The notes beneath the pieces were generated by a model. That model was given only the letters and a program-made list of their open reading frames with translations. It did no database searches and was not told the DNA's origin. Below, one piece after another: positions 1-64,000 of a stretch of 64,000 nt of DNA. The translations under genes and the position numbers were made by a program. Every line of letters starts with the position of its first letter. Positions within the stretch are counted from its first letter, which is position 1. The stretch is from Pantoea sp. SoEX (lineage in GTDB: Bacteria; Pseudomonadota; Gammaproteobacteria; Enterobacterales; Enterobacteriaceae): the NCBI RefSeq assembly GCF_009829945.1, contig NZ_SZZT01000003.1, positions 1-64,000 of the forward strand, given 5' to 3'.

Positions 1-573
1 ATTTTTTAAATCTAAAGGAGTATTAATATTGTAAAATGATAATTCATTATCAATAAATAATATTGAATGTCCTCCATATTTTTTAAAAAATTCAATTAAA
101 CTATATCTATTAAAATCATTTTTTTTATATTTAATTTCTGAATTATATAATTCAATTACTTTTCTATTAATTAATGCCAAAGTAGGATGATTTCTTTTTT
201 CTGATCTTACCCATAAAATTGAATAAGAACTTCTCTGTTCAAGAAGTTTTTGTATGTAATTTAATGGTATGTTAGGAGTATCACATGGACAAAATGCTGC
301 CCAATCTGTATTAATAAAATTAAAAGCGCTTATTATACCACACAAAGGACCATTTATATCTTTAAATGAATCTTGAAAAACATCATATCCACTTAGTTTA
401 TAAAAATTAATATTATTATTAGCATTTATTATTATGTTATTAACTTGCGGTTTTAACCTCTTAAGAACATGTTGATAAAGTGGGATTCCATTTAATAATA
501 TAGTCCCCTTATCTTGCCCTCCCATGCGTAAACCTTTTCCACCTGCAAGAATTATTCCAGTTATTAAATCCAT
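1..573 (-). CDS. mobA: Molybdenum cofactor guanylyltransferase MobA (3' end cut by window edge)
   Basis: MobA transfers GMP from GTP to molybdopterin, giving the guanine dinucleotide cofactor used by bacterial molybdoenzymes of the DMSO reductase class. The reading frame is open from an ATG at 573 down to base 1, which is 191 codons against about 194 in E. coli, so only a few C-terminal residues are missing. The N-terminal nucleotide-binding loop LAGGKGLRMGGQDKG and the central CPCDTPNIP motif are intact, and the C-terminal INTPLDL matches the family. It is divergent from dsbA across about 125 bp, the E. coli arrangement with yihD and srkA deleted. Keeping a molybdenum cofactor gene is unusual for such a reduced genome; the client enzyme is not in this window. 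Confidence 0.93.
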   Translation of the reverse strand, partial: MDLITGIILAGGKGLRMGGQDKGTILLNGIPLYQHVLKRLKPQVNNIIINANNNINFYKLSGYDVFQDSFKDINGPLCGIISAFNFINTDWAAFCPCDTPNIPLNYIQKLLEQRSSYSILWVRSEKRNHPTLALINRKVIELYNSEIKYKKNDFNRYSLIEFFKKYGGHSILFIDNELSFYNINTPLDLKN

Positions 574-700
574 ATTAAAAGTACCATGTTATTTATTATA
601 AAATAATGAAAAAATATATTGCGTAAATATATCAAAACATCATCATTATAATTAAGCATTTAATTTATATCAAAAACAATAATAATGAGGAAATTTTAAT

Positions 701-1318
701 ATGAAAAGAATTTATATAATGTTTATTGGAATACTAATAACATTTAATGTATTTGCTACACAATTTATTGAAGGGAAACACTATATTACTTTGTCTAAAC
801 CACTTTTAAATCAACCTCAAGTGGTAGAATTTTTCTCATTTTTTTGTAAATATTGTTATAAATTAGAAAATCAGTTAAGTGATTATCCAGCACCAAAAAA
901 AATTAAAATATCTAAATATCATATTGATTATATGGGAAAAGATTCTGTAATAACTCATGCTTGGGCTATTGCTATTGCTTTAGGTGTTGAAGATAAAGTG
1001 ATGAAACCAATTTTTAATAGCACAAAACAAATGCAAGATCTTACAAATACCGATATAGTAAAAAATATATTTTTAAAAACTCTGAATATTTCTTCTGAAG
1101 AATATGAAGCACTATGGAATAGCTATACAGTAAAAATCTTAATTGATAAACAAAAAAAAGCATCTGAAGATTTTAACATATTAAATATACCAGTTACATT
1201 TGTTAAGGGAAAATATATGATAAATATTAATGAATTAGAGATAGAAAAAAATAAAAATAATAGTTATGTAATTAAGAATTATTTCGATATAATAGAGTTT
1301 CTAATCAATAAAAAATAG
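701..1318 (+). CDS. dsbA: Periplasmic thiol:disulfide oxidoreductase DsbA, with CKYC active site
   Basis: DsbA introduces disulfide bonds into proteins exported to the periplasm. The 205-residue product (E. coli 208) has a cleavable signal peptide at residues 1-19, basic then hydrophobic and ending in FATQ, followed by the thioredoxin-like motif FFSFFCKYC near residues 46-54. The conserved cis-proline loop is present as NIPVTF. The usual CPHC dipeptide is replaced by Lys-Tyr. The histidine of CPHC is the residue that makes E. coli DsbA strongly oxidising, so its loss may alter the redox potential (inference). A GAGGAA element lies upstream of the ATG. polA follows after 22 bp. Confidence 0.95.
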   Translation: MKRIYIMFIGILITFNVFATQFIEGKHYITLSKPLLNQPQVVEFFSFFCKYCYKLENQLSDYPAPKKIKISKYHIDYMGKDSVITHAWAIAIALGVEDKVMKPIFNSTKQMQDLTNTDIVKNIFLKTLNISSEEYEALWNSYTVKILIDKQKKASEDFNILNIPVTFVKGKYMININELEIEKNKNNSYVIKNYFDIIEFLINKK

Positions 1319-1340
1319 AATTTAAAAGATAATTATTATT

Positions 1341-2204
1341 GTGAATAAATTACTGAAACATTTGATTTTAATTGATGGATTATCTATCTTATACAGAGCA
1401 TATTATGCTTTCCCTTGTCTAAGTAATAGTAAAGGTGAACCAACTGGTGCAATATTTGGTTTTATTAATATATTAAAAAATATAATTAATCAATATAAAC
1501 CAAGTCATATTGCTGTAATATTTGACAGTTATTCAAAAACCTTTAGAAATAAAATATTTGATGATTATAAGTGTAACCGTTTACCTATGCCTAATCATAT
1601 GCGTATACAAATTGAACCATTATATGAAATTATATTAGCAATGGGTTTAAAAATTATTCAAGTAAATGGCGTAGAGGCAGATGATGTTATTGGAACGTTA
1701 GTTCATAAGTGGTGTAATAAATTGGATATTTTTATATTAATTAATAGTAATGATAAAGATATGGCTCAATTAGTCAAACCTAATGTAAATATAATTGATA
1801 ATACCACTAAAACAATTTTAGGTCCTGATGATATTAAAAAAAAATATGGTGTTGCTCCTGAATTAATTGTAGATCTGCTAGCCATTATGGGTGACAGTTC
1901 AGATAATATCCCTGGAATACCTAAAATAGGAAAAAAAACTGCATTAATATTAATAAAAGAGTTAGGAAATATAGAATCAATATATTCTAATATTAACAAA
2001 ATATCTTTCATGTCATTCCGTGGTGCAAAAAATACCGCTATTAGGCTTAATAAATATCGTGAAATAGCTTTCTTATCATATAAATTAGCAAAAATCAAAA
2101 CAGATGTTATAGTTAATGTAGAATATGAAGATTTGATTATTAATCATATAAATATTATAAAACTAAAAAAATTGTTTAATCGTTATGAAATTAAAAGTTT
2201 TTAG
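1341..2204 (+). CDS. polA: DNA polymerase I, separate 5'-3' exonuclease (5' nuclease) part
   Basis: This 287-residue ORF matches the N-terminal 5' nuclease domain of Pol I, which removes RNA primers and flaps during Okazaki-fragment maturation and repair. It begins with GTG, and LILIDGLSILYRAYYAFP aligns with the start of E. coli PolA. The metal-binding segments are present: FDSYSKTFR, GVEADDVIG, the NDKDMAQL region and the helix-hairpin-helix segment GDSSDNIPG. It ends in a TAG just after LFNRYEIKSF, the natural end of the domain (about residue 290 of 928 in E. coli). The polymerase part restarts 80 bp later in another frame, so Pol I is encoded as two ORFs. It could be a functional stand-alone nuclease or the first half of a decaying gene; the intact motifs favour function. 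Confidence 0.92.
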   Translation: MNKLLKHLILIDGLSILYRAYYAFPCLSNSKGEPTGAIFGFINILKNIINQYKPSHIAVIFDSYSKTFRNKIFDDYKCNRLPMPNHMRIQIEPLYEIILAMGLKIIQVNGVEADDVIGTLVHKWCNKLDIFILINSNDKDMAQLVKPNVNIIDNTTKTILGPDDIKKKYGVAPELIVDLLAIMGDSSDNIPGIPKIGKKTALILIKELGNIESIYSNINKISFMSFRGAKNTAIRLNKYREIAFLSYKLAKIKTDVIVNVEYEDLIINHINIIKLKKLFNRYEIKSF

Positions 2205-2283
2205 GTATTTGATTTAATGAGAAAGAAATATATGAATTATTTCATCAATTTTTTATTATATTAAATATAGTAAAATAAGATTA

Positions 2284-4113
2284 ATGAAAAAGTTTCATCT
2301 AATCCTTGATTATAAGATGTTAAGTTTTTGGCTTGAAAAAATCAAGAAAAATAGTATTTTTGCGTTTCGTTTAACAACTAATTCAATGGATATATTTTCT
2401 AATGAAATTATAGGAATTAGTTTTTCTACAATATTAGATGATACTGCAGTTTACTTACCACTGGCTCATGATTATAAAGGTGTGCCAAAACAACTAGATA
2501 CTAATTTCGTATTAAAACATCTAAAACCATTATTTGAAAATGTAAAAATATATAAAATAGGTCAAAATATAAAAGAACAAATATTAATTTTAAAAAATTA
2601 TAATATAGAAATAAATAATATTTTTGATATTAACATTGAATCTTATGTTCTTAATAATTTATTAAGTAAATGCGATTTAGTTGGTTTATCTAGGATTTGG
2701 TTGAAAACTTATGAGATAAATTACTTTGAAAATATTTTTAATAAATTCAAAAATCAAAACAATTTTAGTAAAGTTCCTTTGGATATAACTGCATCTTATT
2801 TATGCGAAAATGTAAATATTATATTGATGTTACATTTAATAATGTGGAACAAAATAAAAAAAGATTTGCAATTAAAAAAAATATTGACAAAAATAGAAAT
2901 ACCGATGATAAAAGTTCTCGCATGCATTGAAAGAAATGGTGTTTTTATAGACCAAAAATTCCTTTTAGAAAAATCTAGATTGATTAATATTAATTTAAAT
3001 AATTTAAAATTACAGGCACATAAAATATCAGGAAATGAATTTAACTTATCTTCTCCCAAACAAATTAGAGATATTTTATATAACATTAAGGAAATAGATA
3101 TAACTAGGAAAACTCCTAGAGGAAACCTATCCACTAGTTACGAAGTTTTATCTAAATTAAAATCAAATCATCCTTTATTAAAGATAATATTAGAATACCG
3201 AAGTTTATTGAAGTTAAAATCTGCATACATTGATAAATTAATAAGCATGATAAACCATACTAGTTATCGTATTCATACTTCCTATCAACAATCATTAACA
3301 GTAACAGGTAGATTGTCATCTGTATCTCCTAATATACAAAATATTCCTCTGGAAAATCATTACGATATATTTATTCGTAAAGCATTTATTGCTAAAAAAT
3401 TTAGTAAAATTATTTCTGCTGATTATTCTCAAATTGAGTTACGTATTATTGCACATTTATCCCAAGATCAAAATTTATTAAGTGCATTTAATAATAAAGA
3501 AGATATTCATTATTCAACTGCAGCGGAATTTTTTGATTTACCTATAGATAAGATAAATAGTAAACAAAGACGTATTGCAAAAACAATAAATTTTAGTTTA
3601 ATTTATGGAATAAGTCCTTTTGGATTAGCATATAAATTAAATATTAATATTAAACAAGCAAAAGAGTATATAGATATTTTTTTCAATAGATATCCTCGTG
3701 TGTTAGAATATATAAGAAGCACTTATCAATCAGCAATGGATAAAGGATATATTAAAACCTTAGAAGGACGTAAGTTATATATATATAAAAACAAAAAATT
3801 AGGTAATTTAATGCATAACAAGTCTATTGAACGTACTGCTATTAATTTTCAAGTGCAAGGAACAGCGGCTGAAATAATTAAAAAATCTATGATTCATATA
3901 GATAGTTGGTTAAAAAACAAGGATAAACATGAGATCAAAATGATAATGCAATTACATGATGAGCTTGTATTTGAAATACATGATAATTATATAGAAAGAT
4001 ACATCAAAAAAATTAAATTTTTCATGGAACATAGTGCTAATTTATATCCTCCCTTATTAGTTAGAATAAGTATAGGATTAAATTGGCATGATATTCATTT
4101 ACAAAATATCTAG
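2284..4113 (+). CDS. polA: DNA polymerase I, separate Klenow (polymerase) part with a degenerate proofreading domain
   Basis: This 609-residue ORF corresponds to the Klenow fragment (E. coli PolA about residues 320-928). The polymerase domain looks intact: motif A DYSQIELRIIAHLS, the O-helix RRIAKTINFSLIYGIS and motif C QLHDELVFE with its catalytic Asp. The 3'-5' exonuclease domain (about residues 20-190) is recognisable (PLAHDY, GQNIK, ESYVLN), but the four metal ligands are replaced. FAFDTET has become FAFRLTT (D355 to R, E357 to T), KYDR has become KEQI (D424 to Q), and EDADV has become ENVNI (D501 to N). Proofreading is therefore predicted to be lost. The ORF starts at ATG 2284 without a strong ribosome-binding site. 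Its frame is open upstream only to 2236 and is not that of the 5' nuclease ORF. Confidence 0.93.
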   Translation: MKKFHLILDYKMLSFWLEKIKKNSIFAFRLTTNSMDIFSNEIIGISFSTILDDTAVYLPLAHDYKGVPKQLDTNFVLKHLKPLFENVKIYKIGQNIKEQILILKNYNIEINNIFDINIESYVLNNLLSKCDLVGLSRIWLKTYEINYFENIFNKFKNQNNFSKVPLDITASYLCENVNIILMLHLIMWNKIKKDLQLKKILTKIEIPMIKVLACIERNGVFIDQKFLLEKSRLININLNNLKLQAHKISGNEFNLSSPKQIRDILYNIKEIDITRKTPRGNLSTSYEVLSKLKSNHPLLKIILEYRSLLKLKSAYIDKLISMINHTSYRIHTSYQQSLTVTGRLSSVSPNIQNIPLENHYDIFIRKAFIAKKFSKIISADYSQIELRIIAHLSQDQNLLSAFNNKEDIHYSTAAEFFDLPIDKINSKQRRIAKTINFSLIYGISPFGLAYKLNINIKQAKEYIDIFFNRYPRVLEYIRSTYQSAMDKGYIKTLEGRKLYIYKNKKLGNLMHNKSIERTAINFQVQGTAAEIIKKSMIHIDSWLKNKDKHEIKMIMQLHDELVFEIHDNYIERYIKKIKFFMEHSANLYPPLLVRISIGLNWHDIHLQNI

Positions 4114-4133
4114 ACATAGAAAAATATAAAATT

Positions 4134-4742
4134 TTATGATTGAAACAATATATTTAGTTTTTGACGTATATTTTCAATACCTATATTCTTAATTGATGAA
4201 ACTATTTCTACAAAAACATTATCATTAGTTATCAAATTTGACAAAACTTCTTTTGTTGAATTTAATTTCATTTTTCTTTTAGAAATATTTAATTTATCTG
4301 CTTTAGTTAATAAAATAAGCAAAGAAATGTTTTTTTTATTAGCTAATTTAATAATTAATTTATCAAAATCGTTAATTGTAGAATTAATATCTAATAATAA
4401 AAATAATCCCTTTAAGTTTTTATTATTTTTTATATATTCTATAATCATTACTTTCCAATGTTCTTTATCTTGTTTAGAAACTCTAGCGTATCCATAACCT
4501 GGAAGGTCTATTAAATATTTATTTTTCATTACTTCAAATAGATTAATTAATTTTGTACAGCCAGGAGTTTTACTAGTACGTGCTAAATGTTTTTGTTTTG
4601 TCAATTTATTTAATAAACTAGATTTTCCAGAATTAGAACGACCTATAAATGCTACTTGAATATGATTCATATATTTTGGTAAATAATTTAAGCTAGGAAT
4701 GCTTATGAGAAAACGAGTATTTTGATAATTTAATTTGAGCAA
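4134..4742 (-). CDS. engB: Ribosome biogenesis GTPase EngB (YihA/YsxC)
   Basis: EngB is an essential GTPase of the TrmE-Era-EngA family needed for assembly of the large ribosomal subunit. The G motifs are clear: G1 GRSNSGKSS, G3 DLPGYGYA and G4 LTKADKL, with the family signature TSKTPGCT between G1 and G3. No ATG is available upstream of the conserved N terminus. The TTG at 4742 gives MLKLNYQNTRF, which matches the E. coli start MTNLNYQQTHF; another TTG lies at 4757. Length is then 202 residues (E. coli 210). It converges on polA with a 20-bp gap, and the Spot 42 RNA gene that sits here in E. coli is not recognisable. Confidence 0.93.
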   Translation of the reverse strand: MLKLNYQNTRFLISIPSLNYLPKYMNHIQVAFIGRSNSGKSSLLNKLTKQKHLARTSKTPGCTKLINLFEVMKNKYLIDLPGYGYARVSKQDKEHWKVMIIEYIKNNKNLKGLFLLLDINSTINDFDKLIIKLANKKNISLLILLTKADKLNISKRKMKLNSTKEVLSNLITNDNVFVEIVSSIKNIGIENIRQKLNILFQS

Positions 4743-5054
4743 AATAATATAATCCAAAATAAATGTATAAATATTAATAAAAATTAAATAAAATATAATT
4801 TTTATTATACTTGAGAAAATATCAATTTAAAAACATAAAAACTTGTTATGTTATTTATAGATAATATAATTTGGATTTATTATAAAGTATAAATATATAA
4901 ATTATCCACAAATCTTATATTTTTTATTAGTTTAATATTCATTATTAAATCATAGTATATTTATAATATTTAATATGTGATAGTTATTTTTATAGGATCT
5001 ATATTTAAAATATTTTAAGTAACATGATATTTATTATTAATATGAGGTAATATT
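4743..5054. other. Gene-free spacer between engB and typA
   Basis: About 310 bp of A/T-dominated sequence separate the divergent engB and typA genes; in E. coli this interval holds csrC, yihI, hemN and glnALG. No ORF or RNA gene is recognisable. The spacer should contain the two divergent promoters. It includes one perfect 9-base DnaA-box consensus, TTATCCACA, at 4902-4910. A single copy is about what chance would give in a sequence of this size and composition, so I do not call an origin. Confidence 0.6.
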
Positions 5055-6869
5055 TTGGTTAAAAATATACGTAATATAGCAATTATTGCACATGTAGATC
5101 ACGGAAAAACTACACTAGTTGATAAATTACTTCAACAATCTGGTATATTTGATATCCATGATGCAAATATTGATAGAGTGATGGATTCAAATGAATTAGA
5201 AAAGGAAAGAGGAATTACTATCCTTTCAAAAAATACTGCAATTAAATGGAATCATTATCATATAAATATTATTGATACTCCAGGACATGCTGATTTTGGA
5301 GGTGAAGTTGAACGTATTTTATCAATGGTAGATGCAGTTTTATTAGTTGTAGATGCTATTGATGGTCCTATGCCTCAAACAAGTTTTGTTACCAAAAAAT
5401 CATTGGAATATGATTTAAAAATCATATTAGTTGTTAACAAAATAGACAGAAATGGTGCTCGTCCAGATTGGGTTGTTAATAAAGTATTTGATATGTTTTT
5501 TAATTTAAACGCTAATGATGAACAATTAGATTTTCCTATAATATATACTTCTGCTTTATATGGAACGGCAGGATTAAACTATAATAATATGTCAGAAGAT
5601 TTGACTCCTTTATACAACATAATTATTAAAAATACACCTCCACCAAAAGGTGAATTACATGCTCCTTTACAAATGCAAATTTCCCAACTGCATAAGGATA
5701 ATTATCTAGGTTTAATGGGTATCGGACGTCTAAGAAATGGTGTAATTAAGCAAAATCAAAATGTAATAGTAACAAATTGTAATGGAAAAATGATTCAAGG
5801 TAAAATTAATAGAGTTTTATGTTATTTAGGATTAAAACAAATCAACGTTAAATCAGCTGAAGCAGGAGATATAGTAGCCATTACTGGCTTAAATGATTTA
5901 AATATATCTGATACTATATGTGATCCAAAACATGTAAAAACAATGCCTAATTTGAAAGTTGATGAACCAACAATTTCCATGTTTTTTAATGTTAACACTT
6001 CACCATTTTGTGGTAAAGATGGTAAATATTTAACTTCACGCAAAATTTTAGAACGTTTAAAAAAAGAAGCAATTTATAATGTTTCGCTTAAAATAGAAGA
6101 AACTGACAATTCTGATGTCTTTCGTGTATGTGGTAGAGGAGAGTTTCATCTTTCAATTTTAATAGAAAATATGAGACGTGAAGGTTTTGAATTAGCAGTA
6201 TCGCGTCCAAAAGTAATTTTTCGTGAAATAAATGGACGTAGGCAAGAACCATTTGAAGAAATAATATTAGATATTGAAGAAATACATCAAGGATCAATAA
6301 TGCAAGCAATAGGAGAACGTAAAGGTACACTGAAAACAATGGAAACCAATAAAAAAGGCCGAATAAGACTTGATTATATTATTCCTAGTCGTGGTTTAAT
6401 TGGATTTCGTAATAAATTTATGAAAATGACTTCAGGTAGTGGTAATTTATATTCTACATTTAGCCACTATGATGAGGCATATAAATGTAATATCAGACAA
6501 CGTAAAAATGGTGTTTTAATTTCCAATAGTCAAGGTAAGACAGTAGCATTTGCATTATACGGTCTTCAAGAACGTGGTAATTTGTTCATTGATCCAGGAA
6601 CAGAAGTATATGAAGGACAAATAGTTGGTGTTCATAATCGTTCTAATGATTTAACTGTTAACTGTCTTGCAAGTAAAAAATTAACTAATATGAGAGCTTC
6701 CGGTTCAGATGAAACTATAAGTCTTACTACTACTTTAAAAATGACATTAGAGCAATCCATTGAATTTATTAATGATGATGAACTTGTAGAAGTAACTCCT
6801 AAAGCAATTAGAATACGAAAACTTTATTTAAAAGAAAACGAACGTAAACGAGCTTCACGTAATAATTGA
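5055..6869 (+). CDS. typA: Translational GTPase TypA/BipA
   Basis: TypA is an EF-G-like ribosome-binding GTPase involved in 50S assembly and stress or cold adaptation. The 604 residues (E. coli 607) contain all G motifs: G1 AHVDHGKTT, the switch I RGITI element, G3 [10 protein letters not shown] and G4 NKIDR. Domains II, III and V follow, with the C-terminal [14 protein letters not shown] conserved. The start is TTG at 5055, supported by a GAGG sequence at 5044-5047 seven bases upstream and by the match of [17 protein letters not shown] to the E. coli N terminus. It converges with recG, leaving about 26 bp that include an 8-bp AT hairpin. Confidence 0.96.
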
Positions 6870-6895
6870 TATTATTTTAATAATATTTAAAAAAA

Positions 6896-8974
6896 CTAAA
6901 TATTTGTATCAAAAAATCTTTGTGAGATCCAACGTTCAATTATATCAATAGCTTTTTTAGGATAGTATTTATGAATATAACACGCTGTGTTTTGTGCTTC
7001 TGATATCATTTCTTGATGACGTAAAATATCTACTATTTTAAATTCAACAGTACCTGTTTGTTTTGTACCAAGTAATTCTCCTGGACCACGCATTTCTAAA
7101 TCTAGTTGTGCTATCATAAATCCATCGTTAATATTTCTTATTGCTTCTAATCTTTTTTTTGCTACTTTACTTAGTGGTGGTTTATATAATAAAACACAAT
7201 AAGATATAGAAGAACTCCTTCCTACTCGACCACGTAATTGATGCAATTGTGCTAAACCTAACCGTTCTGCATTTTCTATAATCATTAGAGTAGCATTAGG
7301 GACATCAACGCCTACTTCTATTACTGTTGTGGTAACTAACAATTGCAATTTATTGTTTTTGAAGTTATTCATGGCTAATTGTCTATCGGCTAATTTCATT
7401 CTTCCATGTACTAAACCAATATTTAATCCCGGTAATGTATTATTTAAAATTTTCCAATTAACTTCTGCTGCTTGTGCTTCTAGTAATTCTGATTCTTCAA
7501 TCATAGAGCATACCCAGTAAACTTGACGACCTTCTAAACAAATATTTTTGACACGTGAAATAATTTCGTTTCGTCGAATATCTGGAATTACTATAGTACA
7601 CACTGGAGTACGTCCGGGAGGAAGTTCATCTATAATAGAAATATTTAGATTAGAATAAGCAATCATTGCTAAAGTACGTGGAATTGGAGTTGCTGTCATT
7701 ATTAACTGATGAGGACGAGAATTTTTTTTTTCTCCCTTTTTCCAAAAAGCTAAACGTTGATGTACCCCAAAACGATGTTGTTCATCTATTATAATTAAAG
7801 CTAATTTATTAAATTGTATTTTTTGCTGAAATAATGTATGAGTACCTACTACCATAGAGATATCACCATTAGAAATCATATCTACTTGTTCCTCTCTCTC
7901 TTTGCATTTTTGTTTTCCTACTATCCAACCTACTTTAATGCCTAGAGGAGTAAACCATTGACGTAAGTTATCAGCATGTTGTTCTGCCAGCAATTCAGTG
8001 GGTACCATTAATGCTACCTGTTTACCATGAGCTATAACATTAAGTGCAGCTAAAGCTGCTACTAATGTTTTACCAGAACCAACATCGCCTTGCAATAAAC
8101 GTGTCATAGGATGATTTTTGAACAAATCTTGTTCTATTTCTTTAAGTACTTTTTTTTGAGAATTAGTTAAGGAGAAAGGAAGATTAGATAATAGCTTATT
8201 TATTAATTTATGATCTTTAGGTATTGGTGAAGCAGAGTATTTTTGTATAGCATCTTGTGCTATTAACATTTTAAGATTATAAGCTAATAATTCTTCAAAA
8301 ACTAATCTGTTTATAGCTAAATTAACCTGTTTTTCTGCTTTTTCGGAATTATTATTTAAAGGAGGGTGATGTATAATATGCAAAGCTTTAGTAAAGCTAA
8401 TTAAATTTTTATTTAATTTTTCAGGAATAATTTCATTTAATTTTTGTTTATCTAAGACAACTAATGCTTGATCTATTAAGGTGCGTAAAACTAATTGGCT
8501 AATACCTTCAGTAGTTGGATAAATAGGAGTTAACTTTTTCTTTATTACTATATTACTTTTTGTTTTATAAACATTATACTCAGGATGTATAAGTTCAATT
8601 CCATATATGCTGTTCTTTATTTCTCCATAAGCAATAATATATCGACCTGGAATCAAAATATTTTCTATTTTAGTATTAAAATTAAATAACTTAATTGTTA
8701 AAATACCGCTACCGTCACTAATTTGACATAACATAATACGACGACGGTGATAAGTTATCTTTGTTTGTATAACTTTTCCAACTACTGTAGTACATAAACC
8801 TAAAACTAAATTTTTAATTAGATGAACTTGTGTTCGATCTTCATAACGTATAGGAAAATGAAATAGTAAATCCTGAACGGTTTTTAAACCCATTTTAGTT
8901 AATTTTTTTATTTGAAATAAACTAATCTTGTTTAAGTCATGTATTGGTATATTATTTAACAAGCATTTTTTCAT
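6896..8974 (-). CDS. recG: ATP-dependent DNA helicase RecG
   Basis: RecG is a double-strand DNA translocase that remodels stalled forks, R-loops and Holliday junctions. The 692 residues (E. coli 693) contain the N-terminal wedge/OB domain (about 60-160, with the RYEDRT and CQISDGSG segments) and the superfamily 2 helicase core: motif I GDVGSGKT, II DEQHR, III TATPIPRT and VI QLRGRVGR. The C-terminal GPGELLGTKQTG element is present. In E. coli it is the last gene of rpoZ-spoT-trmH-recG. Here it faces the same way but is separated from rpoZ by 400 bp of non-coding DNA where spoT and trmH should be. No frameshift is visible. Confidence 0.96.
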   Translation of the reverse strand: MKKCLLNNIPIHDLNKISLFQIKKLTKMGLKTVQDLLFHFPIRYEDRTQVHLIKNLVLGLCTTVVGKVIQTKITYHRRRIMLCQISDGSGILTIKLFNFNTKIENILIPGRYIIAYGEIKNSIYGIELIHPEYNVYKTKSNIVIKKKLTPIYPTTEGISQLVLRTLIDQALVVLDKQKLNEIIPEKLNKNLISFTKALHIIHHPPLNNNSEKAEKQVNLAINRLVFEELLAYNLKMLIAQDAIQKYSASPIPKDHKLINKLLSNLPFSLTNSQKKVLKEIEQDLFKNHPMTRLLQGDVGSGKTLVAALAALNVIAHGKQVALMVPTELLAEQHADNLRQWFTPLGIKVGWIVGKQKCKEREEQVDMISNGDISMVVGTHTLFQQKIQFNKLALIIIDEQHRFGVHQRLAFWKKGEKKNSRPHQLIMTATPIPRTLAMIAYSNLNISIIDELPPGRTPVCTIVIPDIRRNEIISRVKNICLEGRQVYWVCSMIEESELLEAQAAEVNWKILNNTLPGLNIGLVHGRMKLADRQLAMNNFKNNKLQLLVTTTVIEVGVDVPNATLMIIENAERLGLAQLHQLRGRVGRSSSISYCVLLYKPPLSKVAKKRLEAIRNINDGFMIAQLDLEMRGPGELLGTKQTGTVEFKIVDILRHQEMISEAQNTACYIHKYYPKKAIDIIERWISQRFFDTNI

Positions 8975-9374
8975 TTCAGAATTATTTATTATATTAATAA
9001 ACTTTTTAAATATTCCTGTATAATATTATTTGCAACAACTAAATGTACAATAGGTTATTATATTAAATATTAAATAAATACATAGATAACAATAATCGTT
9101 TTATGAAATTAAAATTTTATAAGGTTATGTTTATAATTACTGTAAATTAGATAGTTAGTATAATTTATTTAGTGACTTGATCTTAATTTCATTTTTAAAA
9201 CAATAAATAAGTCACTAAATAAAATAAATTAATTGCTCAAAACTATATTATTAATTTTTTATAAAAATATATTGCTATAATAGCTTATCGTATTTGATTT
9301 TAACTACTAACATGCATTATTTTTAATTAGTAATACAGTTTATTTTGTTAATCAACATTATTATAGAAAAATAA
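8975..9374. other. Non-coding spacer in place of spoT and trmH
   Basis: In E. coli this interval between recG and rpoZ is filled by spoT and trmH. Here only 400 bp of AT-rich sequence remain, with no ORF and no protein similarity that I can recognise by eye. It contains a 15-bp perfect inverted repeat at 9164-9223, listed separately, and a TGCTATAAT-like -10 sequence on the + strand near 9272 with no gene downstream of it. It probably holds the recG promoter and eroded remnants. Confidence 0.6.
9164..9223. repeat. 15-bp perfect inverted repeat (large hairpin) in the former spoT region
   Basis: Arm 9164-9178 (TTTATTTAGTGACTT) is the exact reverse complement of 9209-9223, separated by a 30-base loop. 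The central GTGACTT/AAGTCAC part contains G and C, so it is not simple AT noise. Neither side has a T-run typical of an intrinsic terminator. It may be a terminator for the rpoZ-gmk transcript, a protein-binding palindrome or an RNA structure. The inverted repeat itself is directly seen; its role is unknown. Confidence 0.7.
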
Positions 9375-9605
9375 TTAATTATTTTTTGTTTTCTTCAGAT
9401 TATCGTAATTATTTAAAATTTGTTTTGTAATTAAATTTTTTTCAATTTCACGCAATGCTATTACAGTAGGTTTATCATTTTCTGGTGACACTAAAGGTTC
9501 AAGTCCTCCTACTTGCATCTGACGTGCTCGACGAGCCGCTACTAACACCAGATCAAAACGATTACCAATTTTTTCTACCGCTTTTTGAACTGTTATTCTT
9601 GCCAT
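9375..9605 (-). CDS. rpoZ: RNA polymerase omega subunit, shortened C terminus
   Basis: Omega helps assemble RNA polymerase by clamping the beta' subunit and forms part of a ppGpp site. The ATG at 9605 gives [20 protein letters not shown], nearly identical to E. coli. The core through [10 protein letters not shown] is conserved. The product is 76 residues (E. coli 91): the flexible acidic C-terminal tail is largely missing and the protein ends in KKTKNN. An upstream in-frame start at 9629 would add eight residues that do not match the family. gmk lies 52 bp upstream on the same strand, the E. coli arrangement, but spoT no longer follows. Confidence 0.95.
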
Positions 9606-9657
9606 TTTAATATTTACTCTTATTATCATAATAATAACTAGTATTATATTAAATTAT

Positions 9658-10290
9658 TTAATAAATTGCTAATAAATTATTAATTAAATTACTGTAACGT
9701 ATTGTTTGCCGTAATATATTCAATCGTTCAGCATAAATAATTGATTTAAGTTCTGATAATGCTGTATTAAAATTATCATTTATGATTAAATAATCATATT
9801 CTTTATAATGGCTCATCTCTTCTATTGCTTTTTTCATTCTAAGTGTTATTACTTCTTTATTATCTTGACCCCGTAGAAGTAATCTTCTTTTGAGTTCAAT
9901 TTTTGATGGAGGTAAAATAAAAATACTTTTGTTATTATAGATTTTATTACGAATTTGCTTAGCACCTTGCCAATCAATATCAAGTAAAACATCGCATTTT
10001 CTAGAGATTATTTGTTTAACTTTACTAAAAGAAGTTCCATAATAATTTTTAAATACTTTTGCATATTCAAGAAAATCATTATTTGCAATCATTTTTTTAA
10101 ATTCTTCTTTTCTGACGAAATAATAATGTTTCCCGTGTATTTCTCCAGGACGTATGTCACGTGTGGTGTATGAAATGGACAATTGTGTAGAATACATTTT
10201 CTGTTCTGTTTGTTGTAATAATGCTTGAATTAAGCTAGATTTTCCTGTTCCACTAGGTGCTGAAACGATGTATAAAATACCATGAGACAT
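9658..10290 (-). CDS. gmk: Guanylate kinase
   Basis: Gmk converts GMP to GDP with ATP, an essential step for GTP and dGTP supply. The 210 residues (E. coli 207) start [20 protein letters not shown], which contains the P-loop at residues 11-18. The GMP-binding segment [18 protein letters not shown], the lid [11 protein letters not shown] and ILPPSKIEL are all conserved. It is the first gene of the shortened gmk-rpoZ unit and is divergent from prlC across 345 bp. Confidence 0.97.
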
Positions 10291-10635
10291 TGTATTATTA
10301 TAATTTAGATATATATGTTTATTGTTTATAAGATATTATACAACGTTAATAAAATTTAACTATGCAAAATTTGTTATATATTTAGATTTATTATACATTT
10401 AGTATGTATAACATTGTGTTTGTTTCATTTTGAAAATTATCATAAAAATTAATATAATGATTTAAATACATAATATTTTCAATAATATAATCGTAACTAT
10501 TAGTCAATATATCTTTTGTCTTAAAAATTGTTTGATTTAATTAAATTTAATTATATGATAAAATTTTTGATTAACAATCAATTTAAGAAAATAATTAAAA
10601 GATATTGATACATAATATTCAAGGAATATGTTTTT
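10291..10635. other. Gene-free spacer between gmk and prlC
   Basis: This 345-bp divergent intergenic region holds no ORF or RNA gene that I can recognise. It joins two blocks far apart in E. coli (gmk near 82 min, prlC near 78 min), so it marks a rearrangement or large-deletion junction. A small palindrome, TTGATTAACAATCAA, lies close to 10568. An AAGGAA ribosome-binding site for prlC lies at its right end. Confidence 0.6.
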
Positions 10636-12684
10636 ATGACTAATCCATTACTTACTCCTTTTAAACTTCCACCATTTTCTAAAATTCAACTTAAACATAT
10701 TATGCCAGCTATTACCGAAATTTTAAAAGATTGTAAATTGACTGTAAAAAAAGTATCTTCTAAAGAAATCAATCATAGTTGGAGCAATGTTGTAGAACCT
10801 ATCGATGAAATAAATGATCGACTAAATAGGATTTTTTCACCAATTAATCATTTAAATTTAGTTAAAAATAATCCAGAATTACGTGAAATACATGAAAAAG
10901 TTTATTTACTAATTTCAGAATATAATACTTGGCTAAAACAAAATAAAAGTTTATATAAATCATATTTATCTTTAAAAGAACAAAAAAATTATTCATTGTT
11001 AAATAATACGCAAAAAAAACACTTAGAAAATATATTAAAAGATTTTAAATTATCGGGTATTAATTTAGAACAGGATAAACGAAATAGATATCGTGAAATT
11101 ATTGATCGGTTATCTCAATTACAGCTAATGTATAGTAACAACTTATTAGATTCTACTATGGCATGGGAAAAATTGATCAATAATAAGGAAGAACTATCTG
11201 GAATAAATGAAAATATATTATTTTCTATTTATCGCAATGAAAAAAATAGTTCACAAGGAAATTGGATATTAAAGTTAGATTTTCCAATCTATTATTCAAT
11301 AATAACTTATTGCGATAATAGAGAATTACGAAAAGAAATACACTTAGCTTATTCCACTCGTGCTTCTGATCAGGGACCTAATGCAAATAAATGGGATAAT
11401 ACTAATATTATTGATGAACAATTATATCTTAGATACGAATTGGCAAAATTATTAGGTTTTAAATCATTTGCTGAAAAAAAATTATTTGAAGAAACTGCTA
11501 AAGAACCACAAAAAGTAATGGATTTTCTAGAAGTTTTATTAAGATCTATTGATAAAAAAGTAAATAAAGAAATAGTACAATTAAGAAACTTTGTAAAAAA
11601 ACAATATAATGTAGATAAATTACACGCATGGGATTTTGCTTATTACAGTCAAAAACAAAAACAATATATTTATAATTTTAATGATGAGCAATTACGTCCA
11701 TATTTTCCTGAAACACGTGTTTTATCTGGTTTATTTAAATTAATCAATCGTATTTATGGAATTAATATTGTTCAGCGTAATCATATAGATTCGTATCATC
11801 CAGATATAAAATTTTTTGATGTATTTGATGAACAAGAAGAGTTGATAGGAGGTTTTTATCTTGATCTTTATTCTCGTAAGAACAAGTGTAGCGGAGCCTG
11901 GATGGATATCTGTACAAATAAAATGCGTAAAAATGGAAAAATACAAAAACCTATAGCTTATATTGTTTGTAACTTTACTGCACCTGATAAAAATAAGATA
12001 GCATTATTCACTCACAATGAAGTAATAACTTTATTTCATGAGTTTGGTCATTGTCTTCATCATATTTTAACATCTATAGAAATACCTGCAATTTCAGGAA
12101 TTAATGGAATACCTCTAGATATAATTGAATTTCCTAGTCAATTCATGGAAAATTGGTGTTGGGAACCAGATCTAATTTTATTAATATCTGGACATTATGA
12201 AACCAATGATCCTATACCTAGTGATATTTTATACAAAAAATTACAATCAAAAAATTATCAAACAAGTTTATTTATCCTTCGTCAATTGGAATTTAGTTTA
12301 TTTGATCTAACTTTACACTATAAATTTCATCCTGAAAAAAATAAAAATGTACTAGAAATTTTAAAAAAAATAAGACGACGTATTTCTATTATTCCTTATA
12401 TAAATCAAGATAGATTGCCACATTCTTTTAGTCATATTTTTAGTGGTGGTTATGCCGCACGTTATTATAGTTACTTATGGGCTAATGTTTTAGCTTGTGA
12501 TGCTTATTCTGTGTTTAAAAAAAATGGTATTTTCAACCCTGAAATTGGTAGATCTTTTTTAAATAATATATTAAGACTTGGTGGTTCAGAAGATTTTATG
12601 ACTATGTTTAAAAGGTTTCTCGGTCGTGAACCAAACATAGAAGCATTACTTCAACAATACGGTATAGAAATAAATGAAAAATAA
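10636..12684 (+). CDS. prlC: Oligopeptidase A
   Basis: PrlC (OpdA) is a cytosolic M3-family zinc metallopeptidase that degrades short peptides, including cleaved signal peptides. The 682-residue product (E. coli 680) begins MTNPLLTPFKLPPFSKI. It carries the zinc motif HEFGHCLHH at about residues 468-476, with the downstream glutamate in the conserved EFPSQFMENW segment. The C-terminal HIFSGGYAARYYSYLWA motif that lines the active site is intact. In E. coli prlC is heat-shock induced; I could not identify a sigma-32 promoter here. It converges on pitA across a strong hairpin. Confidence 0.96.
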   Translation: MTNPLLTPFKLPPFSKIQLKHIMPAITEILKDCKLTVKKVSSKEINHSWSNVVEPIDEINDRLNRIFSPINHLNLVKNNPELREIHEKVYLLISEYNTWLKQNKSLYKSYLSLKEQKNYSLLNNTQKKHLENILKDFKLSGINLEQDKRNRYREIIDRLSQLQLMYSNNLLDSTMAWEKLINNKEELSGINENILFSIYRNEKNSSQGNWILKLDFPIYYSIITYCDNRELRKEIHLAYSTRASDQGPNANKWDNTNIIDEQLYLRYELAKLLGFKSFAEKKLFEETAKEPQKVMDFLEVLLRSIDKKVNKEIVQLRNFVKKQYNVDKLHAWDFAYYSQKQKQYIYNFNDEQLRPYFPETRVLSGLFKLINRIYGINIVQRNHIDSYHPDIKFFDVFDEQEELIGGFYLDLYSRKNKCSGAWMDICTNKMRKNGKIQKPIAYIVCNFTAPDKNKIALFTHNEVITLFHEFGHCLHHILTSIEIPAISGINGIPLDIIEFPSQFMENWCWEPDLILLISGHYETNDPIPSDILYKKLQSKNYQTSLFILRQLEFSLFDLTLHYKFHPEKNKNVLEILKKIRRRISIIPYINQDRLPHSFSHIFSGGYAARYYSYLWANVLACDAYSVFKKNGIFNPEIGRSFLNNILRLGGSEDFMTMFKRFLGREPNIEALLQQYGIEINEK

Positions 12685-12706
12685 CATATTCTGCTTTATT
12701 AAATTA

Positions 12707-12740
12707 ATAATGGCATGTTAAAATCAAAACATGCCATTAT
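12707..12740. terminator. Bidirectional hairpin terminator between prlC and pitA
   Basis: A 13-bp perfect stem is formed by 12707-12719 (ATAATGGCATGTT) and 12728-12740, with an 8-base loop. It lies 23 bp after the prlC stop and 4 bp before the pitA stop, where a shared terminator for convergent genes is expected. The stem carries four G:C pairs in a row of mixed sequence. No long T-run follows on either strand, so termination efficiency is uncertain. Confidence 0.75.
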
Positions 12741-12744
12741 AATG

Positions 12745-14253
12745 TTAGGTTGTTAATAATTTTAACATTATCAAATAAACTAAACCAGATAATAAAATAC
12801 ATATTGGAATAGTTAAGATCCATGCCATAATAATATTTTTAATTGTACGCCAATGTAATCCTCCTCCATCAGCTAGCATGGCTCCAGCTACTGAAGAAGA
12901 AAGTATATGAGTAGTGGATACTGGCATCCCTGTATAACTTGCAATTCCAATTGAAATTGCAGCTGTTATTTGTGCACACATTCCTTGAGCATATGTCATA
13001 CCTCTTTTCCCTATCTTATTACCTATAGTAGCAGCTACTCGACGCCAACCAATCATTGTTCCAATTCCTATTGCTAAAGCCACTGTAATTATAATCCATA
13101 GAGGTGCATATTCTACTGTACATAATAAATCTTTTTTTAATTTATTAAGCAAGTTCTTATCACTTACATTTATATCTGGTAATTTTACAAATTTATCAAT
13201 AGTATCAGCCATACATAACAGTAAATATCTAATTTTGATCTTTTTACTAACTGGTAGACTGTCATAGTTCTGTAAATTATCAAATAATATTTTAGTTTGT
13301 TTTATTGTATCTAATTCATTAATAGAATTACAATGAAATTTTTTATCTTCTTTATTATCTTTATCTGTAGATTTTGAAATATCTGATTTATTTAATTGGT
13401 GTAATACCTGTAAATATACTGCATGTTTATTACAATAATTTTCTAGGTTTATGATAGCATCATGAGTACGTGTAATTTCATAATTAGAAGCATCAATGTT
13501 AACTACAAATCCTGCAGGAACAACACTGATTAATACTAACATTATTAAACCGATTCCTTTCTGTCCGTCATTAGAACCATGTGAATAACTAACACCCATA
13601 GCTGATAAAACAAGAATAACTCTTGTCCAAAATGGTGGTTTTTTTTTCCCATCTATTTTTTTACGTTGAGAAGGAGTCATATGAATACGTACGTGTTTTT
13701 TACTATTTTTATAACAATGACGTAAAATAAAAATTAATCCACCTGAAATTAATAAACCTATAATTGGTGATATTACTAATGAACTAAAAACACTAATAAT
13801 TTTGGAAACATTAAGAACATTAATCAATGAAGAATCAGTTAATATTGTGTTTGTTAAAGCGATGCCAATAATTGCGCTTATTAAAGTATGAGAACTAGAA
13901 GTAGGTAATCCTAAATACCATGTACTAAGATTCCAAATAATAGCAGTCAAAAGCATAGAAAATATCATAATAAGTCCATGACATGATCCTATATTTAGCA
14001 ACAAATCTGTAGGAAGTAAATGTACTATGGTATAAGCTACACTTAATCCTCCTAACAAAACACCAAAAAAATTAAATATGCCTGACATAATTACAGCAAG
14101 TTGGGCATGCATAGTACGTGTATATATCACTGTTACTACTGCATTAGCCGTGTCGTGAAAACCATTTATTGCTTCGTAACATAATACAAATATTAGAGCT
14201 ATAATTAATAGTAATCCAGTATTTATATTCATACCAGCAAATAGATGTAACAT
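12745..14253 (-). CDS. pitA: Low-affinity inorganic phosphate transporter PitA
   Basis: Pit is an inner-membrane proton symporter for metal-phosphate complexes. The 502 residues from ATG 14253 ([13 protein letters not shown]) align with E. coli PitA (499). Both copies of the family signature are present: [16 protein letters not shown] near the N terminus and [12 protein letters not shown] in the middle. About ten hydrophobic segments flank a central hydrophilic loop (about residues 270-350) that diverges in sequence, as is usual. An upstream in-frame codon would add eleven residues that do not match the family. In a reduced genome this is probably the main phosphate uptake route (inference). 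Confidence 0.95.
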
Positions 14254-14440
14254 AAATTTTACGCCATTTTTAGAGAATATGAACAATATATTATATTATC
14301 CATGACGATCTTCTCTATCTAGAAAAAGAAAAAATTAGTGTTAATTTAATGATGAGTTATAATTATTTCGAATATAGTTCATTAAAAAACCAAAAATAAA
14401 ATAATTTAATAATTATTTTTAAATAAAAATTTACTATATT

Positions 14441-15589
14441 TTAATACAGAGCATCTCTTAATTGTTTTACTTTATCAGTTTTTTCCCAGGGAAAATTTTC
14501 TCTACCAAAATGACCATATGATGCTGTTTTTTTATAAATAGGATATTCTAAATTAAGCATTTTTATAAGTCCATAGGGACGTAAATCGAATAAATCACGT
14601 ATTACTAAATTTAATTTTTGAACAGAAATCTTTTCAGTACCAAAAGTATTTATCATAATAGAAGTAGGATCAGCAATTCCTATAGTATAGGATAATTGAA
14701 TTTCACAGCGGTCTGCAAGATTAGCCGCAACTATATTTTTAGCAATATAACGAGCAGCATATGCTGCTGAACGATCAACCTTAGAGGGATCTTTTCCTGA
14801 AAAAGCTCCACCACCATGTCTAGCCATACCTCCATAAGTGTCAACGATGATTTTTCTTCCTGTTAAACCACAATCACCCATGGGTCCACCAATAACAAAT
14901 CTACCTGTCGGATTAATATGATATTTGGTTTGATTATGTAACCATTTTTTAGGTAATACTGGTTTAATAATATTTTCCATGATAGCTTCTTGTATGTCTA
15001 TTTGTTTTACATAATTTGCATGTTGAGTAGATAGTACAACAGTATCAATTCCAATAATTTTATCATTTTTATATTGAAAAGTAACTTGGCTTTTTGCATC
15101 TGGTAGCAACCATGGTATTGTTCCATTTTTTCTTAATTCAGCTTGACGTTTTACCAAACGATGCGCATAAGTTATAGGAGCTGGCATAAGTACATCAGTT
15201 TCATTTGTAGCATAGCCAAACATTATACCTTGGTCACCTGCACCTTGGTTAAATGGATTACCATTATCAATACCTTTATTAATGTCTTGAGATTGTTTGC
15301 CAATAGCATTTAAAATGGCACATGAATTAGCATCAAAACCCATATCTGAATTGGTATATCCAATTTCTCTAACTGTATTTCTAATAATTTCTTCAACATC
15401 TATTCGAGCATTAGTATTAATTTCTCCTCCAACTAAAACCATACCAGTTTTAACGTATGTTTCGCATGCTACACGACCTTTACTATCTTGTTCAATAATT
15501 GCATCAAGAATAGCATCAGAAATTTGATCCGCAATTTTATCTGGATGACCTTCTGATACAGATTCAGATGTAAATAGAGTTGTAGCCAT
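14441..15589 (-). CDS. metK: S-adenosylmethionine synthetase
   Basis: MetK makes S-adenosylmethionine from methionine and ATP. The 382 residues (E. coli 384) include the N-terminal [16 protein letters not shown] motif, the ATP-binding [12 protein letters not shown] motif, and the phosphate-binding loop [16 protein letters not shown]. Other conserved segments are [11 protein letters not shown] and [12 protein letters not shown]. In E. coli metK lies near speAB and tktA. Here it is divergent from tktA, with 580 bp between them and the intervening genes gone. Confidence 0.98.
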
Positions 15590-16170
15590 TGTGTTTTTTA
15601 TGCCTTATAAAATAATTTTTGTTAGATTGCGTTCCAAATATAAAATAATATTTATATTATCTTATCAATTTGAATTTTCATATAATAAATTTATTATCCT
15701 AATTATAAAATGCGATATAATTAATTCGACAAAAATTAAATATAATTTATTTGTTAATATATTAATATTAATTAATAATCTACTCTGTAATATATACATA
15801 ACTTATTAAAATAATAAAATATTTAATGAATTTATAAATTTATTTTATAAAATAATATATTAACAATACAAATTTCATTCAAAAAATAAAATAACATAAA
15901 TGTATTATCGCATTACTATAAATTATTTAAGTAAATATTATATAATAATTAAAATATTAATTAATATCTTAAGAAAATTTAATAAAATTATTTTACCTAT
16001 AATTCAAACATTCATTACAAAACAGTTATGTTAAAAAATCTTAAATTTATATAAAATATTTAGTAATAACGTTATTTTTAGTATATAAAAATATGCAATT
16101 AATTTTATGATTATAATTTTTATTTTAATAAAAATACTATATTTATATTAATCTATTTTTGGAGTACAAA
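15590..16170. other. Gene-free spacer between metK and tktA
   Basis: This 580-bp region is one of the longest non-coding stretches in the window and replaces galP, speAB and neighbours. It is almost pure A/T. A 72-codon open frame at 15591-15809 has no family resemblance and a composition like random AT sequence. A 12-base perfect palindrome, AATAACGTTATT, lies at 16065-16076, about 95 bp before tktA. Promoters for metK and tktA must lie here, but I cannot place them with confidence. Confidence 0.6.
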
Positions 16171-18174
16171 ATGCCATCTCATAAAGAACTTGCTAACGCT
16201 ATTAGAGTATTAAGTATGGATGCAGTGCAAAAAGCTAATTCTGGTCATCCTGGTGCTCCAATGGGTATGGCAGATATTGCAGAAGCGTTATGGAGAAAAC
16301 ATTTAAATCATAATCCCAATAATCCACTTTGGTTTAATCGTGATAGATTTGTGTTATCCAACGGTCACGGTTCAATGTTGATTTATAGTCTTTTACATTT
16401 AACTGGATATGATCTTCCTATAAGTGAAATTAAAAACTTTCGGCAATTAAATTCCAAAACCCCAGGTCACCCTGAATACCAACATACAATGGGTATTGAA
16501 ACTACAACTGGTCCATTAGGACAGGGACTTGCGAATGCTGTAGGATTTGCTCTTGCAGAAAAAACATTATCAGCACAATTTAATCGTTCTGATTGTAATA
16601 TTGTAGATCATAATACCTATGTATTTGTAGGAGATGGTTGTATGATGGAAGGAATATCACATGAAGTTTGTTCTTTAGCAGGAACTTTAAAATTAGGTAA
16701 ATTAATAGTATTTTATGACGATAATGATATTTCTATTGATGGAAAAACTAAATATTGGTTCACAGATAATACAGCTAAGCGTTTTGAATCTTATAATTGG
16801 CATGTAATAAAAGAAATTGACGGACACGATCATCATAGTATAACACAAGCAATAGAACAGGCAAAAAATATTCATAACAAACCTTCTCTATTGATATGTA
16901 AGACCATAATTGGCTATGGATCACCAAATAAACAAGGAACTCATGATGTTCATGGATCACCCCTAGGAGAAAACGAAGTAATACTTACTCGTAAATTTTT
17001 AAAATGGAAATATCCGCAATTTGTAATTCCAGCAGAAATATACAATGAGTGGGATGCAAAGGTAAGTGGTCAAAATTTAGAAAAAAAATGGAATGAAAAA
17101 CTAAAGTATTATGAAAAAAAATATCCGAAATTAGCTGTTGAATTTAAGAGACGTATAAATAAAATACTACCAGATAATTGGGATACTATAACAAAAAAAT
17201 TTATAAAAATTTTACAAGAAAATCCCGAAAATGTTGCTGGTAGAAAATCTTCCCAAAATACTATTGAAGTACTAGGAAATATTTTACCAGAATTAATTGG
17301 TGGTTCTGCTGACTTAACACCTAGTAATCTTACTATGTGGTCTGGTTCTAATCCAATTAATAGAAATATTGATGGAAATTACATTCATTATGGCGTAAGA
17401 GAATTTGGTATGACTGCAATTGCCAATGGTATTTCAATATACGGTGGTTTTTTACCTTATACTGCTACTTTTCTTATGTTTAGTGAATATGCAAGAAATG
17501 CTATACGTATGGCAGCATTAATGAAACTTCGTCATGTTATGGTATATACTCATGACTCTATTGGTGTAGGAGAAGATGGACCTACTCATCAACCAATTGA
17601 ACAAATTTCTAATTTACGTATGATACCTAATATACATCTATGGCGTCCTTGCGATCAAGTTGAATCTGCAGTAGCTTGGAAATGTGCTGTTGAAAGGCAA
17701 GATGGTCCAAGTATTTTAGTCCTTTCTAGACAAAATTTAGTACAACAAAGTCGAACTATAGAGCAGTTAAAAAATATAAAAAGAGGTGGTTATATATTAA
17801 AAGATTGTAATACAAAAGAACCTGATATTATCTTAATAGCAACTGGTTCAGAAGTGGAATTAGCTGTTAATGCTTATTATAAATTATCTTATCATGATAA
17901 TCTAAAAGTTCGTGTAGTATCTATGCCATGTACTAATATATTTGATCAACAAAGCGAATATTATCGTGAATTAGTTCTTCCAAGTAAAATAAAAATTAGA
18001 ATTGCTATTGAAGCAGGGATAGCTGATTTTTGGTTTAAATATGTTGGTACTAACGGTAAAGTAATTGGAATAAATAGTTTTGGTATGTCAGGATCAACTG
18101 ATAATTTATTTAAATTATTTGGTTTTACCGTGGATAATATTATATCTACAGCGCAAAGTTTATTAAATTGTTAA
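16171..18174 (+). CDS. tktA: Transketolase
   Basis: Transketolase moves two-carbon units between sugar phosphates in the pentose phosphate pathway and supplies erythrose 4-phosphate. The start is ATG 16171, because GGAG at 16160-16163 is a ribosome-binding site; the TTG at 16159 lies upstream of it. The 667 residues (E. coli 663) show the thiamine diphosphate motif [12 protein letters not shown] at about residues 154-165. Also conserved are [12 protein letters not shown] at the N terminus, [12 protein letters not shown], and in the pyrimidine domain [11 protein letters not shown] with its catalytic Glu and [16 protein letters not shown]. Epd, which uses erythrose 4-phosphate, is next. Confidence 0.97.
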
Positions 18175-18296
18175 AATATTTTTAATTTTAATTATTTTTC
18201 CTTTACAATATTCAAAAAATTATTTTTAGATATTTTCGGTATATATTTAATAATAATTAAAATATAATTGTATTTTAATTACTTATTGGTATAAAT

Positions 18297-19316
18297 ATGA
18301 TTGTTAAAGTAGCAATTAACGGTTTTGGACGTATAGGACGTAATATAGTACGCGGATTATACGAAAGTAAAAGAAATAAAATAATCAAAATAGTTGCCAT
18401 CAATGAAGTAGCTGATTCAATTGGAATGGCTTATTTACTTAAATATGATACCACTCATGGTACTTTTTATTTTAATGTACGTCAAGAAAAAGATACAATT
18501 TGGATTAATGATGATCTTATTCAAATTTTTCATCATCACAATATTAATGAATTACCTTGGAATAAACTTAATATTGATGTTGTATTAGACTGTACTGGGA
18601 TTTATGGTACACGTAAAGATGGTGAAGCACATTTAAAAGCAGGTGCTAAAAAAGTGCTATTTTGCCATCCTGGAGATAACGATCTTGATGCAACCATAGT
18701 ATACGGAATTAATGAAAAAACAATTTCAACAGAACATCGCATTATTTCTAATGCATCATGTACTACTAATTGTATTATTCCTATTATTAAATTATTAGAT
18801 GATGAATTTAGTATTAAATTTGGAACAATTACTACTATCCATTCATCAATGAATGATCAAAAAGTAATAGATTTTTATCATAATGATGATTTACGTCGAT
18901 CTCGTTCTGCTAGTCAATCTATCGTACCAATTAATACACATTTGGCAGATGGAATTTATAGAATCTTTCCTAAATTTAAGAATTGTTTTGAGGCTATATC
19001 TCTACGGGTACCTACTATTAATGTTACAGCAATTGATTTTAACGTAGTGGTTAGCAAATCTACTGATTCAAATAAAGTTAACAAATTATTTAAAAATGCT
19101 GCAAAAAAATCATTAAAAGGTATTATTGAATATAATGATTTACCATTGGTTTCTATAGATTTTAATCACAATTCACACAGTGTTATAATAGATAGCACTC
19201 AAACTAAGGTAAGTGGTTGTTATATGATAAAAACTTTACTATGGTGTGATAACGAGTGGGGATATTCAAACAGAATGATAGATACATTGATATACATATC
19301 TAAACTTGGCAAGTGA
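18297..19316 (+). CDS. epd: D-erythrose-4-phosphate dehydrogenase
   Basis: Epd oxidises erythrose 4-phosphate to 4-phosphoerythronate, the first step of the DXP-independent branch of pyridoxal phosphate synthesis. The 339 residues equal E. coli Epd in length. The protein belongs to the GAPDH family: NAD-binding NGFGRIGRN and catalytic SNASCTTNC with its cysteine. It is Epd rather than GapA because of the downstream motif [13 protein letters not shown], its position directly before pgk and fbaA, and overall similarity. TktA upstream makes its substrate. A side role as glyceraldehyde-3-phosphate dehydrogenase cannot be excluded from sequence. Confidence 0.93.
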
Positions 19317-19384
19317 AACTAATTTTAGTATTAGATAATTTTCAGTATTAATTTAATAATGAAACATAAGGATATAATATATTT

Positions 19385-20551
19385 ATGATAACAATGGATG
19401 AATTAGATATTAATAATAAACGTATATTAATAAGAGTAGATTTTAATGTACCAATAAAACAAGGAAATATTATATCACATACAAGAATTATTGCTGCTTT
19501 GCCTACTATTAAATTTGCTCTAAAAAAAAATGCAAAAGTTATGGTTATGTCTCATTTAGGTCGTCCATATGAAGGTATTTATGACGATGAATTTTCTTTA
19601 TTACCAATAGTAAAATATTTAAAACATAAACTAGCAAATACCAAGATAAAATTAATAAAAAATTATTTAGACGGAATTGAATTAAATAATGGTGAATTAG
19701 TTATATTAGAAAATGTTAGATTTAATAAAGGTGAAAATATAAATGACGAGTTATTAGCGAAAAAATATGCTGCTTTATGTGATATATTTGTAATGGATGC
19801 TTTCGGTGCTGGACATAGGATACAAGCTTCTACTTGTGGAGTAGCTAAATTTGCTAAAATTTCATGTATAGGCCCATTATTTTCATGTGAGCTAAATATT
19901 TTGAGTAAGGCAATTAAAAAACCAAAACGTCCGTTAGTTGTAATTGTAGGTGGTTCGAAAATTTCTACTAAATTTAATTTATTAAATAACTTATCTAAAA
20001 TTGCAGACAACGTTATTGTAGGGGGAGGTATTGCAAATACTTTTTTAGCTATAGAAAATAAAATAGGTAAATCATTATATGAGCCAGAATTTATTGAATT
20101 AGCTAGAAAACTACTAGATAAATATAATATCCAAATTCCTCTTGATTTACGAGTATCAACAGAATATTCTGAAAATGCTTTAGCTATTACAAAAAATCGT
20201 ACAGATATTTCAGATAATGAATTTATTTTAGATTTCGGAGATAAAACTATACAATCATTGGTAATATTACTTAAAAAAGCTAATACAATTTTATGGAATG
20301 GTCCTATAGGAGTTTTTGAATTTCCAAATTTTTGTACAGGTACTAAAATTATTGCTCAAAATATTGCTAACAGTAGTGCTTTTTCTATAGCAGGAGGCGG
20401 AGATACGTTAGCTGCTATTGATTTATTTGGCATTAAAGATAAAATATCTTATATTTCTACTGGTGGAGGTGCATTTCTAAAATTTATTGAAAGCAAAACA
20501 TTACCAATTATTTCTATAATACAAGAAAATGGATATAACAAGGATGTCTAA
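19385..20551 (+). CDS. pgk: Phosphoglycerate kinase
   Basis: Pgk makes ATP from 1,3-bisphosphoglycerate in glycolysis. The 388 residues (E. coli 387) contain the N-terminal RVDFNVPI and SHLGRP substrate motifs, [10 protein letters not shown], the VGGSKIS loop, the C-terminal nucleotide motif NGPIGVFE and the phosphate loop GGGDTLAA. The epd-pgk-fbaA order is kept. The last eight bases, ATGTCTAA, overlap the fbaA start, which implies translational coupling. Confidence 0.97.
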
Positions 20552-21623
20552 AATTTTAAGTTTTTTAAATGCTGGAGTTGTTAATGGTAATGATCTTAAA
20601 AAAATATTTAAGATAGCAAAAAAAAATAAATTTGCTTTACCTGCTATAAATTGCATTAATACTGATTCTATAAATGCTGTTTTAGAAGTTGCTTCTAAAG
20701 TTAAATCTCCTGTAATAATTCAATTTTCCAATAGTGGATCAGTATTTTTTGCTGGAAAAGGATTAATATCTAAAAAACCGCAAGATACAGCTATTATAGG
20801 TTGTATTGCTGGTGCTCATTATGTACATTTTATAGCAGAAAAGTATAAAGTTCCTGTTATTTTACATACAGATCATTGTACAAAAGATTTACTACCATGG
20901 ATCGATGGACTTTTAGAGGTTAATAAGGAATATTTTCTTAAAACAGGGAAACCTTTGTTTTCTTCTCATATGATTGATCTTTCAAAAGAACCATTAAAAG
21001 AAAATATTGATATTTGTAGTAATTACTTAACACAAATGTCTAAAATAAATATGACTTTAGAAATAGAATTAGGATGTACAGGCGGTGAAGAAGATGGTAT
21101 AGATAACAGTTATATAGATCCCTCTAAACTGTATACTAGTCCTGAAGATGTAAATTATGCATATGAAACATTAAGTAGCATTAGCAATAATTTTACAATT
21201 GCTGCATCATTTGGAAATGTTCATGGTGTTTATACAAAAGGAAATGTTAAGTTAAAACCAATAATATTATATAATTCTCAAAAGTTAATTTCTAATAAAC
21301 ATAATTTACCCAATAACACATTAGATTTTGTATTTCATGGAGGTTCTGGCTCTTCTGACAAAGAAATTAAAGAATCTATTAATTATGGTGTAGTGAAAGT
21401 TAATATAGATACAGATTCTCAATGGGCAACATGGAATGGGTTACTTAGTTACTATAAAAATAATTTTAATTATTTACAAAATCAATTAGGTAATCCAAAA
21501 GGTTTAAATATGCCTAACAAACAATATTACGATCCAAGAACCTGGTTACGTTATACTCAATTATCTTTACAAGATTGTTTAGAAAGATATTTTAAAAAAC
21601 TTAATGCAATCGATTTGTTATAA
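20544..21623 (+). CDS. fbaA: Class II fructose-bisphosphate aldolase
   Basis: FbaA is the zinc-dependent aldolase of glycolysis and gluconeogenesis. Starting at ATG 20544 gives 359 residues, the same as E. coli (MSKIL... against MSKIF...). This start overlaps pgk by 8 bp. An ATG at 20529 would add five unrelated residues. Metal ligands and signatures are visible: [26 protein letters not shown] and FHGGSGS. The C-terminal YYDPRTWLR and LNAIDLL match the family end. Confidence 0.97.
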
Positions 21624-21709
21624 ATAAATATATAATCTAATTATATTAAGACAGTTCTTATAAAATAAAAATGATCTTGTAAACTTATTAATAATAAAAA
21701 ATTTTAAAC

Positions 21710-22540
21710 ATGACAAACTCATATATACTTAATAAAATAAATGAATTAACGTGTTGGGTTTCAAATAATCAGTCAATTATTCTAATTCATATTTTTAATA
21801 TAGTTTCTGCTATATTAATAATTACAATTGGTGTATTAATTTCTAGGATAATATCTAATGGAATTAGACACATATTGCTCGTGCGTAATATTGAAATCAC
21901 TGTTGCTGATTTTCTGTCCGGATTAATAAGATATAGTATAGTTGCTTGTGTTATTAGTGCAGCTCTAGGTAGAATCGGTATACAATCCACATCTTTAATT
22001 ACTGTATTGGGAGCTGCTAGTTTAGCTGTAGGATTAGCTCTACAGGGTTCACTGGCAAATTTAGCAGCTGGAGTTTTATTAATAACATTTTATCCATGTC
22101 GAGCAGGAGAATTTGTTGATATAGGTGGAGTATCAGGAAGTATTATAAAAATTGAAGTTTTTTCAACTACTCTAAAAAGTTATGATGGTAAAATTATTAT
22201 TTTACCAAATAGTAAAATTATCAGCAGTGTTATAGTGAATTTTTCGAGAGAGCAAATTAGATGCAATGAATTTACTATTAATGTGGCATATGAAGCTAAT
22301 ATAGATAAAGTGATAAAATTATTAAGAGAAGTTGTTGAATCAGATAAGCGAGTGTTAAAAGATAGAGAAATTCAGATTGGTTTAAATGAAATTAATACAT
22401 CATCAATGAAATTTATTGTTAGGTGCTGGTGTAAAACAGATGATTTACAAAACGTTTACTGGGATTTATTAAAAGATTTTAAAATTATGTTAGATAATAA
22501 TAACTTCAGTATTCCATATTTTCGAAATATTAAAAATTAG
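21710..22540 (+). CDS. mscS: Small-conductance mechanosensitive channel MscS
   Basis: MscS (YggB) is an inner-membrane channel that opens under membrane tension to release osmolytes. The 276 residues (E. coli 286) show two N-terminal hydrophobic segments at about 25-50 and 60-85. The glycine/alanine-rich pore helix VLGAASLAVGLALQGSLANLAAG is the family signature, and the cytoplasmic beta domain is present (DIGGVSGSIIKI, LPNSKIISSVIVNFS). It follows fbaA as in E. coli. It is one of few osmotic-stress functions visible in the window. Confidence 0.95.
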   Translation: MTNSYILNKINELTCWVSNNQSIILIHIFNIVSAILIITIGVLISRIISNGIRHILLVRNIEITVADFLSGLIRYSIVACVISAALGRIGIQSTSLITVLGAASLAVGLALQGSLANLAAGVLLITFYPCRAGEFVDIGGVSGSIIKIEVFSTTLKSYDGKIIILPNSKIISSVIVNFSREQIRCNEFTINVAYEANIDKVIKLLREVVESDKRVLKDREIQIGLNEINTSSMKFIVRCWCKTDDLQNVYWDLLKDFKIMLDNNNFSIPYFRNIKN

Positions 22541-22707
22541 AAAATATATCTTAAGCTATAATCAATATTTATTTCATATTAAAATATATTACTATATACT
22601 CCAATTTTCAATTAGACATTTTTTATGTTTATTGATAATTAACAAATTATTAGTACAATGAAATTTATAATGTTATTCCACTTTATTTTTTAAGGTTTAA
22701 ATACATC

Positions 22708-23370
22708 ATGGATCGGGATAGCTTAAAAAAAGCTGTAGGTTTAGCTGCAATTAAATTTATACAAGCTGATAGCATAATTGGAATAGGTACAGGATCAACA
22801 GTTGATCATTTTATTAATGCATTGGATTTTATTAAATATAAAATAAAAGGTGTTGTATCTAGTTCAGAACAAACAACAAATAAACTAAAAAAATTTGGAA
22901 TAAAGATATTAAATTTAAATGAAGTAAAAATTTTACCTATTTATATTGATAGTGCAGATGAGATAGATCATCAAATGTGTATGATTAAAGGTGGTGGTGC
23001 AGCATTGACGAAAGAAAAAATTATAGCATCTGCAGCAAAACAATTTATCTGTATTGCGGATATTTCTAAAAGAGTTAATATTTTAGGAAAATTTCCTCTA
23101 CCAATTGAAATAATAGATATTTCTCGTAGTTTAGTTACTGAGGAAATAGAAAGAATAGGAGGTACTGTTAGGTACCGTAAGGGAGTAATAACAGAAAATG
23201 GAAATATCATTTTAGATGTATATAATTTATCTATTAAACAACCTGAAGTATTAGAGCAACATATTAATAGTATACCTGGTGTTGTTACCGTAGGTCTTTT
23301 TGCTGCTCGTAAAGCAGATCTTTTGTTAATTAGCAATCCTAGTAGTGGTATTGAGACTATTACAAGATGA
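22708..23370 (+). CDS. rpiA: Ribose-5-phosphate isomerase A
   Basis: RpiA interconverts ribose 5-phosphate and ribulose 5-phosphate, linking the pentose phosphate pathway to nucleotide synthesis. The 220 residues (E. coli 219) contain the substrate loop GIGTGSTVDHFI, the catalytic region DSADEIDHQMCMIKGGGAALTKEKI and the C-terminal PGVVTVGLFA. The gene stands alone between mscS and serA, and argP and other E. coli neighbours are deleted. A 7-bp inverted repeat (ATTGGTT/AACCAAT) lies a short distance after the stop and may be a weak terminator. Confidence 0.97.
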   Translation: MDRDSLKKAVGLAAIKFIQADSIIGIGTGSTVDHFINALDFIKYKIKGVVSSSEQTTNKLKKFGIKILNLNEVKILPIYIDSADEIDHQMCMIKGGGAALTKEKIIASAAKQFICIADISKRVNILGKFPLPIEIIDISRSLVTEEIERIGGTVRYRKGVITENGNIILDVYNLSIKQPEVLEQHINSIPGVVTVGLFAARKADLLLISNPSSGIETITR

Positions 23371-23491
23371 TTTTTAAAATATATAACAAATAATTATTGG
23401 TTAATACAATAACTTATAAACCAATTTATTTGATAATATTTTTTAAGTATATTCCCATCAATTAACTTTATATAAATATATTATATAGGAT

Positions 23492-24715
23492 ATGGAAAAA
23501 AATAAAATAAAATTCTTATTATTAGAAGATATACATCAAAGTGCAAGAGATAATTTACAATCTGCAGGTTATTCTAATATTGAATGTTACAAAACAGCTC
23601 TAGATATGAAATGCTTAACCAATTCTTTAAATAATGTACATTTTATTGGTATTCGTTCTAGATCGCAAATAAATCAGCATGTTTTATCTTTAACAAAAGA
23701 ACTACTAGCTATCGGTTGTTTCTGTATCGGTACTGATCACATTGACTTAAATGATGCAACTGTTAGAGGTATCCCAATTTTTAATGCACCTTTTTCAAAT
23801 ACTCGTTCTGTTGCAGAATTAGTTATCGGTGAAATGTTGATTATGTTACGAGGAATTCCAGCATTTAATGCAAAAATGCATCGTAATATTTGGTATAAAA
23901 CTTCACAAGGTTCCTACGAGGCGCGTAGTAAAAAAATTGGTATTATTGGTTACGGTCATATTGGTACTCAATTAGGCATATTAGCAGAAAGTCTGGGAAT
24001 GCATGTCTTTTTTTATGATATCGAAAACAAACTGCCTTTAGGTAATGCTGTGCAAGTTGATAAAATGCATGAATTACTTAAGATAAGTGATGTAGTTAGT
24101 TTACATGTACCAGAAACTAAACTAACTAATAACATGATTAGTACTAAAGAATTAGCTTATATGAAATCAACAGGTCTATTAATTAATACTTCACGTGGTA
24201 ATGTAGTAAATCTAACTGCATTATATAATGCACTAAAAGATAGAAAAATAGCAGGTGCAGCTATTGATGTGTTTCCACATGAACCCACGAATAACAGTTC
24301 TTTTATTTCTTCTTTAGAAGAATTTGATAATGTTATTCTCACTCCTCATATAGGAGGTTCTACAGAAGAAGCACAGGAAAATATTGGAATAGAAGTGAGT
24401 AGTAAATTAATAAAATATGTTAACAACGGTTCTACAATATCCGCTATAAACTTTCCAGAAGTTTCATTACCTATTCATAAATATAATATTAGTCGCTTTA
24501 TACATATACATAAAAATCGTCCTGGAATATTGAAAGCTATTAATAAAATTTTTGCTGATAAAAACATTAATATTTCTTCTCAACATCTTCAAACTTCATT
24601 ATCTATAGGTTATGTAGTAATAGATGCGATAAATACTAATAAAAAAACACTTAGAACAGTTTTGCAATTAATGCAATCTATTGAAGGAACGATCAGAACT
24701 CGGTTGTTGTATTAA
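23492..24715 (+). CDS. serA: D-3-phosphoglycerate dehydrogenase
   Basis: SerA commits 3-phosphoglycerate to serine synthesis, which also feeds cysteine. The 407 residues (E. coli 410) show the NAD-binding motif GIIGYGHIGTQLG (about 149-161), catalytic segments including NTSRGNVV and the histidine of TPHIGGSTEEAQ. The C-terminal ACT domain (about 335-407) includes the HKNRPGILKAIN stretch that binds the feedback inhibitor serine, so allosteric control is probably kept. Its stop codon directly abuts that of the convergent fau gene. Confidence 0.97.
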   Translation: MEKNKIKFLLLEDIHQSARDNLQSAGYSNIECYKTALDMKCLTNSLNNVHFIGIRSRSQINQHVLSLTKELLAIGCFCIGTDHIDLNDATVRGIPIFNAPFSNTRSVAELVIGEMLIMLRGIPAFNAKMHRNIWYKTSQGSYEARSKKIGIIGYGHIGTQLGILAESLGMHVFFYDIENKLPLGNAVQVDKMHELLKISDVVSLHVPETKLTNNMISTKELAYMKSTGLLINTSRGNVVNLTALYNALKDRKIAGAAIDVFPHEPTNNSSFISSLEEFDNVILTPHIGGSTEEAQENIGIEVSSKLIKYVNNGSTISAINFPEVSLPIHKYNISRFIHIHKNRPGILKAINKIFADKNINISSQHLQTSLSIGYVVIDAINTNKKTLRTVLQLMQSIEGTIRTRLLY

Positions 24716-25309
24716 TTAATAACATTTCCATATTTTCGAAGGAGTTATTATTATAGGTAAAGGTATATCCCATTTTTTTTTAGGTATTTCTTTTGTTAAC
24801 TGAAAATCATATGCTAATCCAATAGGCAGAAATGAATATTTTTCCCAATATTTTAAAATACGGTCATAAAATCCCCCTCCAAAACCTAAACGTTGACCAC
24901 TTATATCGAATGCTACTAACGGTACTAACATGACATCGATATTCTCAAGATTTATTAAATTTTTAGCGTTAAATTCTGGTTCTGGAATATTAAATTTATT
25001 TAAAATCAAATTAGTTTCTAATTCATATTTTATAAATAAAAGATTATGAGGTTTACAAGGATCCAATATAGGAAGAAAAATGTTTTTTCTTTTTTGTAAA
25101 AATATATATGTTGCAAGATTAGTATCTATTTCACCATCTACAGATAAAAAAGAAGCTATGTTATTTGCTTTTATTAATGAAGTATAATTCACTAAAAGTT
25201 TAGTTAATTTTGTTGATGATTCTAGTTGTTGTTTTTTTGATATTGAATTTCTTAAATTTCTCATGTATTTTCTAATATCATTTCGTTTTAGCAAAAAATT
25301 TTTTAACAT
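24716..25309 (-). CDS. fau: 5-formyltetrahydrofolate cyclo-ligase
   Basis: This enzyme (YgfA) converts 5-formyl-THF to 5,10-methenyl-THF with ATP. The 197-residue ORF (E. coli 182) contains the family motif RLGFGGGFYDR and the end segment WDIPLPIIITPSKIW. The extra N-terminal length precedes the conserved region; the true start might be an internal ATG at 25264. In E. coli the 6S RNA gene ssrS lies just upstream in the same transcript. I looked for it in 25310-25548 and see no match. Confidence 0.92.
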   Translation of the reverse strand: MLKNFLLKRNDIRKYMRNLRNSISKKQQLESSTKLTKLLVNYTSLIKANNIASFLSVDGEIDTNLATYIFLQKRKNIFLPILDPCKPHNLLFIKYELETNLILNKFNIPEPEFNAKNLINLENIDVMLVPLVAFDISGQRLGFGGGFYDRILKYWEKYSFLPIGLAYDFQLTKEIPKKKWDIPLPIIITPSKIWKCY

Positions 25310-25569
25310 TATATTTTCTATTTTAATAAAATATTTTTGTTTTTTCGATATAAAATAAATTATAAGTTTAATAAATATCTTTAAATTGATTTGTAGTTTT
25401 TTAATTTAGTTATATTAAAAGTTTGTGTAAACTGTAATGATTATTATTTTATTATATTTGTGTTACTGTATTTAATTTAATTATTATACCCTTTAAAATT
25501 GTTTTTTAACAGATATTGGATAAATTATAATTTATTTAACATTTAGATGTGAATAATATAGGAAAATAT

Positions 25570-26892
25570 ATGATTCCAATCAATATATTAAAATCCCGCC
25601 GAAAAAAAATTTTGTCAAAAATGATTTCAGGAAGTGCAATATTAATATTTGCAAATCCAAAAAATAATAAAAATAATAGCTATCAATTTTATCAAAACAA
25701 AAATTTTTGGTATTTTACTGGTTTTAATGAACCTTATTCTTTATTAATCATGATAAAACAAGATAATAAAGACAATCTAAAAATACTATTTAATAGAGCT
25801 AGAAATGTAGATGAAGAAATTTGGGTTAGTCGTCGTTTAGGACTAAATGAAGCTGTAACTAAGATAGATGTTGATTATGCTTTACCGTGGGATAGTGTAC
25901 ATGAACATCTTTTTAAATTATTGAATGGATTAAAAATAATATATCATGCATGGGGAGAACATAAATATGCTGATAAATTAGTATTTAATGTACTTGAAGA
26001 TTTACGTTTAAGAACATTAAAACATCAAGATTATATAAGTCCGAGTACGATTATTGATTGGCGTCCCTTAGTTTATGAAATGCGTTTATTTAAAGATCCT
26101 GAAGAAATAAATTTACTACGTACTTCTGGTAAAATTAATGCATTAGCACACACTAGAGCTATGAAATGTTGCCGACCGGGTATGTTTGAATATCAATTAG
26201 CAGGAGAAATCCATCACGAATTTAATCGTAATGGATCAAGGCGTTTATCTTATGATACAATTATTGGTTCTGGAGAAAATACATGTATTCTACACTATAC
26301 AAAAAATGAAAATCAAATGCAGGATGGCGATCTAGTATTAGTTGATGCAGGATGTGATTTTAATGAATATGCTAGCGATATTACTCGCACTTTTCCAGTA
26401 AATGGAAAATTTAATAAACAACAAAAAGACATATATAATATTGTTTTAAATTCATTAAATACTGCAAGATCAATGTTAAAACCGAATATTAATATGCAAG
26501 ATATTAATAATCATGTAATACATATAATAATTAATGGTTTAATTAAATTAGGTTTATTAAAAGGTAAAATAGATGAATTAATTGCTACACATGCTTACCA
26601 TAAATTTTTCATGCATAATTTAGGTCATTGGTTAGGACTTGAAGTACATGATGTTGGTTTTTACGGTAAAACAATTAATAATCAAATTCTTAAACCAAAT
26701 ATGGTACTTACAATAGAACCTGGAATATATATTTTACCAAATAAAAAACATATTCCAGTTGAATACCATGGTATTGGTGTTCGTATAGAGGATAACTTCA
26801 TTATTACTGAAACAGGAAACGAGTGTATTACTGACGGTGTTGTAAAAGAAATTAAAGATATAGAAAATATAATGAGAATATTAAATAAATAG
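25570..26892 (+). CDS. pepP: Xaa-Pro aminopeptidase P
   Basis: PepP removes N-terminal residues that precede proline. Starting at ATG 25570, with GGA six bases upstream, gives 440 residues (E. coli 441) and an N terminus that aligns; a GTG at 25549 would add seven. The pita-bread metallopeptidase domain shows the two-metal ligands: the Asp of VDAGCDF, the Asp of SDITRTFPV, the His of HNLGHWLGLEVHD and Glu residues in TIEPGIY and GVRIED. It converges with ygfZ. The ubiH and gcv genes that follow in E. coli are gone. Confidence 0.95.
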   Translation: MIPINILKSRRKKILSKMISGSAILIFANPKNNKNNSYQFYQNKNFWYFTGFNEPYSLLIMIKQDNKDNLKILFNRARNVDEEIWVSRRLGLNEAVTKIDVDYALPWDSVHEHLFKLLNGLKIIYHAWGEHKYADKLVFNVLEDLRLRTLKHQDYISPSTIIDWRPLVYEMRLFKDPEEINLLRTSGKINALAHTRAMKCCRPGMFEYQLAGEIHHEFNRNGSRRLSYDTIIGSGENTCILHYTKNENQMQDGDLVLVDAGCDFNEYASDITRTFPVNGKFNKQQKDIYNIVLNSLNTARSMLKPNINMQDINNHVIHIIINGLIKLGLLKGKIDELIATHAYHKFFMHNLGHWLGLEVHDVGFYGKTINNQILKPNMVLTIEPGIYILPNKKHIPVEYHGIGVRIEDNFIITETGNECITDGVVKEIKDIENIMRILNK

Positions 26893-26945
26893 ATATATGT
26901 TATATTTCCATTATTTAAAAGCCTTTGTTGTTTTAATATAATTGA

Positions 26946-27887
26946 TTATATAGGTTTAATTTTTAGAAAACTATGTCTATCATCTTTAACGCGAAAAATG
27001 CTATTTAGACAAATATCTTTATTTAATACTGCTTGCACCCAAACAAGGTTACTATCTAATTTTACTGATGCTAAAACTTTACCAATATTTTTCCAATTTT
27101 CATTTATTTTAATTTCTAAACAATCACTTACTAATGGTAAATGATTAGATTTTCCTTCTAACCAATATAACTTTTTTTTATTAATTTCAAGATATTTAGC
27201 ACGAGCTATTATCTCTTGTCCTATATAACAACCTTTACTAAAATCTATACCACCTAACATATGTAAATTAGTAGCTTGTGGTATAAATTTACCAGCATTT
27301 TTAAAATCTATTACAGGAATACCAGATTCAATATCTAATGCTAACCATTGTCTACTATCTTTAAAATCAACTGTACTTGACAATTTCTTTTTTAAAATAT
27401 TTCCTTTTTCATAACTAATAATTATTAAAAAACGTTCTATTGGATTTTGAAACCATAAGATGGTAGTGTCATTATGATGGACTACTGGAATATCTATATT
27501 AGGAACTACATTAAAAAAATTTTTTAATATTTTATTTGCTTGCGGTCCAGCTAAACCTAATAATAATTGTTCATTGTATACAAAATTTACTTGTGAAAAT
27601 AATGAATATTTTTTTATCTCTTTTAGTTGAATTTCAATTAGTTCTCTACGTATAATATATGCTAAATTTTTGCTAAAATGGAAAATACGCAAATTACTCC
27701 ACATTTTTCCAGAAGAATTACAATGTGCTGTTAAATAGTGTTGATTTTTATTTATTTTTGTAATGTCTAAAGTTAATTGAGTTTGTAAATATTTAGCTGT
27801 ATCAGCACCATGTACTGAAATTAAAGCCCAATCATCAAGAGCCATTAAAGTTAGTGGCAAAAGTGAAGATTCTGTAGGTAGTATCAT
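26946..27887 (-). CDS. ygfZ: Folate-binding protein YgfZ
   Basis: YgfZ is a folate-dependent protein related to the glycine cleavage T protein; it supports maintenance or assembly of certain Fe-S enzymes. The 313 residues (E. coli 326) contain the signature KGCYIGQEIIAR with its conserved cysteine, plus LQTQLTLD near the N terminus. Fe-S clients in the window include CysI and QueE, although MiaB is the best-known client (knowledge, not seen here). It is divergent from recJ across about 310 bp. Confidence 0.93.
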   Translation of the reverse strand: MILPTESSLLPLTLMALDDWALISVHGADTAKYLQTQLTLDITKINKNQHYLTAHCNSSGKMWSNLRIFHFSKNLAYIIRRELIEIQLKEIKKYSLFSQVNFVYNEQLLLGLAGPQANKILKNFFNVVPNIDIPVVHHNDTTILWFQNPIERFLIIISYEKGNILKKKLSSTVDFKDSRQWLALDIESGIPVIDFKNAGKFIPQATNLHMLGGIDFSKGCYIGQEIIARAKYLEINKKKLYWLEGKSNHLPLVSDCLEIKINENWKNIGKVLASVKLDSNLVWVQAVLNKDICLNSIFRVKDDRHSFLKIKPI

Positions 27888-28195
27888 AAGTTATTTAAAA
27901 GTTGACATTAATAATGAATTAATTATAAATATAAAAAATAACTTTTATTAAAGCTAGTAAATTTTATATATTATTACTATAAAATTATTTTTATATATAT
28001 ACAAGTCAAATTATTTTTATATATTAATTGTTAACATAATATTATTTATAAAACAAATATTAACTACATATTAATTAACAAATTAATGTTATGATATATA
28101 AAGACTATTGATTGAAAAATTACTAATTATGTATGTTAATTGTTTATAAAATACATATACATGAAACTTAATGAAGTTAATATAGTGAATAATCA
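27888..28195. other. Gene-free spacer between ygfZ and recJ
   Basis: About 308 bp of very AT-rich DNA separate divergent ygfZ and recJ. No ORF or RNA gene is seen. In E. coli the genes here would include dsbC and xerD upstream of recJ; neither is recognisable. The region presumably carries both promoters, but I could not single out a convincing -35/-10 pair. Confidence 0.55.
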
Positions 28196-29941
28196 GTGTT
28201 AAATTATAAAATTGAATTACGTAGGCGCAAAGCTACTATTAATAATAGTTTACCATCACACTTACCGCCACTGATAAAGCGTGTTTACTTAAATCGTGGA
28301 TTATGTAATTCTGAACAGTTAGAAAGGGGTACAAAAAAACTATTTTCATTTAGATCACTATATAACATAGATAAAGCAGTAGTATTAATTCATGATATGT
28401 TATTAAATAATCGCAAGATTGTAATTGTAGGAGATTTTGATGCAGATGGAGCAACTAGTACTGCATTAGTTGTATTAGCATTAAGAAGTATGGGATATAA
28501 GAATGTACAATATGTTATACCAAACCGCTTTAAAGATGGATACGGTTTGACCGAACAAATAGTAACTAACTTACATAAAAATGGTGCTGATATGATAATT
28601 ACAGTGGATAATGGCATCTCATCTCATGAAGGTATTACATGTGCTAAAAAATATAATATACCTGTAATTATTACCGATCATCATCTTCCTACTGATAATC
28701 TTCCGGATGCTCAAGTTATTATAAATCCTAATATTTCAAAATGTTCATCTGCATTATGCTCATTAGCCGGAGTTGGAGTTGCTTTTTACTTAATGATAGC
28801 TCTGAGAACATATTTACGTGAAAAAGGATGGTTTAGTAAAAAATGTATGGATCCTCCAAATTTAGCAAATTTATTAGATCTTGTTGCTTTAGGTACAGTT
28901 GTAGATGCAGTACCTCTTGATCTCAATAATAGAATTTTAGTTTGGCAAGGATTAAATCGAATTCGATCTGGAATATGTCGTCCAGGTATAATAGCTTTAT
29001 TAGAATTATCTAACTGCAGTTTTGATGAATTATCAACATATGATCTTAGTTATGTATTAGGACCTCGTATTAATGCAGCTGGCAGATTACATGATATGTC
29101 CAAGGGAGTTGCTTTATTATTAACAGATGATTTAAATCAAGCTCGAATGTTATCTGCTGAATTAGATATTCTGAATCAAAATCGTAAAAAAATAGAAACT
29201 GTTATGCAAAACGATGCATGGAAATTATGTAATATATTACATAAAGAAGAAAAAAATCTGCCTCCTGGTATTACAGTTTATCATCCTACATGGCATCAAG
29301 GAGTAGTTGGCATAATAGCTTCACGTCTAAAAGAACGTTTTCATCGACCAGTGGTTGCATTTGCACCTACAGGCATTGGAGATGGTATTTTAAAAGGTTC
29401 TGGTCGTTCTGTAGAAAATTTACATTTAAGAGATATACTTTCACATTTAAATATGTTAAAACCAAAATTAATGTTAAAATTTGGTGGACATGCTATGGCT
29501 GCTGGTTTATCTATTAAAGAATCAGATTATTATGAATTTAGCAAACACTTTTCCAAAGTGGTTGAAAAATTATTTAAAGATAAGTCAGTTTCATGTATTG
29601 TCTGGTCAGATGGTTGTTTAAAACCTTCAGATTTTTCTGTTGAAACTGCTGATTTATTACAAAAAGCAGGACCTTGGGGAAATTCATTTCCTGAACCAAC
29701 TTTTGATGGAAAATTTGAATTAATCAAACAACGTTTGATAAACAAAAAACATTTACATGTTTTATTAAGAATTTTTGAAAATGGCCCTGTGATTAACGGA
29801 GTATCATTTAATGTAGATACAAACTATTGGCCAAATAATAACATTAATAAAGTTGAATTATTGTATCGATTAGATATAACAAAATACCGTGGTAAACGTT
29901 TTATTCAACTAATCATAGATTATTTATGGCCTATATATTAA
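28196..29941 (+). CDS. recJ: Single-strand DNA 5'-3' exonuclease RecJ
   Basis: RecJ degrades single-stranded DNA from the 5' end in recombination and mismatch repair. The GTG at 28196 gives a protein of 581 residues (E. coli 577) whose first residues, LNYKIELRRRK, align with the E. coli start. DHH-family motifs are present: DFDADGATS, the DNGISS loop, TDHHLP, the downstream DLVALGTVVD, and the DHHA1-domain GGHAMAAG. prfB follows as in E. coli. With RecB lacking its nuclease, RecJ may be an important remaining end-processing exonuclease (inference). Confidence 0.95.
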   Translation: MLNYKIELRRRKATINNSLPSHLPPLIKRVYLNRGLCNSEQLERGTKKLFSFRSLYNIDKAVVLIHDMLLNNRKIVIVGDFDADGATSTALVVLALRSMGYKNVQYVIPNRFKDGYGLTEQIVTNLHKNGADMIITVDNGISSHEGITCAKKYNIPVIITDHHLPTDNLPDAQVIINPNISKCSSALCSLAGVGVAFYLMIALRTYLREKGWFSKKCMDPPNLANLLDLVALGTVVDAVPLDLNNRILVWQGLNRIRSGICRPGIIALLELSNCSFDELSTYDLSYVLGPRINAAGRLHDMSKGVALLLTDDLNQARMLSAELDILNQNRKKIETVMQNDAWKLCNILHKEEKNLPPGITVYHPTWHQGVVGIIASRLKERFHRPVVAFAPTGIGDGILKGSGRSVENLHLRDILSHLNMLKPKLMLKFGGHAMAAGLSIKESDYYEFSKHFSKVVEKLFKDKSVSCIVWSDGCLKPSDFSVETADLLQKAGPWGNSFPEPTFDGKFELIKQRLINKKHLHVLLRIFENGPVINGVSFNVDTNYWPNNNINKVELLYRLDITKYRGKRFIQLIIDYLWPIY

Positions 29942-30043
29942 TAAAAAATTCTAATATATTAATTTTAAGTAAAAATATGATTTAAATCAGCATTTAAATT
30001 GGTACTATTATATAATTTAATTTTAAATAAAGAGCTAACTATA

Positions 30044-31142
30044 ATGATTGAATTTCAGTTAATTAATAATCTTATTCATAGTCTACACGAACGAAATAAT
30101 AGACTTAGGAGTTGTTTTTGATTATATAAATAAAAAAAATCGGCTTGAACAAATTAATGTTGAATTAGAACAATCAAATATATGGAGTAATCACAATTTA
30201 GCACAAGCTTTAAGTAAAGAAAGATCTATTTTAAAATTAATAATTAACGATCTTGATAAAATTTCTTTAAAATTACGTGATGCAGAAGATCTTTTTGAAT
30301 TAATAAAAAATGTTAAAGATGAATTTAGTACTAAGGAAGTTATAAAAGAACTAGACACAATAAAAGATGATTTAGAAAAATTAGAATTTAGGAATATGTT
30401 TTCAAACGATAATGATAAATGTGATTGTTATATAGATTTTCAATCTGGTTCTGGTGGAACTGAAGCACAAGACTGGACCAGTATATTGATGAGAATGTAT
30501 CTCCGTTGGTTAGAATTTAAAGGTTTTAAAAGTCAAATTATTGATGAACATCCAGGTGATATTGTTGGTATAAAATCATCTACCATTCATGTGTCTGGTA
30601 ATTATGCATTTGGATGGTTACGTACAGAAACAGGCATTCATAGATTAGTAAGAAAAAGCCCTTTTGATTCAGGAAATCGCAGACATACTTCATTTAGTTC
30701 AGTTTTTGTATATCCAGAATTAGATAACTATATTAATATTGATATTAATTTATCAGACTTACGTATTGATGTTTATAGAGCATCAGGTGCTGGAGGACAA
30801 CATGTTAATCGTACTGAATCAGCAGTGCGTGTTACTCATATGCTTACTGGTACTGTTACTCAGTGTCAAAATAACCGCTCTCAGCATAAAAATAAAGAGC
30901 AAGCAATCAAACAAATGAAAGCTAAATTATATGAAATTGAGATGAAAAAGAAAAACGATGAAAAAAAATTTTTAGAAGATAATAAATCTTGTATAAGTTG
31001 GGGTAATCAAATTAGATCTTATATACTAGATGATTCCCGTATTAGAGATCTAAGAACTGGAATAGAAGTACGTAATACCCAAGAAGTATTAAACGGTAAT
31101 TTAGACCCATTTATTAAAGAAAGTTTAAAATTAGGTTTATAG
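30044..31142 (+). CDS. prfB: Peptide chain release factor 2, with programmed +1 frameshift
   Basis: RF2 ends translation at UGA and UAA. Translation starts at ATG 30044 (MIEFQLINN), runs 25 codons to an in-frame UGA at 30119-30121, and must shift +1 there to continue as [11 protein letters not shown] from 30120. The joined protein is 365 residues, exactly the E. coli length. Key motifs are [11 protein letters not shown], the GGQ loop GAGGQHVN and the recognition segment containing SPFDS. The shift site is described separately. lysS follows 8 bp later, as in E. coli. An internal ATG at 30396 opens the longest uninterrupted frame but would omit domain 1. Confidence 0.96.
30107..30121 (+). promoter_or_regulatory. 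prfB: prfB programmed +1 frameshift site
   Basis: The site reads AGGAG at 30107-30111 (internal Shine-Dalgarno-like element), then UUU at 30116-30118 and UGA at 30119-30121. In E. coli the equivalent is AGGGGG, CUU, UGA. The spacing from the AGG codon to the stop is the same. The P-site codon is UUU instead of CUU; slipping forward one base leaves a perfect UUU pairing, so shifting should still work. Low RF2 favours shifting and so more RF2: the classic autoregulatory loop is retained. Confidence 0.93.
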
Positions 31143-31150
31143 GAAAAAAT

Positions 31151-32677
31151 ATGGTTGAAAAAAAACAACATATTTATAAAACAGATGAAGAAAATATCAA
31201 ATTAAATGCTGAATTAAAATTACGTAGAGAAAAATTAAATATATTACGTAAAAATGGTTTTGTTTTTCCTAATAATTTTAGAAGGAATTGTACTTCTGAT
31301 CAATTACATATTAAGTATGATCACATGACTGATAAACAAATAAAAAAATTAAGTAATGAAGTAAGTATTGCTGGTCGTATGATAACAAGAAGAATTTTAG
31401 GTAAGGCTTCTTTTATTACTTTACAGGATGTTGGTGGTCGTATTCAATTATACGTAACCTGTCAGGATATATCAGAACATATTTATACTAATCATTTTAA
31501 AAAGTGGGATATAGGAGATATTATTGGTGCTTGTGGACAATTATTTAAAACAAAGACAGGAGAACTATCCGTCCATTGTTCAAATATTTATTTATTAACT
31601 AAATCTCTTCGTCCATTACCTGATAAATTTCATGGACTTAATAATCAAGAATTAATATATCGCCAACGTTATTTAGATTTAATTGTAAATTATAGATCTA
31701 ATAATATCTTTAAAATGCGTGCTCATATCATAAAAATTATTCGCAATTTTATGACAAATCATAATTTTATGGAAGTAGAGACTCCTATGATGCAAACTAT
31801 ACCAGGAGGAGCTACAGCGCGTCCATTTATTACTCATCATAATAAATTAAATATTGATATGTATCTACGTGTTGCACCAGAATTATACTTAAAACGTTTA
31901 GTAGTAGGAGGATTTGAACGTGTATTTGAAATTAATCGAAATTTTCGTAATGAAGGAATATCACCTATTCATAATCCAGAATTTACTATGATGGAACTTT
32001 ATATGTCTTATGCTGATTATAAAGATTTAATAAAGTTAACAGAAGAACTATTTCGTTTAATAGCTAAAACTGTTATTGGTACAACTACTTTATCTTATGG
32101 TAAACTAAAATTTGATTTTAATAAATCATTTGAAATATTAACTATGAAAAATGCAATAAAAAAGTATTGCAATCAAATAACCACCGATATTTTAAAAGAT
32201 TTTGATAAATTATCTAGGATAGCTAAATGCATGGATATTGAATTAAAAAGTAATTGGAAATTGGGTCATATAATAAATGAAATTTTTGAAAAATATGTAA
32301 CTCCAAATTTAATTCAGCCTACATTTATTACAGAATATCCAATAGAAGTTTCTCCTTTAGCTCGTAGAAATGATATCAATCCTGAAATAGCAGATAGATT
32401 TGAATTTTTTATTGATGGTTATGAAATTTGCAACGGTTTTTCAGAACTTAATGATCCAGATGATCAAGCTGAGAGATTTATGCAACAATTTGGAGATAAA
32501 TACCCAACAAGTGATAAATCAATATTTTATGATGAAGATTACATTACAGCTTTAGAGCATGGTTTACCTCCTACAGCTGGCTTAGGTTTAGGTATTGATC
32601 GAATTATCATGTTATTTACTAATAGTAATAACATTCGTGATGTTATTTTATTTCCTACACTTCGACCAAAAAAATAG
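31151..32677 (+). CDS. lysS: Lysyl-tRNA synthetase (class II)
   Basis: LysS charges tRNA-Lys. The 508 residues (E. coli 505) have the N-terminal OB-fold anticodon-binding domain (about 65-145), followed by the class II catalytic core: motif 1 in [10 protein letters not shown], motif 2 [14 protein letters not shown] and motif 3 [16 protein letters not shown] lies just before the ATG, and the gene is coupled to prfB. A hairpin overlapping the stop codon looks like its terminator. Confidence 0.97.
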
Positions 32678-32695
32678 TTGAATAACTATTTTTTT
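32668..32695 (+). terminator. Intrinsic terminator-like hairpin at the end of lysS
   Basis: A 12-bp perfect stem (32668-32679 with 32684-32695) and a 4-base GAAT loop overlap the lysS TAG stop. The right arm ends in seven T residues on the + strand. The stem is A/T-rich with one G:C pair, so it is weaker than usual, but its location and T-run support termination of the prfB-lysS transcript. Confidence 0.6.
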
Positions 32696-32926
32696 ATTAA
32701 TAGAATAATTTTCTAATAGTGCATTATTTACAATAATATTTTATTAATTATACCTTAGTTATCTTATCTACAAATATAAAATTTCATTTTTATAAATGAT
32801 TACAAAATAGATGCTGAAATGTTTATTAAAAAAATCGTATATATTTTATATTAGATAATACCTAAATGTTATAACCTTTTGGTAATTATAGTATATTTTT
32901 ATATTCAATATTAGAAGAGATTAATT

Positions 32927-34201
32927 ATGCCACTTCCTTTAGAAAGCAAAAACACAGCACTAAACTATAAAAATTTATTACCATTAGCAAAATATTACAA
33001 AAGCCCATTTTGGGCTTATGATGCCCAGATTATAAAATCTCGTATTGCTCAACTACGTAATTTTGATGTTATACGTTTTGCACAAAAATCTAATTCAAAT
33101 ATTAATATTTTACGTTTAATGCGTTCAGAAGGTGTAAAGGTTGATTCTGTTTCTTTAGGAGAAATAGAACGTGCTTTAGTGGCTGGTTATAAAAATCATA
33201 ATGATGACATAGTTTTTACTGCAGATATATTTGATGAAAATACATTAAAACGTGTTGTTGAACTGAAATTACAAGTAAATATTGGATCTATTGATATGTT
33301 AATTCAACTTGGATCAATATCTCCTGGACATTCAATTTGGTTACGTGTAAATCCTGGTTTTGGTCATGGATTTAATCAAAAAACTAATACAGGAGGAGAA
33401 AATAGTAAACATGGAATTTGGTATAATCATTTATTTTTAGCACTATCAATAATTAGAAGATATAAATTGCGTTTATTAGGTATTCATATACATATAGGTT
33501 CTGGTACAGATTATAAGCATTTAAAGTTGGTATGTAATTCAATGATACGCATAGTTATAGAGTTAAACCACGATTTAGAAATTATTTCTGCAGGAGGAGG
33601 ATTGTCTATTCCTTATCATTTTGATGATACTACAGTAGATACCGAATGTTATTTTCGCATGTGGAATAGAGTAAAACAATGTATTTCAAATTATCTGGGT
33701 CACTCAGTTAAATTAGAAATTGAACCTGGTCGTTTTCTAGTAGCTGAATCAGGAGTATTAGTATCACAGATAAGAGCTATAAAAAATATGGGAGATAAAC
33801 ATTTTATTTTAGTCAATGCTGGTTTTAATGATTTGATGAGACCATCAATGTATGGCTGTTATCATCATATATCCTTAATGACCAAGGACAATCGTTTTAT
33901 AGATACAAAAAAAACTGATAGCATAGTAGCAGGACATTTATGTGAATCTGGAGATATATTTACTCAATCAGAAGGATATACATTGCAAACTCGTGCTCTC
34001 CCTTCTTTAGCACAAGTAGGAGATTATTTGGTATTTCATGATTCTGGTGCATATGGTGCATCTATGTCTTCTAATTATAATAGTCGTCCATTAATTCCAG
34101 AAGTATTATTTGATAATGGTAAATGGATAGAAATTCGTAGAGCACAAACAATTCAAGATTTGATATCTTTAGAACTAATTAAAAATCCATATGATATTTA
34201 A
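32927..34201 (+). CDS. lysA: Diaminopimelate decarboxylase
   Basis: LysA catalyses the last step of lysine synthesis, meso-diaminopimelate to lysine with release of CO2. The 424 residues (E. coli 420) include the PLP-lysine in RFAQKSNSN, the HIHIGSG and SAGGGLSIPY phosphate-binding segments, EPGRFLVAESG, and the catalytic CESGD segment in the C-terminal domain. It stands alone, and the divergent regulator lysR of E. coli is absent, so expression is probably constitutive (inference). Its stop lies one base from the convergent mutH stop. Confidence 0.97.
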   Translation: MPLPLESKNTALNYKNLLPLAKYYKSPFWAYDAQIIKSRIAQLRNFDVIRFAQKSNSNINILRLMRSEGVKVDSVSLGEIERALVAGYKNHNDDIVFTADIFDENTLKRVVELKLQVNIGSIDMLIQLGSISPGHSIWLRVNPGFGHGFNQKTNTGGENSKHGIWYNHLFLALSIIRRYKLRLLGIHIHIGSGTDYKHLKLVCNSMIRIVIELNHDLEIISAGGGLSIPYHFDDTTVDTECYFRMWNRVKQCISNYLGHSVKLEIEPGRFLVAESGVLVSQIRAIKNMGDKHFILVNAGFNDLMRPSMYGCYHHISLMTKDNRFIDTKKTDSIVAGHLCESGDIFTQSEGYTLQTRALPSLAQVGDYLVFHDSGAYGASMSSNYNSRPLIPEVLFDNGKWIEIRRAQTIQDLISLELIKNPYDI

Positions 34202-34202
34202 G

Positions 34203-34895
34203 TTAAATATGATGGCCTGATATTATTATTTTAGTAAAAAATTTTTTTAAATAAAACTTTCTAGGCAAAGTTAAAATTATCATATCTTTATTTTCAATAT
34301 CTTTATTTAATAATTTACTATTAAGGGTTTTAGCTCCTAGTTGTAACAGTAATCCTGTATACTTATTAATATGATTAATTTTACCAAAAATTATCAAATT
34401 CATAATTTCTTCCCAATCTTTACGTAACATCATATCTTCTTTTATGCTAGGACTCCAAAGAAAAGGTCTACCAATTCTACGTATTTTTAGAGGAATATTT
34501 TTATCACCTTCTATAGGAATCCATAGAATTTTTGACAGTCTATTTTTTATATTACTTGTTCTCCAAGTAGTATTTTTATTCTTTATTAAAGAAGCTGTAC
34601 ATATGAAAGTATTTTCTGTTGGATTTCCTAATGAATCTATAGGTATAGTTTTTAGCTCTATTCCAAGATCTATAAAATCTTGTTCAGATTTATTGTATGA
34701 AATTACACCTAAATATATTTCTATTAATCTTCCAATCCAACCCTTATTAATTTTTAAATCACTAGGAACTAACAAATCAGCATTTCTAGCTAAATTTCCT
34801 ATAGTAAATCCTGCTAATGCTTGTGCTCTTGACAATAAAGTAAATTCGTTTTTTGGCATATTTTGGAAATATTTCATATTATTTTTATTAACCAT
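34203..34895 (-). CDS. mutH: DNA mismatch repair endonuclease MutH
   Basis: MutH nicks the unmethylated strand at hemimethylated GATC after activation by MutS and MutL. ATG 34895 gives 230 residues (E. coli 229); a longer open frame to 34952 adds a hydrophobic stretch with no counterpart. The catalytic triad is intact in EQDFIDLGIELKT (Asp, Glu, Lys). The C-terminal LPRKFYLKKFFT DNA-contact segment is present. Retention implies that Dam and MutL should also be encoded elsewhere; mutS is at the right end of the window. Confidence 0.93.
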   Translation of the reverse strand: MVNKNNMKYFQNMPKNEFTLLSRAQALAGFTIGNLARNADLLVPSDLKINKGWIGRLIEIYLGVISYNKSEQDFIDLGIELKTIPIDSLGNPTENTFICTASLIKNKNTTWRTSNIKNRLSKILWIPIEGDKNIPLKIRRIGRPFLWSPSIKEDMMLRKDWEEIMNLIIFGKINHINKYTGLLLQLGAKTLNSKLLNKDIENKDMIILTLPRKFYLKKFFTKIIISGHHI

Positions 34896-35164
34896 TAATA
34901 TAACTAATAATTTAATATAGGCATTGTAATTGGAAAAAATAAAAATTATCAATAATTTCTCTATATTAATTTATTTTAATTATTAAAATAAAAAATAAAT
35001 TATAACAATAATATTTTAGTTTATTAATAGTTTGTTTAACATAATAATTATGTCAATAAAAAGATTTAAAGATATAATGTTAGTTTATTTTGTTTACAAT
35101 AGGTGGTATGCTATCGCTGATAGTGAAAATAAATTTGATAATATTTAGTTAAACTTTAAAATAT

Positions 35165-36028
35165 ATGAATATACATTGTATACCTTTTCCTAAGATTAAT
35201 CCTATTATTTTTTCTATTGGACCAATTTCTTTTCGTTGGTATGGTCTAATGTATTTAATAGGATTAATATTTGCTCTTTGGCTAGCTAATCGTCGTATCA
35301 ATAATAGTCCTTTTAGGGACATAAAAGAAATAGAAAATTTGATATATCTTTGTTTTTTTGGTGCGATTATCGGTGGTAGAATAGGTTATATGCTGTTTTA
35401 CAATTTGCCATTACTGATTGAAAAACCTTTAAATTTAATTAAAATTTGGGATGGAGGTATGTCTTTTCATGGAGGATTAATGGGTGTTATTTTGGTTATT
35501 TTTTATTATTCATATAAAACCAAACGTATGTTTCTTGAAATATCAGATTTTATAGCTCCATTAATTCCATTTGGACTAGGTGCTGGACGTTTAGGAAATT
35601 TTATTAATGGTGAATTATGGGGTAGAGTAGATTTAAATTTTCCATTTACAGTATTATTTCCTAATGCATATTATGAAGATTTAAAACTTTCTATAGAAAA
35701 TCCAAAATACCAAGTATTATTAAACCAATACGGATCTTTACCACGTCATCCTTCTCAATTATATGAATTTATTCTAGAAGGAGTAATTCTATTTTTTATA
35801 CTAAATCTATTTATACATAAATGTAGAAATACAGGTATCATATCTGGTATTTTTTTAATTTTTTATAGTATATTTAGAATCTCAGTAGAATTTTTCCGTG
35901 AACCAGATATTCAATTAGGATTGTTTTATAATAGTATTACTATGGGACAAATTTTATCTTTTCCAATGCTAATCATAGGTGTAATTATTGTCTTATGGTC
36001 TAACTATAATTTAAAAGAAAAGAACTAA
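35165..36028 (+). CDS. lgt: Prolipoprotein diacylglyceryl transferase
   Basis: Lgt adds diacylglycerol to the lipobox cysteine of prolipoproteins in the inner membrane. The 287 residues (E. coli 291) have about seven hydrophobic segments and the Lgt signature [15 protein letters not shown] (about 141-155). SFHGG carries the essential histidine, and [12 protein letters not shown] lies in the first helix region. thyA follows after 4 bp, so the lgt-thyA pair is kept. The ptsP gene normally upstream is missing. Confidence 0.96.
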
Positions 36029-36032
36029 ATAA

Positions 36033-36824
36033 ATGCAAAAATATCTAGAATTAATAAAATATATATTAAAACATGGAGTTATAAAACCTGATCGTACTGG
36101 TATTGGAACAAAATCTATATTTGGTTATCAAATGAGATTTAATTTAGATGATGGTTTTCCATTAATCACCACTAAAAAATGCCATTTTCCTTCGATAGTT
36201 CATGAATTAATTTGGTTTTTGCATGGTGATACTAACATTAAATATTTGAAAGAAAATAAAATTTCTATTTGGAATGAATGGGCTGATACAAAAGGAAATT
36301 TAGGACCAATCTATGGAAAACAATGGCGTAATTGGAATACAAAAACAGGAAAGATAGATCAAATACAACAAGTTATTGATACATTAAATATCAATCCACA
36401 TTCTCGTCGTATTATTGTTTCTTCATGGAATGTTAGTGACTTAAACGATATGGCATTACCACCTTGCCATATTTTATTTCAGTTTTATGTATCAGATAAT
36501 AAATTATCATGTCATTTATATCAGCGTTCATGTGATGTTTTTCTAGGATTACCTTTTAACCTTGCAAGTTATTCACTATTATTACACATGGTAGCACAGC
36601 AATGTAATTTCAGTACTGGAGAGTTAGTTTGGAGTGTCGGAGATGCTCATCTATATCAAAACCATCTAGAACAAGCTTATTTACAAATCAATAGAAAACC
36701 GCGCGAACTGCCCAGTTTAATTATCAAAAGAAAACCAAATACAATATTTAATTATAATTTCAATGATTTTAAAATCAAAGGTTATTATCCTTACCCAATA
36801 ATTCAAGCACCTGTTGCTATTTAA
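36033..36824 (+). CDS. thyA: Thymidylate synthase
   Basis: ThyA methylates dUMP to dTMP with 5,10-methylene-THF. The 263 residues (E. coli 264) include the active-site segment [12 protein letters not shown] with its cysteine, the phosphate-binding [13 protein letters not shown] and the folate-binding GDAHLYQNH. The terminal PVAI matches the conserved C terminus that closes over the active site. It is followed by a 13-bp hairpin. Confidence 0.98.
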
Positions 36825-36827
36825 TCA

Positions 36828-36867
36828 CTTTAATATCAATTATACATTTTATATATTGATATTAAAG
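36828..36867 (+). terminator. Hairpin after thyA
   Basis: A 13-bp perfect stem (36828-36840, CTTTAATATCAAT, with 36855-36867) and a 14-base loop begin three bases after the thyA stop. There is no T-run after the right arm, so it could be a 3'-end stabilising structure rather than an intrinsic terminator. recC starts 30 bp downstream. Confidence 0.55.
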
Positions 36868-36896
36868 AATAATTATATTTAATAAAAAAGGATTTT

Positions 36897-39800
36897 ATGC
36901 TTTACATATATCATTCTAATCAACTTGATATTCTTAAAAGTTTATTACATTCAACGATTAATACTACAATTAATAATCATACTTTTAAATCAGAATATAT
37001 ACTTGTACAAAACTTAGACATGATAAAGTGGTTAAAAAAAGGAACAGCATTAGAACTTAATATGTCTACTGATCTTAAATTTAGTGTATTTATAAGTTTC
37101 ATTTGGGATATTATGGATCAAATATCTCCTCATGTAATTACAAAAAATTTTTCTAATAAAAATAACATGGTTTTTATGATTATATGTAGAATGTCAAAAA
37201 TATTAAAAAAAAATTATTTTCCTTTCCTTTGTAATTATCTGGATAATTGTTGTAATGAAGACAATTTATTCCACTTGAGTGTTATTACAGCAAATATTTT
37301 TGAAAAATATATAATATATCGCCCAGACTGGATTAATCTTTGGGAAAAAGGGAAATTAGTTGATTATCTTGGAGATGAACAATTATGGCAAGCAGCAATT
37401 TGGAATGATTTAATATCTGTATATGCAATTAAATCAAAAAAATATAAAGTTCAACAAAATAACTTTTATGATATTTTTATTCAAAAATTACACAAAATTT
37501 CTAAAATAAAAAAATTTTTGCCATCGCGATTGTTTATTTTCGCAATATCATCTTTTTCTCCTTATCATCTACAAGTTTTGCATGCAATGAGTAACTATAT
37601 TGATATTCATGTATTTTTTATAAACCATTGTAGAAACTATTGGGGAGATATTCAAGATCATATTTTTCTATCAAGAAAATCAAAAAATGACAAAATCATT
37701 ATGAATGATGATCAAATTGAAACTAGTAATTATTGGTCAGATTTTTTTAATAATATGTATGAACAACACATTAATAATCCATTAATAGTATCATGGGGAA
37801 AAATAGGTTGTGATAATCTCTTTCTTATTAACCAATTAGAACCCAGTAATCATATTGATAATTTTATAGATATTAAAGAAGATAATTTATTACATTGTAT
37901 TCAGAATGATATTTTAAATCTTAAAAATAGTAGTGTAATTGGATTAACTTGCAAAGATTTAAAATGTAATGACCAAAAAAGACCAATAGATATTGATGAT
38001 AGATCAATTTCAATTAATATTTGTCATGATATACAACATGAAGTACAAATATTACATAATTATTTACTATATTTAATGAATTCTAATTTAGATATTAAAG
38101 AAAATGATATTATAATAATGGTAGCCAATATTGATACTTATATGCCATTTATAAAATCAATATTTTTCAATAAATGTATTAACAATATTTTATCTGTTAA
38201 AATATCAGATTATAATATTATAAATAAAAATCCAATAACTGTTGTTTTTTTTAAATTATTATCTTTATTTGATAATGATTATGTTATTGAAGATATATTA
38301 ACCTTATTAGATGTAAGCACTTTAGCAAAAAATTTTTCAGTCGATGAAAATCAATTAATTTTATTACAAAATTTAATTGATAATATTAACACTTACGAAA
38401 AATTGAATGAGTTTAAAACTGCATCATTAAATAAAAATATTCAAGATAAAGCAATCATCATAGTTCATATTAAACAATTTTTATTAAATTACCTAAATAA
38501 TTATTTACAATATATTTCATTATCTAAAATACCAATAAATAATTTGTTAGATATTTTATTGAAAAATTTATGTAACATTATTTTTAAAATTAATAAGTGG
38601 ACTATCATATTTAAAAAAAATTATCTATTACAAGATTGGTTATTTCTATACAAACAATTAATTAATGATTTTTTTCATGTAGATAATACATCTAAATCGA
38701 TTTTTTTCTTCATGGAACATAATTGGAATCAATTAATACAAAATAGCAATAATTTTATCTTTAAAGAAATTTCAATTAAATTGTTAAAAAATATGTTTTT
38801 CAATCAGTTAAAACAGAACAATAACAATAATTTTTCTTTTTGTGATGGAACAGAAGTGAATTTTTGTAAATTAACTTATACTCGTTTTCTTCCTTTCAAA
38901 GTTATATGTTTGCTAGGGATGAATAAAGACGATTATCCTAGAAAATCAAATTTTAATGAATTAAATTTAATGCATAAAAAACCACGTAAAGGTGATTGTC
39001 ATATTATCGACGAAGATCAATATTTATTTCTAGATATTTTAATGTGTTCTAAAATGAAGCTTTATATCAGTTATATTGATAGATCTAAACAGGAAAGCAC
39101 AAAATATTACCCTTCTAATTTAATAACTGAACTATTAGAATATATTGGACAAAATTTTTATCTTAAAGGAGATGAGAATCTTGAAATAGATAAAAGTCAT
39201 GAAAATATTAAAAAACATTTATTACAATATCACGACTATAACCTATTATTACCGTGTAATATATCCAATAATATTAAGATAGTCAATTATATTGATGAGG
39301 TATTTCCTGCAATAAAAATTCTAGAAAGATCACAGTATAGATTCATTAATGAATTAAAAATACCTAAAATGGATTTTTTAAATATAAAACAATTATTATA
39401 TTTCTGGCAACATCCAATACGTGCTTGGTTTAATAATAGATTAAATGTATTTTTTTCTTTAAATCAATATTTATCAAAAAATGAGTCCTATTATTTTAAT
39501 AAGTTAAAACTTTACCAACTTAAAAATGAGTTATTGAATGCATTAATAGAAAAAAATGATGAAAATATTGAAAATATTTATAATCACCATAAAAAATTTG
39601 ATTACTTCCCTCCAGGTATTTTTTCAGAAATATTTTGGCAAGATCAAAAGAAGGAAATGCAACAAATAGCAATAAAAGTTCTTGATAATTTACAAGAAAT
39701 GACAGAATGGAAAATTAATTTAAAACTTTACAATATAACTTTAACAGGTTCATTAAAACAAGTGCAAAATAATGGATTATTACGTTGGTGTCCAAATAAG

Positions 39801-40265
39801 CTTACAATTAAAGATGGCCTTATATTTTTATTAGAACATCTTATATATTGTGCAACAGGAGGGAATGGGAATAGTAAAATATTTGGTATGTCTAAAAGTT
39901 ATTGGTATTTCAATAATATAAAAAAAAATATAGCTATTGATTTTTTAAATAACTATATTTTTGGTTATATTTCTGGAATGACTAAACCTTTATTGTTATT
40001 AAACAAAAGTAGTAGCACTTGGTTAAAATATTGCTATGATAAAAAAACAAAAAAATTAGTCACTGATAATGTTTCTATAACAAAAGCGCATCATAAGTTA
40101 TTAATTTCTTTAAATGGAGAATATAAAATTTCTGGAGATAATGATGATCCTTATGTAAAACGTTTATATCGTAATTTAAGCAATGTAGAGATCAAAAAAA
40201 TTAAACAATGTTCAGAAATTTGGCATTTACCGGTTTTACAGATCCATGAAAACATAATATGGTAA
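36897..40265 (+). CDS. recC: RecBCD subunit RecC
   Basis: RecC holds RecB and RecD together, splits the DNA strands and scans for Chi. The 1122 residues equal the E. coli length. Landmarks are YHSNQLDIL, VYRPDW-like YRPDWINLW, SWGKIGCD, KRPIDIDDRSISINICH, LLGMNKDDYPR, FWQHPIRAWF and CATGGNGNSKIF. Of residues reported to contact Chi in E. coli, Gln38 and Trp70 are kept, but Thr40 is Leu, Gln44 is Lys and Leu64 is Val. The four genes between thyA and recC in E. coli (ppdAB, ygdB, ppdC) are gone. AAGGAT lies just before the ATG. Confidence 0.95.
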   Translation: MLYIYHSNQLDILKSLLHSTINTTINNHTFKSEYILVQNLDMIKWLKKGTALELNMSTDLKFSVFISFIWDIMDQISPHVITKNFSNKNNMVFMIICRMSKILKKNYFPFLCNYLDNCCNEDNLFHLSVITANIFEKYIIYRPDWINLWEKGKLVDYLGDEQLWQAAIWNDLISVYAIKSKKYKVQQNNFYDIFIQKLHKISKIKKFLPSRLFIFAISSFSPYHLQVLHAMSNYIDIHVFFINHCRNYWGDIQDHIFLSRKSKNDKIIMNDDQIETSNYWSDFFNNMYEQHINNPLIVSWGKIGCDNLFLINQLEPSNHIDNFIDIKEDNLLHCIQNDILNLKNSSVIGLTCKDLKCNDQKRPIDIDDRSISINICHDIQHEVQILHNYLLYLMNSNLDIKENDIIIMVANIDTYMPFIKSIFFNKCINNILSVKISDYNIINKNPITVVFFKLLSLFDNDYVIEDILTLLDVSTLAKNFSVDENQLILLQNLIDNINTYEKLNEFKTASLNKNIQDKAIIIVHIKQFLLNYLNNYLQYISLSKIPINNLLDILLKNLCNIIFKINKWTIIFKKNYLLQDWLFLYKQLINDFFHVDNTSKSIFFFMEHNWNQLIQNSNNFIFKEISIKLLKNMFFNQLKQNNNNNFSFCDGTEVNFCKLTYTRFLPFKVICLLGMNKDDYPRKSNFNELNLMHKKPRKGDCHIIDEDQYLFLDILMCSKMKLYISYIDRSKQESTKYYPSNLITELLEYIGQNFYLKGDENLEIDKSHENIKKHLLQYHDYNLLLPCNISNNIKIVNYIDEVFPAIKILERSQYRFINELKIPKMDFLNIKQLLYFWQHPIRAWFNNRLNVFFSLNQYLSKNESYYFNKLKLYQLKNELLNALIEKNDENIENIYNHHKKFDYFPPGIFSEIFWQDQKKEMQQIAIKVLDNLQEMTEWKINLKLYNITLTGSLKQVQNNGLLRWCPNKLTIKDGLIFLLEHLIYCATGGNGNSKIFGMSKSYWYFNNIKKNIAIDFLNNYIFGYISGMTKPLLLLNKSSSTWLKYCYDKKTKKLVTDNVSITKAHHKLLISLNGEYKISGDNDDPYVKRLYRNLSNVEIKKIKQCSEIWHLPVLQIHENIIW

Positions 40266-40372
40266 CAAAATATATCATAAATTTTATATTTTGCTATCTA
40301 GTAATTGATACAAATCAATAAAAATAAATAGGATTAAATTATTAAAAATACTGGAAATATAAAATAACATCC

Positions 40373-42937
40373 ATGAATCATCAAGATAATATCAAAATAT
40401 TAAATCCTATAATAGTTCCATTACAAGGAAGTAGTCTTATTGAAGCTTCAGCAGGAACTGGTAAAACTTTCACTATTAGTTTACTATATTTAAGATTAAT
40501 ATTAGGATTAAAAAATAAAGATGAATGCCCTAGACGACCTTTATCTGTTGAAGAAATTCTAGTAGTAACTTTTACTGAAGTTGCTACAAATGAATTACGA
40601 AAACGTATAATAGATGATATACATCAATTACGTCTAAGTTGTATGCGAGGAAAAAGCTGTAATAATATGCATCAATCATTACTAGAACAAATTGATGACA
40701 CTCAAAAAGCCATAGAAATATTATTGCGTGCAGAATCAAACATATCTAATGCAACTATTTATACTATACATAGTTTTTGTAGAAAAGTTCTTAAGGTTTT
40801 TAACTGTGAATTTAACATATCATTAAAAAATGAAATAATACATGATGAATACAACTTATTAAAGAAGATTACTTTTAAATTTTGGAACAATAAATGTTGT
40901 TCAATGTCATTAGATTTAGGACGTATTATTATAAATGAATGGAAAAACGCCGAAGATTTTTTATCTACTTTATATCCTATATTTAAAAATAAATATATAC
41001 AAAGTACTGATGACTTATATTACCATAGTAATAATTTAGAATTACAACATATTGAAAATTTAACTTATATTAATTCAATAAAAAACGTATGGAAAATGTT
41101 TTACAAGGATATGTTGATATATATAAATTCCGTTAATATTAACAAACATATTTATAACATTAAGAATTTAAACAATTGGATTGATAAAATAACAATATGG
41201 GCTAATAGTATTACTTATGATTATGAAATACCTAAAGAATTAACAAAATTTAGACAATCTGTAATCGAAAAAAATATAATTGGTTCTTTTACTAAACATA
41301 TATTATTTGAACATATAGATAACTTTTTATCTTTAGATCTATCATTAAGAAATATTTTTATTAAAGAAGCGTTTATTAAAATAAGTAGTGATTTAAAAAA
41401 AGAAAAAAATTTACACGGATTACTCAGTTTCGATGATTTATTATATTTTTTAGATAAAGCTTTAAAGAAATCAGATGGCGATTTATTAGCAAATAAGATT
41501 AGAAACTATTTTCCAGTGTTATTAATTGACGAATTTCAAGATATTGATCCACAACAATATCGAATATTTCATAAAATTTATCTAAATCAACCAAAAAATA
41601 TATTAATCATAATAGGAGATCCTAAACAAGCAATTTATGCTTTTCGTGGTGCTGATATATACACATATCTTAATATGCGTGATAATATTAAAAATGTTTA
41701 TACTTTAGAAATAAACTGGCGTTCATCACCAGAAATGATTGAAAGTGTTAATTGCTTATTCTCACAGAAAAAATTACCGTTTATCTCTAATAAAATTTCT
41801 TTTAATCCTGTGAAACCTACCATTCATAATAAAACATTAAAATTTATTCTTAATAAAAAAAAATATCCTGCTATGCGTTTTTGGATCCATCCTGTTGATA
41901 AAATTAATATAATTAATTTCGAACAAGATATTGCTAAACAATGTGCATCTAACGTAAAAAATTGGCTCATATCTGCAAATAAAAAACAAGCTTACTTAGT
42001 AAAAAATGATGAATTATATGTATTACAGCCTAGTGATATTGCAATTCTAGTCCGTAATCGTCGCGAGGCTAATATAATTAGCAATGCACTTAATTTGTTT
42101 AAGATTTCATCTGTTTATCTTTCTGATTTTAATAGTGTTTATAATACAATAGAAGCGCAAGAACTATTTTATCTGTTAAAAGCAATACAATATCCTACAC
42201 AAAAGAGATGGATTTGTACTGCGTTAGCTACTTCTATTTTTTTTATAGAATCAGCTTACATTGAATCATTATCAACAAACGATACAAGAATAAATATTTG
42301 GATAAATCAATTTTCTACGTGGAAATTATTGTGGCATAAATATGGTTTATTACACATGATACGCACCATAATATCAAATAATATTATGATTTTAGATCAT
42401 TCTAAATGTAAATTAACTAATTTAGTACATTTATGTGAATTACTGCAAGTAGAATATATTAAATCGACTGGTCCAAACCAATTATTAAATTTTTTTTTAA
42501 ACCAAATTAAAAATCCAGATAATCACGATATCAATCAACAAATACGTTTGGAAAAAGATTTAAATACCATCCGTATTATTACTATACATAAATCGAAAGG
42601 ATTACAATATCCCTTAATATGGTTACCTTTTGCAGTCAATTTTGCTGCTAATAATAAAAATTTATATTTTTTTAATAAAAATTTTAATCAAAAAGAACGA
42701 ATAGAAAGTATAATTAGTGAGGATATAAGACTTCTTTATGTTGCTGTTACTAGATCTATTTATCACTGTAGTATTGGTGTTTCTACTTTTACGAAAGGAA
42801 TCCACAAAGAGTCAACCGACCTATATAAAAGTGCTTTAGGTTATTTATTAAATTGTAATAAAGATGTTGATTTACAAACATTTATTAATTATATTAATAA
42901 GTTAAATATTATTGATATTAAATTAATAGATTTTTAA
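40373..42937 (+). CDS. recB: RecBCD subunit RecB, helicase only; C-terminal nuclease domain missing
   Basis: RecB is the 3'-5' motor and sole nuclease of RecBCD. The 854 residues (E. coli 1180) keep the whole superfamily 1 helicase core: motif I EASAGTGKTFT, II LLIDEFQDIDPQQY, III GDPKQAIYAFRGAD, IV INWRSS, V IHKSKGLQYPLIW and VI LLYVAVTRS. The ORF stops soon after the segment equivalent to E. coli HQSALGRLL. The linker and nuclease domain (E. coli about 930-1180, with the DYKSN motif) are absent, and the following 230 bp show no remnant. ptrA, between recC and recB in E. coli, and recD, after recB, are also missing. Confidence 0.95.
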   Translation: MNHQDNIKILNPIIVPLQGSSLIEASAGTGKTFTISLLYLRLILGLKNKDECPRRPLSVEEILVVTFTEVATNELRKRIIDDIHQLRLSCMRGKSCNNMHQSLLEQIDDTQKAIEILLRAESNISNATIYTIHSFCRKVLKVFNCEFNISLKNEIIHDEYNLLKKITFKFWNNKCCSMSLDLGRIIINEWKNAEDFLSTLYPIFKNKYIQSTDDLYYHSNNLELQHIENLTYINSIKNVWKMFYKDMLIYINSVNINKHIYNIKNLNNWIDKITIWANSITYDYEIPKELTKFRQSVIEKNIIGSFTKHILFEHIDNFLSLDLSLRNIFIKEAFIKISSDLKKEKNLHGLLSFDDLLYFLDKALKKSDGDLLANKIRNYFPVLLIDEFQDIDPQQYRIFHKIYLNQPKNILIIIGDPKQAIYAFRGADIYTYLNMRDNIKNVYTLEINWRSSPEMIESVNCLFSQKKLPFISNKISFNPVKPTIHNKTLKFILNKKKYPAMRFWIHPVDKINIINFEQDIAKQCASNVKNWLISANKKQAYLVKNDELYVLQPSDIAILVRNRREANIISNALNLFKISSVYLSDFNSVYNTIEAQELFYLLKAIQYPTQKRWICTALATSIFFIESAYIESLSTNDTRINIWINQFSTWKLLWHKYGLLHMIRTIISNNIMILDHSKCKLTNLVHLCELLQVEYIKSTGPNQLLNFFLNQIKNPDNHDINQQIRLEKDLNTIRIITIHKSKGLQYPLIWLPFAVNFAANNKNLYFFNKNFNQKERIESIISEDIRLLYVAVTRSIYHCSIGVSTFTKGIHKESTDLYKSALGYLLNCNKDVDLQTFINYINKLNIIDIKLIDF

Positions 42938-43169
42938 TTAAAATTTAATAATTATTTAAAAACTGACAAAAGCATTTAATAAAAAATGAAATTTTAAGTA
43001 ATATATTAATCACTATAAAATAAAAAGTAAAAAATGATATTTTAAAACATACATTAATTTTATTATTATTTGATAATATAAAACATAAGATTACAGCTAT
43101 AAAAATTTTTTAATTTCATAATGTATTTATTTTTTAATAAGATATATTATAATACAAAGCATATATTTT

Positions 43170-44501
43170 TTAATTTAAATCAGTAATAAGGATTCTAGAA
43201 CGTCTTTTATAATTGTAAATTTCTTTTTTTATTTTAGGTAAAAATTCAATACCTGCTGGTCTAAAACCACGTTCTTGAAACCAATGAATACTTCTAGTTG
43301 TTAAAACAAAAATTTTTTTTAATCCTATTTGACGAGCTTGTAATAGTATCTTTTGTAATAATATTTCACCACGAGATGAATTACGGTAGTCAGGATGAAC
43401 AGCTAAACAAGCCATTTCACCTATTTTATCTTCAATAAAAGGATATAACGCTACACAAGCAATAGTTAAATTATCTCTAGTAATTATTGTAAATTTATCT
43501 ATTTCTATTTCTAATTGCTCTCGGGATCTCCTAATTAAAATACCTTGCTGTTCTAAAGGATGAATTAATTCTAATATTCCACCAATATCATTAATTGTTG
43601 CTCTTTTTATCTGTTCAGATGATTCCATAACTATTTGTGTGCCTATACCATCACGTGAAAATAGTTCTTGTAGTAAAGCGCCATCTTCTTTATAACTAAT
43701 TAAGTGACAACGATACACTCCATTTCTACATGCTGTAACGGATCCTTGTAGAAAACGTACAGTATCTGATAAATGATAATTTTTAGTTTTTTGCATAATA
43801 TTTATATAATATTCTGCTTTTTTTGGAAGCAATTCAGAAATTATTTTTCCGGTGTTACTTATAACTCCTTGTTCAGAACAAAATCCAATCATTTTTTCTG
43901 CTTTCAGTTTAATAGCTAAGTATGTAGCAATTTCTTCGGAATTTAAATTGAAGCTTTCTCCAGTTACGGAAACTGCTACTGGTCCTAATAATACAATAGT
44001 GTGATTATCTAGCTGATAGTTAATTGCTTTTTCATCAATACGACGTATTTTACCACTATGACAATAATCCACCCCATCATCTATACCTAATGGTTGAGCA
44101 GTAATGAAATTACCACTAACAACATTAATATTAGCTCCTTGTAGTGGAGTATTGCTTAATGACATAGACAAAAGAGAAGTAATATCAAGTTGAAGACGAC
44201 CTGCTGTTTGTTTTACTATTTCAAGTGTTTTTTTATTGGTAATACGATTATATTTATAATATGTTGATTTTATTTTATTAATTGACATACATTCATCTAT
44301 TTGCGGACGTGCTCCGTATACTAGTACCAACCGAATTCCTAAGCTATGTATTAAACCTATATCATTAATAATATTATAAAAGTTATTGGTTGCAATAGCT
44401 TCACCACTTAGCATGATTACAAATATTTTTCCTCTATGAGCATTAATATATGGTACTATATGGCGGAAGCTGCGAATTAATTCATTGCTACTTTTTTTCA
44501 C
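43170..44501 (-). CDS. argA: N-acetylglutamate synthase
   Basis: ArgA acetylates glutamate with acetyl-CoA, the first committed step of arginine and ornithine synthesis. The 443 residues equal E. coli. The start is GTG at 44501, as in E. coli, with AAAGG a few bases upstream. The N-terminal amino-acid-kinase-like domain (about 1-290; [23 protein letters not shown]) is the arginine-sensing part. The C-terminal GNAT domain (about 295-443) has [14 protein letters not shown] as its acetyl-CoA loop. It lies after recB with recD deleted. Confidence 0.97.
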
Positions 44502-44746
44502 ATATGACCTTTACTAAATTAATATATGTTTATGCATAAATATTATTGATTATTTTAAAGAAATAAAAAGAACTAATCTTATCAGATTAAGTGAAAAGGT
44601 GATTTGTAGTATTATTTTTATGCTAATTTTTGATATCATTCATTTAAAACTAGCATATTATAATCATGGAATAATATAGCTTATATACCATTTGATTATT
44701 CTATATAGATACATGCTAATAAATAATATAATAATTGTATTATCTG

Positions 44747-44823
<77 letters not shown>

Positions 44824-44840
44824 ATATATAATATATGTTA

Positions 44841-44869
44841 AGTATACTTAATATTGAATTTTATTGCAA
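44841..44869 (-). promoter_or_regulatory. Sigma-70 promoter of the initiator tRNA
   Basis: On the minus strand TTGCAA (44869-44864) is followed after exactly 17 bases by TATACT (44846-44841), close to the sigma-70 consensus with optimal spacing. The predicted start point lies about 10 bases upstream of the tRNA 5' end at 44823, which fits a tRNA gene. Confidence 0.75.
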
Positions 44870-44878
44870 ATTTTAATT

Positions 44879-44901
44879 TTTTAACAAAATTTTTGTTAAA
44901 A
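44879..44901. repeat. 11-bp inverted repeat upstream of the tRNA promoter
   Basis: TTTTAACAAAA (44879-44889) and its reverse complement (44891-44901) flank a single T. It lies between the queF stop and the tRNA promoter on the same strand, so it may end queF transcription. It carries only one G:C pair, and chance formation in AT-rich DNA is possible. Confidence 0.4.
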
Positions 44902-45031
44902 TTAATTATAAATAAAATACTGTAACTATTATATAATTATAAAAATAACATTTCAATACAATTAAAACTATTTTTTGTATTAATTATATATCTGATAATA
45001 TATTAAAATTAAATTTTTATAAATATACTTT

Positions 45032-45871
45032 TTATTGACGTACTAAACGTAAACAAACAGGAGAGAAAGGCACATTACTACGCCAAGGATTTATATCTAT
45101 ACCTCCTCGACGAGTATACCTTGCATATACTGTTAGTTTTTCAGGATGACAGAAACACAATATATCATTAAATATTCTTTCAACACAATGTTCATGAAAT
45201 TCATTTTGATTACGAAATGAAATTAAATAACGAAGAAGTAATTCATAGTTAATACTTGATCCTGTATAACTAATCATAATTGAACCCCAATCTGGATGAT
45301 TAGTAATAGGACAATTAGATTTAAATAAATGACTAATCAAAGTTTCCGTAACTATTTTATTGCTTGTTGAGTTTGATAAGTAATTTGGATTTACATAATA
45401 GTCGTCAATTTCTATGTCCTGTTCATCAATACAATAACCACTAAAATGATTTATGGATTGTACTTTAATTTCATTTAAACGAAATAATGATACGCAAACT
45501 TTACTTTCAGTACAAATGCTTAAATCACGTTCTAAAATTTCACGTATATCACTCCAGCTATTAAATTTGTTTTGATTAAAACTATGCATATATAATTTTA
45601 GACTTTTAGATTCTATTAAATTTTTGCTATTAGCATTAAATATTATTTTTCCTATACTTATCTGAGGTAATCCCTTATTATTTAACCAAGATAATTCATA
45701 TAGGGTCCAAATATCATTTCCAAAAAACGGGATAGTTTTGGAACACCAGCCAATATTTTTGCGATGTAAACTACGTGGTATTGATTTTAAAATGTCACTG
45801 CCATAATTTTTTTTAATAATATTGTTTCTTAACAAGATATTATTTGATATATTTTTTTTATATATAGACAT
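45032..45871 (-). CDS. queF: NADPH-dependent 7-cyano-7-deazaguanine reductase QueF
   Basis: QueF reduces preQ0 to preQ1 in queuosine synthesis. ATG 45871 has a CGGAA ribosome-binding element and gives 279 residues (E. coli 282). The two-domain T-fold shows [11 protein letters not shown] (the QueF motif binding the nucleobase), the catalytic cysteine in [13 protein letters not shown], and the C-terminal [15 protein letters not shown]. queE and queD lie 3-5 kb away, so three steps of the pathway are retained in the window. Confidence 0.96.
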
Positions 45872-47804
<1,933 letters not shown>

Positions 47805-47860
47805 GAAATATTTTTATTTTTTAAAACTATGGAATTTCTATATAATATTAAGGAATAATA

Positions 47861-49138
47861 ATGTCTAAAATTATAAAAACAATAGGTCGCGAAATTATAG
47901 ATTCACGTGGATATCCAACTATAGAAGCAGAAGTTCATTTAGAAAATGGTTCAGTGGGTATAGCTTCTGTACCATCAGGTGCTTCTACAGGATCAAGGGA
48001 AGCAATAGAATTACGTGATGGAGATCCATGTAGATTTTCAGGAAAAGGTGTTATTAAAGCTACTAATGTAATTAATGATATTATAAGCCAGTCAATAAAA
48101 AATAAAGATGCTAGAGATCAAGAAAATATTGATAATATCATGATTACTTTAGACGGTACTGAAAATAAATCTAATCTTGGTGCAAATTCTATTTTAGCTG
48201 TTTCATTGGCTAATGCTAAAGCTGCTGCTGTTTCAAAAAATCTATTGCTCTATGAACATATCGCTGAATTACATGGTACACCTAAAACATATTCTATGCC
48301 TCTACCTATGATCAATATAATTAATGGAGGAAAACATTCAGATAATAATGTTGATATACAAGAATTCATGATTCAACCTATTGGTGCAAAAAATATTAAA
48401 GAAGCTATTCGTATGAGTGCAGAAATATTTCATAATTTATCTATAGTACTTAGAAATAATGAAATGAGTACAAATGTAGGAGATGAAGGAGGATATGCAC
48501 CAAATTTAAAATCTAATACCGAAGCTTTAGACATTATAATTGAAGCTATAATAATGACTGGTTATGAATTAGGTACCGATATCACTTTAGCTATAGATTG
48601 TGCTGCCTCTGAATTTTATAGAAGAAATTTATACCATTTAAAAGGAGAAAATAAAACATTTACCTCAGAAAAATTTACTGATTTTTTAAGAGAACTAACT
48701 GAAAAATATCCAATTACTTCAATAGAAGATGGTTTAGATGAATCTGATTGGGATGGATTTGCTTATCAAACTAAAATTTTAGGAAAAACAATACAATTAG
48801 TTGGTGATGATTTATTTGTAACTAATACTAAAATTCTTAAAAAAGGCATAGATCAAGGAATTGCTAATTCCATATTAATAAAATACAATCAAATTGGTTC
48901 ACTAACAGAAACCTTGGCGGCCATTAAAATGGCAAAAAATGCTAATTATAAAACAATAATATCTCATCGTTCTGGAGAAACAGAGGATACTACAATAGCT
49001 GATTTAGCAGTAGGTACTGCAGCAGGTCAAATTAAAACAGGATCATTAAGTCGTTCAGAACGTGTAGCTAAGTATAACCAATTACTTCGTATAGAAGACA
49101 ATCTTAGTCATAAAATAACTTTTAATTATTTTAAGTAA
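47861..49138 (+). CDS. eno: Enolase
   Basis: Enolase converts 2-phosphoglycerate to phosphoenolpyruvate. The 425 residues (E. coli 432) have [11 protein letters not shown], the [15 protein letters not shown] loop, the Mg ligands in VGDDLFVTN and SIEDG, the catalytic LIKYNQIGS lysine and the [14 protein letters not shown] motif. It is slightly shorter at the C terminus. Since its N-terminal domain is complete, catalysis should be intact. The E. coli degradosome contact site on RNase E cannot be judged from this window. Confidence 0.98.
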
Positions 49139-49149
49139 ATGTATTTAAG

Positions 49150-49821
49150 ATGATTTATCCAATTAATGAAATATTTCATACTATACAGGGTGAAGGATTA
49201 TATACTGGTATTCCGGCTATTTTTATTCGTTTTCAGGGATGTCCAGTAAATTGCAGTTGGTGCGACACTAAATATACCTGGAAAAAATTAAAAAGTAGAA
49301 TTGGTTTATTAGAAGATATTTTATCTAAAAAAACAGAAAATAATATTTGGTGTTATTTAAGTTCTACATTTATAGTAAAGATAATTGAACGACAAAAATG
49401 GAATATAAATCATATAGTAATTACTGGTGGTGAACCGTCAATATATGATCTTCGTCCGTTGACTTTTGCCTTAGAAAAAGCCGGTTTTTTTTGTCAATTA
49501 GAAACAAGTGGTACTTATAAAATTTACTGTTCTGAGAAAACATGGGTAACTGTTTCACCAAAGATCAATGTAAATAAAGATTATCCGATATTATCACAAC
49601 CTTTATTCAGATCAGATGAAATAAAATATTTAGTAGAAAATGAAAATGATATTAATTTATTAGATTCAATTTTACTACAAGTTAACGATAATAAAAAACG
49701 TATTATTTCCTTACAACCTGTTAGTTGTAGTCAAATTGCAACTGATATTTGTATAAAAAATTGCATATCTCATAATTGGCATTTATCTATTCAAACACAT
49801 AAGTACTTAAGTATTAAATAA
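49150..49821 (+). CDS. queE: 7-carboxy-7-deazaguanine synthase QueE
   Basis: QueE is a radical SAM enzyme that contracts 6-carboxytetrahydropterin to the 7-deazaguanine core. The 223 residues equal E. coli. The 4Fe-4S motif CPVNCSWC (CxxxCxxC) lies at about residues 31-38, followed by DTKYTW, the SAM-binding ITGGEP motif and the C-terminal LSIQTHKYL. It starts 11 bp after eno and converges with queD. Confidence 0.96.
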   Translation: MIYPINEIFHTIQGEGLYTGIPAIFIRFQGCPVNCSWCDTKYTWKKLKSRIGLLEDILSKKTENNIWCYLSSTFIVKIIERQKWNINHIVITGGEPSIYDLRPLTFALEKAGFFCQLETSGTYKIYCSEKTWVTVSPKINVNKDYPILSQPLFRSDEIKYLVENENDINLLDSILLQVNDNKKRIISLQPVSCSQIATDICIKNCISHNWHLSIQTHKYLSIK

Positions 49822-49901
49822 TTTTAATTATAAATAATATATTGCCTACAAAAACTATAATTTCAATGTTTTTTATATGTTATTAACAATAATATTTCAT
49901 A

Positions 49902-50264
49902 TTATTTTCCTCTATATGTGCATCCACAGGTACATGTTTCTTGAATCGTTACTGCACTTAAAAAAGGCAAATTAGGTCTTAGTTGATTCCAAATCCATTG
50001 TGCTAAAATTTCACTAGTAGGATTTTCTAATCCCGGAATTTCATTAAGATAACTATGATCCAACCGATCATAAATTGGTTTAAATATTTCAGTTACTTCA
50101 GAAAAATCTATTAACCACCCAGTTTTTGGGTTTATTTCTCCGGTGATTTCTAATGTTACTAGAAATGAATGTCCATGCACCTTACTACATTTGTGGTTAG
50201 TTTTTACATAGGGCAAGAAATGTGCAGCTTCAAATTTAAATTTTTTGAATAATATCATCGGCAT
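49902..50264 (-). CDS. queD: 6-carboxy-5,6,7,8-tetrahydropterin synthase QueD
   Basis: QueD makes 6-carboxytetrahydropterin from dihydroneopterin triphosphate, upstream of QueE. The 120 residues (E. coli 121) keep the zinc histidines in FEAAHFLP and HGHSF, the catalytic cysteine in [10 protein letters not shown], the Asp-His pair in RLDHSYLN and the substrate Glu in ETCTCGC. It is divergent from cysJ, as in E. coli. Confidence 0.96.
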
Positions 50265-50492
50265 ATATAGTATTTATATTCATTTTGTTTTTTAATTAAA
50301 TTTTTAATAGATTATATATAAAAACTTCTATTTTTTGAAGCAAACATTAACAATAAATATTTTATTTTATTGTCTATTTAGTTATTTAATATATTTAAGG
50401 TTTATTTAATTATTAAATTATAATTTGCTAATTTTAACTTCAAAATATCAAATTTACAAATAAAATTACCAAATAGTGGCACTATTAATTAG

Positions 50493-52286
50493 ATGAACAA
50501 TTATGAAAGATTTTCTGATCTTAAAATTCCAATTAATTTGGAACAAGTAGATAAGTTGCATTCTATTATAAAAGATTTATCAGACGATCAATTATTATGG
50601 ATTTCAGGATACCTTTATGGTGTAGCTGACAAAAATATATCTACAAAAAAAAATATATCTATAAAAAAAGAAATACCTAAAATAACAATTTTATCTGCAT
50701 CACAAACAGGTAATGCTAGACGTTTAGCTCAGTGGTTTAATGAAAAACTTAAACTAGCTAAATTATCTACTAACTTAATTAATGCTAGCAACTATAAATT
50801 TAAAAAAATACATCAAGAGAAAATACTACTAATAATAATATCTACTCAAGGGGAAGGTGAACCTCCAGAAGAATCTATATCTCTGTATAAATATTTAATG
50901 TCAAAAAGAGCTCTGAAAATGAATAACACTTCATTTGCAGTATTTGGTTTAGGAGATTCATCATATGAATTTTTTAGCAAAGCTGGGAAAGATTTCGATA
51001 ATAGACTATCTGAATTAGGCGCAAAAAGATTAATAAATAGAGTTGATGCTGATATTGACTATGAAGATCAAATGCAAATTTGGTGTGACTCAATAATAAA
51101 AAAACTTAATAGTCATATAACTAACAAATCATCACTGGAACAACTTACAAAAAACGATAATAAAGGTTTTATAAATCATTACAATAAACAAAATCCGTTT
51201 AATGCTAATTGTTTGATAAATCAAAAGATAACTGGTAGAAATTCAGAGAAAGATATACGTCATATTGAAATTGATATAAGTAATTCTGATATATTGTATT
51301 ATCCAGGTGATGCAATTGGAGTATGGTATAAAAATAATAATAATCTAATTAGTGAAATATTACATTTAGTCGGTTTACAAGGTAATGAACCAATTAAAAT
51401 TAAAAATGATATTGTATTAATTAAAGATGCTTTAAAACATAATTTCGAACTAACAAAAAACAGCAATAGTATAGTAAAAAAATATGCTGCACTATCAAAA
51501 AATGAAAATTTACTTTCCATATCACATGATAAGAGTAAATTAAAGGAATATGCAAATTTTTATCCTATCGTTGATATGATTCGTTTGAATCCAATTAATT
51601 TATTGCCAGAACAATTAATTAGTTTATTGCGTCCTTTAACACCTAGATTATATTCTATATCTTCATCACAAGATGAAGTTGAAGATGAAATACATATTAC
51701 AGTTAGTATAGTTAATTTTAGTATTGAAAATTATTGTAGAGGTGGAGGAGCATCCACTTGGTTAGCTAATTGTATAGAAGGAGATCAAATAAGTTTATTT
51801 ATAGAGAAAAATGATATTTTTCGTTTACCGACAGATAAAACAATGCCAATAATTATGATTTGTACTGGTACTGGTATTGCTCCTTTTAGATCATTTATGC
51901 AACAGCGTGAATATGATAATGCTTCTGGTAAAAATTGGCTATTTTTTGGTAATCATTGTTTTACAGAAGATTTTTTATATCAACTTGAATTGCAAGAATA
52001 TGTAAAAAAAGGTGTTATTAATAAGATAAGTTTAGCATGGTCACGTGACCAATCTGAAAAAATTTATGTACAAGATAAAATTCGTAATAATGGAAAGGAT
52101 ATATGGAATTGGATTAATGAAGGAGCATATATTTATGTTTGCGGAGATGCTAACGGTATGGCAAAAGATGTTGAAAAAGCTCTAATAGAAGTTTTTTCTA
52201 AACAAGGTCATATGGAAGTTGAAAAAGCTGAATATTTCCTAAACGAGTTACGTGTTAAACAACGGTATAAAAGAGATGTTTACTAA
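50493..52286 (+). CDS. cysJ: Sulfite reductase flavoprotein subunit
   Basis: CysJ carries electrons from NADPH through FAD and FMN to CysI. The 597 residues (E. coli 599) show the flavodoxin-like FMN domain (about 65-200; [32 protein letters not shown]). The FAD-binding ferredoxin-reductase-like domain ([15 protein letters not shown]) and the NADPH domain ([30 protein letters not shown]) follow. Its TAA overlaps the cysI ATG by one base (TAATG), implying coupled translation. Confidence 0.97.
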
Positions 52287-54001
52287 TGAATGAAAAATAT
52301 CAAACCAATGTTTTAGTTGTCAAAGGACAATTAGAAGATGCAGAACGTGTAAAAGAACAAAGTAACTACTTGCGTGGTACTATTATTCAAGATCTTGAAA
52401 ATGAAATTACCGGTGGTTTTACTGGAGATAATTTTTTACTGATTCGTTTTCATGGTATGTATCAGCAAGATAATAGAGATATTAGAATTGAACGCATGCG
52501 ACAAAAATTAGAACCATTATATTCTGTAATGTTACGCTGTAGATTACCAGGAGGTGTTATTACAACAGAACAATGGCTGAATATTGATAATTTTGCTAGT
52601 AATAAAACCACTTACGGTAGTATTCGTTTAACAAATCGTCAAACATTTCAATTTCATGGTATTCTTAAGAAGAATATCAAATCCACTCACAAAATGTTAC
52701 ATAAAATAGGTCTAGATTCATTGGCTACTGCTAATGATGTTAATCGTAATGTACTATGTACTTCTAACCCTCTTGAATCAACGCTACATCAAAAAGTTTA
52801 TAACTTAGCAAAAAGACTTTCTGATCATTTTTTACCGCGTACAAAAGCATATGAAGAAATTTGGTTAGATAAAAATATAAATATAAATACAGATATAGAA
52901 CCTATATTGGGTAAAACTTATCTACCACGCAAATTTAAAACTACAATTGTGATTCCTCCTCATAATGATGTTGATTTACATGCAAATGATCTTAATTTTA
53001 TATCTATTGTAAAAAATGGAGAATTAATCGGTTTTAATTTATTAATAGGAGGAGGTTTGTCTATAGAACATTGCAATAAAAAAACTTATCCTCGTACAGC
53101 TACTGATTTTGGTTTCTTCTCAATTGAAAAAATACTAGATGTTGCTACTGCGGTAATTACTATACAACGAGATTGGGGTAATCGTACCAATCGTAAAAAT
53201 GCTAAAACCAAGTATACATTAGAACGTGTAGGTATTGAAATTTTTAAAAAAGAAATAGAATTAAGATCCGGTATTAAATTACAACCCAGTATTCCTTATC
53301 AATTAAATACTAGAGGTGATCGTATTGGATGGATTAAAGGTATAGATAAAAAATGGCATTTAACATTATTTATTGAAAATGGACGTATAATAGATTATCC
53401 GAAATATCATTTAAAGAAAGGAATAGCTGAAATAGCAAAATTTCATCGAGGATATTTTCGTATCACAGCTAATCAAAATTTAATTATATCTGGAGTTGAA
53501 GAAAATAAAAAAACAAATATTGAATCCATTGCACTTAAATATGGTTTAATAAATAACATATCAGCACAAAGAAAAAATTCTATGGCTTGTGTTTCTTTCC
53601 CTACTTGTCCGTTGGCTATGGCAGAAGCTGAACGTTTTTTGCCAAACTTCATCACAAAAATAGAAAAGATAATGCAATCTAATGGTATAGGAGAAAAATA
53701 CATAATATTAAGAGTTACAGGTTGTCCTAATGGTTGTGGTAGAGCTATGTTAGCTGAAATTGGTTTAATAGGTAAAGGTATTGGACGTTATAACTTACAT
53801 ATAGGAGGTAACAGAATAGGCACAAGAATTGCTCGAATGTATCGTGAAAATATCAATGAAATTGAGATTATTTCTCACATTTCCGAATTGATAAAACATT
53901 GGTCAAAAGAAAGTTATAATGATGAAGATTTTGGTGATTTTGTAATAAGAGCTGGAATAATAAAACCAGTTTTAGATCCAGCTAGAGATTTTTGGGAATA
54001 A
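52286..54001 (+). CDS. cysI: Sulfite reductase hemoprotein subunit
   Basis: CysI reduces sulfite to sulfide with siroheme and a coupled 4Fe-4S cluster. The 571 residues (E. coli 570) include the cluster/siroheme cysteines in [14 protein letters not shown] preceded by MACVS, and in [13 protein letters not shown]. The conserved [12 protein letters not shown] and DVNRNVLC segments near the substrate site are present. Siroheme would come from CysG, encoded 1 kb downstream. Confidence 0.98.
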
Positions 54002-54006
54002 AAGAT

Positions 54007-54750
54007 ATGATTGCATTAAATTTTTCAGATTTTTCAATTTTTGAAACAATATCAAAATCAGAACAAGAAAAAATATTACTTGAAATAAATGTTCAGTTGG
54101 AATCTTATTCAGCAGAAGATAGAATTTCTTGGGCTTTAGAAAATTTACCTAGTGCTCATACTTTATCTTCTAGTTTTGGCATTCAAGCTTCTGTTTGTTT
54201 ACATTTAGTGACAAGTTTAAAGCCCGATATTCCAGTAATTTTAATAGATACTGGATATTTGTTTCCAGAAACTTATAGATTTATTGATGAATTAGTTAAT
54301 CAATTTAGTCTAAATTTATGTGTTTTTCGCCCTAAAATTTCTCCTGCATGGCAAGAAGCACGCTATGGAAAATTATGGCAACAAGGCATAAAAGGAATCA
54401 ATAAATATAACCAAATAAATAAAATAGATCCTATCAACTTTGCTTTTCAATCTCTAAATATAAAGAGTTGGTTTGCTGGTTTACGTCGTACTCAAGCTAT
54501 CAGTAGGTCTAATTTATCGGTATTAACAATGCAACGTAATATTTTTAAGATATTACCTATTATAGATTGGGATAATCATAAAATTTATAAATATTTGAAA
54601 AAACATAACTTAAAATACCATCCTTTATGGGATAAAGGCTACTTATCTTTAGGAGATATTCATACTACTAGCATTTGGAAACCAGGCATGAAAGAAGAAG
54701 ATACTCGTTTTTTTGGTATAAAACGTGAATGTGGAATTCATGAAAATTAA
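54007..54750 (+). CDS. cysH: Phosphoadenosine phosphosulfate reductase
   Basis: CysH reduces PAPS to sulfite with thioredoxin. ATG 54007, six bases after the cysI stop, gives 247 residues (E. coli 244); a TTG at 53992 inside cysI is less likely. Motifs are [10 protein letters not shown] (PP-loop), [21 protein letters not shown] and the catalytic C-terminal ECGIHEN. It lacks the extra cysteine pairs of Fe-S-containing APS reductases, so it is the PAPS-dependent type, consistent with cysC being kept. Confidence 0.97.
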
Positions 54751-54981
54751 TTGTTTATAATAAGGATTATAATTTTAATTTTATTTTATTTCTTAATCTA
54801 AATAATTTAATTGATTTTATATTTATAATTATAAAAAGTAATTTATATATTTTTAATATAGTATTTTAAGATAGCTTTCAATCAAATATTTATTCTATTC
54901 AGTAACTACTCATAATAATTCATCATTTAATTGTAATAAATACCCAGAGGTATAATTCAAGTTAAAAAATAATATGTCATT

Positions 54982-56415
54982 ATGGTTAATGTTAAAGTGA
55001 ATTATTTACCCATATTTGTTAATTTGCATAGCCGTCCAGTTCTAGTTATTGGTGGAGGCATTATAGCTAAAAGAAAAATTGATCAACTACATCGTGCCGG
55101 TGCTTACATTAAAATTGTTGCAAGTAACATCTGTAATGAAATAAAGGAACTTATGGAAATATATCATATTGAATGGATATCTACCAAATTTGATCCTATA
55201 CAGATAGATAGTGTATTTTTAGTAATAGCAGCAACAAATGATACTGTTCTTAATAAGAATATATATTTAGAAGCAAATATCAGATATAAATTAGTTAATG
55301 TAGTAGATGATAAACTAAATTGTAATTTTATATTTCCTTCTATTATAAACCGCTTCCCTATAATATTAGCCATATCTTCTAGTGCAACATCCCCTATATT
55401 AGTTAGAGTATTAAAAGAAAAATTAGAAGCATTATTACCAAAAAATATAAATGAAATTGCTATAATAGCTGGCAAATGGCGTAATAAAGTTAAAAAAAAA
55501 TTTTTTTCTTTATCCGACAGACGTCGTTTTTGGGAAAGAATATTTAATGGACCTTTAGTTAATCAAATATTAAAAAGCAATTCAAAAGAAGTAAAACTAA
55601 TTTTAAATCATTCATTAAATAATCAATCAAACTATACAGGTGAAATTTTTTTAGTAGGTGCCGGACCTGGAGATAGTGGTTTGTTGACTCTACGAGCTTT
55701 ACAAGTAATGCAGTTAGCAGATGTAGTATTATATGATAATTTAGTCAGTAAAGAAGTATTAGAGCTAGTACGTAAAGATGCTGATTTTATTTTTGTTGGT
55801 AAAAAAATTGGATCTCATTTATTTTCACAAAAAGAAATTAATGCAATTTTAGTCAAATTAGCATTACAGGGAAAATACGTAGTACGACTAAAAGGTGGAG
55901 ATCCATTTATTTTTGGAAGAGGAGGTGAAGAAATTCTAGCCGCAAAAGAAGCTGGTATTCCATTTCAAGTTGTTCCTGGAATAACAGCAGCAACAGGTGC
56001 TACTACATATGCTGGTATTCCACTAACTCATCGTAATTATTCTCAAAGCGTTACTTTTATTACAGGTCATTATCATTTAGAAAATAATCTTAATAATTGT
56101 GTTGCTCTTATACTTAAAGGTCAAACATTAGTTATTTATATGGGAATCATAACAGCAACCAAGATTAGTAATCTATTAATTTATAAAGGTTGCACTAAAT
56201 CTACTCCAGTAGCAGTTATTAGTAAAGGAACACTACAAGATCAAAAAGTATTAATTGGAACATTAGAGCAATTAGGATCTTTAGCAGCCTCAGTATCTAC
56301 TCCTGCAATAATAGTAATAGGAGATATCGTTAATCTTCATAATAAACTTTCATGGTTTAATGACAAAGTTAAATATAAACCTCCTAAATCTTCTTGTATT
56401 ATTAACTTATCATGA
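54982..56415 (+). CDS. cysG: Siroheme synthase, trifunctional CysG
   Basis: CysG methylates uroporphyrinogen III, oxidises precorrin-2 and inserts iron to make siroheme for CysI. The 477 residues (E. coli 457) comprise an N-terminal dehydrogenase/ferrochelatase (VIGGGIIAKRKI NAD loop; catalytic Asp in NVVDDK; the SSATSP serine loop) and a C-terminal SAM methyltransferase (VGAGPGDSGLLTLRALQ, RLKGGDPFIFGRGGEE). In E. coli it is in the nir operon. Placement before cysDNC is known in other Enterobacterales and groups it with its user, sulfite reductase. Confidence 0.96.
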   Translation: MVNVKVNYLPIFVNLHSRPVLVIGGGIIAKRKIDQLHRAGAYIKIVASNICNEIKELMEIYHIEWISTKFDPIQIDSVFLVIAATNDTVLNKNIYLEANIRYKLVNVVDDKLNCNFIFPSIINRFPIILAISSSATSPILVRVLKEKLEALLPKNINEIAIIAGKWRNKVKKKFFSLSDRRRFWERIFNGPLVNQILKSNSKEVKLILNHSLNNQSNYTGEIFLVGAGPGDSGLLTLRALQVMQLADVVLYDNLVSKEVLELVRKDADFIFVGKKIGSHLFSQKEINAILVKLALQGKYVVRLKGGDPFIFGRGGEEILAAKEAGIPFQVVPGITAATGATTYAGIPLTHRNYSQSVTFITGHYHLENNLNNCVALILKGQTLVIYMGIITATKISNLLIYKGCTKSTPVAVISKGTLQDQKVLIGTLEQLGSLAASVSTPAIIVIGDIVNLHNKLSWFNDKVKYKPPKSSCIINLS

Positions 56416-56424
56416 GGCAATAAT

Positions 56425-57333
56425 ATGACATCTGAGAAATTAAATCACATATATCAATTAGAAGCAGAAAGTATATATATAATTCGAGAAGTTATATCAG
56501 AATTTACAAATCCAGTAATGATGTATTCTATCGGCAAAGATTCTTCAGTAATGTTACATTTAGCACAAAAAGCATTTTATCCTGCTCCAATTCCATTTCC
56601 TTTATTACATATAGATACAGGTTGGAAATTTAGTGAAATGTATGATTTTCGTGATCGTATAGTTCAATCAATAGGAGCAGAATTATTAATTCATCGAAAT
56701 TTAAAAGGGATTAATATGGGTATTAATCCTTTTATACATGGTAGTACAAAATATACTGACATAATGAAAACAGATGCTTTAAAACAAGCTCTAAACAAAT
56801 ATAGATTTGATGCAGCATTTGGTGGAGCACGTCGTGATGAAGAAAGATCTAGAGCAAAAGAGAGAATTTACTCTTTTAGAGATAGGTTTCATCGATGGGA
56901 TCCTAAAAATCAAAGACCTGAAATGTGGAACAACTATAACGGACAAATTAATAAAGGTGAAAGTATTCGTGTATTTCCCTTATCAAACTGGACTGAACTA
57001 GATATATGGCAATATATTCTTTTAGAAAAAATTAAAATTGTACCACTTTATTTAGCAGCGAAACGTCCTGTTCTAAAAAGAGGTAATATGATTATTGTGA
57101 TTAATGATAATAGAATAAATCTAGAAGAACATGAATTAATAGAAAAGCGTATGGTACGTTTTCGTACTCTAGGATGCTGGCCTTTAACTGGTGCTGTTGA
57201 ATCCACTGCACAAACACTAGAAGAAATTATAGAAGAAATGATATTATCTAGAACTAGCGAACGTAAAGACCGATTAATTGATGTAGATCAATCAAATTCC
57301 ATGGAACATAAAAAAAGACAAGGATATTTTTAA
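56425..57333 (+). CDS. cysD: Sulfate adenylyltransferase subunit 2
   Basis: CysD is the catalytic subunit of ATP sulfurylase, making APS from sulfate and ATP. The 302 residues equal E. coli. The PP-loop [12 protein letters not shown] (about 37-48), [21 protein letters not shown] and the C-terminal [12 protein letters not shown] are conserved. A GAGG site precedes the ATG, which lies 9 bp after cysG, so cysGDNC probably form one operon. Confidence 0.98.
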
Positions 57334-57345
57334 GGAATTAAGTAG

Positions 57346-58776
57346 ATGAATGATGTAGTAGAAGATATTAAGAATAATATTAAGAAAAATGGTATTAAAA
57401 ATTGGTTATTTGCACAAAAAGATAAAGATCTACTACGTTTTCTGACTTGTGGTAATGTAGATGATGGTAAAAGTACTTTAATTGGTCGTCTGTTGCATGA
57501 TTGTTGTTATATACATGAAGATCAGCTATCGTTGTTGTATAATGATAGTAAGCGTTATAGTATTCAAGGTGAAAAACTTAATTTAGCACTGCTTGTTGAT
57601 GGATTACAGGCTGAACGGGAGCAAGGAATTACAATTGATGTAGCATATAGATATTTTTCTACTGCAAAAAGAAATTTTATAATTGCTGATACTCCTGGAC
57701 ACGATCAATATACTAGAAATATGGTAACTGGTGCTTCTACTTGTCAATTAGCTATAATATTAATAGATGCCCGCAAAGGAATAGTTGCTCAAACTCGTAG
57801 ACATAGTTTTATATCTACTTTATTAAATATTAAGCAATTAATAGTAGCTGTTAATAAAATGGATTTAATTAATTATGATTTTGATATATTTAATAAAATT
57901 AAAAAAGATTATATTGATTTTTCAATAAAATTACCTAAAGATTTAAAAGTTGATTTTGTTCCAATATCTGCTCTTAGGGGTGATAATGTAGTGTCTAGAA
58001 GTACAATAATGACTTGGTATAATGGTAATACTTTATTAGATATATTAGAAAATACTGATTTACATAAAGTAATCAATGATCAACCTATGCGTTTTCCAGT
58101 ACAATATATAAACCGTTTTAATACAGATTTTCGTGGTTATTGTGGGACTGTAGCTTCAGGTAACATAACTATGGGACAAAGTATAAAAGTTCTTCCATCT
58201 GGTTTAGAGTCTAGCATAGCACGTATTGTCACTTTTGATGGTGATTTAAACAGAGCAACTGTTGGTCAAGCGATTACTTTAATTTTAAAAGATGAAATTG
58301 ATATCAGCAGAGGAGATTTAATTTTAGATGTCGACGATAATATAAAACCAGTAAATAGCGCATTTGTTACAATTGTTTGGATGTCAGAAAAACCTATGAA
58401 AGTAAATCAAAGTTATTATATTAAAATAGCTAGTAAAATAGTTGTTATTAATGTAGAAAAAATAATACATCAAATTAATATGAATTCTATGGAAAAATAT
58501 AAAGTCAATAATTTAATATTGAATAGTATTGGATTAGTAAAGATAAATTTTGAAGAACCTGTCATCATAGATACCTTTAAGGAAAATAAAGTAACTGGTG
58601 GATTAATTTTTATTGATCGCATTAGTAATTCTACTATGGGTGCAGGCATGATATATGAAAAAAAAATTGATGTTAAAAATTATAATGACAAGTATAGTAA
58701 TTTTGAATTAGAATTAAATTCACTAATTCGCAATTATTTTCCACATTGGAACGTCCGAGATTTATTGAAGAAATAA
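57346..58776 (+). CDS. cysN: Sulfate adenylyltransferase subunit 1 (GTPase)
   Basis: CysN hydrolyses GTP to drive APS formation by CysD. The 476 residues (E. coli 475) are EF-Tu-like: G1 [13 protein letters not shown]2 [14 protein letters not shown]3 [12 protein letters not shown] and G4 NKMDL. Beta-barrel domains follow, with the conserved [11 protein letters not shown] region. AAGGA precedes the start. cysC begins five bases after the stop; the two proteins are separate, not fused. Confidence 0.97.
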
Positions 58777-58781
58777 AAATT

Positions 58782-59375
58782 ATGCAACATAAAAATATAA
58801 GTTGGTACCGCCATACTGTTACACGTAGATTAAGAGAAGATAAAAATAGACATAAAGCTACAGTTTTATGGTTTACTGGTCTCTCTGGTTCTGGTAAGTC
58901 CACTATTGCAGATTTTTTAGAACAAAAACTATATGATATGAATATTAAAACTTATTTGTTAGATGGAGATAATTTGCGTTGTGGATTATGTAGTGATTTA
59001 GGTTTTAGTAATTTAGATCGCAAAGAAAATATACGTCGAATAGGTCATATAGCAAAATTAATGGTAGATGCTGGTTTATTAGTAATTACTGCTTTTATTT
59101 CTCCTTATCGAAAAGACAGGGAAATGATACGAAATTTATTTAATAAAGATCAGTTTATTGAAGTATTTATTAATACTCCATTAAGTACTTGTGAAGCAAG
59201 AGATCCTAAAGGCTTATATGAACAAGTTCGTTCTGGAAAATTGTGTGATTTTACAGGCATTGACAATAAATATGAAATTCCAGAAAAACCAGATATCCAG
59301 TTAAATGGTGAAGAATCAATTAATAAATTAGTCAATAATTTGTTAGATTTACTAAAAATAAGAGGTATTATTTAA
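58782..59375 (+). CDS. cysC: Adenylylsulfate kinase
   Basis: CysC phosphorylates APS to PAPS. ATG 58782 gives 197 residues (E. coli 201) with an N terminus, [15 protein letters not shown], that aligns; an upstream codon at 58746 lies inside cysN. The P-loop [19 protein letters not shown], the SDLGFS segment, the serine in [12 protein letters not shown] and the [10 protein letters not shown] motif are intact. This closes the sulfate-assimilation set of seven genes. Confidence 0.97.
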
Positions 59376-59475
59376 TTAACTTTTGAAAATTTTTTATTAA
59401 AGTAAAAAACATCTTTATAACTATATTGATAATGGTAATTTTATATAGTAGATAAAGAATCATTTATTTTTAACC

Positions 59476-60189
59476 ATGGATAAATTGTTTATCAAACAAA
59501 ATATAGTTGCTATAGTACCAGCTGCTGGTATTGGTAAACGGATGCAAATATCAATACCAAAACAATATATAATTATTGGTAAAAAAACTATTATTGAACA
59601 CTGTATTTCTGTTTTACTTTCTAAGTATTATATTAATCAAGTTATTGTCGTTTTAAGTGATAATGATAAGTATTTTTATAAACTTCCTATAGCACATAAT
59701 AGTAGAATAATATGTGTTTCAGGAGGAAAAACTAGAGCTCAATCCGTTTTATCTGGTCTACAAGCTGTAAGTGATTCCAATTGGGTAATAATACACGATG
59801 CATCAAGACCATGTTTGCATGGAGAAGATTTAGATCGGTTAATAAAAATACGTTATAAAAGTAATATAGGGGGAATATTAGCTGTTCCTGTAATTGATAC
59901 TATAAAACTTAGTAATGATAATAATGATATTATTAAAAAAACAATAGAACGTGCAAATTTATGGCGTGCTATGACACCACAATTTTTTTATTACCCATTA
60001 ATTACCTCCTGTCTGAAACTAGCTATGAAAAAAGGAATAAATATTACAGACGAAGCTTCAGCTTTAGAATATTGCGGTTATTATCCTCTATTAATACAGG
60101 GACGTAATGATAATATAAAAATAACTTATCCTGAAGATTTATTAATTGCAGAATTTTACCTTAATAAAAATTGTTATGGTATCGAATAA
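59476..60189 (+). CDS. ispD: 2-C-methyl-D-erythritol 4-phosphate cytidylyltransferase
   Basis: IspD joins CTP to methylerythritol phosphate in the non-mevalonate isoprenoid pathway. The 237 residues (E. coli 236) have the nucleotide loop [10 protein letters not shown], the PKQY motif, HDASRPC and a C-terminal segment with [10 protein letters not shown]. ftsB, which precedes ispD in E. coli, is absent: the 100-bp gap after cysC is too small. It overlaps ispF by one base (TAATG). Confidence 0.96.
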
Positions 60190-60677
60190 TGATACGTATC
60201 GGACATGGTTTTGATGTTCATGCTTTTAGCAAAAGTAATATTGATAATCCTCTTGTGCTTGGAGGAGTAATCATACCTTTTGAATATGGTTTAATAGCAC
60301 ACTCCGATGGAGATGTTGTTATACATGCTCTCATTGATGCTTTTTTAGGAGCTACATCAATGGGTGATATAGGAACTTTATTTCCAGATACAAATCCTAG
60401 TTTTAAAAAAATTGATAGTTTTTATTTACTAGATAAGGTATGGCAAGATATAGTTTTCAAGGGATATTATATAGGAAATATAGATTTAACGATTATAGCA
60501 CAAGCTCCAAAACTTATTTCATATTTTAAACAAATGCGCTTTAATATTTCTAAAAATATTAATTGTCACATGAATAAGATTAATATAAAAGCTACTACAA
60601 CAGAAAAATTAGGGTTTATTGGTCGTGAAGAAGGAATTGCATGTGAAGCCGTAGTATTGATATTAAAAAATTGCTAA
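60189..60677 (+). CDS. ispF: 2-C-methyl-D-erythritol 2,4-cyclodiphosphate synthase
   Basis: IspF cyclises the CDP-methylerythritol phosphate intermediate to MEcPP. ATG 60189, overlapping the ispD stop, gives 162 residues (E. coli 159). Zinc ligands are in GHGFDVHAF and [21 protein letters not shown], the [20 protein letters not shown] substrate segment and the C-terminal VVLILK are conserved. An upstream in-frame codon at 60171 adds residues unrelated to the family. Confidence 0.96.
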
Positions 60678-60920
60678 TTTTAAACAAAATATTATTAATT
60701 ATTTATTTTTTATAAATCATTCATATAGATAAATAATCTAAAGTATAAAATTATTTACAATAATTATCATCTTCTATAAATATTTATTCCCCTGTTCTTA
60801 TTTTGATAATTTATGTTATTAAGTTATATAATTAATATAATTTTTAGTCTAAATTTATATAAATAGCACTAGAAATTCAAATATAATAAAATTATTTTTA
60901 ACTGTAATAAAACTTAACAG

Positions 60921-60970
60921 TTATAATATATTTATCTTTAATACTTGTATTAAAGATAAATATATTATAA
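60921..60970. repeat. 24-bp perfect palindrome with 2-base centre
   Basis: Arm 60921-60944 is the exact reverse complement of 60947-60970; only TT separates them. It lies 244 bp after ispF and is the longest perfect inverted repeat I found. With A+T around three quarters, a 24-bp perfect match is far beyond chance for one locus. As RNA it would fold into one long stem with a tiny loop; as DNA it could form a cruciform. There is no T-run after it. Function unknown. Confidence 0.85.
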
Positions 60971-61150
60971 AATTAACTAGGCTAATTTTAAATTACATAA
61001 CAGGATATTATGTAAGTTTTATCTATTTGATATTTTAACTTTAGTAATATAAAAAATTGCTTTTTCGTAAGGGAATTAATTTTAAGATTATAAATTTTGA
61101 TTAGCTAAAATTAAAAATATTTTAAATTAAATAGTTAATATTAATAATTA

Positions 61151-61172
61151 ATGACTTGAAGTCATGTTTTTT
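61151..61172 (+). terminator. Small intrinsic terminator-like hairpin
   Basis: ATGACT (61151-61156), loop TGA, AGTCAT (61160-61165), then G and six T residues. The form is that of a short Rho-independent terminator on the + strand. It lies 470 bp beyond ispF with no ORF before it, so it might end an unannotated RNA or a long ispF 3' UTR. The stem is only six pairs. Confidence 0.45.
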
Positions 61173-61207
61173 AAATAAAAAATCAAATCATTATTTAATG
61201 AATAACA

Positions 61208-61231
61208 ATTGATTTTTGATATAAAATCAAT
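61208..61231. repeat. 9-bp inverted repeat
   Basis: ATTGATTTT (61208-61216) and its reverse complement (61223-61231) enclose TGATAT. It is part of the hairpin series before rpoS. AT-rich, so chance is possible. Confidence 0.4.
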
Positions 61232-61309
61232 AATATTATTATATAATGATATATCACTAAATTGTTAATTATTATTTTATATATCTATAAATAAGATATG
61301 TTTTTGGTT

Positions 61310-61326
61310 CAAAAACAATACGAAAA
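61310..61326. repeat. 7-bp inverted repeat GTTTTTG/CAAAAAC
   Basis: GTTTTTG (61310-61316), GTT loop, CAAAAAC (61320-61326). It lies about 65 bp upstream of the conserved nlpD-end/rpoS-leader sequence. Role unknown. Confidence 0.4.
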
Positions 61327-61389
61327 ATCAAACTATAAAGGATATTTCTAAATATGAATAATTTATAGAAATTAGTTTTATAACATTAT

Positions 61390-61449
61390 ATTTTGAAATT
61401 CGTTATTTATAAGGAAGAATCCGTAAACGTTGTGTTATAAATTACAGCG
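61390..61449 (+). pseudogene. nlpD: 3' remnant of nlpD, frameshifted
   Basis: ATTTTGAAATTCGTTA (61390-61405) matches the E. coli nlpD 3' end encoding HFEIRY. TCCGTAAACG (61420-61429) and TGTTATAAATTACAGCG (61433-61449) match the DNA for the last residues (SVNPLRYLPQR). The reading frame is broken: it hits TAA at 61409-61411, and the downstream piece is in another frame. The rest of nlpD is not recognisable. The gene is dead, but its last 60 bases persist, which points to selection for another role, the rpoS leader. Confidence 0.8.
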
Positions 61450-61497
61450 CAATCTGGCAGAAACTATTTTGCTTTGAGATCACGGGTAGGACCGAGT
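61390..61497 (+). promoter_or_regulatory. rpoS: rpoS leader with conserved ribosome-binding region
   Basis: In E. coli the rpoS 5' UTR folds so that an upstream antisense element, inside the nlpD end, masks the ribosome-binding site; small RNAs such as DsrA pair with the element and free it. Here GATCACGGGTAGGA (61478-61491) equals, from memory, the E. coli bases just before rpoS, including the AGGA site. The upstream partner carrying GAAATTCGTTA is also present, with an altered spacer. This is unusual DNA conservation in an otherwise eroded gap. Whether the fold and any small RNA are still used is inference. Confidence 0.7.
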
Positions 61498-62484
61498 ATG
61501 AATCATGATATACTAAAATCTAAAATGCATGAAAATGTAGATTTTGAAGAATATAAAAATGAAATTTTTGATAGTAATGATTTTATCGAAACAGAATTAG
61601 GAGATGATGACATTATAGAAGAAGAAATACTTCCAGGAGCTACTCAAAGAATTTTAGATGCTACGCAATTGTATCTAGGTGAGATAGGGTATTCTCCTTT
61701 ATTAACTGCAGAAGAAGAAGTTTTTTTTGCTCGACGTGCTTTACAAGGTGACATTTTCTCTCGTAAACGCATGATAGAAAGTAATTTACGATTAGTAGTA
61801 AAAATAGCTCGTCGTTATAGTAACAGAGGTATGGCACTATTAGATTTAATTGAAGAAGGTAATCTTGGTTTAATTAGGGCTGTAGAAAAATTTGATCCAG
61901 AGCGGGGTTTTCGTTTTTCTACTTATTCTACTTGGTGGATACGTCAAACTATAGAAAGAGCTATTATGAACCAAACTCGTACTATTCGCTTACCTATCCA
62001 TATTATGAAAGAATTAAACGTTTACTTACGTACTGCTCGTGAACTTTCTCATAAACTAGATCACGAACCTAGTGCAGAAGAAATAGCAGAAAAATTAGAC
62101 AAATCGGTTGACGATGTTAATCGTATGTTAAAATTAAATGAACATATTACTTCAGTTGATATGCCATTAGGTATGGATTCTGAAAAAGCCTTATTAGATA
62201 TATTAGCAGATGAGAAAGATAATGGTCCTGAAAATGCTACTCAAGATGATGATATGAAACAAAGTATAATTAAATGGTTATTTGAGTTAAGCATAAAACA
62301 AAGAGAAGTGTTATCACGCAGATTTGGTTTATTAGGATATGATGCTGCAACTTTAGAAGATGTTGGTCGTGAAATTGGATTAACAAGAGAGCGGGTACGT
62401 CAAATTCAAGTTGAAGGATTACGACGATTGCGTGAAATTTTACAATCTCATGGTTTAAATATTGAAGCGTTATTTTGCAAATAG
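61498..62484 (+). CDS. rpoS: RNA polymerase sigma factor RpoS
   Basis: RpoS directs transcription in stationary phase and general stress. ATG 61498, with AGGA eight bases upstream, gives 328 residues (E. coli 330); a TTG at 61474 lies upstream of that site. It is RpoS rather than RpoD by size, lack of a large region 1.1 insert, the [20 protein letters not shown] signature, and the nlpD-rpoS-mutS context. Regions 2 ([18 protein letters not shown]), 3 ([21 protein letters not shown], including the Lys used by the RssB adaptor) and 4 ([19 protein letters not shown]) are nearly unchanged. Divergence is confined to the first 45 residues. Confidence 0.95.
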
Positions 62485-62512
62485 GATAATTATAAAATTC
62501 TAAAGTGTATTT

Positions 62513-64000
62513 TTAGCTTTTTATCGATTTTAAAATATATATTAAATTAATAGCTTCATTTGGTGTTATATTATCTGGATCTATTTTTTTAATGATATTC
62601 TGTATAACAGATGTAGTTTTTTTTTCTACCGGTATTAACAAAGAATCATTGGTAATAGCTGAAGTTGAGTTAGAGCGAAAATTACTGTTTTCTATCTCTA
62701 ACTCATTTAATTTTTCTTTTGCTAAGTTGATAACTTGTTTAGGAATTCCAGCTAGTAAAGCTACAGAAAAACCATAACTTTTGTTCATACTTCCATTTTT
62801 AACAGTATGCATAAATGCTATTTTATCTTCATGTTCTATTGCATCGAAATATACGTTTGTTATACCTATAAATTTTTCTTTAATAAAAGTTAACTCAAAA
62901 TAATGTGTTGCAAATAATGTAATAGCTTTAATTTTATTATTAATATATTCTGCGCAAGACCATGCTAAAGCAAGACCATCGTATGTTGAAGTTCCTCTGC
63001 CAATTTCATCCATGATAACTAAACTATTACTAGTGGAGTTATGCAAGATATTTGCTGCTTCAGTCATTTCAACCATAAAAGTTGAACGGCCAGATGCTAA
63101 ATCATCAGATGCACCAATTCTTGTAAAAATACGATCAAAATTTCCTATTAATGCTTCTTTTGCTGGCACAAAACTTCCTATATATGCCATTAAAACTATT
63201 AATGCTGTTTGACGCATATATGTACTTTTACCACCCATATTTGGTCCGGTAATAATTAGCATTCTATTTTTCTTGGATAAAGATATTGAATTTGGAATAA
63301 AAGGTTCTATTAATACTTTTTCTACTACCGGGTGACGTCCATCTACAATATTTATCTTGGGTTCTTTTTGTAATACAGGTCTACAATAATTAAGGTTATG
63401 AGCACGTTCTGCTAGGTTACTTAACACATCTAATTTAGCTAATGCTTGTGAACTAAGTTGAAGTGATTCAGTGTACGGCATAATATAATCAAATATTGAT
63501 TCATATAAAAATTTTTCTAATGATAAGGATTTTTCTTTAGAAATTATTATTTTATTTTCATATTCTTTTAATTCAGGAATAATATAACGATTCACATTCT
63601 TTAATGTTTGACGAAGTATATAATGATTAGGAATTTTATTGACTTGACTTTTGCTTACTTGGACGTAATATCCATATATCTTAGTAAAACCTATTTTTAA
63701 TGTATCTAATGATAAATTTTTACGCTCTTTCATTTCAATTTTTTTCAAATAATTTTCCGCACCCTTTGCTAAATTACGCCATTTGTCAAGTTCTTCATTG
63801 TAACCTAAAGCAATAACTCCCCCTTCTCTAATAAGCATAGGTGGAAATTCAACTATCGCTTGTTCAAGTAAATTACGCAGTTCTTTGAATTCTCCTATTT
63901 GTCTAAATATTTTTCTTAATTTTTTTGCCTTAAATTGTGCTGTAACTTGATTTAGTTCAGGAAATTGTTGCAAAGCACAACGTAATCTAACAAAATCACG
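62513..64000 (-). CDS. mutS: DNA mismatch repair protein MutS (5' part beyond window)
   Basis: MutS recognises mismatches and, with MutL, activates MutH. The window holds the last 495 residues of about 850; the frame is open to base 64000. Visible are the lever/clamp region ([11 protein letters not shown]), the ATPase core with Walker [14 protein letters not shown], Walker [17 protein letters not shown] and [10 protein letters not shown]-terminal segment ends in [13 protein letters not shown], matching the E. coli end. It converges with rpoS, leaving 28 bp between stops. The TTG at 63973 is internal, not the start. Confidence 0.97.

Follow-up and report, generated by a model that had tools for sequence, protein, structure and literature searches.

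In the reduced genome of Pantoea sp. SoEX, the last ~115–135 bases before rpoS derive from the 3′ end of a dead gene, nlpD, and are under purifying selection while the rest of that gene decays. With slightly better than even confidence, we propose that they have been kept as a cis-acting translational brake that has outlived its trans-acting openers. In the account given in PMC8468756, the E. coli rpoS leader shields the ribosome-binding site (RBS), and DsrA together with Hfq opens it. This leader is a textbook case of Hfq-dependent activation by small RNAs (sRNAs), which makes the stem's own role hard to ask about in that setting. With rpoS in all six species, both stem arms in three, and no Hfq, ProQ, RssB or known sRNAs found, the genus of SoEX is a natural experiment in which the cis element stands apart from its trans openers, and it shows that the tail of a dead gene can be the selected part of a reduced genome.

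The SoEX genome (G000 in our set; 827 kb, 12 contigs, 99.96% complete) was compared with those of five sisters of the same genus (G001–G005, 0.8–0.9 Mb each). The window, that is, the whole stretch of 64,000 nucleotides analysed here, is the start of one SoEX contig (C8). Its rpoS gene (61498–62484, + strand) is intact, scoring 547.8 bits against the NCBIfam RpoS equivalog model (cut-off 394), and among the matches listed with names the nearest are from Pantoea and Winslowiella, at 84%. Among the window proteins that were compared, RpoS is the best conserved in four of the five sister comparisons (against G005, G004, G003 and G001, not against G002). The gene order in E. coli K-12 is ispF-truD-umpG(surE)-pcm-nlpD-rpoS; in SoEX, ispF ends at 60677 and is followed by an 820-base spacer and then by rpoS from 61498. 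Counted with the ATG, this spacer is 823 bases long with 16.5% GC, and its counterparts in the sisters span 516–880 bases.

At 61390–61497, the 3′ end of nlpD, which carries a frameshift, runs into the rpoS leader. Compared with E. coli, the nlpD frame in SoEX reads GAA ATT CGT and then TAT TTA TAA, and 60678–61473 contains no open reading frame of at least 40 amino acids starting with ATG, GTG or TTG. The initial annotation had described nlpD as dead, its terminal DNA as still E. coli-like and 14 bases around the rpoS RBS as unchanged, and all three descriptions hold. The untranslated remnant (61382–61449, + strand) starts at the first aligned base of the local alignment with E. coli K-12 and is also picked up by the segment test described below; even with the last 40 bases removed, the SoEX nlpD end and leader align to those of E. 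coli with a local score of 59, against a shuffle maximum of 36 (n = 200). The 14-base block, GATCACGGGTAGGA (61478–61491), has the same letters in E. coli K-12 and ends with the Shine-Dalgarno region GTAGGA (61486–61491, + strand), placed by its position relative to the ATG at 61498. The leader thus has the origin of an enterobacterial rpoS leader, the nlpD 3′ end directly 5′ of rpoS.

This homology has a limit. We compared five of the six species (SoEX, G001, G003, G004 and G005) segment by segment with E. coli, Pantoea L031 and G018, using shuffled sequences as controls. The reference segment from −135 to −20 was matched above shuffles by SoEX, G004 and G001, and in the same three species no match above shuffles was obtained for any of the four segments from −600 to −135, the region, 5′ of the sRNA site, where an Hfq/sRNA-activated rpoS leader recruits Hfq. 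G005 exceeded all shuffles in two segments only (−135 to −20 of E. coli and −240 to −135 of G018), and G003 did so in none of the reference segments. A block at 61334–61359, ~150 bases before rpoS, appears similar by eye in SoEX, G004 and G001 and could be a further scrap of nlpD or a promoter element, so the limit of homology is possibly less sharp than the segment test gives.

The retained part has resisted the loss of G and C that has swept through neutral positions. Taking the free-living relative G025 as the reference for ancestral G/C and the fourfold-degenerate sites of rpoS and miaA as a neutral yardstick, we find that the leader keeps 34 of 54 ancestral G/C positions in SoEX, 32 in G004, 25 in G005, 24 in G001, 18 in G003 and 15 in G002. 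The corresponding counts for fourfold sites are 5/83, 5/86, 6/86, 7/89, 9/92 and 4/71; at least 90% of ancestral G/C is gone from these sites in each of the six species. Jointly, SoEX, G004 and G001 retain 23/54 leader positions versus 0/67 fourfold positions. With the RBS side excluded, SoEX still keeps 25/43 (Fisher p = 2e-10), and the three species jointly keep 16/43 versus the same 0/67 (Fisher p = 4e-8). The GC content of the rpoS leader (0.35) is the highest among the 28 upstream regions in the window that have room for the comparison, the next being 0.28. Ranked by identity above shuffles, the leader is 1st of 28 against G001, 2nd of 24 against G004, 3rd of 27 against G005, 3rd of 5 against G002 and 15th of 28 against G003. 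The proposal that the leader is conserved while its host gene decays is thus borne out, and its conservation extends to sister genomes (G004 and G001), though three of the six species have altered or lost the stem described next.

The minimum free energy (MFE) structure predicted for −115 to +15 of SoEX is a closed junction over the RBS. The closing stem, P1, would pair a distal arm, ATCCGT (61419–61424), with an RBS-side arm, ACGGGT (61482–61487), that lies within the 14-base block. Enclosed by it are two predicted hairpins: P2, with arms CGTTGTG (61428–61434) and TACAGCG (61443–61449), and P3 (61452–61480), which runs from the old nlpD stop region to the RBS. Below P1, TTCGT (61399–61403) forms the 5′ arm of a lower extension whose predicted partner is ATGAA (61498–61502), the start of rpoS itself; all of these elements are on the + strand. 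The fold is that predicted for G025 and Pantoea L031, and the E. coli K-12 leader has a similar MFE structure; the lower extension appears in all of these predictions.

The letters of P1 have fared unevenly within the genus. Those of its distal arm are the same in SoEX, G004, G001, G025, Pantoea L031 and L033, and E. coli, and both arms are identical in SoEX, G004, G001 and E. coli. In three of the six species (G005, G003 and G002) the distal arm is altered or lost, and in G003 and G002 the P1 arms were not found. P1 is part of the MFE structure in SoEX and G004 and is absent from that of G001. Its pair probability, averaged over the stem and given as a range for three lengths of leader, is 0.87–0.95 in G004, 0.79–0.92 in E. 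coli, 0.50–0.69 in G025, 0.46–0.67 in SoEX, 0.04–0.35 in Pantoea L033, 0.04–0.20 in G018 and 0.00–0.02 in G005; G001 keeps both arms, yet reaches just 0.09–0.11. A hairpin is predicted at the P3 position in G004 and G001 as well, with different letters. The initial annotation had equated this stretch with the inhibitory stem of E. coli, and that is right as far as both arms survive and are predicted to pair over the RBS in SoEX and G004, but does not carry over to the half of the genus in which the stem is altered or lost. In our species tree, SoEX and G005 group with a support of 100 and the order of G001, G003 and G004 is weak (57 and 40), which allows for either two or three independent losses of the stem. 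The G005 leader (L002), otherwise AT-rich, carries a G-rich stretch, GGCTGGAGGGGGGTCG, just 5′ of the rpoS RBS, where it replaces P3.

The MFE of the single sequence has a z-score of −1.58 in SoEX (p = 0.065) and −2.31 in G004 (p = 0.025). Against column shuffles, RNAalifold gives z = −2.84 (p = 0.017) for SoEX, G004 and G001; adding G005 makes P1 the consensus (z = −3.71, with 0 of 300 shuffles as low), which it is in this four-species set alone, and P2 is present in both the three- and four-species consensus. With G003 also included, the p value is 0.093, and with all six species 0.017. In the free-living set, folding of the forward strand is no better than that of its reverse complement. 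We had considered P1 as the consensus of SoEX, G004 and G001 and rejected it: the partner of the distal arm is instead a stretch immediately 3′ of P2, and a structure constrained to contain P1 is 1.2 kcal/mol less stable (1.7 kcal/mol when G025 is added). Covariation was likewise rejected as proof of structure, pair-preserving changes being no commoner than AT-biased substitution gives (p = 0.35–0.50); such substitution types alone account for the pairs that look compensatory (C-G to U-A in P2, and P1 of G005). At the gathering threshold, Rfam reports one tRNA in the window (44750–44823, − strand) and no leader family.

A cis brake is the simplest account, and it would work as follows. The leader of the rpoS mRNA would close the junction through the stem 61419–61424/61482–61487, 61399–61403 would pair with the AUG, and the RBS would be partly hidden, such that RpoS would be made at a low, structure-limited rate. 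With RssB gone, and with it Hfq and the sRNAs that open this stem in free-living relatives, the brake would act alone. Its set point would be either fixed, as constant damping, or shifted by the RNA itself: temperature, folding during transcription or an alternative pairing of the distal arm may each provide an opening.

The foremost alternative, which we consider unlikely but worth real weight, is that the letters are kept for some other reason (as a standby or enhancer site, an mRNA processing or stability site, a promoter element or the rival fold that engages the distal arm) and that P1 is mainly inherited. In its favor are the strong sequence conservation, which covariation does not back, the low probability of P1 in G001, the different partner of the distal arm in the three-species consensus, and the RBS-side block, whose conservation is what initiation alone predicts. 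Against this, conservation is concentrated in the arms of P1 and P2, and the distal arm, remote from the RBS, is among them. SoEX, G004, G001 and G025 are all identical at 21 of the 26 P1 and P2 bases versus 27 of the 76 other leader bases outside the Shine-Dalgarno region, among which P3 is counted (p = 8e-5); when the RBS-side arm is removed, the count for P1 and P2 is 15/20 (p = 0.002). As for a promoter, a sigma-70-like match does lie at 61393–61420, but it fits just 9 of 12 positions, its aligned letters differ in G001, and the region holds 16 such matches versus 11.9 ± 3.5 in shuffles. We set this promoter scan aside, as its matches do not clearly exceed those in shuffles.

The brake that we favor would also be expressed in the accessibility of the start. 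Ranked by predicted opening energy (1 being the hardest to open), the rpoS start region is 1/46 in SoEX, 1/35 in G004, 1/43 in G003, 2/39 in G005, 11/40 in G001 and 4/9 in G002. If folding is confined to the nearest bases, the SoEX rank drops to 12/46; the predicted hiding of its start thus depends on distant pairing. For G003 and G005, the hard-to-open start is predicted to come from a short hairpin adjoining the RBS, and RNAalifold finds a local consensus hairpin for G005, G003 and G002 (z = −3.9). These predictions suggest structural turnover of start hiding among the sisters. When the RBS was kept and the upstream leader shuffled, the opening energy of the real leader was not significantly higher than that of the shuffles in SoEX (p = 0.155) or G001 (p = 0.675). 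E. coli fails this test too (p = 0.14), so its power is low; the other species gave p = 0.045 (G003), 0.050 (G004), 0.060 (G002) and 0.125 (G005). In a temperature sweep, the predicted opening energy fell smoothly and in the same way for SoEX and E. coli, with nothing specific to either.

A bolder reading of the same predictions, which we regard as unlikely, is that the leader has become a self-standing, Hfq-free regulator, in which selection, now that every trans factor looked for has been lost, keeps the start hidden either by the ancestral long-range stem (SoEX and G004) or by the short RBS hairpin (G003 and G005), and with the competing fold as a possible two-state switch. Were this true, the hiding and release of the rpoS start would itself be a physical sensor, perhaps for transmission from host to host. 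PMC7728854 describes how extracellular symbionts can be passed on externally by egg smearing.

The expected openers of the E. coli stem were not found. hfq is absent from all six genomes of the genus, in a search in which 45 of 60 genomes were above the cut-off; the one exception in the genus is a 12-bit match that lies within a long open reading frame of G004. miaA is followed directly by hflK in all six (L133–L138). In G018 and G025, hfq and one more frame sit between these two genes; the extra frame is, we assume from the E. coli order, hflX, and the stretch gone from the six genomes would then be hfq plus hflX. ProQ was likewise found in none of the six and is present in both G018 and G025. 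Searches for RprA and ArcZ were also negative in all six and positive in G025. DsrA too was found in none of the six, an absence that is uninformative because the near free-living G025 shows none above the cut-off either. The DsrA and ArcZ searches used stricter filters, and some first-look candidates went unscored (for DsrA in five, ArcZ in three and RprA in two of the six genomes; in SoEX for DsrA only, with 61 of 68 scored). Nor was the proteolysis adaptor RssB found in any of the six; it is whole in G025 and broken in G018. In the latter (L164, L166; 1.1 Mb), several stops interrupt rssB, and hfq, ProQ and an in-frame nlpD end are still there, which suggests that RssB can be lost before Hfq.

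In a wider draw of 295 genomes from the family, hfq is matched in 230, and 197 contain a hit that reaches the rpoS level (E ≤ 1e-70). Comparing the listings by eye, we found rpoS without hfq in SoEX, G001, G003 and G087; the hfq match of G219 is weak. G087 (L174; 0.8 Mb) lacks the distal-arm part of the leader, and the frame of its ancestral rpoS ATG no longer agrees with that of the remaining gene, so loss of Hfq alone does not keep the stem.

The suggestion that sRNAs of the DsrA, RprA and ArcZ type still control rpoS therefore fails: hfq is absent, and neither ProQ nor any of these sRNAs was found in the six genomes. It is quite improbable that an Hfq-independent sRNA opens the stem in their place. 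The segment 5′ of the stem is partly kept in SoEX (21/26 bases), and symbionts do express sRNAs, but PMC8557413 reports that they have lost RNA chaperones and have fewer trans-acting sRNAs. That segment is, however, poorly kept in SoEX, G004 and G001 jointly (8/26), and a scan of the window found no second site complementary to the distal-arm region, the one match being the leader itself (0.61 expected).

A neutral relic, in which nlpD was lost recently and the leader awaits erosion, would fit the degraded leaders of G003, G002 and, in part, G005, but is very improbable given that matches to nlpD beyond −135 do not exceed shuffles in SoEX, G004 and G001, that fourfold sites have been stripped of their ancestral G/C throughout the genus and that no other of the 28 upstream regions is as GC-rich.

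The closest known counterpart of the SoEX element is the E. coli K-12 rpoS leader (NC_000913.3, L161). The two share their extent from the nlpD end to the rpoS AUG, homologous letters, identical P1 arms and, as far as predicted, the closing stem, P2 and the pairing that covers the start region; they differ in that nlpD is gone further upstream in SoEX, that no Hfq, ProQ, ArcZ, RprA or RssB was detected in its genus, and that P1 is predicted to be weaker in SoEX and G001. RNA thermometers and other leaders that hide the RBS without a trans factor offer a second comparison: in these, pairing in cis covers the Shine-Dalgarno site, as it would in the proposed SoEX brake, whereas the SoEX leader gives no sign of temperature sensing, its predicted change being as smooth as that of E. 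coli. Thirdly, Buchnera intergenic spacers hold conserved predicted RNA structures, according to PMC3164680. In both cases a reduced, AT-rich symbiont has retained intergenic elements whose predicted RNA structure is significant; the SoEX element differs in being homologous to a well-studied regulatory leader, one whose target is named and whose trans factors are known. Among the open-access PMC papers listed for this topic, none has a similar result.

Two other upstream regions of the window are also well conserved. For the pitA gene (12745–14286, − strand), whose precise start is uncertain, the 110 bases 5′ of the likely ATG are 0.83–0.91 identical to four sisters, a level that very few of the other upstream regions in the comparison reach. 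For argA (43170–44501, − strand), the upstream region from 44502 is conserved in five sisters (0.76–0.88), has a GC content of 0.28 and is possibly an operator or leader.
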